Shown here: piece by piece, positions 1 through 40,191 of the stretch
Layout of the letters: every line of letters starts with the position of its first letter
Position numbering within the stretch: the stretch's first letter is position 1
NCBI GenBank assembly: GCA_024280155.1
Contig: JAJRQQ010000055.1
Location: forward strand, 1 to 40,191
Source of the DNA: Bacteroidota bacterium
Lineage (GTDB): Bacteria > Bacteroidota > Bacteroidia > Flavobacteriales_D > Crocinitomicaceae
Reading direction: 5' to 3'
DNA length: 40,191 nucleotides
Position numbers and translations under genes: made by a program
The notes under the pieces: generated by a model
Seen by the model: the letters and a program-made list of their open reading frames with translations, nothing else
Database searches by the model: none
Told to the model about the DNA's origin: nothing

Positions 1-270
1 AACCATTGCTCGAGCATCATTCTTGTTAATCGGACGTTCCTCTCCTTTCCCTTGACGTTTTACAGAAGCATCTGTATTGAGTGCGACAATCATCTTGTTG
101 CCTAATTCTGCAGCTTGTGCTAAATATGTCACATGACCTTTATGAAGAATATCAAAACAACCGTTGGTGAAAACGACTTTCTCTCCTTTCAATCGCCACG
201 TAGCAATCTTCTTTTTTGCGGGTTCTGTATCTAAAATCTTCGATTCAATATAATCTAAACGTGTCATCAT
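1..270 (-). CDS. rfaE2: D-glycero-beta-D-manno-heptose 1-phosphate adenylyltransferase (N-terminal part)
   Basis: The first 90 codons are present; the rest runs off the left edge. A nucleotidyltransferase signature is readable at residues 34-46 ([13 protein letters not shown]), containing the HxGH-type nucleotide-binding motif of cytidylyltransferase-like enzymes. The Gly/Lys-rich segment [11 protein letters not shown] follows, as in the RfaE C-terminal domain. In this family the protein transfers AMP to heptose 1-phosphate to make ADP-heptose for the LPS inner core; here it appears as a stand-alone domain without the kinase half. The start ATG at 270 overlaps the TGA of the upstream membrane-protein gene in an ATGA arrangement, so it is translationally coupled and belongs to the panC-led operon. 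A second ATG at 267 is an equally possible start. The family call is firm; other nucleotidyltransferases are less likely given the motif context. Confidence 0.88.
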
Positions 271-1241
271 AATGTCTCTACTTTTTCTTGTCGCTGGATT
301 AAAAATAAAGATAATAATCCAATCACAACGATTAAAACTGTTTGCGCCACCCAAAGAAAAATACCAAATGCAGCAAAATCAATATTGTAAATCAATAAGA
401 CTTGTGTTACCCATAAAGGATAAATTCCAATTCCACCAGGCAATAAAGCGACAGCTGTTGCTCCGACAAGAAAAGCACCAAACACGCAACCAATCACCAT
501 CATACTTGTTTCAGGAAAAGCTTGAGCAAAGAGCCAAATTGAACCAACATAACAAGACCAGATAAATAAAGTATGTCCAATAAACGCCCATTTCTTTTTC
601 ATTGTCCAGACAGATTTAAGTCCTTCGTAAAAACCTTTTAATTTAGAAATAACGAACAATTTGAACTTTTCATTCTTCAGGTAAAACACTAAAAGAATCA
701 GTCCAAGAATAAAACCAACAATCAAAACCGTCCAAATTACAGTCGGTGAAATTCCACTCGATTCTGTTTGTGTGATTTGTTTAAACTCTTCTGAATTTGC
801 TTGTAATATTCCTGTAATAAAAAAAACGATTCCGAGCATAATTACATCAATTACTCTTTCTATAACAATCGTTGCAAAACCTTTTTCGAAAGGAACATCT
901 TCGTAGCTTGTCATAAGTCCTGCACGAGCAATTTCACCGGAACGAGGAACTGTAAAATTGATAATATAGCCCGCCATCACAGAATAAAATGAATTCCAAA
1001 AAGAAGGTTTATAACCTAAGGGTTCGAGAAGGAAAAGCCAGCGATATGCACGACTCATGTGGCTCAAAACAGCTATGAACAGACCTAGTCCAACCCAAAA
1101 ATAATTTGCTCCCAGAAAAGCACTTTTAGTTTGTTCAATTTGTTCTTCTGTTAGACCGCTAAAAAAATACCATGTAAGATAAACACCTATTCCGATAGGA
1201 ATAACAATCTTCGCTATTTTAATAAGTTGGTCTTTCAACAA
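267..1241 (-). CDS. YbhN/UPF0104-type flippase-like integral membrane protein
   Basis: A 324-residue protein with about eight hydrophobic segments and the pattern of the lysylphosphatidylglycerol synthase transmembrane region family (PF03706). Recognisable points are the SRAYRW segment after TM2, the [14 protein letters not shown] loop, the VIERVIDV segment and a Gly-rich [10 protein letters not shown] loop near the C terminus. Family members are inner-membrane proteins thought to move lipids or glycolipids; the substrate here is unknown. It starts with TTG directly after the panD stop codon, with no ATG available before TM1. Its stop overlaps the rfaE2 start. Co-transcription with rfaE2 would fit an envelope-lipid role, but that is inference from context. 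Confidence 0.8.
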
Positions 1242-1592
1242 TTAGTCAATTAAATTGGTCTCTTCATTTGGAAAAACAAGAGATGGTTTGAAGTTTTTCG
1301 CTTCATTCATATCCATAAAACCATAACCAATGATAATAATTTTATCCCCGACAGCAACACGACGAGCAGCAGGTCCATTAAGACATATCGTGCCTGATTT
1401 TCGTTCTCCCTTAATCGTGTATGTCTCAAAACGTTCTCCGTTATTAACATTTACAATTTGGACACGTTCACCTTCCACCATATTAGACGCCTCCATTAAT
1501 TCTTCATCAATCGTGATGCTACCAATATAATTAAGGTCTGCTTGGGTAACAGAAACACGGTGTATTTTAGATTTTACGACTTGTATTAACAT
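1242..1592 (-). CDS. panD: Aspartate 1-decarboxylase proenzyme
   Basis: A 116-residue protein of the usual PanD length. It converts L-aspartate to beta-alanine for pantothenate synthesis. The self-cleavage site Gly24-Ser25 lies in YIGSITID; Ser25 becomes the catalytic pyruvoyl group. Lys9 in KSKIHR, the Tyr22 before the site, the NGERFETY strand (active-site Arg/Thr) and the LNGPAARR loop are all conserved, so an active tetrameric enzyme is expected. It lies 33 bp downstream of panC, the next pantothenate gene, and is followed without a gap by the YbhN-like gene. Confidence 0.97.
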
Positions 1593-1625
1593 TGTATTTT
1601 CAATTCTTTGGGCAAATATAGTTGA

Positions 1626-2483
1626 TTATTTTGTTCTATTATCGGTCAATTGTAAATTATCAATCAAGCGAACCTCATTACAAAAAGAAGCAACACAAGC
1701 ATGAGCACCTGGAATCCATTTGGTTAATGATTTTAAAGTTGCAGGATCAACGATATCAAAATATTCTAAATCAATACTAGATAATTGATATAGGTCTCGA
1801 ATCAATTCTTTCACTTGAAAAGGAGAAAAACAGCAAGACAATTCTTTCGCAATCAACAAAGATTTGGAGATTAAGACAGCCGTTTCCTTGTCTTTTTCAG
1901 ATAATCGAGCATTACGACTACTGCTTGCAAGTCCAGATTCTTCACGAATAATTTTACAAGGAATAATTTCAACAGGAAGTCCCAGTTCTTTCACCATAAA
2001 CTGAATAACAGCCAATTGCTGAAAATCTTTTTCTCCAAAGAATGCGAAATCTGGTTCAACAATGTCAAAAAATCGCTTCACGACATTCATTACACCATCA
2101 AAATGCCCGGGTCGGAATTTTCCTTCCATTACTGTAGCGACATCACCTAAATCAACCGAAATGTTCTCAAAAGTTGCAGGATACATATCTTCAACAGTCG
2201 GAATAAAAACAATAAGATTTGGATACGGAGCTAGCAACTTTAGATCTTCATCTATTGTTCTAGGATAGAGTTCTAAATCGCTTTTTTTATTAAATTGAGT
2301 AGGGTTCACAAAAATACTCACAACCACTACATCTGCATATTTAAACGCTTTCTCAACTAGAGAAATATGACCATGATGAAGTGCCCCCATCGTTGGAACA
2401 AAACCTATTTTATGCTTTGTTTTTAATTCTTGAATCGTTTTATTCAAAGATTCAACCGAAGTAAAGATGTTATTTTCTGACAT
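1626..2483 (-). CDS. panC: Pantothenate synthetase
   Basis: A 285-residue cytosolic ligase joining pantoate and beta-alanine with ATP. The ATP-binding signature PTMGALHHGHISLV is at residues 30-43, with the HxGH motif. FVNPTQF, FFGEKDFQQLAVI and the KIIREESGLASSSRNARL loop (KMSKS-equivalent SSSRN) are intact. It is the first gene of the minus-strand operon panC-panD-YbhN-rfaE2. A -7 box (TAGTTTTG on the minus strand, 2504-2511) lies 21 bp before the ATG, in the short divergent space shared with the glycogen-synthase-like gene. Confidence 0.97.
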   Translation of the reverse strand: MSENNIFTSVESLNKTIQELKTKHKIGFVPTMGALHHGHISLVEKAFKYADVVVVSIFVNPTQFNKKSDLELYPRTIDEDLKLLAPYPNLIVFIPTVEDMYPATFENISVDLGDVATVMEGKFRPGHFDGVMNVVKRFFDIVEPDFAFFGEKDFQQLAVIQFMVKELGLPVEIIPCKIIREESGLASSSRNARLSEKDKETAVLISKSLLIAKELSCCFSPFQVKELIRDLYQLSSIDLEYFDIVDPATLKSLTKWIPGAHACVASFCNEVRLIDNLQLTDNRTK

Positions 2484-2503
2484 TTAAACAAAATTGAAAG
2501 CAA

Positions 2504-2511
2504 CAAAACTA
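2504..2511 (-). promoter_or_regulatory. -7 promoter box for panC operon
   Basis: TAGTTTTG on the minus strand matches the Bacteroidota consensus TAnnTTTG and is 21 bp before the panC ATG. No convincing -33 TTTG was seen. Confidence 0.5.
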
Positions 2512-2544
2512 TGTGTTTTTGTTGAAGTTTCACATTTTTTTGTA

Positions 2545-2552
2545 TATTTTTG
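2545..2552 (+). promoter_or_regulatory. -7 promoter box for the glycogen-synthase-like gene
   Basis: TATTTTTG fits TAnnTTTG, 26 bp before the ATG at 2579. A TTTG at 2518-2521 could be the -33 element, though the spacing (23 bp) is a little long. It supports the start at 2579 rather than an upstream codon. Confidence 0.5.
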
Positions 2553-2578
2553 TATTCGTTATTACCAATAAACAATTC

Positions 2579-3400
2579 ATGGAGAAGAAAAAAATATTAT
2601 TTATCTCTCAAGAGGTATCGCCATTTTTGCCAAAATCAGAAGTCTGTCTCTCTGCAAGAGGGATTGCACAAGGAATTCAAGAATCTGGAAAAGAGATTCG
2701 CGTTTTCATGCCACGTTTTGGTGTGATCAATGAGCGTAGACATCAATTACATGAAGTTATCCGCCTTTCTGGAATGAACCTAATTATTGATGATACAGAC
2801 CATCCATTAATCATTAAAGTAGCTTCAATTTCTCAAGCCAGAATGCAAGTTTACTTTATAGATAATGATGAGTATTTCAAAAGAAAAAGTACTATCCTTG
2901 ATGAAAAAGAAGTCGAGCACGCTGATAATGATGAACGTTCAATGTTTTTCTGTAGAGGCGTTTTAGAAACGGTTAAAAAATTAGGTTGGCAACCAGATGT
3001 AATTCACTGTAGTGGATGGATGACAGCATTAATGCCAATGTACCTAAAAGAGATTTACAAAGATGATCCTCATTTTGCAAATACGAAAGTAGTTTATAAC
3101 CTCTACAATGATAGCTTTAACAATAATTGGGACAAACGCTTTCCTGAAAAGCTTAAATTTGATGGCTTTAGCGATGAGATTGTAAAAGAATTTGAAAACG
3201 CAAATTATAATTCAATTACAGAGAACGTAACAAAATATGTAGACGGTTTAATCGTTAGTAGTGAAGAATTAACAACTGAGGTAAGAAAAGCATTTGATGA
3301 TGCTGACTGTGATAAATTAGATTTTGTTGCTGAGGAACATCAAGTGAAAGAAATTTCAGAATTTTTGGATAAAGTAATTGGTACAGAAGTTTTATCATAA
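2579..3400 (+). CDS. Glycogen/starch-synthase-like protein (GT5 N-terminal domain only)
   Basis: A 273-residue protein beginning MEKKKILFISQEVSPF, the typical opening of the GT5 glycogen synthase catalytic domain (PF08323). It also has the VFMPRFG strand and the DVIHCSGWMTALMP segment, corresponding to the DVVHCHDW region of GlgA. Full glycogen synthases are about 480-530 residues; the C-terminal GT1-like half that binds ADP-glucose is absent. The K-x-G-G substrate motif near the N terminus is replaced by KSEVCLS. The ATG at 2579 is chosen because the consensus domain starts there and a -7 box lies before it. It is cytosolic. Synthesis of glycogen by this protein alone is doubtful; the function is unknown. 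It precedes the DUF4270 lipoprotein by 1 bp. Confidence 0.75.
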   Translation: MEKKKILFISQEVSPFLPKSEVCLSARGIAQGIQESGKEIRVFMPRFGVINERRHQLHEVIRLSGMNLIIDDTDHPLIIKVASISQARMQVYFIDNDEYFKRKSTILDEKEVEHADNDERSMFFCRGVLETVKKLGWQPDVIHCSGWMTALMPMYLKEIYKDDPHFANTKVVYNLYNDSFNNNWDKRFPEKLKFDGFSDEIVKEFENANYNSITENVTKYVDGLIVSSEELTTEVRKAFDDADCDKLDFVAEEHQVKEISEFLDKVIGTEVLS

Positions 3401-3401
3401 T

Positions 3402-4718
3402 ATGAACAAATTTTCAACTGCATTGTGGCGGAAGAGTTTCACTCTTGCCGCTACTTTTTTGCTCATCGTTTTAGTGATTTTTTCTTGTAAAAAGAAAGAA
3501 AGCACTCTAGGGCAAGGTATTATAGATCAAAGTGAGCTCCTCTCATCAGACGGCGTGGACACATTCTCTTTAAAAACCTACTCTTATTTTGATGACTCGG
3601 TCGGTTCAGATAATGCACCTTTCGTCTTGTTGGGTTCATATAACGACCCTATCTTTGGAACTGTGACGAATGAATTCTATACACAAATTCGCCTTTCAGG
3701 AAACGCACCCGACTTTGGAGACCTAAGTACTGTTATTATTGATTCTGTTATTCTTGGACTAGAATACATCGGTTTTTATGGTGAAACAGGGACTCAAACT
3801 GTAGAAGTTTATGAAATTGGTGAAGATTTCTATGTCGATTCAACCTATTATTCTTTTCAAACTTTAACAGATGCCACGGGAACAGATTTGGTTTTATCAG
3901 GGATGAATAACCTGAATTTTGACACAGAAAACACAACCGTAATTGGAGGTGATACTGTTGATGCTCAGTTAAGAATCCCTTTGGATACTAACTTTGCTAG
4001 AGCATTGATGGTAGAGGCGCAATCAGGAAATGGTAATTTCGTTGACAACGATGCGTTTGTATCTTATTTCAAAGGTTTACACATTAAGACAAACAATGGG
4101 CTACAATCGAGTGGAACCGGTGGAATATTTTACTTTAATGTAAACGACCCACTTTCACAGATGACAATTTATTACAGGTTAGCAGGAGAATCTAAAAGTT
4201 TTAATTTCATTATTAATTCGAATTCAGCTGATTTCAATCAAGTTACTCTCGACAACTCAACGACAAGTGTAGGAGCTGTTCTCGCGGATAGCACCCTTGG
4301 GCAAATTGAATATTACACCCAAAGTTTTGGAAGTAGAGCTCGAGTGATTTTTGATGGAATTAACAATTTACCCAAAACAGCGGTTATACATAAAGCTGTT
4401 TTAGAATTACCCGTTTCTTACCAAAGTAATGACAATTTACACCCAGGTGTAAATGTTTCCGTAGCAACTTTTATTGAAAGTGGCTCAACAGATTTATTTA
4501 GCGTAAACTCCATTGGAGAATACAATGACTTTACGAAAAAATATGAAATCGATCTTCGGTCATATGTACAAGCTGTGATAAATGGAGATATTGAGAATCA
4601 CGGGTTGGTACTTTCGCCAATTTTACATAACACCTCATCAATTCGAATTGTTTTCAATGGACCAAATACGGGAAATAAAGCAAAACCAAAATTGACCATA
4701 TTATATACTGAATTTTAA
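3402..4718 (+). CDS. DUF4270 family lipoprotein
   Basis: A 438-residue protein with an N-terminal membrane segment ending in a lipobox-like IFSC followed by KKKES, so probably a lipoprotein anchored at Cys about 28. The mature part starts LGQGIIDQSELLSS and is rich in beta strand, with a C-terminal segment that ends in a conserved KPKLTILYTEF strand. This layout and the position between the glycogen-synthase-like gene and glmS match the DUF4270 family, which is widespread in Bacteroidota and of unknown function. The ATG at 3402 is chosen because the signal peptide starts there; an upstream in-frame start would overlap the previous gene needlessly. Its role at the cell surface is inferred from the lipobox only. 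Confidence 0.8.
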   Translation: MNKFSTALWRKSFTLAATFLLIVLVIFSCKKKESTLGQGIIDQSELLSSDGVDTFSLKTYSYFDDSVGSDNAPFVLLGSYNDPIFGTVTNEFYTQIRLSGNAPDFGDLSTVIIDSVILGLEYIGFYGETGTQTVEVYEIGEDFYVDSTYYSFQTLTDATGTDLVLSGMNNLNFDTENTTVIGGDTVDAQLRIPLDTNFARALMVEAQSGNGNFVDNDAFVSYFKGLHIKTNNGLQSSGTGGIFYFNVNDPLSQMTIYYRLAGESKSFNFIINSNSADFNQVTLDNSTTSVGAVLADSTLGQIEYYTQSFGSRARVIFDGINNLPKTAVIHKAVLELPVSYQSNDNLHPGVNVSVATFIESGSTDLFSVNSIGEYNDFTKKYEIDLRSYVQAVINGDIENHGLVLSPILHNTSSIRIVFNGPNTGNKAKPKLTILYTEF

Positions 4719-4731
4719 TACCTACCTAATT

Positions 4732-6576
4732 ATGTGTGGAATTGTAGCTTACATCGGAAAAAAAGATGCTTATGAAATCGTTGTAAAAGGTTTAAAACGA
4801 TTAGAATATAGAGGTTATGATAGTGCTGGGGTTGCATTATTAACGGATGGAAATTTAAACTTGTACAAAAAACAAGGAAAGGTTGCCAATCTTGAAGAAT
4901 TCACTAAAGACAAAGACAAAAGTGGGAGAGTTGGTATTGGTCATACGAGGTGGGCAACTCATGGTGAACCAAATGATGTAAATGCACATCCTCACATGTC
5001 GAATAACGGAGAAATTGCTCTGATACACAATGGGATTATTGAAAATTATGATTCAATTAAAAGAGAACTCCTAACCAAAGGCTATACATTTCAATCAGAA
5101 ACAGATACTGAAGTATTGACCATCTTAGTTGAAGATATTAAAAAAAATACAAACGGAACTTATGCTGAATCTTTACGTTTGGCCCTGCAACAAGTTGTGG
5201 GTGCTTATGCAATTGTAATGATATCCAAAGAAAATCCTAGACAACTCATTGCTGCTCGAAAAAGTAGTCCTTTAGTTGTAGGAATAGGAAAGGATGGAGA
5301 TTTCTTTTGTGCTTCTGATGCAACTCCAATTGTAGAGTACACAAAAAAAGTGGTCTATCTTGATGATGAAGAGATTGCTGTTTTAGATTTAGATGATGGA
5401 CTTAAATTATACAGCATTGATGATGTTCAAAAAACACCCTACATTCAAGAGTTAGAAATAAAACTTGAATCACTTGAAAAAGGAGGGTACGACCATTTTA
5501 TGCTGAAGGAAATTCACGAACAACCTCGATCAATTACAGATTGCTTCCGTGGGAGATTAAATGCTGAGGAAGCTTGGGTTTCTTTAGGTGGAATTAAAGA
5601 ATATGAGCAAAAAATGATTGATGCAAAACGTATCATCATGATTGCTTGCGGGACATCATGGCACGCAGCTTTAGTTGGAGAATATTTATTTGAAGATCTT
5701 GCTCGTATCAATGTCGAAGTTGAATATGCAAGTGAATTTAGGTACAGAAATCCTATTATAAATGAAGATGATATCGTAATTGCTATTTCTCAATCAGGCG
5801 AAACAGCTGATACTTTAGCAGCACTTGAATTAGCAAAATCAAAAGGCGCGACTATTTTAGGGATATGTAATGTTGTAGGTTCTTCAATTTCAAGAATAAC
5901 TGACGCAGGTTCTTACACACACGCAGGACCCGAAATCGGTGTAGCATCGACAAAAGCATTTACAGCTCAAGTGACTGTTTTAACATTGATGGCACTCTCT
6001 TTAGCGAAGAAAAAAGGTTCGATTAGTGATACTAAGTTTAGAACAATGCTTTCTGAATTAGAAATTATTCCTCAAAAAGTTCAGGAGATATTAGACATTA
6101 ACGATAAAATAAAAACAATATCGGCAGAATACAAAGATGCAACCAATGCACTGTATTTAGGGCGTGGAAGTTCATTTCCTGTTGCTTTAGAAGGTGCATT
6201 AAAATTAAAAGAGATTTCTTATATTCACGCAGAAGGTTATCCAGCGGCAGAAATGAAACACGGTCCAATTGCATTGATTGATGAAGAAATGCCTGTGTTT
6301 GTTATCGCAACCCAAGGTCCTTCATACGAGAAAGTGGTGAGTAATATTCAAGAAGTAAAGGCAAGAAAGGGTAAACTAATTGCAATTGTCACTGAAGGAG
6401 ATGAACAGGTGAAAGAAATCGCTGATCACGTAATTGAAATACCTGAAGCAGATGAGCATTTGATTCCATTGTTAGCGACTATTCCTTTCCAGTTATTGTC
6501 ATACCATATTGCGGTGATGCGTAATTGTAATGTTGATCAACCAAGAAACTTGGCAAAATCTGTGACCGTTGAATAA
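4732..6576 (+). CDS. glmS: Glutamine-fructose-6-phosphate aminotransferase (isomerizing)
   Basis: A 614-residue GlmS (usual length about 610). It makes glucosamine 6-phosphate from fructose 6-phosphate and glutamine, the entry to UDP-GlcNAc for peptidoglycan and LPS. The N-terminal Cys2 nucleophile is in MCGIVAYIG. The glutaminase motifs YRGYDSAGVA and GHTRWATHG, and the HNGIIEN loop, are intact. Two SIS domains follow (IACGTSWHA and SQSGETADT in the first, GRGSSFPVALEGALKLKE in the second), and the C terminus is the conserved PRNLAKSVTVE. It is 13 bp after the DUF4270 gene and overlaps the next gene by 8 bp. No ribozyme-like leader is seen in the short upstream space. Confidence 0.98.
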   Translation: MCGIVAYIGKKDAYEIVVKGLKRLEYRGYDSAGVALLTDGNLNLYKKQGKVANLEEFTKDKDKSGRVGIGHTRWATHGEPNDVNAHPHMSNNGEIALIHNGIIENYDSIKRELLTKGYTFQSETDTEVLTILVEDIKKNTNGTYAESLRLALQQVVGAYAIVMISKENPRQLIAARKSSPLVVGIGKDGDFFCASDATPIVEYTKKVVYLDDEEIAVLDLDDGLKLYSIDDVQKTPYIQELEIKLESLEKGGYDHFMLKEIHEQPRSITDCFRGRLNAEEAWVSLGGIKEYEQKMIDAKRIIMIACGTSWHAALVGEYLFEDLARINVEVEYASEFRYRNPIINEDDIVIAISQSGETADTLAALELAKSKGATILGICNVVGSSISRITDAGSYTHAGPEIGVASTKAFTAQVTVLTLMALSLAKKKGSISDTKFRTMLSELEIIPQKVQEILDINDKIKTISAEYKDATNALYLGRGSSFPVALEGALKLKEISYIHAEGYPAAEMKHGPIALIDEEMPVFVIATQGPSYEKVVSNIQEVKARKGKLIAIVTEGDEQVKEIADHVIEIPEADEHLIPLLATIPFQLLSYHIAVMRNCNVDQPRNLAKSVTVE

Positions 6577-6910
6577 TTCAAAAGGACAAGATTTTTTTAA
6601 AGATGTTCTCGATGTTGCACGATTAACCCCAAAAGGTAGGGTAACTTCTTATGGTGCAATCGCGAAATATTTAGGAGCGCCAAAATCAAGTAGAATGGTT
6701 GGTTGGGCAATGAATAAAGCGCATCAATTCCCTGATGTCCCCGCTCATCGAGTGGTAAATCGAATAGGATTATTAACAGGGAAAATGCATTTTTCTCCCC
6801 CAGAATTAATGGAAGGGAGATTGAAAGGTGAAGGAATTACAGTAGTAAATGATAAAATCGTTGAATTCAAACGATATTTTTGGGATCCTACAGATGAATT
6901 AGAACTATAA
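6569..6910 (+). CDS. Alkyltransferase-like protein (MGMT DNA-binding domain without the reactive Cys)
   Basis: A 113-residue protein of the 6-O-methylguanine DNA methyltransferase DNA-binding family (PF01035). PKGRVTSYGAIAKYLG (residues 21-36) and SSRMVGWAM (40-48) form the winged-helix and Arg-finger region. The alkyl-acceptor motif PCHRV reads PAHRV at residues 58-62, so the Cys is Ala. That makes it an ATL protein, which in other species binds O6-alkylguanine and hands the lesion to nucleotide excision repair. The start is TTG at 6569: an in-frame TGA lies two codons upstream and the next ATG would remove the domain. It overlaps glmS by 8 bp, suggesting coupled translation. Confidence 0.85.
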   Translation: MNNSKGQDFFKDVLDVARLTPKGRVTSYGAIAKYLGAPKSSRMVGWAMNKAHQFPDVPAHRVVNRIGLLTGKMHFSPPELMEGRLKGEGITVVNDKIVEFKRYFWDPTDELEL

Positions 6911-7150
6911 ATTCTTTAATTGCATTAAGAACAAAGTCTCATTCCCTGACAGTTTAGCAAGAACAGAAAGCTCATTACTGATTGTTGTCAATTCTTCTTT
7001 GATTAATTCATCCGACAGCTGATTTTTCCTTTCTTCTAAAAAATCAATGCGGTGAATCAATTCTTTTCCTTCTTCTAATCGTTCTTCATATTCTGAAGTA
7101 CAAGAAGACGTGGATAATCCGATTAAAATTAACAGTAGTAGTGTTTTCAT
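6905..7150 (-). CDS. Small lipoprotein of unknown function
   Basis: An 81-residue protein with a signal peptide (MKTLLLLILIGLS) ending at a lipobox-like TSSC, so probably lipid-anchored at Cys 16. The mature part (about 65 residues) is highly charged and helical, with heptad-like EERLEEGKELIHRIDFLEERK, suggesting a short coiled coil. The ATG at 7150 is chosen over an upstream start because the signal peptide begins there and a TATCTTTG -7 box sits 6 bp before it. It converges with, and overlaps by 6 bp, the 3' end of the ATL gene. I do not recognise the family. Confidence 0.6.
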   Translation of the reverse strand: MKTLLLLILIGLSTSSCTSEYEERLEEGKELIHRIDFLEERKNQLSDELIKEELTTISNELSVLAKLSGNETLFLMQLKNL

Positions 7151-7156
7151 AGACAA

Positions 7157-7164
7157 CAAAGATA
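7157..7164 (-). promoter_or_regulatory. -7 promoter box for the small lipoprotein gene
   Basis: TATCTTTG on the minus strand, 6 bp before the ATG. A TTTG 16 bp further upstream could be the -33 element. It excludes a start upstream of 7150. Confidence 0.5.
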
Positions 7165-7414
7165 AAGAATTATCAAGGAACAAACGGAACAAAATATTCA
7201 TTCATAGCATGGAAACTATCATTTATAGGTAGAGAATAATCAATTTTCCTATTTTTTAATTGTTTAGCATTAGTGTCCGATAAAAATACAGAATTTATCT
7301 AAATCATACCTCTAAGTCAATAAAAGCATTAAAATTTTCTTTTAAATGAAAAGCATGGTGTCTATTTATATTCGTGAATTATTTATGAGGAGTGAAAAAG
7401 AAAGAAAAAATCAA

Positions 7415-7555
7415 GTCGAAACAATGCTTCCACGCGCTCTGCTGAAAATCAATAATTTCTACAAAAGAAGTGTTTTGCAAACACAATGACGGAGCACTTT
7501 TGTGCAATTATTGTGATTTTCATCATTCACACCCCCATCGGCCCGCTGTTTCGAC
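7415..7555. repeat. Nested long inverted repeat inside the insertion
   Basis: Outer arms GTCGAAACA (7415-7423) and TGTTTCGAC (7547-7555) are exact complements. Inside, 7444-7472 pairs with 7495-7521 through GAAAATC, AATAATT and ACAAAAG blocks separated by 2-3 base bulges. The top could form GTGTTT/AAACAC or stay as a loop. Confidence 0.5.
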
Positions 7556-7698
7556 AGGCCAACGCACTTCCGATTTCGCTTCGAAATATTCATTTTGTTT
7601 GAAAAGACGTGGTTCCTCCCTTCGAATTAAAATTCATTGCAATGAATAAAAATCTTTAATTTTTACGAAGAACTAAAAAGTGCATTCATAAATTTAGT

Positions 7699-7853
7699 GG
7701 GCACCAAAACACCGCAAAATTCGTAAATTTAAACAACTGTTTGAGGAGGTACGACGAGTTTTGTTTAAATTAGAATTGAGGATGATTTTGGTCGTTAAAT
7801 TTGTGACAGCACTAGACTTTTTTGTTACTTTTTTCGGCAATGGAAAAAAGTAA
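7699..7853 (+). repeat. Dispersed non-coding repeat, copy A
   Basis: About 155 bp, clearly similar (roughly 80-85% by eye) to the reverse complement of 12595-12744. Shared landmarks are GGGCACCAAAACACCGCAA, AATTTAAACAACTGTTTGAG, GGATGA-TTTGGTCGT and a CTTTTTTG-TACTTTTT-GGCAATG end. It contains a perfect 11-bp-arm hairpin, 7726-7736 with 7761-7771, around the loop GAGGAGGTACGACGAG. Confidence 0.65.
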
Positions 7854-7942
7854 AGAAAGATTTAACTTTAATATTTAATCGGACACTAATAATTGTTTAG
7901 TCATATTTTTAGAAAGCTCAAATAAACATTTATCTTTACACT

Positions 7943-8959
7943 ATGATTTTAATAACTGGTGGTACAGGACTTTTAGGAAGTCACTTATTGATTGAACTGA
8001 CAAAGAAAAATGAAGATATTCGTGCTTTGTATCGATCAAAGTCTCGACAGTCCATTGTTCAACATTTGTTTCAATTTTACTATGAGGATAAATGGGAAGA
8101 CTATTTCAATAAAATTCAATGGGTGAAAGGTGATATTCTTGACATCACCGAATTGAATGAAGCAATGAAAGATTCTCATATTGTTTATCACTGCGCTGCT
8201 TTGGTTTCTTTTCATCCAAAGGATTTCGACCAAGTAATGAAAATCAATCGTGAAGGAACTGCAAATGTCGTAAACCTTTGCCTTTCTAACAAGGTTGACA
8301 AACTTTGCTACGTAAGTTCAACCGCAGCCATTGGAGGGGAAGACGATAAAATAATCGACGAAACACATTCTTGGAAAAATACACCAACAACAAGTGGGTA
8401 CAGTATTTCAAAATATTCTGCTGAAAAAGAAGTTTGGAGAGGAATCGAAGAAGGTCTTAATGCCGTTATGGTGAACCCTTGTGTAATTTTAGGTCCGGGA
8501 AATTGGAACGACAGCTCGTTAACTCTTTGCAAAACAATGGAAAAAGGAGTTCGTTTTTATCCTCCTGGTGCAAATGCAATCGTTGATGCTAGAGATGTTG
8601 CTCGAATTATGGTTCAACTAACAGATTCATCCATATCTGCCGAACGTTATTTATGCATCGGAAATAATCAGTCTTTCCAAGAATTAATGACCGTTATTGC
8701 GAAAGAATTAAAGGTTAAAACTCCTAAAACACCTGTAAAAAGATGGATGGTGAATTCTGTTCGTCGGATTTTTGATTTCGCATCATTTTTTACTCGAAAA
8801 AAATATTCTGTCACAAAAGAAACAGTGAATAGTTTATTCTCGAATTACGCCTATTCTGCGGACAAAATTAAGAATGAATTAAATTATGAATTCTATTCTT
8901 TGGAAGAAACGGTAAAGAATGCAATAAATGGAAGGGTGAAAGAGAAAATGAAAAGTTAA
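7943..8959 (+). CDS. NAD-dependent epimerase/dehydratase (extended SDR)
   Basis: A 338-residue protein with an N-terminal Rossmann fold: TGGTGLLGSHLL at residues 5-16 gives the GxxGxxG NAD(P) motif. VYHCAALVSF, YVSSTAAIGG and the catalytic Tyr-x-x-x-Lys in GYSISKYSAE follow, then VMVNPCVILGPGNWN, typical of extended short-chain dehydrogenases. The closest general types are dihydroflavonol-reductase-like or nucleotide-sugar epimerase-like proteins; the substrate cannot be read from sequence. It is cytosolic. A TATCTTTA box at 7931-7938 lies 4 bp before the ATG. The MITE-like insertion ends only 42 bp upstream, so the promoter region was altered by that event. Confidence 0.85.
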   Translation: MILITGGTGLLGSHLLIELTKKNEDIRALYRSKSRQSIVQHLFQFYYEDKWEDYFNKIQWVKGDILDITELNEAMKDSHIVYHCAALVSFHPKDFDQVMKINREGTANVVNLCLSNKVDKLCYVSSTAAIGGEDDKIIDETHSWKNTPTTSGYSISKYSAEKEVWRGIEEGLNAVMVNPCVILGPGNWNDSSLTLCKTMEKGVRFYPPGANAIVDARDVARIMVQLTDSSISAERYLCIGNNQSFQELMTVIAKELKVKTPKTPVKRWMVNSVRRIFDFASFFTRKKYSVTKETVNSLFSNYAYSADKIKNELNYEFYSLEETVKNAINGRVKEKMKS

Positions 8960-8960
8960 A

Positions 8961-9011
8961 AATGTCGGAATGAATATCATTGAAAAATCTCTCATTTTTC
9001 ATTCCTACATT
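8961..9011. terminator. Possible bidirectional terminator between convergent genes
   Basis: AATGTCGGAATGA (8961-8973) pairs with TCATTCCTACATT (8999-9011) with one mismatch, in the space between the convergent epimerase and YD-repeat genes. The loop is long (25 bases) and there is no strong T run, so the call is tentative. Confidence 0.35.
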
Positions 9012-9030
9012 CTTGATTAACACTACCCTT

Positions 9031-9915
9031 CTAGTAATATTCAAATCCTCTAAACCTTAGAATCATCAAAAATCCTGTGCTGACTTGACGGGTAATCACT
9101 GAGGATATCAATTTACTTTTACTGTTATAAATAATCTGAATATCTGTGGTAAATTCTCCTTTTCGATAGAGGTGTTTTTGCTCTAAATTGCCTAACTCAT
9201 CGTATTCGAATGTATATTCTTCTGTAAACTCTTCGTGTTTATTATTCTTCTTTCGAATGGCTGAAATCAATCCTTTTTCATTGTATTCATAGGATATGGT
9301 ATAAACATCGTTGGTCATTTTTAAACGTTCTACCCGCTCTATAAGGTACCCTAACTCATTATAATTGAAAAATTCATCCAAATAAGGCAAATTATAACTG
9401 TTGTATCGTGTTCTTTTGGTTTGCAATCCAAAATCTTGGTAAACAAAGGTTTCTTTGTTGAAAGTAGTTGATTCGATAACTTGATGACTTGTATCAACCG
9501 TTTCTCTTTTAAATTCTTCGGAAATAACACGTCCTAACGAATCGTACTTAAAATAAATGGACTGAAAACCATCTTGATCAGATTTTAAATGGGCGATAAG
9601 TAAATTATTTTCATCGTAACGATAAATATTTCGAACGGTATCTTTCGAACCGTCATCTGGGCAAGTTTCAATCGTTGAGGTTAAATTCCCATTACGGTCA
9701 AACTTATACAAATAAACATATTCTGTCTCTCGCATAATATCTCTATGCTTTTTATATGTATAAAGTCCCGTGAGTTGTTTTATCTTATTCTTTTGAATAA
9801 ATTCTCGATTAAAAAACGGTTTATCCGTGAAAGCATTCCCTTCTTTGTTATGAAGAATTTGCGCCGAACAAATGATCGGTAGGATAAAGAAAAGAATAAG
9901 GATTGATTTTTTCAC
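9031..9915 (-). CDS. Secreted YD-repeat-like protein of unknown function
   Basis: A 294-residue protein starting with GTG at 9915 and a signal peptide (MKKSILILFFILPIICSAQ), probably cleaved after SAQ. The body holds several imperfect tyrosine-rich units of the form YxFDxxGNLxxxxE, YRYDENNLL, FKYDSLGRVISEE, YEYNEKGLISAI and FEYDELGNLEQK, resembling the YD/RHS repeat. There is no RHS core box and no toxin domain at the C terminus, so it is a small periplasmic or surface repeat protein common in Bacteroidota. It sits 51 bp downstream of the YyaL-type gene and may share its transcript. Confidence 0.65.
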   Translation of the reverse strand: MKKSILILFFILPIICSAQILHNKEGNAFTDKPFFNREFIQKNKIKQLTGLYTYKKHRDIMRETEYVYLYKFDRNGNLTSTIETCPDDGSKDTVRNIYRYDENNLLIAHLKSDQDGFQSIYFKYDSLGRVISEEFKRETVDTSHQVIESTTFNKETFVYQDFGLQTKRTRYNSYNLPYLDEFFNYNELGYLIERVERLKMTNDVYTISYEYNEKGLISAIRKKNNKHEEFTEEYTFEYDELGNLEQKHLYRKGEFTTDIQIIYNSKSKLISSVITRQVSTGFLMILRFRGFEYY

Positions 9916-9966
9916 AGTACAAAGAAAAACAAAATTGATGCCTTTTAAAACGTTTTTAAGAAAAGT

Positions 9967-12000
9967 TTATTTTCCACTTATTTTTTGAATCGCTTTTTCT
10001 ACTGAATTCGTGGGCAACAAACATGCACCATCACGACAAACATAAATCACAGTTTCCTCCGTTTTAACTTTGCCTTCAAAAATTGCCAACGTACTTTCAT
10101 TTGTTGTACCAGCAATTATAATTCTTCGCTTTACATTCTTTTCAATTTCTTTTGTGTACTCCTTCGCTTTTTCTCCAACGATAACAACCTCGAAAACGCC
10201 TTGTAAAATCTCATTTAAAAGCATTGCCCAATTGGAATACCCCGAACCAAAATTTTCCATTCCGTCATACACATTCGATAGCATTTGCTCTGCCATTCTT
10301 CGGTATTCTTGATCGTGGAAATAAATAGATAAATCAAATAAATTACGTGCCATCACAGAATTACTTGAGGGCAAAACTGAATCATTAATCTCCATTTTAC
10401 GTGCAATCAATTGATTCTTATCATCCGTATAGAAAAACATTCCCGATTTTGCGTCAAAAAAGTGGTTTATCGCCGATTTTGTCAACTTTTGAGCTAAAAA
10501 CAACCATTTTTCATCCAAAGTGACTTGATAAAGTGAAATAAATGCATCAATTGTGTGCGCATAATCATCTAAAAATCCATTGATTTTCTTCTTGTCCGTT
10601 AAACGATATACAATTTGCTCATCGTTTTTATTTTCAATTTGATTTTCTTCCAACCATTTTGCATTCTTCAATGCTAAATACAAATATTGATCTTCTCCAA
10701 AAACAGCATAAGCATCACACAAACCTTTTAACGTCATCGCATTCCACGAAGTTATTCTGTTATCATCCAAACCAGGTCGGATACGGGTGTTTCTTTCTGA
10801 CAATAATTGTGCATTCACATGGGCTATTTTTTGTTCCAATTCAGCTATCGTACAGTTTTTTTCACGACACCATTCTTCATCGGTTTTTCGTCTCAGTAAA
10901 ATATTATTCCCATGCTCCCAATGACCTACGTTTCCAATTTCATAGAATTCTTTTGTCCAAGTGTATTCTTTTTGGAGTACCTGTTCTGCATCTTTCTCTG
11001 TCCACACATAAAACTTTCCTTCTTCACCTTCACTATCAGCATCAAGAGCAGAATAAAATGCCCCCTCACCGTCCATCATTTCTCTTTCAAGCCAAGCTAT
11101 TGTTTGTGCAACAATTCTTTTGTACAATGGTTTTGGTAAAATTCGATACGCGTTTGCATACAAAGAAAGTAATTGACCGTTATCGTACAACATTTTCTCA
11201 AAATGAGGTACTTTCCAAAGCATATCTACCGCATAACGAGAGAATCCACCACCGATTTGGTCGTAAATGCCACCCAACGCCATTTTATCCAAGGACAATT
11301 CTAGATGTTGTAAAACCGTTTCTCGAAAAATTCCATCTTCTGCGGATTGAATAAAATTCAAGAAAAATTGATAATTATTCGGCAATGGAAATTTAGGTGC
11401 TCGTGATTCTCCACCTTCGTATCGGTCAAAACTTTTCGACCAACGTTGCACCAATTCAGTTATTTTTTCTTTTTCAAAAACTTCTTGCTTTACCGATTCA
11501 ATGACTTGTTCACTGGCAACGATTCCTTTCATTAAATCATCTGCGTATTCACGCATTTTTTCCGGCTCATTCACAAAAGTGTAGTGCAATGACTTTAAGA
11601 TATGCATCCATTGTTCTTTGGGATAATACGTGCCACCATAAACTGGTTTTCCATCGGGCAATGTAAAGCAATTGAGTGGCCAACCACCTTTTTGCGTCAT
11701 CAATTGCACCGCAGTCATATAAACTTGATCTACATCCGGTCGCTCTTCTCTATCTACTTTTACATTGATAAAGAATTTATTCATCAAAGTTGCGACTTCT
11801 TCATCCTCAAAACATTCATGTTCCATCACATGACACCAATGACAAGCAGAATAACCCACACTCACCAAAACCATTTTGTTTTCGCGTTTTGCACGTTCAA
11901 AAATATCATCCGACCACGCTTCCCAATTCACAGGATTGTGCGCATGTTGTAATAAATAAGGTGATGATTCTTTGATTAATGAGTTCGTGTATTCTTGCAT
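9967..12000 (-). CDS. YyaL-type thioredoxin-domain protein (DUF255, spermatogenesis-associated protein 20 family)
   Basis: A 677-residue protein, the usual length for this family. The N-terminal thioredoxin-like domain (PF03190) contains [21 protein letters not shown], a CHWC site at residues 53-56 followed by HVMEHECF, then [15 protein letters not shown] and a GGWPLNCF segment. The rest is an alpha/alpha-barrel region with family motifs such as [34 protein letters not shown] and NRITSWNAM. It is cytosolic. The biochemical function of the family is not established, although the barrel resembles carbohydrate-processing folds. A TATCTTTA box at 12005-12012 on the minus strand may be its -7 element, 4 bp from the ATG. 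Confidence 0.9.
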
Positions 12001-12026
12001 GGGATAAAGATAGAGAAAAAGATTTC

Positions 12027-12557
12027 CTACTTCCTCAACCTCTTATACAATTTTATCAAAATCATCAGACCAATTGCCACAGCAAAGAATCCAATGGTAC
12101 CAGAAATCCAATTCATTGAATCTTTGAGAATGACAATAAAAACGATTGCAACCAAACAAAGTGTTGCCAATTCATTCCACAATCGCAAAGAATTTGACTT
12201 CCATTTAAAAATCCCTTTTTTCATGTCATGCATGATACTTTGAGAGACAAAATGATAGAACAACAACAAAGTAATAAAGCCAAATTTGATGAACATCCAA
12301 TCTTTTTCAAGCAGGTGAGGATTTAAAAAAAGCATCCACGTACCAAAAACAAGGGTTAAAATCATTGCTGGCGTTGTGATAATCCCCCACAGTCTACTTT
12401 CCATAATTTCAAATTGGTCGGAAAGAATTTTCTTGGCAACAGCTTCTTTTTCTTGCGCTTCTACGTGGTAAATAAACAAGCGAATAATGTAAAAAAGTCC
12501 AGCGAACCAGCTGACCACAAAAATAATATGAAGTGCTTTTACTGTATTGTAATCCAT
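12027..12557 (-). CDS. hemJ: HemJ-like membrane protein (protoporphyrinogen IX oxidase, CopD/UPF0093 family)
   Basis: A 176-residue protein with four to five membrane helices. The opening [20 protein letters not shown] carries the conserved His about 10 that ligates haem in HemJ, followed by RLFIYHVEA. Downstream are [25 protein letters not shown] and [10 protein letters not shown] with the conserved Arg/Asn/Glu. HemJ oxidises protoporphyrinogen IX to protoporphyrin IX in haem synthesis. The ATG at 12557 is chosen rather than one 27 codons upstream because a TACATTTG -7 box lies at 12562-12569, which makes the longer reading impossible on that transcript; the extra codons also lie in a dispersed repeat. 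It is a single gene between the YyaL gene and a non-coding repeat patch. Confidence 0.82.
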
Positions 12558-12561
12558 AGGG

Positions 12562-12569
12562 CAAATGTA
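12562..12569 (-). promoter_or_regulatory. -7 promoter box for hemJ
   Basis: TACATTTG on the minus strand matches TAnnTTTG and is 4 bp before the ATG at 12557. It fixes the start of hemJ. Confidence 0.5.
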
Positions 12570-12594
12570 GGCATTTTGATTGAGAGAAAATACC

Positions 12595-12744
12595 ACTTTT
12601 TGGCATTGCCCCAAAAAGTTAGCAAAAAGGTCTAGCACTATATAAATTACACGACCAAAGTCATCCTCGATTCTAATTGAAACAAAACTCGCTATCGCTC
12701 AAACAGTTGTTTAAATTTACGAATCTTGCGGTGTTTTGGTGCCC
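12595..12744 (-). repeat. Dispersed non-coding repeat, copy B
   Basis: The reverse complement of this stretch matches 7699-7853, with the same order of landmarks. The central hairpin is 12675-12685 with 12707-12717 (one mismatch), and its loop reads TTTGAGCGATAGCGAG on the minus strand, a shorter version of the loop in copy A. It lies just upstream of hemJ. Positions 12745-12859 show nothing I recognise. Confidence 0.6.
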
Positions 12745-12859
12745 GTATAATTTATAAAGGCGCTGGTTTATCGTAAACTTTTTCATTCATCGTTAACATC
12801 GAAGCGAGAATTCTGCGCATTAGTTAATTTTATCGGAACCGTTTATTTGAGTTTCGACA

Positions 12860-12905
12860 GAATTAAAAAGTTATTTGAGGAGGAACGACGAGTTTTTTTT
12901 AATTC
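12860..12905 (+). repeat. Dispersed hairpin, copy C
   Basis: GAATTAAAAA (12860-12869) and TTTTTAATTC (12896-12905) are perfect complements around a loop with TTTGAGGAGGAACGACGAG. The loop is nearly that of copy A, while the arms are different in sequence but still pair. Confidence 0.6.
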
Positions 12906-12939
12906 AAGAAAGGAATAGCGAAAAAAAGTGGTATTCAGT

Positions 12940-14859
12940 CTACTTCCTACGTCCAGAAGTACGCGATTGCCGTTTTTCATCCAACCATTTTGGAACACCT
13001 TTGCCCGATTGTTGTGATTTTCGTTCCGGTCCGATTAATTTTTCTGCCAATTCTTTTCTTCCAGCATTGTTTAATGTCTGACGAATATAGTTGTGATTTT
13101 CACGCTTGTACCAAAAGAAAAAACGTCGCTGATTGATTTTATCTTCTTTCTTTTTCACTGTTTTATACGGTTTCAACGTGTATGGGTGAACTCCACTATA
13201 ATAAATAACCGTTGCAACCGTCATAGGAGTTGGCGTAAAATCTTGTACTTGCTCTAATTGAAACCCCATATCTTTTGTTTCTACCGCTAAATTTGCCATA
13301 TCTTCACTATCACAACCGGGGTGAGAAGAGATAAAGTAAGGAATCAAGGGTTGAATCAGTCCCACCTTCTCCGAAATTCTATCGTAAGTTTCTTTGAATT
13401 TATGGAAATATTTAAACGATGGTTTTCGCATCAATTTTAGGGTTGCATCAGAAGTATGTTCGGGTGCAACTTTCAATCGACCGCTGATATGTCGTTTTAT
13501 CAATTGCTCAATATATTCTTCGTGATTACCGTCTTGATTCGTTTTATTGAAATCATCCACCAATAAATCGTAGCGAATTCCAGATCCGACAAATGCTTTT
13601 TTAATTCCAGGATGTGCATCTACTTTTTTGTAGATATTCGTCAATGGTTTATGATTCGTATCCAAATTTGAACAAATCACTGGATGGATACAGCTTGGAC
13701 TGGAACATTTTGCACAAATACTTTCATCAATACCTTTCATTCGGTACATATTCGCAGAAGGTCCGCCAATGTCAGAAAGATAACCTTTAAATTCTGGATG
13801 TTCTACTACCTCATCTACTTCTTTCATAATCGATTTCTCACTACGCGAAGCAATGAATTTTCCTTGATGTGCTGAAATTGTACAGAAACTACAACCTCCA
13901 AAACAACCACGGTGCATATTGATGGAGAATTTAATCATATCATACGCAGGAATTGCACCTCTTTTCTTATACTTTGGATGAGGCAAACGCGTATAAGGCA
14001 AATCAAAAGAAGTATCAATTTCTTTCTCTGTCATTGTTTTATACGGTGGGTTAATGACCAGCGTTTTCTCTCCAATTTTCTGTATTATCCGATCCGCCGA
14101 CCATTTATTTGACTCAACCTCTACCGTTTTAAAATTCGCAGCAAATTTTATTTTATCTTTCAAGCAAACTTCGTGACTGTTTAGTTCAACCGTGTTCCAT
14201 TTTTTATTCTTTGGCAAATCTTCATCTTTATCCAACAAAAAAGCCACTTGTTTTAAAGTTTTAAGACTCGAAAATGGAACTCCTTTCTTTAACAACTTTA
14301 ATACTTCCCGCAGGGGTTGATCCCCCATTCCATACACCAATAAATCGGCATTAGACTGTTCTAGAATAGAAGTCCTTAATTCGTCCGACCAATAATCATA
14401 GTGTGTAATTCTACGAAGAGAGGCTTCAATTCCACCAATAAGCACAGGAACGTCAGGGAATAAATCTTTCACAATTTTAGAATACACCACAGAAGCATAA
14501 TCCGGTCGAAAACCACTTGCTCCACCTGGTGTATAGGCATCCGTAGAACGTTTTCGCTTATTTGCTGTATAATGATTCACCATAGAGTCCATGCACCCAG
14601 CAGTCACACCAAAGAAATATTTCGGTCGACCGAATTTCTTAAAGTCCCGTAAATCATCTGTCCAACTAGGTTGAGCAACAATGGCCACAGAGAACCCTTC
14701 ATCTTCGATAATTCGACCAATTACAGCAGTTCCAAAAGAAGGATGATCTACGTATGCATCCCCAGAAATGAGAACAACATCCACCTCGTCAAAACCACGT
14801 TTTTCGAGTTCTTTTTTTGTAAGAGGAAGCCAATCTGTAATGGGACGTTCATGAATCAT
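12940..14859 (-). CDS. YgiQ family radical SAM protein
   Basis: A 639-residue protein. The N-terminal DUF3362/YgiQ-type region begins MIHERPITDWLPLTKKE and continues with DVVLISGDAYVDHPSFG, a cobalamin-binding-like domain. The radical SAM cluster motif is HRGCFGGCSFC, with Cys at about 319, 323 and 326 (CxxxCxxC). Also seen are KVAPEHTSD, HPGCDSEDM and the C-terminal TPTPMTVATVIYYSGVHP, typical of YgiQ. The reaction is unknown. The ATG at 14859 is chosen over one 14 codons upstream because TACCTTTG (14864-14871, minus) lies right before it and the family starts there. The C terminus is short, basic and disordered (RQSRTSGRRK). Confidence 0.92.
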   Translation of the reverse strand: MIHERPITDWLPLTKKELEKRGFDEVDVVLISGDAYVDHPSFGTAVIGRIIEDEGFSVAIVAQPSWTDDLRDFKKFGRPKYFFGVTAGCMDSMVNHYTANKRKRSTDAYTPGGASGFRPDYASVVYSKIVKDLFPDVPVLIGGIEASLRRITHYDYWSDELRTSILEQSNADLLVYGMGDQPLREVLKLLKKGVPFSSLKTLKQVAFLLDKDEDLPKNKKWNTVELNSHEVCLKDKIKFAANFKTVEVESNKWSADRIIQKIGEKTLVINPPYKTMTEKEIDTSFDLPYTRLPHPKYKKRGAIPAYDMIKFSINMHRGCFGGCSFCTISAHQGKFIASRSEKSIMKEVDEVVEHPEFKGYLSDIGGPSANMYRMKGIDESICAKCSSPSCIHPVICSNLDTNHKPLTNIYKKVDAHPGIKKAFVGSGIRYDLLVDDFNKTNQDGNHEEYIEQLIKRHISGRLKVAPEHTSDATLKLMRKPSFKYFHKFKETYDRISEKVGLIQPLIPYFISSHPGCDSEDMANLAVETKDMGFQLEQVQDFTPTPMTVATVIYYSGVHPYTLKPYKTVKKKEDKINQRRFFFWYKRENHNYIRQTLNNAGRKELAEKLIGPERKSQQSGKGVPKWLDEKRQSRTSGRRK

Positions 14860-14863
14860 GAGG

Positions 14864-14871
14864 CAAAGGTA
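14864..14871 (-). promoter_or_regulatory. -7 promoter box for the YgiQ gene
   Basis: TACCTTTG on the minus strand, 4 bp before the ATG at 14859; it argues against the longer start. Confidence 0.5.
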
Positions 14872-14924
14872 AGGAAAAAGGATGAACGAAAACGCAAACA
14901 TAAGACCAGTTAAAAACTCTTTTG

Positions 14925-14932
14925 TATCTTTG
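14925..14932 (+). promoter_or_regulatory. -7 promoter box for the lipoprotein/NlpC gene pair
   Basis: TATCTTTG, 5 bp before the ATG at 14938. It is one half of a divergent promoter region with the YgiQ gene. Confidence 0.5.
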
Positions 14933-14937
14933 CCTAA

Positions 14938-15885
14938 ATGAAAACAATAATTCTTTCACTTCTTATTCTCCCAATACTTTTTACTTCCTGTTCTGAAATC
15001 AGGAAAAAGAAAAAGAAAGAAGAAAAAGATGGTGCTTACAAAAGTTTTATTTTCAACATGACTCATTCTTTCTCTGAAAATGAAAAGAATATGTCCTTTC
15101 CAATTTGGTTTGATGAAGAGATTATTCGCAAAAAGAACATTAAATCTATCCGTCGGAAAATTTTCCCTTCAGGTAATAAAAACAACCCTGAAGAATTAAA
15201 CCCAAAAGAGAAAAAAACCTACTTCTTTGACACAGATGGTAGTTTAAAAAGAATTCATATTCAACAGTTTTATGAATACATCACCGTAGCTGATTTAAAT
15301 TTTGAATACAAAGTATTAAGAGATGAGTATGGATTTTCTCCTGTTCGTATCGTTTACGATAAAAACGAAAACAACAATGAAGCAATTGATCAGTTTTTAA
15401 TTTACGACAAAATAGAATACCAACAGAATTATTTAGTTTACCAAAATGCTAAATCAGGTGATTATCGTTTTTATATGCTAAAAAAAGAATATTGGGGCAC
15501 ACTTTCCGTCGATTCTATTTTCGATCCAAATCCGCAAGATATGATTACTTTCGGCTCCCCAATTCTCCCCAAAAAAGAATACTATGTGGAAAACAAAGTC
15601 AATGAATCTAACATCAATCTATTCCATTATTCATCAAAGAATATGCCCATGAAAGTAAGAACAGAAAAGTTTCCTTTCCAATATAAAAGGTCTATCATTT
15701 ACAATAAAGAAGGAAATTGTTCTGGATTTATTGATTCCACCTTTAGCAATGATGAATTTTTAACACGTCTGAACTCAAGTTTTGTATTTCACGACAGTTT
15801 ACCCATTGAATTAATCCATGAAAGCAAGTCAAAAAATAAACTTTTTATACAAGTTGAAACATTTGAATATGACTTCTTTGAATAA
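14938..15885 (+). CDS. Lipoprotein of unknown function
   Basis: A 315-residue protein with a signal peptide (MKTIILSLLILPILF) and a lipobox-like FTSC, followed by the strongly basic stretch EIRKKKKKEEK. The mature part is rich in Lys, Tyr and Phe with YD-like strand patterns (YFDTDGSLKRIHIQQFYEY, IIYNKEGNCSGFID), which loosely recalls the YD-repeat-like protein at 9031-9915. No known domain is recognised. Its last 17 bp overlap the NlpC/P60 gene, so the two are probably one transcript, and a role near the cell wall is a context guess. Confidence 0.7.
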   Translation: MKTIILSLLILPILFTSCSEIRKKKKKEEKDGAYKSFIFNMTHSFSENEKNMSFPIWFDEEIIRKKNIKSIRRKIFPSGNKNNPEELNPKEKKTYFFDTDGSLKRIHIQQFYEYITVADLNFEYKVLRDEYGFSPVRIVYDKNENNNEAIDQFLIYDKIEYQQNYLVYQNAKSGDYRFYMLKKEYWGTLSVDSIFDPNPQDMITFGSPILPKKEYYVENKVNESNINLFHYSSKNMPMKVRTEKFPFQYKRSIIYNKEGNCSGFIDSTFSNDEFLTRLNSSFVFHDSLPIELIHESKSKNKLFIQVETFEYDFFE

Positions 15886-16357
15886 AACATTTTTCTTGAT
15901 TGTCTTATTACTGGTTTTCCTGACAGGAAGTTCATTTGCACAAGATACACTGACTAAAACCATTGAAGATTCTATTGTAGAAATAGCAATGAGTCAATTG
16001 GGTGTGAAATATAAATGGGCAACTTCTAATGAAAATGTCAGTTTTGATTGTTCAGGTTTCACTTCTTATGTTTACCATAAAAATAGCATTGAAGCTCCGA
16101 GAGTTTCCCGAGAATACATTCATTTAGGTCAAGAAATCCCCCTTAAAGAATGCCAAAAAGGAGATTGTATCATCTTTACTGGGACGAAAACAGGAGATAA
16201 AACCCCTGGTCATGTTGGGATTATTATTGAAAACAGTGAAACCAAAATGAAATTTATCCATTGTTCAAGTTCAAAAAAACACTTTGGTGTTGTAATCACT
16301 GAATATTATTCTTCCGGTTATCCTAAACGCTTTCTTTCAGTAAGACGATTGCAGTAA
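15869..16357 (+). CDS. NlpC/P60 family cell-wall hydrolase
   Basis: A 162-residue secreted protein. The signal peptide covers residues 1-25 (ends SSFAQ). The NlpC/P60 domain (PF00877) follows: SQLGVKYKW, the catalytic Cys61 in FDCSGFTSY, the catalytic His115 in TPGHVGII, and a third polar residue, probably His131 in FIHCSS. The family cleaves the D-Glu to diamino-acid linkage in peptidoglycan stem peptides. The ATG at 15869 is used because the signal peptide starts there; an earlier in-frame ATG would add 17 non-hydrophobic residues. It overlaps the lipoprotein gene by 17 bp. Confidence 0.88.
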   Translation: MTSLNKTFFLIVLLLVFLTGSSFAQDTLTKTIEDSIVEIAMSQLGVKYKWATSNENVSFDCSGFTSYVYHKNSIEAPRVSREYIHLGQEIPLKECQKGDCIIFTGTKTGDKTPGHVGIIIENSETKMKFIHCSSSKKHFGVVITEYYSSGYPKRFLSVRRLQ

Positions 16358-16442
16358 ACAGTTCTCTATTCCTAATTATTGAAACTTCGTTTTCCCCAAA
16401 TTAATTCTCGTGAATTTTAATTCTTAATTCTTAATTAAAATG

Positions 16443-16450
16443 TATCTTTG
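16443..16450 (+). promoter_or_regulatory. -7 promoter box for pepA-pdxA
   Basis: TATCTTTG, 19 bp before the pepA ATG at 16470. Confidence 0.5.
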
Positions 16451-16469
16451 AAGGATAAATTTTATTCTT

Positions 16470-17861
16470 ATGAAATTACAAGAAAGTAAACAACTTAATA
16501 ATTCAAATTACCGCGTAATTATCGGTAATAAAGAAAATATACCTACATCTATTTCCAAAGAAGATGCAACTCTATTTAATCAATTCTTAGAAAAAGAAAG
16601 TGATTTCACTGCACTTACATCTCTCGATGGCACTGTTTTTCTCATTAAGTCAAATGACGATGCTGAAAAAAACAGAATAGCGGGTTCAAAAATCAGAGAA
16701 CAACTCGATAAAGCTGTCGAAGAAATTGCATTCTTAGGGAACAGCGACGATGTTTATTACACATTAGAAGGTTTCCTTTTAGCGAGCTATCAATTCAATA
16801 AATACTTCAAAGACGAAGAAAAGAAAGAATATCAACTGGAGAATATCTTAGTAGAAGACTCTTTCGGAGAGGAGAATATTGAAGAACTTTTTGATATCAC
16901 AACAGCTGTTTTCTGGGCAAGAGATATGGTCAACGAACCGGTATCTTTTCTAAATGCGGTGCAATTCTCAGATGAGATTACCGCTTTAGCACAGGACGCA
17001 GACATCAATGTTACAGTTTTAGAAAAAACACAAATTGAAGCACTTAAAATGGGTGGACTTTTATCGGTAAATCAAGGGTCAATTGACCCGCCAACATTTA
17101 CCATCTTAGAATACAAATCAGAAAACTCAACCAACAAAAAGCCGATTGTTTTAGTTGGAAAAGGTGTGGTTTATGATACCGGTGGTTTAAGTTTAAAACC
17201 TACGCCCAACTCAATGGATATTATGAAAAGTGATATGGGTGGTGCAGCAACGATGGTTGGAGCAATTTATTTAGCCGCTAAACAAGAATTGCCTTTGCAT
17301 ATCATTGCATTAATTCCTGCAACAGATAATCGCCCCGGTTTGAACGCATACGCACCGGGAGATATTGTCACAATGATGAATGGATTAACCGTTGAAGTTT
17401 TAAATACGGATGCAGAAGGACGAATGATTCTTGCTGATGCATTAACTTATTCGAAGAAATTTAATCCAGAAATTGTGATTGATGCTGCGACTTTAACAGG
17501 TGCTGCTCATCGTGCGGTTGGTGAACACGCAACTTGTATTATGGGAACTGCTGATGAAAAATATTTCAATCAACTTGAACAAGCTGGACAAGATACTTAT
17601 GAAAGAACCATTACTTTTCCTTTTTGGGAAGAATACGGCGAAGAAATGAAATCTCCAATTGCAGATTTAAAGAACATTGGTGGTCCATCTGCAGGAATGA
17701 TTACCGCAGGAAAATTTTTAGAAAATTTTGTTGAATCACCATACATCCACATGGACATTGCTGGACCAGCTTGGCTAGATAAATCAAACGCTTATCGAAC
17801 GAGAGGTGGTTCGGGTGTTGGAGTAAGAATGTTATACCAATTCTTCAAAAACTTTAACTAA
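16470..17861 (+). CDS. pepA: Leucyl aminopeptidase (M17 family)
   Basis: A 463-residue cytosolic metallo-aminopeptidase. The C-terminal catalytic domain is clear: GKGVVYDTGGLSLKP with the metal and catalytic Lys/Asp region, then DIMKSDMGGAA, and the family signature NTDAEGRMILADAL holding metal-binding Asp and Glu plus the catalytic Arg. The N-terminal domain is shorter and more divergent, as usual. M17 enzymes release N-terminal residues from peptides using two metal ions. The stop codon shares one base with the pdxA start (TAATG), so the two are translationally coupled, although their functions are not obviously linked. Confidence 0.93.
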   Translation: MKLQESKQLNNSNYRVIIGNKENIPTSISKEDATLFNQFLEKESDFTALTSLDGTVFLIKSNDDAEKNRIAGSKIREQLDKAVEEIAFLGNSDDVYYTLEGFLLASYQFNKYFKDEEKKEYQLENILVEDSFGEENIEELFDITTAVFWARDMVNEPVSFLNAVQFSDEITALAQDADINVTVLEKTQIEALKMGGLLSVNQGSIDPPTFTILEYKSENSTNKKPIVLVGKGVVYDTGGLSLKPTPNSMDIMKSDMGGAATMVGAIYLAAKQELPLHIIALIPATDNRPGLNAYAPGDIVTMMNGLTVEVLNTDAEGRMILADALTYSKKFNPEIVIDAATLTGAAHRAVGEHATCIMGTADEKYFNQLEQAGQDTYERTITFPFWEEYGEEMKSPIADLKNIGGPSAGMITAGKFLENFVESPYIHMDIAGPAWLDKSNAYRTRGGSGVGVRMLYQFFKNFN

Positions 17862-18952
17862 TGGAAAAAGAATTAAGAAAAGAGGTCATTTCTCGTCCTA
17901 TTGTTAAAGTTGGAATTTCAATCGGGGACATCAACGGAATCAGCATTGAAGTTATTATGAAAGCTTTAAATGATAGTCGAATATTACTCGATTGTACACC
18001 TATAATTTACGGTTCTTCGAAAGTGTTTTCTTTCCATAAAAAAAACCTTGCATTCAACGACTTCAATTATACATCTTGTAAAAGTGCCGAAGAAGCGAAA
18101 TCTAAAAAAGTAAACATTGTAAACATCTGGGAAAATGAATTAAAATTTGATCTTGGAAAAGCAACCATTGAAGGTGGACAATACGCCTTTGAATCTTTAG
18201 AAAGAGCTACTCAAGATCTTGCTTCCGGGAAGATTGACGTCTTAGTCACCGCCCCAATCAACAAAGATGCGATGGGTAAATCTGGTTTTAAGTTCCCTGG
18301 CCATACTGAATACCTTGCAGATATGTCAGGACAGGAAGAAGCTTTAATGTTAATGGTCGCTGGAGATTTACGTGTTGGTTTAGTAACAAGTCACATACCA
18401 ATTAAAGATGTGAGCGAATCTATATCTATTGATTCTGTTTATCAAAAAATCACCGCTTTTAATCAATCTTTGCAAAAAGATTTTGTTATTCAACGACCAA
18501 AAATTGCAATACTAGGATTAAACCCTCATGCAGGTGAAAATGGTAAAATGGGCGCAGAAGAAAACGAAAGTATTCACCCTGCCATTGAAAAAGCAAAGAA
18601 TGAAAATATATTTGCTTTTGGTCCTTTCCCTGCTGATGGTTTCTTTGGTTCTTCCGCAAGAAGTAGTTTTGACGGCGTATTATCTATGTATCACGACCAG
18701 GGATTATCTGCATTTAAAGCCTTGTCTTTTGATGAAGGTGTAAACTTTACTGCTGGGCTACCAATTGTACGAACTTCACCCGATCACGGAACGGCTTACG
18801 ATATCGTTGGCAAAAATAAAGCTTCAGGTGATTCGATGCGCAATGCCATTTACCTTGCCATTGATGTTTTTAGGAATCATATCGAAGAAAAAGAATTTAA
18901 TGCCAACCCTTTAGCTGTAAGTCCTAAGAAAGACGATAGAAGAGAACGATAA
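17861..18952 (+). CDS. pdxA: 4-hydroxythreonine-4-phosphate dehydrogenase
   Basis: A 363-residue enzyme of vitamin B6 synthesis that oxidises 4-phosphohydroxy-L-threonine with NAD. Family motifs are GISIGDINGISIEV at the N terminus, VTAPINKDAM, PGHTEYLAD (metal His), LNPHAGENG (metal His) and YHDQGLSAFK (metal His), then FTAGLPIVRTSPDHGTAYD. The C-terminal 25 residues (IEEKEFNANPLAVSPKKDDRRER) are a charged tail. It follows pepA with a one-base overlap and precedes the DUF177/rpmF/fabH group, an order common in Bacteroidota. Confidence 0.97.
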   Translation: MEKELRKEVISRPIVKVGISIGDINGISIEVIMKALNDSRILLDCTPIIYGSSKVFSFHKKNLAFNDFNYTSCKSAEEAKSKKVNIVNIWENELKFDLGKATIEGGQYAFESLERATQDLASGKIDVLVTAPINKDAMGKSGFKFPGHTEYLADMSGQEEALMLMVAGDLRVGLVTSHIPIKDVSESISIDSVYQKITAFNQSLQKDFVIQRPKIAILGLNPHAGENGKMGAEENESIHPAIEKAKNENIFAFGPFPADGFFGSSARSSFDGVLSMYHDQGLSAFKALSFDEGVNFTAGLPIVRTSPDHGTAYDIVGKNKASGDSMRNAIYLAIDVFRNHIEEKEFNANPLAVSPKKDDRRER

Positions 18953-19027
18953 TAAATATTGAATCAAAAAAATGAGCGAAGCGATAAAAAATCATTATAA
19001 ACACTACATTGTTTATATTTTAATTAC

Positions 19028-19035
19028 TACCTTTG
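19028..19035 (+). promoter_or_regulatory. -7 promoter box for the DUF177-rpmF transcript
   Basis: TACCTTTG with a TTG at 19009-19011 as a possible -33 element (16-bp spacing). It lies 39 bp before the GTG start at 19075. Confidence 0.5.
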
Positions 19036-19074
19036 CGCCCCGCCTAACAATAGAAGGGTGGAAAAATTGAGAAA

Positions 19075-19638
19075 GTGAAAGAAAGTAAAGCGTATATCAT
19101 CCCTTTTGTAGGTTTAAAAGATGGGAAACATACCTTTAATTTTAACCTCACTGACTCGTTCTTTGAAATTTTTGAGTACTCAATCGTCCAAAAAGGAAGA
19201 GTTAAGGTTGAATTGTTGTTTGAGAAAAAAGAAACAATGATGATTGGTAATTTCACAATTCAAGGAGTTGTTGAAACGACGTGTGACCGATGCAATGACG
19301 TAATGGATGTAGAAATTGAAGGGGAATATCAATTGATTTATAAATTTGACAATAAAGAAACGGATGACGAATCGTTAATTATTGTTTACCCCGAGGAATA
19401 TGAAATTGACATTAAGGATGCTCTTCTTGAGTTAATTTCCGTTTCTATTCCAACTCTACACAAACACCCAAAAGGAGAATGTAATAAAGAGATGATTTCA
19501 ATTTTAGATGAGTACTTATTAATATCGGATGATGAATTGTACGAAGAGAATGAATCATCAGAAGAAAAAAACAACGAAGAGGAACAAGAAATTGATCCTC
19601 GATGGAAAGCATTGAAAAACTTATCGAAAGATAAGTGA
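19075..19638 (+). CDS. DUF177 / YceD family protein
   Basis: A 187-residue acidic protein. The zinc-like pair CDRC occurs in VVETTCDRCNDVMDVEI, followed by EGEYQLIYKF; this is the hallmark of DUF177 (PF02620). Later DALLELISVSIPTLHKHPKGEC and the terminal DPRWKALKNLSKDK also match the family, in which the ending DPR-ALK-L is well conserved. YceD is usually next to rpmF, and in other bacteria and plastids it is linked to 23S rRNA and L32 accumulation. The start is GTG at 19075; no in-frame ATG precedes the conserved region. It is 43 bp upstream of rpmF. Confidence 0.88.
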   Translation: MKESKAYIIPFVGLKDGKHTFNFNLTDSFFEIFEYSIVQKGRVKVELLFEKKETMMIGNFTIQGVVETTCDRCNDVMDVEIEGEYQLIYKFDNKETDDESLIIVYPEEYEIDIKDALLELISVSIPTLHKHPKGECNKEMISILDEYLLISDDELYEENESSEEKNNEEEQEIDPRWKALKNLSKDK

Positions 19639-19681
19639 GAATATAAAGTAGAATATAAAGATTTAATTAAAATAAAGTAAA

Positions 19682-19873
19682 ATGGCACATCCTAAACGAA
19701 AGATCTCGAGAACGAGACGTGACAAGAGAAGAACGCATGTTAAAGCAGAAGCAAACAACATTGCGACATGCCCAACAACTGGTCAACCACATTTATACCA
19801 CCATGCACACTGGCATGAAGGGAAATTATACTACAAAGGAAAGGTAGTAGCGGAGAAAGAAGTTGCAATTTAA
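19682..19873 (+). CDS. rpmF: Ribosomal protein L32
   Basis: A 63-residue basic protein, the size of bL32. It begins [19 protein letters not shown], the conserved N terminus, and continues with [14 protein letters not shown]. The usual zinc-ribbon Cys set is reduced to a single Cys, a form known for zinc-independent L32. It is part of the large ribosomal subunit. It follows the DUF177 gene and precedes fabH. Confidence 0.97.
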
Positions 19874-19999
19874 TTCCGTACATTTATCTCTTCTTTTATG
19901 AAGATTTATATAAATGTAAACAGAAATCTTACTTCAATAAACTGTCCTTCATTTCACAACGAGAGACAAATACGAAGTAATTTAAGGCAGACGTCTTTA

Positions 20000-20032
20000 G
20001 GCGACCAAGAGAAATCTTGCGTGGCCTTTTTT
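20000..20032 (+). terminator. Possible terminator or attenuator before fabH
   Basis: GGC-ACCAAGA (from 20000) pairs with TCTTG-GTGGCC (to 20026), loop GAAA, followed by six T (20027-20032). The stem has small mismatches. It may end the DUF177-rpmF transcript; in the remaining rpmF-fabH space I see nothing else. Confidence 0.4.
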
Positions 20033-20087
20033 CGTTGAAAAGTGTTAAACCAGAAGTTTGAATAAAGCAAAAATAAATGCAATGGGT

Positions 20088-21080
20088 ATGGGCAAGATAA
20101 CAGCAGCTATTACTGGAGTACAAGGTTATTTACCAGAATACGTTCTCACAAATGAAGAACTATCAACAATGGTTGACACCAATGATGAATGGATTACCTC
20201 TAGAACAGGAGTTAAAGAAAGGCACATCATGAAAAACGGTGCATCTTCTGATATGGCTTCGGAAGCAGTTAAAGGTCTATTAAAAAAGACAAATACAAAT
20301 CCTGAAGATGTGGATTTAGTCATAGTAGGAACAGTCACTGCAGACCACCCATTTCCGAGTACATCAAATATTCTTTGCGATAAAACAGGAATGAAGAATG
20401 CTTGGGGGTTTGATCTAAATGCTGCTTGTTCAGGGTTTATTTATTCACTTGCTACTGCTTCTCAATTTATCGAAACAGGAAAATACAAAAAAGTAATTGT
20501 AGTTGGTGTAGACATGATGTCTTCTATCATTGATTATGAAGACCGAACAACTTGTGTCATTTTTGGTGATGGAGCTGGGGCAGTTATGTTAGAGCCGAAT
20601 GAAGAAGGAATGGGAGTTCAAGACTTCATTCTTCGAAGTGATGGTTCGGGTGTAAACTTTTGGGTGCAACCTGCTGGAGGATCTCTGAATCCACCAACAA
20701 TAGAAACTGTAGAGAAAAGACAGCACTTTGTTAAACAAGAAGGAAAACAAGTCTTTAAATTCGCTGTTACCAATATGGCCGGTGTTTCTGCTGAGATAAT
20801 GGAGAAAAACAATCTTTCTTCTGATGATGTTGATTGGTTAGTTCCTCATCAAGCAAACTTAAGAATAATTGATGCTACAGCAAACCGTATGGGGTTACCG
20901 AAAGAAAAAGTTATGATCAATATACAGAAATACGGTAATACAACTGCGGGTACTTTACCTTTGTGTTTGTGGGATTACGAAAACCAACTGAAGAAAGGTG
21001 ACAACTTAATTTTATCTGCTTTCGGAGGCGGATTTACATGGGGAGCTGTTTACTTAAAATGGGCATACGATCCAAAATAA
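20088..21080 (+). CDS. fabH: Beta-ketoacyl-ACP synthase III
   Basis: A 330-residue KAS III that condenses acetyl-CoA with malonyl-ACP to begin fatty acid synthesis. The catalytic triad is present: Cys114 in [11 protein letters not shown], His in [11 protein letters not shown], and Asn in KYGNTTAGT. The start at 20088 ([17 protein letters not shown]) agrees with the family N terminus; an ATG at 20082 and a TTG at 20058 are in frame but less likely. plsX, often found between rpmF and fabH, is absent. The next genes, accB and accC, supply malonyl-CoA. Confidence 0.96.
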
Positions 21081-21188
21081 TAACATGAATTAGAATTCTA
21101 TGAATTAATGAGTTTACATAAAAAAGAAAAGTAGACCCGATTCTTCATTAAAATCATAAAAAAATAGTATTTTTATCACATTAAAATT

Positions 21189-21683
21189 ATGACTATGAAT
21201 ATTAAAGAAATTCAAGATTTAATCAAATTTGTTGCTAAATCTGGCGTAAATGAGGTTGAAATCGAGCAAAAAGACTTTAAAATTATCATCAAATCTGAAG
21301 ATAAAAAAGTGAAAATGCAAGAACAAATCATCGTTCAAGCAGCAGCTCCAGCAGCACAAATCCCTGCTACACCTGTTGCTGCACCAACAACACCTGTTGC
21401 CCCTGTAGCTCCTGTTGCCCCTGTTGTTGAGGAGGAATCTAAATACATTACAGTAAAATCACCAATGATTGGTACTTTTTATCGTTCTTCTAGCCCAGAT
21501 AAAGATGCATTTGTAGCTGTAGGTGATACAATCAAGCTTGGTGATACAATTTGCATCATTGAAGCAATGAAATTGTTCAATGAGATTGAAGCAGAAGTTT
21601 CTGGTAAAATTGTTAAAGTACTTGTAGATGATGCTTCACCTGTACAATACGATCAGCCATTATTCTTAGTTGATCCATCTTAA
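21189..21683 (+). CDS. accB: Biotin carboxyl carrier protein of acetyl-CoA carboxylase
   Basis: A 164-residue protein. The N terminus [23 protein letters not shown] is the BCCP dimer-like region. An Ala/Pro/Val-rich mobile linker (residues about 50-80) leads to a lipoyl/biotinyl domain with [13 protein letters not shown] and the biotin-accepting Lys128 in EAMKLFNEI. It carries the carboxyl group from biotin carboxylase to the transferase. An ATG at 21195 is an equally good start. A TATTTTTA at about 21170 may be a -7 box. accC follows 64 bp later. Confidence 0.96.
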
Positions 21684-21747
21684 GTTAAATAATATATATA
21701 GGTAATTTTTTAATTAAGGAATTACTCTTCACAAAATAATTGAAGGC

Positions 21748-23082
21748 ATGTTCAAAAAAATATTGATTGCCAATAGAGGTGAAATTGCATTGCGAATTAT
21801 TCGTACTTGTAAAGAAATGGGTATTAAAACTGTTGCTGTGTATTCTACTGCTGATAAAGAAAGTTTACCTGTTCGTTTCGCTGATGAAGCTGTTTGTATA
21901 GGTCCTGCTGAAAGCGCAAAATCTTATTTGTCAACTCCAAGTATTATTGCCGCAGCAGAAATCACTAACGCAGACGCGATTCATCCTGGCTATGGATTCT
22001 TGTCAGAAAACGAGAAGTTTTCGAAGGTATGTCAAGAACACGACATTAAATTTATCGGAGCTACACCAGAGCAAATTTCTGGAATGGGAGATAAATCAAA
22101 TGCAAAAGCAACCATGCTAAAAGCGGGAGTACCATGTATTCCAGGCTCAAAAGGTTTATTGAAAGATGTGGCTGATGCTATAAAAAATGCTGCAAAAGTA
22201 AAATACCCTGTTATTCTAAAAGCAACTGCCGGCGGTGGTGGTAAAGGAATGAGAATTGTTTGGAAAGATGAAGATATGGAAGCTGCATGGGACGGTACTC
22301 GTGCTGAATCTTTAGCTGCATTTGGAAATAACGGTCTTTACATGGAAAAATACATTGAAGAACCTCGTCATATTGAAATCCAGATTGCAGGCGATCAATT
22401 CGGGAATGCTTGTCATTTATCTGAAAGAGATTGCTCTATTCAACGTCGTCACCAAAAGTTAGTTGAAGAAACTCCTTCTCCTTTTATGACACCGGAATTA
22501 AGAGAAAAAATGGGGGCAGCTGCTATTAAAGCAACAAAAGCTGTAAACTATGAAGGTGTTGGTACTGTTGAATTCTTAGTGGACAAACACAGAGACTTCT
22601 ATTTCATGGAGATGAATACACGTATTCAAGTTGAGCACACAATTACTGAAGAAGTAGTGAATTATGATTTAATCAAAGAACAGATTAAATTAGCTGCAGG
22701 TGAAAAGATCAAAGGCGGGAATTTAATACCTCAAATGCATGCAATACAATGTCGTATAAATGCTGAAGATCCAGATCATAATTTCAGACCTTCTCCAGGG
22801 AGAATCTTAACATATCATGCTCCTGGTGGGCACGGAGTAAGAATTGATACCCATGTTTATGCTGGTTATGAAATCTCTCCATATTACGACTCAATGATAT
22901 CAAAACTTATTGTAGTCGCTCAAACAAGAGAAGAAGCAATTCTGAAAATGAGAAGAGCGCTAGGAGAATATGTAATTGAAGGTGTTAAAACAACAATTCC
23001 ATTCCATCAGAAACTAATGGAGGATCCTAAATTTTGTGACGGTGATTTCAATACCAGTTTCATGGATACCTTTGAATTCTAA
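21748..23082 (+). CDS. accC: Biotin carboxylase subunit of acetyl-CoA carboxylase
   Basis: A 444-residue ATP-grasp enzyme, close to the E. coli length of 449. Motifs: [22 protein letters not shown] at the start (biotin-binding N-domain), [10 protein letters not shown], the Gly-rich ATP loop [28 protein letters not shown], and [16 protein letters not shown] with metal-binding Glu and catalytic Arg. It carboxylates biotin on AccB using bicarbonate and ATP. The transcript very likely ends at the strong hairpin just downstream. Confidence 0.97.
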
Positions 23083-23090
23083 AATAATTA

Positions 23091-23120
23091 AAAAAGGATG
23101 TTGAAAGACATCCTTTTTTT
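23091..23120 (+). terminator. Rho-independent terminator after accC
   Basis: AAAAAGGATGT (23091-23101), loop of six, ACATCC (23108-23113), then seven T. It begins eight bases after the accC stop. Confidence 0.9.
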
Positions 23121-23132
23121 GTGCCCTGAAAA

Positions 23133-23495
23133 ATGAACTTACCTCTCTATAAATCGATCTTCGGATTAAAATGTCCGCGTTGTAGAAAAGGGAATCTTTT
23201 TACACGAAAAGGTATTATCGTGTACAACGACATGTTAGAAATGCATGATGAATGCCCTAACTGTAGTTTACATTACGATTTAGAGAATGGATTCTGGTTA
23301 GGCTCTTTATGGACGAGCTATCCTATCGTTATTTTAATTGAAGTCCCCTTTCTTTTTGCTGCATTATTTGCTGAAGGCTACATGATTTGGGTTTATTTTG
23401 CATTGATGTTACTTTCCTTTTTAATTACTTGGCCACTCATGCTCCGACTAGGAAGATCAATTTGGATTCATTTAAACGTGAGTTACAAATCATAA
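23133..23495 (+). CDS. DUF983 family membrane protein
   Basis: A 120-residue protein. Two CxxC pairs form a zinc-ribbon-like head: CPRCRKG near residues 14-20 and CPNCSLHYD near residues 42-50. Two transmembrane helices follow (about 60-80 and 83-103), then a cytosolic tail. This arrangement is DUF983 (PF06170), of unknown function and common in Bacteroidota and Alphaproteobacteria. The ATG lies 12 bp after the accC terminator T run. About 200 bp of apparently empty sequence and a terminator separate it from the convergent pyrophosphatase gene. Confidence 0.88.
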   Translation: MNLPLYKSIFGLKCPRCRKGNLFTRKGIIVYNDMLEMHDECPNCSLHYDLENGFWLGSLWTSYPIVILIEVPFLFAALFAEGYMIWVYFALMLLSFLITWPLMLRLGRSIWIHLNVSYKS

Positions 23496-23642
23496 TATAT
23501 TCTTCATACCTTCCTTTTTTCGTGGCAATTATGCTAAACAAGCTCACGAGCTAAGTGAAAGTTTTTTGTCATGATATTCTCTTTAGCATTCGGTAATACG
23601 ATATAATCACCTTAAACAATTCCATTCATTACAAACAAAAAA

Positions 23643-23668
23643 AAACGCCTTGATTTCTCAAGGCGTTT
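23643..23668 (-). terminator. Rho-independent terminator after the pyrophosphatase gene
   Basis: AAACGCCTTG / CAAGGCGTTT, ten perfect pairs with a six-base loop. On the minus strand it runs into a long T tract (A run at about 23632-23645 on the plus strand), 26 bp after the hppA stop. Confidence 0.9.
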
Positions 23669-23693
23669 AAACTATTTTATAATTGAAGAATAA

Positions 23694-26180
23694 TTAGTGC
23701 TCACAAGCAGCTTCTTTTTCTTCAGTACAACATGCTTTTTCTTCACCGTGACCGATAAATTCTCCAGCTTCGTTATACATACTCATACATGTAGCTTTAT
23801 CTTCTGCTGAATAACCTTTTTCATCACACATTGATGCACATTCTTCTTTTGACATACTTGAACATTTACTCATATCAACTGAAGAAGCATTAGAGTGACA
23901 ACTTTTTTTCTTTTCAGAACCACAAGCTTCTTTTTTATGAGAATCACAAGAAGTAGGTTCATGTGACGAACATTCTGTAGGAACTATTCCTGCATTAGAA
24001 TGATCATTCCCATGTCCATCTCCTAAGATAGGTGCGATAACCAACCCAATCAAACACGTTAATTTAATTAAAATATTCATTGAAGGGCCTGAAGTATCTT
24101 TGAATGGATCTCCAACAGTATCTCCAGTTACGGCAGCCTTATGAGCTTCAGAACCTTTGTAAGTCATTTCTCCATCAATCATAACACCCGCTTCGAAAGA
24201 TTTTTTAGCATTGTCCCAAGCACCACCAGCGTTGTTTTGGAAAATTGCCCAAAGAACACCAGAAACAGTAACACCAGCCATATAACCACCCAACATTTCA
24301 GCAACCATTAAGTTATCCATTCCAAAAGCCACAGGCAAGAATGCAATCACTAATGGAAAACCAATTGTCAAAAGCCCAGGCAACATCATTTCTCTCAATG
24401 AAGCTTCTGTAGAGATAGCAACACACTTATCATATTCTGGTTTACCAGTTCCTTCCATTATTCCTGGAATCTCTCTAAACTGACGTCTAACTTCTTGTAC
24501 CATTTCCATTGCAGCTTTACCAACAGCATTCATCGCTAATGCAGAGAAGACAACCGGAACCATTCCTCCAATAAATAACATAGCAAGAACTGGAGCTTTA
24601 AAAATATTAATCCCATCAATTCCTGTAAATGTTACGTAAGCAGCAAACAAAGCTAATGATGTCAATGCAGCAGAAGCAATTGCAAAACCTTTGCCAGTTG
24701 CAGCAGTTGTATTACCTACTGAATCCAAAATGTCAGTTCTTTCACGAACGATAGGCTCTTGTTCACTCATTTCAGCAATACCACCAGCATTATCAGCAAT
24801 CGGTCCGAAAGCATCAATTGCCAATTGCATCGCTGTTGTTGCCATCATAGCAGAAGCAGCTAAAGCAACTCCGTAGAATCCAGCAAATGCATACGATCCC
24901 CAAATTGCAGCAGCAAATAAGATGATTGTTGGGAATGTAGAAATCATTCCTGTTGCTAAACCTGCAATAATGTTTGTTCCTGCACCTGTCGAAGATTGTT
25001 GAACAATTTTTAAAATTGGTTTTTTACCTAATCCTGTGTAATATTCTGTTACTGAAGATATACCAGCACCAACAATTAATCCGATAATCGCTGCTCCAAA
25101 GACTCTTAAAGAAGAAATCTCAATTAATCCTTCTCCAAAGAAGCTCATCATCATTGTTTCAGGAAGCATCCACGTAATCAATCCGTAACTTGCTCCCGCA
25201 ACTAAAGCAATAGAAACCCAGTTCCCAATGTTCAGTGCATTCATTACTTCTTGCTCTTTCGCATCATTCGATTTGATTTTCACCAACATTGTACCGATCA
25301 AAGAAATAATAATACCCACACCTGCAATTGCCATTGGCAATAAGATTGGGCCCATTCCGTTGAATGTATCCACTACACCGTTATCTCTAATAATGTAATT
25401 CCCTAAAACCATCGCTGCTAATACAGTTGCCACATAAGAACCGAATAAATCAGCACCCATTCCTGCAACGTCACCAACATTATCACCAACATTATCTGCA
25501 ATTGTAGCAGGGTTTCTTGGATCATCTTCTGGAATTCCAGCTTCAACTTTACCCACTAAATCCGCTCCAACATCTGCAGCTTTCGTATAGATACCACCAC
25601 CAACTCTTGCAAACAATGCTATTGATTCAGCTCCTAAAGAGAATCCAGCCAATGTTTCCAACACAATCGTCATCTTATCTGTAGAGAATGCTTCTCCAGA
25701 TCCCATGAAAATATTATAGAATATTATAAAGAATACTGTCAAACCTAAAACAGCTAAACCAGCAACACCTAATCCCATAACAGTACCTCCACCAAAAGAC
25801 ACCTTCAATGCTTGAGGTAAACTAGTTCGAGCAGCTTGTGTAGTTCTAACATTCGTTTTAGTTGCTATTCTCATTCCCATATTTCCTGCAATTGCAGAAA
25901 AAAGAGCACCAAAAATAAATGCAATAACAATTAAGTAACTTGTTGTGTCAACAAAATAAGCAACAACAGCTAAAGCAACACTCACTCCAACGACAAAGAT
26001 CGCCAACAACCTGTATTCTGCTTTTAAGAAAGCCAAAGCTCCTTCATAGATGTGGTCAGAAATTTCTTTCATCTTTCCATCACCTGCGTCTTGTTTCATT
26101 ACCCAAGACTTTTTAACCAACATATACAACAACCCAATAATGGCAGCTGCAATTGGCATATAAATAATCATTGATTCCAT
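23694..26180 (-). CDS. hppA: Membrane-bound, K+-dependent-type ion-pumping pyrophosphatase with a Cys-rich C-terminal tail
   Basis: An 828-residue protein with about 16 membrane helices. Substrate and metal motifs are intact: GGGIYTKAADVGADLVGKVE, then DPRNPATIADNVGDNVGD, and the later DNAGGIAEM. The monovalent-cation signature reads GNTTAATGKG (Ala where K+-independent enzymes have Lys), so a K+-dependent Na+ and/or H+ pump is predicted. It hydrolyses pyrophosphate to build an ion gradient. The core ends near residue 720. A 108-residue tail (721-828) follows, with 11 Cys and many His, Lys and Glu, which pyrophosphatases normally lack. A TATTTTTA at 26208-26215 (minus) may be the -7 box. Confidence 0.95.
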   Translation of the reverse strand: MESMIIYMPIAAAIIGLLYMLVKKSWVMKQDAGDGKMKEISDHIYEGALAFLKAEYRLLAIFVVGVSVALAVVAYFVDTTSYLIVIAFIFGALFSAIAGNMGMRIATKTNVRTTQAARTSLPQALKVSFGGGTVMGLGVAGLAVLGLTVFFIIFYNIFMGSGEAFSTDKMTIVLETLAGFSLGAESIALFARVGGGIYTKAADVGADLVGKVEAGIPEDDPRNPATIADNVGDNVGDVAGMGADLFGSYVATVLAAMVLGNYIIRDNGVVDTFNGMGPILLPMAIAGVGIIISLIGTMLVKIKSNDAKEQEVMNALNIGNWVSIALVAGASYGLITWMLPETMMMSFFGEGLIEISSLRVFGAAIIGLIVGAGISSVTEYYTGLGKKPILKIVQQSSTGAGTNIIAGLATGMISTFPTIILFAAAIWGSYAFAGFYGVALAASAMMATTAMQLAIDAFGPIADNAGGIAEMSEQEPIVRERTDILDSVGNTTAATGKGFAIASAALTSLALFAAYVTFTGIDGINIFKAPVLAMLFIGGMVPVVFSALAMNAVGKAAMEMVQEVRRQFREIPGIMEGTGKPEYDKCVAISTEASLREMMLPGLLTIGFPLVIAFLPVAFGMDNLMVAEMLGGYMAGVTVSGVLWAIFQNNAGGAWDNAKKSFEAGVMIDGEMTYKGSEAHKAAVTGDTVGDPFKDTSGPSMNILIKLTCLIGLVIAPILGDGHGNDHSNAGIVPTECSSHEPTSCDSHKKEACGSEKKKSCHSNASSVDMSKCSSMSKEECASMCDEKGYSAEDKATCMSMYNEAGEFIGHGEEKACCTEEKEAACEH

Positions 26181-26323
26181 AGTATATATTTATCTATTTT
26201 AAAGGCGTAAAAATAGATTTTTAATCGCAACCAAGCAAATTAAACAGGTAAATAATACAGAACTACTCCTTATATTGTATAGAATAAATTAAAAAGACTG
26301 AACTAAACCGATACAGACACCTA

Positions 26324-26620
26324 TTAAACAGATGGTTTTATTTTAGAAATCATCGTTTTCGTATCCATTCCACCACTTTGTCTCCAAATTAATTCTCCTT
26401 TTTTGAATAAAATAAATGTTGGAACTCCACGAATTTTAAATTTATCAGCAACTTTAGGATTCTGGTCTACATCTATTTTAATAATTCGAACTTCTTTTCC
26501 CATTTCATTCTTCACTTGGTCAAGAACTGGAACCATTGCCTTACATGGACCACACCAAGATGCTGTGAAATCAACTAGAGTTGGTGTATCCGAATTTATT
26601 ATTTCATTGAATTTGCCCAT
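26324..26620 (-). CDS. trxA: Thioredoxin
   Basis: A 98-residue single-domain thioredoxin, a little shorter than the usual 105-110. The redox site WCGPC is at residues 22-26, with VDFTASW before it. IDVDQNPKVADKF and the cis-Pro loop IRGVPTFILFKKGE are conserved. It is cytosolic with no signal peptide and reduces protein disulfides. It is transcribed separately: a TAACTTTG -7 box lies upstream and about 140 bp separate it from hppA. The Cys-rich hppA tail nearby is a curiosity rather than evidence of a link. Confidence 0.95.
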   Translation of the reverse strand: MGKFNEIINSDTPTLVDFTASWCGPCKAMVPVLDQVKNEMGKEVRIIKIDVDQNPKVADKFKIRGVPTFILFKKGELIWRQSGGMDTKTMISKIKPSV

Positions 26621-26643
26621 AATGCACTATATTTAATTCAAGA

Positions 26644-26651
26644 CAAAGTTA
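26644..26651 (-). promoter_or_regulatory. -7 promoter box for trxA
   Basis: TAACTTTG on the minus strand, 23 bp before the trxA ATG. Confidence 0.5.
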
Positions 26652-26751
26652 CATTCACTCAACAGTTATATTTGTAACCTCAGTAACATACATCGTAAAT
26701 TACTGTTGGAGAATTATAAATTAAGAATAGAGTATATTTATTCATAAAAAG

Positions 26752-26759
26752 TATCTTTG
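26752..26759 (+). promoter_or_regulatory. -7 promoter box for the LTA-synthase-like gene
   Basis: TATCTTTG, 4 bp before the ATG at 26764. Confidence 0.5.
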
Positions 26760-26763
26760 CAGC

Positions 26764-28638
26764 ATGCAAAATTTAAAACGCATCTTTTTATACATTCCAA
26801 AACTGTTAATCTTCTGGATTTTACTCTTTGATTTCCAACGAATTTTATTTTCAATTCACAACTGGGATAAATTTTCAGACGTGAGTTTGACGGATTGGAT
26901 TCTTACTTTCTTCTATTCGATTCGTTTGGATTTATCCATAGCAGGATACCTTTGCGTTATCCCTTTACTAGCGCTACTACTCCATTTCTATTTTCATACT
27001 AAGTGGACGAAAATTGCTTTCTTCACGGTGTTATTTCTTGAGGTGATTTTTGTTTCATTGATTCATGCTGGAGAAATTAATGCCTACCCAGAATGGAATC
27101 ACAAATTAACTTCACGTGTCTTTATGCATTTATCCAATCCTGATGAAGTTTTTAGAACGGCTGATTACTCGATGACTTTTTGGTTTATTATTTATGCTGC
27201 TTTAGAAATCATTTTAGGTTGGAAACTGATGCGTTTTTTCTTTAAAAAAGAAAAAGATTGGACAAATCTTAAATGGATTATTCGGATTCCACAAGGGATT
27301 TTGTTTTTTGCATTATCATTTATAGTATTCTTTCTACTTGCAAGAGGTGGTTGGCAACAAATTCCAATAAATATTGACTCTGCTTATTTTTCAAACAATC
27401 ACGTTGCAAATGATTTAGCTGTAAATTCTACCTATTATTTCGGAAACAGTTACTTACTCTACAATCGTGCAGAAATCGACGATTGGATGCCCGAGATTAA
27501 TCCAAATCGTTCGAAAGAATTGGTTGCTGAATTATACGACTTCCCGAAAGAGCATGATGTTAGGATTTTGAAGAATAATCGCCCGAACATCGTTTTCGTG
27601 ATTATGGAAAGTTGGTCGGCAGAAGCTATTGGCTGCCTTTCAGAAACAAAAGGGGCAACTCCCTATTTCGATGCTCTTTCCAAAGAAGGAATACTATTTA
27701 CAAATCTTTACGCAACAAGTTCAACCTCTGAAATTGGTAACTTAAGTCTTTTTAGCGGACACCCTGCAATTCCTGAAATTTCTATCTCGTTGCAACCTGA
27801 AAAACACCGAAAACTAAGATCTTTGAACCAAGATTTTCAAGATTGGGGATACAATACAAATTACATGTTCAGCGGTGATTTAAAATACGGAAACATTGGC
27901 GGCTATTTCTTGGATCATGGCTTTCAAGATGTCATGGATGAGAATGACTTTCCAACAGGGTTAAAAAAAGGAAAGTTAAATTATTATGATGAAGATTTGT
28001 ACAAAATATTTCTTCAACGAATGAATGCAAGTAAAGAACCTTTTATGCATTGTGCATTTACAGGAAGCACTCATTCTCCGTATGACCATCCGAAATCGGC
28101 TAAACAAAACTGGAAAGGCGACATGCCTGACTTTATGAATTCTATCATTTATGCAGATGAATGTTTACATGATTTCCTAGAGAATTGTAAGAAAGAAAAA
28201 TGGTTTGAGAATACCATCTTCATATTTGTTGCAGACCACGGACATTTGACACCAACTGCTTACAATATTTCGAAAAACAATCATTTTAGAATTCCAATGT
28301 TGATTTGGGGTGAACCATTAAAAACTGAATTCAAAGGAACAACTATTGACAAAGTGGGTTCACAAGCAGATATTGCGGCAACTCTCATGACACAGTTCGA
28401 CGGTGATGCTTCTCAATATCCTTGGAGTAAAGATTTATTGAATCCAAATGTGAATGAATTTGCATTGCACACCATTATTCGAGGATATGGATGGGTGACA
28501 GATAAAGGTGGAATGACTTACCAAATGGATGCAAAAAATTATGTAGATGATACTTTTCCAAAAGACGTTAGTGCGGAAGAAATCGAAAAAGGTCAAGCGT
28601 TCTTAACTGAAATCTATGCGAATTATAAACAACTTTAA
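26764..28638 (+). CDS. LTA synthase family sulfatase-fold protein
   Basis: A 624-residue protein with five N-terminal membrane helices (to about residue 195) and a large extracytoplasmic sulfatase-like domain. The domain starts NIVFVIMESW at residues 275-284; Glu282 is the expected metal ligand. It continues with ATPYFDALSKEG, a Ser/Thr-rich SSTSEIGNLSLFSG loop that should carry the nucleophile, and ADHGH near the C terminus as another metal site. Relatives include lipoteichoic acid synthase and phosphoglycerol or phosphoethanolamine transferases. In a Gram-negative Bacteroidota cell it probably modifies a glycolipid or glycan; the donor is unknown. A GT9 gene follows 13 bp later. Confidence 0.88.
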   Translation: MQNLKRIFLYIPKLLIFWILLFDFQRILFSIHNWDKFSDVSLTDWILTFFYSIRLDLSIAGYLCVIPLLALLLHFYFHTKWTKIAFFTVLFLEVIFVSLIHAGEINAYPEWNHKLTSRVFMHLSNPDEVFRTADYSMTFWFIIYAALEIILGWKLMRFFFKKEKDWTNLKWIIRIPQGILFFALSFIVFFLLARGGWQQIPINIDSAYFSNNHVANDLAVNSTYYFGNSYLLYNRAEIDDWMPEINPNRSKELVAELYDFPKEHDVRILKNNRPNIVFVIMESWSAEAIGCLSETKGATPYFDALSKEGILFTNLYATSSTSEIGNLSLFSGHPAIPEISISLQPEKHRKLRSLNQDFQDWGYNTNYMFSGDLKYGNIGGYFLDHGFQDVMDENDFPTGLKKGKLNYYDEDLYKIFLQRMNASKEPFMHCAFTGSTHSPYDHPKSAKQNWKGDMPDFMNSIIYADECLHDFLENCKKEKWFENTIFIFVADHGHLTPTAYNISKNNHFRIPMLIWGEPLKTEFKGTTIDKVGSQADIAATLMTQFDGDASQYPWSKDLLNPNVNEFALHTIIRGYGWVTDKGGMTYQMDAKNYVDDTFPKDVSAEEIEKGQAFLTEIYANYKQL

Positions 28639-28639
28639 G

Positions 28640-28647
28640 TACATTTG
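28640..28647 (+). promoter_or_regulatory. Possible -7 promoter box for the GT9 gene
   Basis: TACATTTG fits the consensus and lies 4 bp before the GTG start at 28652, right after the previous stop. It could allow separate transcription inside an apparent operon. Confidence 0.35.
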
Positions 28648-28651
28648 AATT

Positions 28652-29617
28652 GTGAAAGTATTAATTGTTCGTTTTAGTTCTATTGGTGACATTGTTTTGA
28701 CAACTCCGGTTGTTCGAACGATGAAACAGCAACTGGAAAAGGTTGAAATTCATTATTTGACAAAAAAATCTTTTCAAGTTATTCTAAAGAATAATCCAAA
28801 CATCGACAAACTCATCACTATTGAAAAAGAAATTGATGAAGTCATCGGTGATTTAAAGAAAGAAAAATACGACCTCATCATTGATTTACATAAAAATCTT
28901 CGTACAAAAAGATTGAAATTAAAATTGAGAGTTCCCTCACATTCTTTTGATAAACTCAACTGGGAAAAATGGAAATTGGTCAAATTTAAAATCAATTCCA
29001 TGCCTAAAGTGCATATTGTTGACCGGTATTTTGGTGCGGTAGAATCTCTAGGAATTAAGAATGATGGAAAACCATGTGACTATTTTATTCCAGAAGAAGA
29101 TGAAATTGATGTTGAAAAAGAATTTGGTTTTACTGATTTTCAAACCATTGCCATTGGTGCACAGTTTAAAACAAAACGAATGCCCAAAGAACTATTGGTG
29201 AAAATTATCACAAAAATCAATGACCCAATTATTCTTTTAGGTGGAGAAATGGATGCCATTTTTGCTTTAGAAATCATGGATGCTCTGCCAGAAAAAAATA
29301 TCAAAAGTGCCTGCGGAGGTTTTAATCTGAATCAATCAGCAAGTATTGTAAAACAAAGCAATCGTTTAATTACGAACGATACTGGAATGATGCACATTGC
29401 CAGTTGCTTTGGTGTACAAATTTCATCTGTTTGGGGAAATACCGTCCCAGATTTAGGAATGTACCCGTATTATCCCAATAAGAAAGACAAATTCAGCATC
29501 CACGAAGTTAAAGGATTAAATTGCCGCCCTTGTTCTAAAATTGGTTTTCAAGAATGCCCGAAAAAGCATTTTGATTGTATGATGAAGCAGAATGTGGATG
29601 AGATAGTGAAAGGGTAG
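28652..29617 (+). CDS. Glycosyltransferase family 9 (heptosyltransferase-like)
   Basis: A 321-residue GT-B enzyme. The N terminus KVLIVRFSSIGDIVLTTPVVR is the GT9 signature (RxSxxGD), followed by DLIIDLHKNLRTKR. In the C-terminal half AIGAQFKTKRMP, LLGGEMD and the SNRLITNDTGMMHIASCFG block bind the sugar nucleotide. The Cys-rich end (LNCRPCSKIGFQECPKKHFDC) is also typical. The family transfers heptose or similar sugars to the LPS core, which fits rfaE2 at the left edge. The start is GTG at 28652; no ATG precedes the motif. Confidence 0.92.
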   Translation: MKVLIVRFSSIGDIVLTTPVVRTMKQQLEKVEIHYLTKKSFQVILKNNPNIDKLITIEKEIDEVIGDLKKEKYDLIIDLHKNLRTKRLKLKLRVPSHSFDKLNWEKWKLVKFKINSMPKVHIVDRYFGAVESLGIKNDGKPCDYFIPEEDEIDVEKEFGFTDFQTIAIGAQFKTKRMPKELLVKIITKINDPIILLGGEMDAIFALEIMDALPEKNIKSACGGFNLNQSASIVKQSNRLITNDTGMMHIASCFGVQISSVWGNTVPDLGMYPYYPNKKDKFSIHEVKGLNCRPCSKIGFQECPKKHFDCMMKQNVDEIVKG

Positions 29618-29627
29618 CTTCCTACCC
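29612..29627. terminator. Short hairpin spanning both stop codons of convergent genes
   Basis: GGGTAG / CTACCC with a four-base loop lies exactly over the TAG of the GT9 gene and the TAG of the thioesterase gene. There is no T run, so terminator function is uncertain. Confidence 0.3.
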
Positions 29628-30137
29628 CCCCATAAACAACTTCTTCAACTCCATTGCGTCATCGGGTTTCATTTTACCTGCGAGAATTAAACTCAGTTGT
29701 TTTCTTCTCAACGCACCTTCATATCGTTGTTTTTCTTCTTCCGTTTCTGGAATTAATTTCGGTACAGCAATCGGCCCTCCGTTTTGGTCAACAGCCACAA
29801 AAGTATAAATTGCCTCGTTGCATTTCACTTTCTTTCCGGTTACATTATCCTCAACAAAAACATCGACGAAAATTTCCATTGAAGAAGTAAATGCACGTGA
29901 AACTTTTGCTTCCAAAGTTACAATTGATGCTTCTTTAATCGGTTGTTGGAAAGAAACATTATTTACAGCTGCAGTCACTACAACTCTTTTACAATGACGA
30001 TGCGCCGAGATACTCGAAATCACATCCATCCATGCCAATAATTCTCCACCAAATAAATTACCCAAAGTGTTGGTGTCGTTTGGTAAAACTAATTTTGTTG
30101 TAATCGCGAGTGATTGTTTTGCTGTTTTTGCTTTCAT
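29622..30137 (-). CDS. Acyl-CoA thioesterase (YciA/hotdog family)
   Basis: A 171-residue hotdog-fold protein. The active-site helix region reads NDTNTLGNLFGGELLAWMD, with the conserved Asn, Gly and Asp of YciA/BFIT-type thioesterases. It is followed by VVTAAVNNVSFQQPIKEAS and YTFVAVDQNGGP. The short helical tail carries a charged LRRKQLSLILAGKM segment. It hydrolyses acyl-CoA in the cytosol; chain-length preference is unknown. It is transcribed alone from a TATTTTTG box at 30154-30161 and its stop is only 4 bp from the convergent GT9 stop. Confidence 0.9.
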   Translation of the reverse strand: MKAKTAKQSLAITTKLVLPNDTNTLGNLFGGELLAWMDVISSISAHRHCKRVVVTAAVNNVSFQQPIKEASIVTLEAKVSRAFTSSMEIFVDVFVEDNVTGKKVKCNEAIYTFVAVDQNGGPIAVPKLIPETEEEKQRYEGALRRKQLSLILAGKMKPDDAMELKKLFMGG

Positions 30138-30153
30138 TTCAACTTATTTTGGT

Positions 30154-30161
30154 CAAAAATA
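30154..30161 (-). promoter_or_regulatory. -7 promoter box for the thioesterase gene
   Basis: TATTTTTG on the minus strand, 16 bp before the ATG at 30137. Confidence 0.45.
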
Positions 30162-30262
30162 CAATTAATCGATATATTAGTGTAGAATGCATGGCTTTTT
30201 TGAAACTTTTGTATGTTAATTTCGAAGAATATTATTTTTAACCTCATTTTGAATCATAGTAA

Positions 30263-31150
30263 ATGAAAGTAACCGGTTTCTCTTTTGTGAAAAATGCCAT
30301 TAAATACGATTATCCAATCGTAGAGGCAATACAGTCTATTCTTCCTATTTGTGATCATTTTGTTGTGGCGGTTGGGAAATCAGAAGATGAAACATTAGAG
30401 CTTATAAAAAGTATTGCTCCGGATAAAATTACAATTATTGAAACCGAATGGGATGAATCACTCCGTGAAGGTGGTCGTGTTTTAGCAGTAGAAACAGACA
30501 CAGCATTTCAAGCAATTCCAAAAGATAGCGATTGGGCATTTTATATTCAAGGCGATGAAGTGGTTTCGGAAAGATACCTTAAAACCATAAAATCTGCCAT
30601 GGAGAAATACAAAGACGAAGATGCAGTGGATGGTTTATTGTTTAAATACAAACATTTTTACGGTTCCTACGATTATGTAGGTGCATCAAGCAAGTGGTAT
30701 AGCGAAGAGATAAGAGTAATTAAAAATAATAATCAGATATATTCGTATAGGGATGCACAGGGTTTTCGAAAGAATGACAATGAAAAGTTGAAAGTTGTGC
30801 CCATTGATGCGTATATTTATCATTACGGATGGGTAAAAGATCCTCGTGCGATGCAGTTAAAACAAGAAAATTTTAATAAATTGTGGCACGATGACAACTG
30901 GGTGAAAGATAACGTAGTAGAAGCAGAAGAATTTGATTACACTGCGGGAGTTTCTAAGCTCGAACTGTTCAAGGATGAACACCCCAAAGTGATGCAAAAA
31001 AGAATACAAGAAAAAAATTGGAAATTTTCACATGATATTTCGGTGAATAAGACTTCTCTAAAAGATAAAGCAAAACGTGTATTAAAATCGATCGGATTCG
31101 ATACAAGTTTTAAAAATTACGAATGGGCTAAAATCCCAAAAAAGAAATAG
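30263..31150 (+). CDS. Glycosyltransferase family 2-like protein
   Basis: A 295-residue soluble GT-A type protein. The opening KVTGFSFVKNAIKYDYPIVEAIQSILPICDHFVVAVGKSEDET is the nucleotide-binding start seen in small GT2-like proteins. FYIQGDEVVSE is the DxD-equivalent region (QGDE), followed by the HFYGSYDYVG segment and a YIYHYGWVKDP motif. It has no transmembrane helix. The sugar and acceptor are unknown. It starts a run of closely packed genes: the PGI/PMI gene begins 2 bp after its stop, lipB 6 bp later still. Linkage to sugar-phosphate metabolism suits an envelope-glycan role. Confidence 0.8.
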   Translation: MKVTGFSFVKNAIKYDYPIVEAIQSILPICDHFVVAVGKSEDETLELIKSIAPDKITIIETEWDESLREGGRVLAVETDTAFQAIPKDSDWAFYIQGDEVVSERYLKTIKSAMEKYKDEDAVDGLLFKYKHFYGSYDYVGASSKWYSEEIRVIKNNNQIYSYRDAQGFRKNDNEKLKVVPIDAYIYHYGWVKDPRAMQLKQENFNKLWHDDNWVKDNVVEAEEFDYTAGVSKLELFKDEHPKVMQKRIQEKNWKFSHDISVNKTSLKDKAKRVLKSIGFDTSFKNYEWAKIPKKK

Positions 31151-31152
31151 AA

Positions 31153-32145
31153 ATGATAAAAATGGAACAACTTATTGCTGCATTTCCTGAAAATATAAAG
31201 GAAGCACTTCAAATTGCAAAAGCTAAAACCTACAGTAAACCGAAGAGCGAAATTCAAAACATTGTTGTTTGTGGCATGGGTGGCTCAGGTATTGGTGGAC
31301 AAATTGTACAGAAATGGGTGGAAAAAGAATTATCCGTTCCAATGACTGTTGTTCACGACTATTCCTTGCCTAAATTTGTCAATGAAAACACACTCGTTAT
31401 TGCTTCGTCTTATTCCGGAAACACCGAAGAAACTTTAAGCTGTGTAGAAGAAGCAATTCAAAAGAATACTCAAATTATTGGAATAACATCTGGTGGAAAA
31501 TTAGAGGGAATTTGCAAAGATAATAATTTCGATTGCGTTGTCGTTCCTGGTGGAAATCCACCGAGAACTGCTTTGGCTTTTTCAATTATTCAATTATTAT
31601 CCATTTTTTCTCAACTTAATTTAAGTTCAAGTAAACGTTTGGAAGAAATTGAACGTTCTCGACAATTGATTCTCGCAGAAGAAATTGAAATCAAGCAAAA
31701 AGCACATGAACTGGCTGAGTTTTTATTGGGGAAAGTTGGAATTCTATACGGAACAACCTCCTTTGAACCGATACTTGTTCGAGCAAGACAACAATTCAAT
31801 GAAAATGGAAAATTACTCTGCTGGCATCACACAATTCCGGAAATGAATCACAATGAACTCGTTGGTTGGGGCGGTGGAGATGATCGTTTTGCAACAGTAT
31901 TCTTCGTAGAAGAAAATATGCATCCGAGAAACCAAAGAAGATTAGAAATCAGTAAAGATGTTGTCCTCAAAAAAGGAGCAAGTTTAATGGAAATTACAAC
32001 CAAAGGAAATTCTTTCATTGAGCAAAGTATTTATTTAATCAATATCGTTGATTGGGCATCACTTTACTTATCCGATTTAAAAAATGTAGATCCTATCGAT
32101 ATTGAAATCATAGATTATCTAAAAAATGAATTGTCTAAATTTTAA
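31153..32145 (+). CDS. Bifunctional phosphoglucose/phosphomannose isomerase (SIS domain)
   Basis: A 330-residue cytosolic protein of the archaeal-type PGI/PMI family. The first SIS domain carries VVCGMGGSGIGGQIV and ASSYSGNTEETLS, both signature phosphate-binding loops, then GGNPPRTALAF. The second has the LYGTTSFEPI segment, QQFNENGKLLCWHHTIPEMNHNELVGW with the catalytic Glu/His region, and a C-terminal DWASLYLSDLKNVDPIDIE. It interconverts fructose 6-phosphate with glucose 6-phosphate or mannose 6-phosphate. A second ATG at 31162 could be the true start. It is tightly linked to the GT2 gene upstream and lipB downstream. Confidence 0.9.
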   Translation: MIKMEQLIAAFPENIKEALQIAKAKTYSKPKSEIQNIVVCGMGGSGIGGQIVQKWVEKELSVPMTVVHDYSLPKFVNENTLVIASSYSGNTEETLSCVEEAIQKNTQIIGITSGGKLEGICKDNNFDCVVVPGGNPPRTALAFSIIQLLSIFSQLNLSSSKRLEEIERSRQLILAEEIEIKQKAHELAEFLLGKVGILYGTTSFEPILVRARQQFNENGKLLCWHHTIPEMNHNELVGWGGGDDRFATVFFVEENMHPRNQRRLEISKDVVLKKGASLMEITTKGNSFIEQSIYLINIVDWASLYLSDLKNVDPIDIEIIDYLKNELSKF

Positions 32146-32151
32146 TCGAGA

Positions 32152-32844
32152 ATGACTACTGTCAAATACGAAAAATTAGGTTTAATCGACTATAAAGAAG
32201 CGTGGGATTATCAAGAGAAAATCTTTCGCACCACCGTTGACCAGAAAATTAAAATTAGAAACGGCGAATCTGATGAGCCGACAAAGAATTACATTCTTTT
32301 TTGTGAGCATCCTCACGTTTTTACTTTGGGGAAAAGTGGAGATAAAGAGAATTTATTGCTCGATGAAAAAGCATTGGCGGAGAACGATGCTTCCTTCTAT
32401 GCAATCAATCGTGGAGGAGATATTACTTATCACGGTCCTGGGCAGTTAGTTGTTTATCCTATTTTCGATTTAGATCATTTCTTCTCTGATATCCATAAAT
32501 ACCTGCGTTTTTTAGAAGAAGCGGTCATTCTAACATTGAAAGAGTTCGGAATAGAATCTGGTCGCGTAGATGGGTTAACGGGCGTTTGGATTGATGGAGA
32601 TAAACCTTCTGCAAGAAAAATTTGCGCCATTGGTGTAAAAAGTTCACGTTGGGTAACCATGCACGGAATTGGTTTCAATATTAATTCAGATCTATCTTAC
32701 TTCTCGCACATCGTTCCTTGTGGAATTACCGATAAAGCCGTAACCTCAATGCAACAAGAATTGGGAAAAAAACTCGATTTACAAGAGGTTGCTGATGTTT
32801 TAAAAGAAAAATTGGCTGAATTGTTCGAATATTCATACATTTAA
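32152..32844 (+). CDS. lipB: Octanoyl-[ACP]:protein N-octanoyltransferase
   Basis: A 230-residue enzyme that moves octanoate from ACP to lipoyl domains. Motifs: CEHPHVFTLGKSGD, the substrate-binding RGGDITYHGPGQLV, KICAIGVKSSRWVTMHG with the catalytic Lys, and FSHIVPCGI with the nucleophilic Cys. It is cytosolic. The gene starts 6 bp after the isomerase stop and is followed 3 bp later by a broken hydrolase gene, so it lies inside a longer transcript. Confidence 0.96.
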   Translation: MTTVKYEKLGLIDYKEAWDYQEKIFRTTVDQKIKIRNGESDEPTKNYILFCEHPHVFTLGKSGDKENLLLDEKALAENDASFYAINRGGDITYHGPGQLVVYPIFDLDHFFSDIHKYLRFLEEAVILTLKEFGIESGRVDGLTGVWIDGDKPSARKICAIGVKSSRWVTMHGIGFNINSDLSYFSHIVPCGITDKAVTSMQQELGKKLDLQEVADVLKEKLAELFEYSYI

Positions 32845-32847
32845 TCA

Positions 32848-34077
32848 ATGAAACTGATTAAAAAAGCATTAAAATTTATCGGAATTTTCGCCTTAGCGAT
32901 TTTTCTTACAGCAAATATTTTCATTGTTCTTTCTGGAAAATTTTACATCTACAAAGGTATTGCAAATACATATTTAGTTGGTAAAAAAGGTCCGACAATC
33001 TATGATTTAGCTGTTTTTGAATACAGCACAATTCTACCAGCCGAAAACAAAACAATACTCCCCCATTCTTCTCAATACAATTCTTTTCAATTAAGCAGTG
33101 AAGACGAAAAATGGTTCGAAGAATTAAAAACCAAAGCTTTTTTAGTCTTGAAAGATGACTCATTGGTTTTTGAACAATATTATGATGGTCATACAGAAGA
33201 AACGGTTTCCAATTCATTCTCTGCTATAAAAACACTGGTAGCCATGTTGGTTGGAATTGCTATTGAAGAAGGTAAAATAAACAGTGTAGATGATAAAGTT
33301 TGTGAATACCTCCCTGAATTTTGTTGAAATGGAAAAGAAAAAATCACACTTCGCCATTTATTGACAATGTCCTCCGGATTAAGCTGGACAGAAAGTACAA
33401 AAAATCCTCTTTCCAACAACGCTGAGTCCTATTATGGAAATAATTTATACCATTTGGTGACTCAGCAAACCGTAATTTCCGAACCTGGGAAAATTTTCAA
33501 TTACCAAAGCGGAAACACTCAACTTTTAGGGTTCATCGTAGAAAAAACTACTGGAATTGACCTTTCAGAATACGCACATCGTAAAATTTGGTCGAAAATT
33601 GGCACTGAACACGAAGCGTATTGGAGTTTAGATGAAAAAGAGGGTGATGAGAAATCATTCTGCTGCTGGTATGCCACTCCACGAGATTATAGTCGATTAG
33701 GTTTACTCTTCCTTCATCGAGGGAATTGGAAAGGTGAACAAATTATTCCGTCAAAATACTTTGAACAGATGGTGACACCTGCAAAATTGAAAACAAAAGT
33801 TGGTACACCAAATTATTGCTACGGATTTCAAACTTGGATTTATTTGGGCAGTAAGAATAAAGTGAATTATTATCGTGGTGCGAGTGGACAATACATTATT
33901 TCTGTTCCTGAAGAAAATTTAGTGATTGTAAGGTTGGGGGAGAAAAGAAATCCTAATTTTGCATTCACTGCTGACGAATTAAAAGACAAACAAACATTCG
34001 AAGAAAACAAATACAAAATAGAGCAATCCCCTGATTTTATTCGATATTTGGAATTGGGGCAAAACATTGTTAATTAG
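32848..34077 (+). pseudogene. Beta-lactamase-fold serine hydrolase interrupted by an in-frame TGA
   Basis: One continuous frame of 410 codons reads a complete PF00144 protein except for a TGA at 33325-33327. The first part (159 residues) has an N-terminal membrane anchor and the SxxK active site Ser125-AI-Lys128. Immediately after the TGA the same frame reads NGKEKITLRHLLTMSSGLSW, a textbook continuation of this family, then the Tyr motif in FNYQSGNTQLLG and YYRGASGQYII near the end. All catalytic elements survive, so the lesion is a single codon (TGT TGA AAT). The rest shows no frameshift. It could be a recent nonsense mutation or a sequencing error. The downstream ATG at 33367 would give a useless fragment. 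Confidence 0.85.
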
Positions 34078-34091
34078 TAGAATTAAATCAA

Positions 34092-34502
34092 ATGCGCGAA
34101 GAATTAAAAGGACCAAAAGTTGAAGGAATTTCAGTAGCTGTTGTTCAACAATTGAATGAGCTGAACGAGAAAGTGTACAACGTATATTTATTGAATTTAA
34201 GTGAGAAAATTATTGAAGGTGTGATGATTTCTTCACGAGGTTATGGGCGAAATATTAAAACTGATGAAGAAGTGAAAACAGCCATGCTTCGACATTCTAT
34301 TGAAGTTTTACTCCCAAATGAAGCTGCTAAAATTGAACCGATTATTGAAGAAGTTTTTGGAATTAACAATGAATTTTGGGTGAGTTTTTGGAATGATAGC
34401 GTGATGTATGATAAAAAATTCATCTTCTTACCCGAATCAATTTCTGAAGAAAACATGAAAGAGATTCCAATTTTAGGTGTTCGTGGTGTAATGATTATTT
34501 AA
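34092..34502 (+). CDS. Conserved Bacteroidota protein of unknown function
   Basis: A 136-residue soluble, acidic protein. It resembles a small family found across Flavobacteriia that is sometimes mislabelled as phenylalanyl-tRNA synthetase alpha subunit. Shared features as I remember them are VAVVQ near the start, VYLLN, MISSRGYG, MLRHSIEVL, AAKIEPI, NNEFWVSFW, MYDKKFIF and a final RGVMII strand. Nothing in it resembles a synthetase. No signal peptide or membrane segment is present. The gene starts 14 bp after the broken hydrolase. Family recognition is from memory. Confidence 0.65.
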   Translation: MREELKGPKVEGISVAVVQQLNELNEKVYNVYLLNLSEKIIEGVMISSRGYGRNIKTDEEVKTAMLRHSIEVLLPNEAAKIEPIIEEVFGINNEFWVSFWNDSVMYDKKFIFLPESISEENMKEIPILGVRGVMII

Positions 34503-34530
34503 TTACTATGGTTTCAATGCCACTTTTTCT

Positions 34531-34538
34531 TATATTTG
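34531..34538 (+). promoter_or_regulatory. -7 promoter box for the lipoprotein at 34581
   Basis: TATATTTG, 42 bp before the ATG at 34581. It lies over a TTG at 34536 that would be an alternative start, making that start unlikely. Confidence 0.45.
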
Positions 34539-34580
34539 TTGTTTAACAGTATCAAAGACGATTTAATTATCAACTCTATT

Positions 34581-35174
34581 ATGAGCAAATTATCATTTAA
34601 AAATCTCATTTATACTACTTTCATTAGTGGTGCGATTCTCTTTACATCTTGTGAAGATACTCCCGTTCAAAATGATGATTCCATTGAGGTCAATGATGAT
34701 TATTATGAGTTTCAAGATTTTATTTTAAGTGATTTTGAAATTCCAGCTGTCATTTCTTTACCCGATGAAACAGCAAATATTGGTGCTTCAACAAAACCTG
34801 AAATTATTCATATTAATTCTGATATTAAATGGACGATTAATGTCGGTCAAAACTTCCAATTATTGATTGAAGATTATGCAGATTTAACTGACTTAGTGGA
34901 GGTTGAAAAGAAATCAATTGCAGATTTTTATAAAATCAATTATATCATTGATGAAAAAGATTTAATTCTTTACGAACGAATTTTAACCGTTAAAGGGATG
35001 GATAATGCTTCGCCAACTGTTGGTGTTGAGCACAGATCTTTTCATGTTTACGGTCAAAAAGTAATCAATGGGATTACTTACGAGTTGCAATCTCGACCAG
35101 AAGGTTATGAAAAAGCAATCATCGAATTAATGGCGAAGTCAATCAAGTCTTTTAAGCCTTACGAAAAAAAATAA
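34581..35174 (+). CDS. Lipoprotein of unknown function
   Basis: A 197-residue protein with signal peptide MSKLSFKNLIYTTFISGAI and a lipobox-like LFTSC, followed by the acidic linker EDTPVQNDDSIEVNDD. The mature part has alternating strands (TKPEIIHINSDIKWTINVGQNFQLLIEDYADL, GVEHRSFHVYGQKVINGITYELQSR) and a Lys-rich helical end. I do not recognise the family. ATG at 34581 is chosen because the signal sequence begins there and a TATATTTG box lies upstream. It is followed by mrp 21 bp later. Confidence 0.7.
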   Translation: MSKLSFKNLIYTTFISGAILFTSCEDTPVQNDDSIEVNDDYYEFQDFILSDFEIPAVISLPDETANIGASTKPEIIHINSDIKWTINVGQNFQLLIEDYADLTDLVEVEKKSIADFYKINYIIDEKDLILYERILTVKGMDNASPTVGVEHRSFHVYGQKVINGITYELQSRPEGYEKAIIELMAKSIKSFKPYEKK

Positions 35175-35195
35175 TCAGTCACACGACGAATTCCT

Positions 35196-36284
35196 ATGGA
35201 ACTTACCAGAGAGAAAGTAATTGAAGTACTCGGCGCTATCATTGAGCCAGACTTAAAAAAAGACATTGTTTCGGCAAATCTTGTAGAGAAAATTGAAATT
35301 GAGGGAAATACACTTCGATTAAAGGTTTATACGATTAATCCTGCTCTACATGCTCGAAAGCGTATGCAAGAAGCAATTGATTTTAATTTGAAAAGAGTTT
35401 TTGGGAAAGAACTTAACATCGAAGCCGAAGTAAAAGGTGTTCCTGCTGAAGCCAAAGCAGCGCACCGTAAAATTTTACCTGATGTAAAACATATTATTGC
35501 GATTGCATCTGGAAAAGGTGGTGTTGGGAAATCTACCGTGACATCAAATTTAGCAGGCGGTCTAAGAAAAGCTGGGTTCAAAGTTGGGATTGTTGATGCC
35601 GATATTTATGGTCCTTCAATTCCTACAATGTTTGATGTGGTAGGAGAAAAACCGACCATGATTGATGTCAATGGAACTCAGAAAATTAATCCTGTTGAGA
35701 ATTACGGAATTAAATTACTTTCCATCGGATTCTTTACTGAACAAGACAATGCAGTTGTTTGGAGAGGTCCAATGGCGGCAAAAGCAATGACGCAGATGTT
35801 TACTGATTCACATTGGGGAGAATTGGATTATTTACTCATTGATTTACCTCCTGGTACAGGCGATATTCATTTATCCTTGGTGCAAACAGTTCCTTTAGAT
35901 GGAGCAGTGATTGTAAGTACACCTCAAGAAGTTGCACTTGCCGATGCTCGAAAAGGAGTGAACATGTTCCAAATGGAAGGGATGAAAGTTCCAGTGGTTG
36001 GAATCGTTGAAAATATGTCTTGGTTTACTCCTGCAGAATTACCCGACAATCGCTACTACATTTTTGGTAGAGACGGAGCTAAAAATCTTGCTGCTGGAAT
36101 GAATGTTCCATTTCTAGGTCATATTCCATTAATTCAAAGTGTACGTGAAGCAGGAGACGTTGGAAGACCTGCTGTTTTCCAAGAAAATTCTTTGACCTCT
36201 AAAGCTTTTGATGAATTGGTAGAAGTTTTTGTAGAAGAAGTGGAAGCTTTGAAATCTAAAAAAGTTGCAAATGCCCATAAATAA
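35196..36284 (+). CDS. Mrp/ApbC family Fe-S cluster carrier ATPase
   Basis: A 362-residue protein: N-terminal MIP18/DUF59 domain (residues about 1-80), then a ParA/MinD-like P-loop ATPase with the deviant Walker A GKGGVGKST (106-114), DADIYGPSIPTMF, the Walker B region LLIDLPPGTGDIHLSL and VSTPQEVALADARKG. The family scaffolds and delivers Fe-S clusters in the cytosol. The C-terminal CPxC pair that bridges the cluster in Mrp/ApbC dimers is missing: after VENMSWF comes TPAELPDNRYYIFG, and the whole protein has no Cys. The last 14 bp overlap the start of the NifU-like gene. Confidence 0.93.
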   Translation: MELTREKVIEVLGAIIEPDLKKDIVSANLVEKIEIEGNTLRLKVYTINPALHARKRMQEAIDFNLKRVFGKELNIEAEVKGVPAEAKAAHRKILPDVKHIIAIASGKGGVGKSTVTSNLAGGLRKAGFKVGIVDADIYGPSIPTMFDVVGEKPTMIDVNGTQKINPVENYGIKLLSIGFFTEQDNAVVWRGPMAAKAMTQMFTDSHWGELDYLLIDLPPGTGDIHLSLVQTVPLDGAVIVSTPQEVALADARKGVNMFQMEGMKVPVVGIVENMSWFTPAELPDNRYYIFGRDGAKNLAAGMNVPFLGHIPLIQSVREAGDVGRPAVFQENSLTSKAFDELVEVFVEEVEALKSKKVANAHK

Positions 36285-36522
36285 AGAAGAAATTGAACGA
36301 AAAGTACTTGTTGCACTCGAACAGTTAAGGCCTTTCCTTCATGCCGATAATGGAGACATGGAATTGGTTGAAATTAAAGATGATGCAACTGTAGTTGTTC
36401 GTTTATTGGGTTCTTGTAGCGACTGTTCCATGTCAATGATGACACTTAAAGCAGGACTGGAAGAATCGGTTAAGAAAATGGCACCAGAAGTGAAAGAAGT
36501 GGTGGCAATCAATATGGGTTAG
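36271..36522 (+). CDS. NifU-like C-terminal domain protein
   Basis: An 83-residue single-domain protein (PF01106). RPFLHADNGDMELVEI and the CxxC pair Cys49/Cys52 in LLGSCSDCSMS are diagnostic. Stand-alone NifU C domains bind and hand on a [4Fe-4S] cluster. ATG at 36271 is chosen over a TTG two codons upstream. The 14-bp overlap with the Cys-free Mrp gene implies coupled expression and suggests that this protein supplies the Cys ligands for a joint function. Confidence 0.93.
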   Translation: MPINKEEIERKVLVALEQLRPFLHADNGDMELVEIKDDATVVVRLLGSCSDCSMSMMTLKAGLEESVKKMAPEVKEVVAINMG

Positions 36523-36538
36523 TCTGTATTTTTAACGA

Positions 36539-36746
36539 CCAAGCTACCTCGCGAACCTTTCGCGTGGTCTTGGTTTCTCAACCCAAAAATTTTATTTAAC
36601 CACAACAACTCCATCTTTCATTCCTTTTTCTCCTGCATAATCAATAGCACTGCTATATAAATATTGCTCAAGTTTTTAAAAAGCAAAACCCCGCGAAAGG
36701 TTCGCGAGGTAGCTTTTTAATTTGTTCTTCGTGCGTTAGCGGGGGT
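36539..36746. repeat. RAYT-derived REP repeat unit R1 (short form)
   Basis: 208 bp. The left edge carries CTACCTCGCGAACCTTTCGCG (palindrome CGCGAA-CCT-TTCGCG at 36550-36564). The right edge carries the same word inverted (36692-36706), then TTCTTCGTGCGTTAGCGGGGGT. The left hairpin is extended by ACCAAG/CTTGGT, the right by AAAAGC/GCTTTT. Between them is the 3' end of a transposase gene on the minus strand. Compared with R2 and R3 about 90-110 bp of interior are deleted. Confidence 0.85.
36592..36672 (-). pseudogene. RAYT/IS200-like transposase C-terminal remnant in R1
   Basis: 26 codons and a TAA encode LEQYLYSSAIDYAGEKG followed by MKDGVVVVK. YSSA-DYAGEKG is the usual C terminus of REP-associated Y1 transposases. 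No start or catalytic residues remain. Confidence 0.7.
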
Positions 36747-37082
36747 ACAAAATTTTACAGAATTTTTATCTCCCATAGGTCCTTCAACCCATTTCTTATC
36801 ATGAATATTATCATAATCTGATTCGAAAGTTTCTCCTTGAGACAGCAAACCTCCTGAATAGTCATATGTTGTAAATTCTCCTTTAATTTTACCGTTCTCA
36901 ACTTGTATTCTTTGAGAGACTTCTCCATTTTCATGCCTTGTAATTATCACTCCATTAAAAAGTTCTTCATCCTGAGAATAAATCAGACAGCCTTTCTGAT
37001 TAAATTCACCCAATTCTGTTTCACTCGAATCACAAGAAACCAAGCTACCCATTAAAACAATATATAATATCAGCATTTTCAT
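36717..37082 (-). CDS. MORN/YwqK-like lipoprotein, candidate immunity protein
   Basis: A 121-residue protein with signal peptide MKMLILYIVLMGSL and lipobox VSC, so it is probably lipid-anchored. Residues about 41-90 form MORN_2-type repeats (LFNGVIITRHENGEVSQRI, GKIKGEFTTYDYSGGLLSQGE), the module found in YwqK-type antitoxins. It lies 18 bp downstream of a type-44 toxin fragment in the same orientation, the usual place for an immunity gene. The last eight residues (PANARRTN) and the stop are encoded by repeat unit R1, so the original C terminus was lost or replaced. Immunity function is inferred from position and repeat type. Confidence 0.6.
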   Translation of the reverse strand: MKMLILYIVLMGSLVSCDSSETELGEFNQKGCLIYSQDEELFNGVIITRHENGEVSQRIQVENGKIKGEFTTYDYSGGLLSQGETFESDYDNIHDKKWVEGPMGDKNSVKFCTPANARRTN

Positions 37083-37100
37083 TTTTTAAAAATAATACTT

Positions 37101-37493
37101 TTAATAACCTCTTTTATCATATCGCCAATACCTCGTGTTAAAACCATATTTAATCAAATAAGCATCACGTGTATCGTCACTTGTCCCAGTATCTCTTTTC
37201 TGTGCATCATCAGCTTCTTCGACCAATTCATTTAAATGATAACCAACTGCCCTGCCAAGTACTCCATACGAAATATTACCCCAATCATCCATTCTTGTCA
37301 AAATTCCGTTATTAAATGACCATTCACCTATTATTGCAGCTCCGAAAGAGACCGTTCCATCATCTTCATTCCATGATTTCAAATCATATTCTTCATCTGT
37401 TCCTACCTTAAAATAAAACCAATTATCGATAGCAATTCCACCATTCCAATTTCCATAGCTTTGGCCAATTGAAGCATTACCGAGCGGGGGTAA
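37101..37493 (-). CDS. Orphan C-terminal toxin fragment (polymorphic toxin type 44-like)
   Basis: An open frame of 130 codons and a stop, with no ATG near its beginning; a TTG at 37382 is the only likely start and would lose the first 37 residues. The sequence reads FYFKVGTDEEYDLKSW, then DDWGNISYGVLGRAVGY, AQKRDTGTSDDTRDAYLIKYGFN. The GN-YG--GRA-G, A--AQ and DD--D---I--G pattern matches my memory of the type 44 polymorphic toxin domain (PF15607), a predicted nuclease. Its upstream edge coincides with a TACCCCCGCT word that also begins the repeat units. It looks like a displaced toxin tip awaiting fusion to a full toxin, not an independent gene. Confidence 0.55.
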   Translation of the reverse strand, partial: LPPLGNASIGQSYGNWNGGIAIDNWFYFKVGTDEEYDLKSWNEDDGTVSFGAAIIGEWSFNNGILTRMDDWGNISYGVLGRAVGYHLNELVEEADDAQKRDTGTSDDTRDAYLIKYGFNTRYWRYDKRGY

Positions 37494-37499
37494 TTACCT

Positions 37500-37865
37500 T
37501 CACTCTTTAATAAAATCATCTTCGTTCAAGTCTGGGTGAAACTCAAGTTTAGAGCCGCTGATTTGAGTAGTGTACGATGAAGGAGTAGAATCAATATCAT
37601 TTTGATACAAACCCTGACTCTTCCAATCGTTAAAACAAATTTTCTCAAATGCTCCATCATAAAACTCCCATGTTCCTTGATTGACCACTTTATTGTTGAT
37701 GTAATAAAAGTAGACTCCTGAATATTGCCGTGTACTTTTTAATTCAATCACATGATCCGAATTTTCTCTTGCCACATATTTCCCTAATAAGTTTTTATTA
37801 CTACTCAGACAAGAGGGAAGTTCAAATATTAAAACAACGAACACTATTAAGTTTATTTTATTCAT
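37500..37865 (-). CDS. Lipoprotein of unknown function in the cassette region
   Basis: A 121-residue protein with signal peptide MNKINLIVFVVLIFEL and lipobox PSC followed by LSSNK. The mature part is a small beta-rich domain: LLGKYVARENSDHVIELKS, YSGVYFYYINNKVVNQGTWEF, ISGSKLEFHPD, suggesting a lipocalin-like barrel. I do not recognise the family. It ends 6 bp before the edge of the toxin fragment and lies in the same orientation. It could be an immunity protein for a lost toxin or an unrelated lipoprotein. The 126 bp upstream, to repeat R2, hold nothing recognised. Confidence 0.6.
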   Translation of the reverse strand: MNKINLIVFVVLIFELPSCLSSNKNLLGKYVARENSDHVIELKSTRQYSGVYFYYINNKVVNQGTWEFYDGAFEKICFNDWKSQGLYQNDIDSTPSSYTTQISGSKLEFHPDLNEDDFIKE

Positions 37866-37991
37866 GCTGATTTTTAGTTGATGTTATGATTATCCTTTCA
37901 GTTGTTTATTCTTCATCGTATATTTCTCTCTACCCAAACGTTCTAACCTGTAGTTGATTCAATCAGTTTTCTGTCTAGTAGGAAAAGCTCC

Positions 37992-38294
37992 CCAAGCTAC
38001 CTCGCGAACCTTTCGCGTGGTCTTGGTTTATCAACCCAAAAATTTTATTTAACCACAACAACTCCATCTTTCATTCCTTTTTCTCCTACATAATCAATAG
38101 CACTGCTATATAAATATTGCCCAAGTTTTTAAAAAAAAACCTGCATCTACAGGGTTATTGTGAATATACTTAATTTTTTCAAAAGTAACTTTATTTTCTT
38201 TTTCGTTTTTTAGAATGTTGTTATTAAAAAGAAAAAACCCGCGAAAGGTTCGCGAGGTAGCTTTTTAGTTTTTTCTTCGTGCGTTAGCGGGGGT
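37992..38294. repeat. RAYT-derived REP repeat unit R2 (long form)
   Basis: 303 bp with the same ends as R1: left CTACCTCGCGAACCTTTCGCG, right CGCGAAAGGTTCGCGAGGTAGC, then TTCGTGCGTTAGCGGGGGT. The interior is about 100 bp longer than R1 and almost identical to R3. Confidence 0.85.
38045..38226 (-). pseudogene. RAYT/IS200-like transposase C-terminal remnant in R2
   Basis: The minus strand encodes FEKIKYIHNNPVDAGF, then after a T9 tract in a different frame YLYSSAIDYVGEKG and the terminal VVVVK with TAA. (K)-YIHNNPV-AG and YSSA-DYAGEKG in this order are the end of REP-associated tyrosine transposases. The frame is broken at the T tract; no HUH motif or catalytic Tyr region is present. Confidence 0.75.
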
Positions 38295-38374
38295 ATTGCA
38301 AATGCCTAACGTTGACTATTAAGATTCCGCAGGATTATAAATCCGGCGGTGCGGGGGGGCGAGATGCAATCTCG
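38292..38374. repeat. Cluster of three short palindromes with three-base loops
   Basis: GGTATT-GCA-AATGCC (38292-38306), CCGC-A-GGATT-ATA-AATCC-G-GCGG (38327-38348) and CGAGAT-GCA-ATCTCG (38360-38374). Each has a 5-6 bp core stem and a 3-base loop, the same geometry as the CGCGAA-CCT-TTCGCG palindromes of R1-R4 but with different stem sequences. Confidence 0.65.
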
Positions 38375-38423
38375 AACCAGCGGTTTAGCTTGTTATTCGC
38401 GGACTAGCGGGCAATCACACTTT

Positions 38424-38951
38424 CTATAGATTACCTTTAGCCTTGTAATTGCGCTCAATAAATCCAACGTAAACAAAGATGATCCCAAAACAAAAAAACA
38501 ATAAAGATAGACTGAGCTTATTAAGATAAGTTACATTATTGTACACCTCCAAATTTAAATATTTTTCATCATTAATTTCCAACTCTATAATATCAATTTT
38601 ATTATAAAACATAAATCTAAATTGATCCCCTGCACTTCTATTTCTAGGCTTCAAAATTTTTAGTTTTACTTTTTTGACTTTATTCGCTACTGCTATAATT
38701 TCATCGTAATTAATTTCTTTTATAAGTAAACTACTTATCACAAATTCATTGCTATATCCAACTAGATAAAAAACTATCCTGTTATTTTTATAATTACGAA
38801 TATGTTTTACGTCTTTCGCAAGAAAAGCATTAACCTCTATTAAATCATCCTTAGCCACATCAAAATTTATAAAATAATTTAAGGACAAAATAAATGGAAT
38901 AATTGCAACAATAAAAATTAAGATATAACTGTTTGAACGATTATGCTTCAT
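38424..38951 (-). CDS. Two-TM membrane protein of unknown function
   Basis: A 175-residue protein with a membrane helix at residues about 9-28 (YILIFIVAIIPFILSLNYF) and a second near the C terminus (about 145-165, LSLSLLFFCFGIIFVYVGF). Between them is an extracytoplasmic domain rich in Lys, Ile and Asn with strand-like segments (NRIVFYLVGYSNEF, FRFMFYNKIDIIELEIN). I do not recognise the family. It lies between two near-identical repeat units, and this topology is often seen in immunity proteins and in DUF3592-like proteins; either is a guess. It is more AT-rich than the chromosomal genes to the left. Confidence 0.55.
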   Translation of the reverse strand: MKHNRSNSYILIFIVAIIPFILSLNYFINFDVAKDDLIEVNAFLAKDVKHIRNYKNNRIVFYLVGYSNEFVISSLLIKEINYDEIIAVANKVKKVKLKILKPRNRSAGDQFRFMFYNKIDIIELEINDEKYLNLEVYNNVTYLNKLSLSLLFFCFGIIFVYVGFIERNYKAKGNL

Positions 38952-39026
38952 GCCACTATACCATTAATAAACAAAATGAATATTGCTTTACTGTTGAACA
39001 ATAATGATAATGACACAAATACATTT

Positions 39027-39437
39027 CTACTTAATACATAACTTTTCAACGTTCCTCCACGGAACAACAATGTAGATGCCTGATTTAAAAATAACCCTAG
39101 ATGGAAGTATTTTTAAATCACCATTTTCATTTACACATTCTAATTCAAACCTAGTACAATACTCTCCGCTACCATGATCAATCTGTACAGAAATCATAAT
39201 ATCACTAATTTGCTCAATTGTATAAAACTTAATTAAATAATAATCCGATTGCCAATCTAAATGATTTAAATTATTATTTATAATATACTTTTCTGATAGA
39301 TAAGAGTTAACATCCACCCCTTTCCTCATATCATCCATAAACGATTTGGCAAGGTGCTCTTCTGGAGACAAATTTAGTTGAGCAGTAGTTCTAAAACCAT
39401 TTGCAAATAACACCATAATTAACAATAATTTATACAT
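39027..39437 (-). CDS. Small secreted protein of unknown function
   Basis: A 136-residue protein with a signal peptide (MYKLLLIMVLFANGFRTTAQ) probably cleaved after TAQ. The mature part begins LNLSPEEHLAKSFMDDMRKG (helical) and turns into a strand-rich region ending IFKSGIYIVVPWRNVEKLCIK. Two Cys residues in ECVNE and CTRFELEC may pair. I do not recognise a family. It lies 75 bp upstream of the two-TM gene in the same orientation, and both are enclosed by repeat units R2 and R3, so they may move together. Confidence 0.55.
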   Translation of the reverse strand: MYKLLLIMVLFANGFRTTAQLNLSPEEHLAKSFMDDMRKGVDVNSYLSEKYIINNNLNHLDWQSDYYLIKFYTIEQISDIMISVQIDHGSGEYCTRFELECVNENGDLKILPSRVIFKSGIYIVVPWRNVEKLCIK

Positions 39438-39570
39438 TTCTTTTTGTGTTTAAAATAATAAAACTTCAACAAATTTCTACAGGTTATAACTAATCAAAAC
39501 TTATACCTACGACCTTTAGTTATTTTGTCACTTCCATCTGATCCAGTCTGTTTATATGTAATTTCTACCC

Positions 39571-39871
39571 CAAGCTACCTCGCGAACCTTTCGCGTGGTC
39601 TTGGTTTATCAACCCAAAAATTTTATTTAACCACAACAACTCCATCTTTCATTCCTTTTTCTCCTACATAATCAATAGCACTGCTATATAAATATTGCTC
39701 AAGTTTTTAAAAAAAAAACCTGCATCTACAGGGTTATTGTGAATATACTTAATTTTTTCAAAAGTAACTTTATTTTCTTTTTCGTTTTTTAGAATGTTGT
39801 TATTAAAAAGAAAAAAACCGCGAAAGGTTCGCGAGGTAGCTTTTTAGTTTTTTCTTCGTGCGTTAGCGAGA
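39571..39871. repeat. RAYT-derived REP repeat unit R3 (long form)
   Basis: About 301 bp, nearly identical to R2: by eye it differs in one base of the transposase end, the length of an A run (10 against 9), an A/C run near the right palindrome, and its right edge (GCGAGAG instead of GCGGGGGT). It is fused directly to R4. Confidence 0.85.
39623..39804 (-). pseudogene. RAYT/IS200-like transposase C-terminal remnant in R3
   Basis: Same content as in R2 (FEKIKYIHNNPVDAGF, then YLYSSAIDYVGEKG), with a T10 tract between them, which gives a different frame offset from R2 but again no open frame. Confidence 0.75.
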
Positions 39872-39872
39872 G

Positions 39873-40053
39873 TGGTCTTGGTTTCTCCACCCAAAAATTT
39901 TATTTAACCACAATAACTCCATCTTTCATTCCTTTTTCTCCTGCATAATCAATAGCACTGCTATATAAATATTGCTCAAGTTTTAAAAAGCAAAACCCTG
40001 CGAAAGGTTCGCGAGGTAGCTTTTTAGTTTTTTCTTCGTGCGTTAGCGGGGGT
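39873..40053. repeat. RAYT-derived REP repeat unit R4 (short form, left palindrome lost)
   Basis: 181 bp. It begins at TGGTCTTGGTTTCTCCACCC, i.e. after the left palindrome seen in R1-R3, directly joined to R3. The right side is complete (TGCGAAAGGTTCGCGAGGTAGC then TTCGTGCGTTAGCGGGGGT). The interior deletion resembles R1. Confidence 0.8.
39900..40000 (-). pseudogene. RAYT/IS200-like transposase C-terminal remnant in R4
   Basis: LEQYLYSSAIDYAGEKG with the end MKDGVIVVK and TAA, preceded in frame by FAGFCFLK derived from the palindrome and its flank. An accidental longer open frame to 40121 exists but its N-terminal part is repeat and flank sequence, not a gene. Confidence 0.65.
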
Positions 40054-40191
40054 TTATGTAAACGACCTATGTAGGAATGAAGCTTTTGGCAGTTTACGAA
40101 AAAGAAGAATGAACTACACAAGCGGTGGCACGTGTTTTTTTTAAAAACCGTGACACTGCGAAGCCCGAAGCGACCAGCAGGTGAGCAAAAC

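Follow-up and report, generated by a model that had tools for sequence, protein, structure and literature searches.

Repeated units with a RAYT 3′ end between inverted REP-type hairpins in a Crocinitomicaceae genome: probable MITE-like derivatives of a Bacteroidota REPtron

Results

Four related units in the window

The stretch of DNA analysed here (the window; positions 1 to 40,191 of contig JAJRQQ010000055.1, Bacteroidota, Crocinitomicaceae) carries four related units, all on the minus strand, with two small genes beside the first of them. The features are as follows.

36539..36745, minus strand: unit R1; leader, REP-L, RAYT 3′ end starting near residue 153-160, REP-R
36539..36573, minus strand: REP-R hairpin of R1, arms CCAAG/CTTGG
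36678..36718, minus strand: REP-L hairpin of R1, arms AAAAAGC/GCTTTTT
36717..37082, minus strand: neighbouring small lipoprotein-like gene, whose frame terminates within the R1 leader; no Pfam match above cut-off
37101..37493, minus strand: neighbouring gene outside the units; Ntox44 toxin domain (PF15607, E 1.9e-13, 51.1 bits, cut-off 24), no Rhs core in frame
37990..38293, minus strand: unit R2; leader, REP-L, RAYT 3′ end starting near residue 136 (interrupted frame), REP-R
37992..38026, minus strand: REP-R hairpin of R2
38226..38266, minus strand: REP-L hairpin of R2
39568..39873, minus strand: unit R3; layout of R2 (99% identical), with a changed leader that joins the truncated end of R4
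39570..39604, minus strand: REP-R hairpin of R3
39805..39845, minus strand: REP-L hairpin of R3
39873..40052, minus strand: unit R4; leader, REP-L, RAYT 3′ end, and only the first arm of REP-R
39985..40025, minus strand: REP-L hairpin of R4, one mismatch in the stem

These units had been described in an earlier note, and a repeat search of the window recovered them as a single four-copy family at the same places, with refined ends. In this search, family D2 was 88-100% identical across all four units, and family D1 was 95-100% identical in R1-R3 and 78% identical, in a shifted register, in R4. As described, palindromes in opposite orientation bound R1-R3 on both sides and R4 keeps a single one, which also has a mismatch (TGCGAA). 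The window contains six matches to the palindrome CGCGAA-nnn-TTCGCG, compared to an average of 0.0 for 300 first-order Markov sequences. The 2.86-Mb assembly has 15 such sites and no match to a reversed-pattern control.

The same minus-strand peptide, YLYSSAIDY.GEKGMKDGV[VI]VVK, is encoded in R1-R4. In R2 and R3 it is preceded by YIHNNPVDAG, as had been reported, but in a different frame; therefore, no open transposase tail runs across this change of frame in either unit. The GTAG tetranucleotide, previously likened to that of E. coli REPs, does adjoin the palindromes of R1-R3, but on the 3′ side of the stem (CTAC on the 5′ side), opposite to the order in E. coli.

Intact RAYT genes in relatives

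The units descend from a RAYT gene, the tail peptide matching the C terminus of intact genes, as the earlier note had proposed. Intact genes with 73-74% identity to the query were present in genomes of the same genus and of the same family, and others were found across Bacteroidota, often between inverted CCCCCGCTnCCGCnCGA..TCGnG ends. When five entries representing four intact genes (one F. davisii gene was entered twice) were scanned with NCBIfam NF047646 (REP-associated tyrosine transposase; cut-off 80 bits), all four genes passed, with 87.3-92.3 bits. Residues N59, H60 and H62 of the NH[LIV]H motif were invariant in seven of seven relatives, as were Y145, H147, N149 and P150 of the tyrosine motif YIH[QN]NP, position 148 being N, Q, M or S; F. 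davisii has SHVH for the first of these motifs. At the presumed place of the WQ motif, five of the seven have WR and two have WQ. The window units have no NH[LIV]H part, and YIHNNP is present in R2 and R3. The flanking hairpins do not carry a 5′ GT[AG]G foot, since GCTnCC precedes the stem and the GTAG of the window lies 3′ of it. The parent genes fit RAYT group 5/TnpA subclass 2.6.

The expected combination of a RAYT gene and flanking inverted repeats was found in these relatives: the inverted flanks of 10 of the 11 genes evaluated scored above the best of 200 shuffles (L064 failed, L061 was cut by a contig edge, and a further 19 loci had no suitable gene by script). Among the closer homologues, the end motif was present upstream in 34/44, downstream in 33/43 and on both sides in 26/43, against 29 background matches in the 766,292 bases that lie beyond the flanks; one stem pair covaries (A-T in 41, G-C in 23, other in 3). 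The strict motif stood on both sides at 27 of 78 loci, and at 54 of 80 named loci it was missing from one or both sides, or the two sides could not both be assessed. A cross-species null for inverted flanks, under which only 22 of 72 loci passed the 99% level, was judged unsuitable because REPs are homologous between species; therefore, the per-locus shuffles and the motif counts were relied on.

Further copies in the same assembly

The prediction that the palindrome unit recurs in the genome was borne out by 13 further copies, full or half, on seven other contigs. The 5′ boundary was constant to within a few bases across 16 copies, and those on contigs C54, C97, C36 and C43 had a common junction near residue 134-136. 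The prediction of an intact RAYT elsewhere in the genome was not: the assembly, which is 88.8% complete and has breaks near these repeats, gave no full RAYT of the window-unit family, and its 10 matches were all C-terminal remnants. The right part of the window units matched a gene of genome G014, and the left end had no full counterpart among the sequences compared.

RAYT-like genes on contigs C102, C23 and C15 were excluded as parent genes, with 61.6, 51.4 and 43.0 bits, respectively, against the NF047646 cut-off of 80; these genes were also not returned in searches with an intact RAYT.

Outside their sharp boundaries the copies have mostly different flanks, and some flanks are common to several copies. 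The 5′ flank of R2 carries a second repeat that is also present on C36, the 5′ flank of the C43 copy matches Rhs leaders on C38, and the half units are followed by an Rhs leader common to them. The earlier note had suggested looking for empty sites; each flank was searched separately, and no clean empty site was found.

Copies and derivatives in other genomes

The architecture claimed for the units, two inverted REPs enclosing a transposase 3′ end, recurs in other genomes. Internal-deletion derivatives of a REPtron are seen most clearly in Flavobacterium davisii, where one intact REPtron and five derivatives lie together within 27 kb; the derivatives are in both orientations, have one common junction and match both ends of the REPtron. 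Full-length copies are identical within one genome: G086, a Bacteroidota MAG, has two REPtrons of 695 nt, 100% identical, ending exactly at the motif and with unrelated flanks. Paludibacter has two 211-nt derivatives (93.9% identity) with ends at the motif, and Labilibacter and Sinomicrobium have pairs at 97.0% and 96.3% identity, respectively. Among 15 fragments listed from other genomes (G030, G063, G067, G068, G072, G077, G079, G080, G083, G090, G096 and G097), several were not bounded by REPs at both ends. An identical pair in G095 was discarded as an assembly overlap, because the identity continues through the contig ends.

At three F. davisii elements, the match of one flank to a second locus extends to the very edge of the element and the opposite flank has no such match, as expected from recombination at the element. 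Such breaks of paralogy, the confinement of the arrays, the Rhs leader that follows the half units and the fusion of R3 with R4 all speak for passive copying, in which one old REPtron would have decayed in a toxin-immunity array and its remnants would have spread along with the modules by homologous recombination or segmental duplication, the short form never having transposed. The position of copies less than 6 kb from contig ends, so that their flanks are incompletely known, also favours it. We consider this history improbable, given the sharp ends at one motif, the unrelated flanks and the two orientations in F. davisii, the exact full-length pair in G086, whose flanks are unrelated, and the presence of the architecture in several genomes.

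The toxin-immunity setting

A toxin-immunity setting, absent from the earlier note, was observed around the copies, with Ntox44 in the window and Rhs cores beside copies on other contigs. Pfam scans of 40 proteins gave Ntox44, SUKH/SMI1_KNR4, Endonuclea_NS_2, CdiI (barely) and DUF2931 above cut-off, and two deaminase matches, MORN_2, Peptidase_U40, PQQ_2 and Rib_5-P_isom_A below it.

RAYT genes were over-represented around Rhs modules, with 6 of 77 lying within 5 kb compared to 0.41 expected, among the Rhs matches listed (weaker ones excluded) and with species that are not independent. The 77 near-full-length RAYT places were hand-picked from a longer list, leaving out fragments and the G095 duplicate, and most of them (71/77) were more than 5 kb from an Rhs core. 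The arrays may merely tolerate insertions.

The copies lie between toxin and immunity-like modules, and in at least 4 of 16 the upstream frame enters the leader and stops there, as would suit functional joints of the array, serving cassette recombination or transcription end, with the RAYT tail an accident. This role is very unlikely, as many genomes have intact RAYT genes between similar ends, mostly not near an Rhs core, and the Rhs array on C38 has no REP match at up to two mismatches. The cassette-like spacing also made integron gene cassettes, with attC sites and an IntI integrase, a conceivable alternative.

Discussion

The units are probably (about 0.75) non-autonomous, MITE-like internal-deletion derivatives of a Bacteroidota REPtron, that is, of a group 5/TnpA subclass 2.6 RAYT between two inverted REP-type ends. 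The earlier note had proposed MITE-like derivatives mobilised by a full RAYT; RAYT descent and element architecture stood, but no full RAYT was found in the assembly, and mobilisation in trans is inferred. As in MITEs, the units have terminal inverted repeats, one of them missing in R4, and no intact transposase; the F. davisii derivatives correspond to an autonomous element with an internal deletion; and there are several copies with different flanks, some flanks being common to copies. They differ from REPINs, defined as short inverted-REP doublets without gene sequence between, in keeping a RAYT coding remnant between the REPs.

In an ancestral copy, the 5′ portion of the gene, HUH motif included, would have been deleted, leaving the two hairpin ends and roughly the last 50 codons, and R1 and R4 apparently lost more by deletion between TTTTTAAAA repeats. 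A full RAYT acting in trans would recognise the end hairpins as single strands, probably cutting at the ends CCCCCGCT... and ...AGC..GGGG, and copies would be inserted through a single-stranded intermediate, without target duplication and often close by.

Against this reading count the missing intact RAYT and empty site, as well as the partly common flanks and the loci without the strict motif. In addition, recombination might account both for the confinement of the F. davisii derivatives to 27 kb and for the duplicated REPtrons, which are at most 3 kb apart.

Palindrome-associated transposable elements of haloarchaea are likewise palindrome-ended, non-autonomous and related to Y1 transposase elements, but they are archaeal and related to IS200/IS605-type insertion sequences, not to RAYT. 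As far as their published description goes, REPINs (PMC3116915) are also non-autonomous, consist of two inverted REPs and are thought to depend on a RAYT, whereas the present units retain part of the RAYT gene, measure 180-360 nt and differ in REP sequence and guide side. TIRtrons, with their TIRYT genes (PMC3733652), are RAYT-like genes between inverted repeats, some of them with G-rich motifs and some dispersed; the motif reported in the part of that account considered here is GGGGWSAS, unlike the AGCGGGGG end found here, and that part does not mention internally deleted gene copies. The TnpA subclass 2.6/RAYT group 5 genes, as set out in the relevant sections of PMC6006769, share the NH.H and YIH.NP motifs, the occurrence in Bacteroidota and the atypical flanking hairpins copied elsewhere in the genome and without a GT[AG]G foot, but are described as low-copy, in contrast to the exact duplicates and internally deleted derivatives reported here. 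No description of RAYT-derived MITEs and no paper on RAYT together with Rhs was found in literature searches.

REPtrons are said, in the accounts consulted, not to move as units. That full and shortened copies elsewhere in Bacteroidota are nearly identical suggests mobility of a transposase type thought to be static. The exact duplicates at full length and the recurring deletion derivatives offer a natural system in which to test REPtron movement, as well as the transition from complete element to solitary REPs. It is a tentative proposal that in Bacteroidota the group 5 REPtrons are truly mobile and that their short derivatives supply interbacterial toxin-immunity arrays with portable homology; a transposase supposed to be domesticated might thereby contribute to the shuffling of weapon and immunity modules. 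If the Rhs excess holds, REPtron movement would be tied to the reassortment of toxin and immunity genes in Bacteroidota.

Repeat units and their copies in the genome

The four repeat units claimed by the earlier note were confirmed as real and far above chance by a repeat search and by motif counts compared with controls.

36539-36745, minus strand, repeat unit R1
37990-38293, minus strand, repeat unit R2
39568-39873, minus strand, repeat unit R3
39873-40052, minus strand, repeat unit R4

On this strand, the order is a leader (CCCCCGCTAACGCACGAAGAA.AAA.TAAAAA), a left hairpin end (REP-L), the 3' end of a gene for a REP-associated tyrosine transposase (RAYT) and a right hairpin end (REP-R). The leader start of R3 is changed to TCTCGCTAACG, and R4 has lost most of REP-R and is joined to the R3 leader; the contig (C54) ends just beyond R4. 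With DNA parameters, REP-L of R1 folded at -12.5 kcal/mol and REP-R of R2 at -11.4 kcal/mol (complement, -11.7), each below 500/500 shuffles. Probably, at a likelihood of about three in four, these units are MITE-like and derived from a group 5 REPtron, that is, from a RAYT gene between two inverted REP-type ends.

In the assembly (2.86 Mb, 114 contigs, 88.8% complete), a 306-base query matched at 17 places spread over eight contigs, each less than 6 kb from a contig end. Four of these places are in the window, and the other 13 are on C97 and C46 (three each), C36 and C43 (two each) and C41, C87 and C30 (one each). Partial matches were found in addition on C36 (leader only) and C40 (23 bases), and the search for further REP copies gave 22 matches at up to three mismatches and none with a reversed control. 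Units with a RAYT remnant are on C54, C97, C36 and C43, a further one on C36 being truncated by the contig edge, and the remaining copies are half units of leader plus REP-L. Among 16 copies, the 5' boundary varied by no more than a few bases; at least four of these copies (R1, two on C97 and that on C30) are entered by an upstream frame that terminates in the leader.

The flanks differ for most of the copies, not all. The 5' flank of R2 holds another repeat, also present on C36, and that of C43 matches Rhs leaders of C38. On C46, C87, C30 and C97, a common stretch running into Rhs core fragments comes after the half units, which therefore probably travelled together with Rhs modules. Rhs cores gave nine matches, on C30, C46, C38 and C97; no REP was found on C38 at up to two mismatches.

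Another repeat, with a separate hairpin (CCGCTGGTTCGAGATTGCATCTCG, with CCCGCTAGTCCGCGAATAACAA in front), adjoins R2 at 38309-38412 and has relatives on C36, C41 and C97 and in genome G014.

The parent gene and its ends

An intact RAYT of this family, which the earlier note had supposed elsewhere in the genome, was not found in the assembly: the earliest of ten matches started at residue 102 or later of the intact protein. With the intact gene of genome G030 as query, 20/60 related genomes gave a match, the intact relatives being 74% (G036), 73% (G014, gene cut by the contig edge), 63% (G037), 60% (G048) or less identical, and four intact genes passed the NCBIfam RAYT model NF047646. The best 80 loci from the species-genome scan were Bacteroidota by title, with the exception of at least one from Balneolaceae. 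Judged from motifs and hosts, the parent gene fits TnpA subclass 2.6, equated with RAYT group 5 in PMC6006769; at the probable place of the WQ motif, five of seven relatives read WR and two WQ. In genome G020, of the same genus, REPs (CCCCAAGCT.CCGCGCGAACC..) occur singly at several places (L092-L100), and the RAYT is an N-terminal fragment only.

RAYT genes with inverted flanks, as predicted for relatives, were found, 10 of the 11 evaluated exceeding the best of 200 shuffles. The end motif, GCTnCCGCnCGA..TCGnG, was upstream in 34/44 closer homologues (L108-L151), inverted downstream in 33/43 and on both sides in 26/43. Over the best 80 loci these counts fell to 35/80, 36/78 and 27/78, respectively; therefore, the distant genes are mostly without the exact motif. 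One stem pair covaried in the closer set (A-T 41, G-C 23, other 3).

Deletion derivatives in other genomes

F. davisii 90-106 carries five derivatives and one intact REPtron at ~806,640-833,690. Four derivatives are identical to the intact element over its first 28-30 nt, and the fifth keeps its left 44 nt at 90.9% identity; ~36 nt of filler and the right-end 189-190 nt, at 94.7-97.9% identity, come next. One derivative has the opposite orientation to the rest. Five weaker matches outside this cluster have a listed Rhs or SUKH match at a distance of 0.3-4.5 kb; regions within 5 kb of such a match make up 3.0% of the chromosome.

REP-bounded deletion derivatives were also recognized by eye in further genomes: two in Paludibacter sp. 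STD2_198, one in a Bacteroidales MAG and one among two fragments in Chryseobacterium formosense. By the same inspection, Labilibaculum has two deletion derivatives with degenerate ends, F. ajazii has one without REP-R, and the two REP ends were not both seen in G063, G067, G079, G097, G090 (contig edge) and G030. G096 may hold a further derivative with a different hairpin type. A double start like that of the window leader (CCCCC.GCT..CGCACGAAGAA) precedes the REP of the Bacteroidales MAG derivative L200.

The retained 3' part starts at residue 136 in F. davisii, 134-136 in the longer units of the own genome, ~135-136 in G014 (by eye), 138 in the Labilibaculum match and 140 in that of F. ajazii. 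3'-Retaining derivatives of several lineages (L188-L189, L054, L101, L190, L191) break near one RAYT codon (~134-140); this may reflect an old junction that the lineages share, a favoured breakpoint or a part of the right end that is required.

Toxin-immunity setting

In the window, an Ntox44 toxin domain lies between R1 and R2. The F. davisii elements adjoin SUKH and endonuclease domains, and a REPtron pair in G086 (MAG isolate FLAVO1) adjoins a CdiI-like gene barely above the cut-off. Across 40 genomes, whose species are not independent, 6/77 RAYT genes had a listed Rhs core at a distance of 5 kb or less (expected 0.41, Poisson P 4.7e-6), and 3/51 at ≥60% identity (expected 0.25, P 2.1e-3). 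Insertion tolerance of the arrays may explain this excess; the majority of RAYT genes are outside Rhs arrays.

At L056:1-5800 and L058:1-3400, short Rhs-core modules of 339-395 codons form arrays, with a small, unrelated gene behind every module; no full-length Rhs gene was found in the stretches retrieved. A third shared stretch, GTCTTCTCTCGGTACTCATTTTGTTCACAAAA, occurs at L054:3713-3744, L054:5187-5221 and L056:1955-1986, once within a RAYT remnant and twice adjoining a REP.

Possible movement of whole units

The two 695-nt REPtrons of G086 are 100% identical and 1.24 kb apart, and both end at CCCCCGCT and AGCGGGG within unrelated flanks. Pairs in Labilibacter marinus and Sinomicrobium sp. 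share 97.0% and 96.3% identity, respectively, over ~0.7 kb, and those in G078, G084, G091 and G066 (71-88% identity) are little informative. No target duplication was visible by eye in the flanks of the G086 or F. davisii elements.

The copies could also have spread by homologous recombination. At three F. davisii elements, one flank matches elsewhere right up to the element and the other does not, as expected of recombination at the element; separate searches with each flank turned up no clean empty site, and close copies are all near neighbours. Recombination is therefore still a live rival, weaker for the exact G086 pair.

According to PMC8266576, REPs in Marinomonas multiplied near their own tnpAREP, which resembles the local clusters described here. 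In disagreement with passages in PMC2817692, PMC3116915, PMC6006769 and PMC8266576, our data suggest that group 5 REPtrons can be mobile as complete elements and give off copies with internal deletions.
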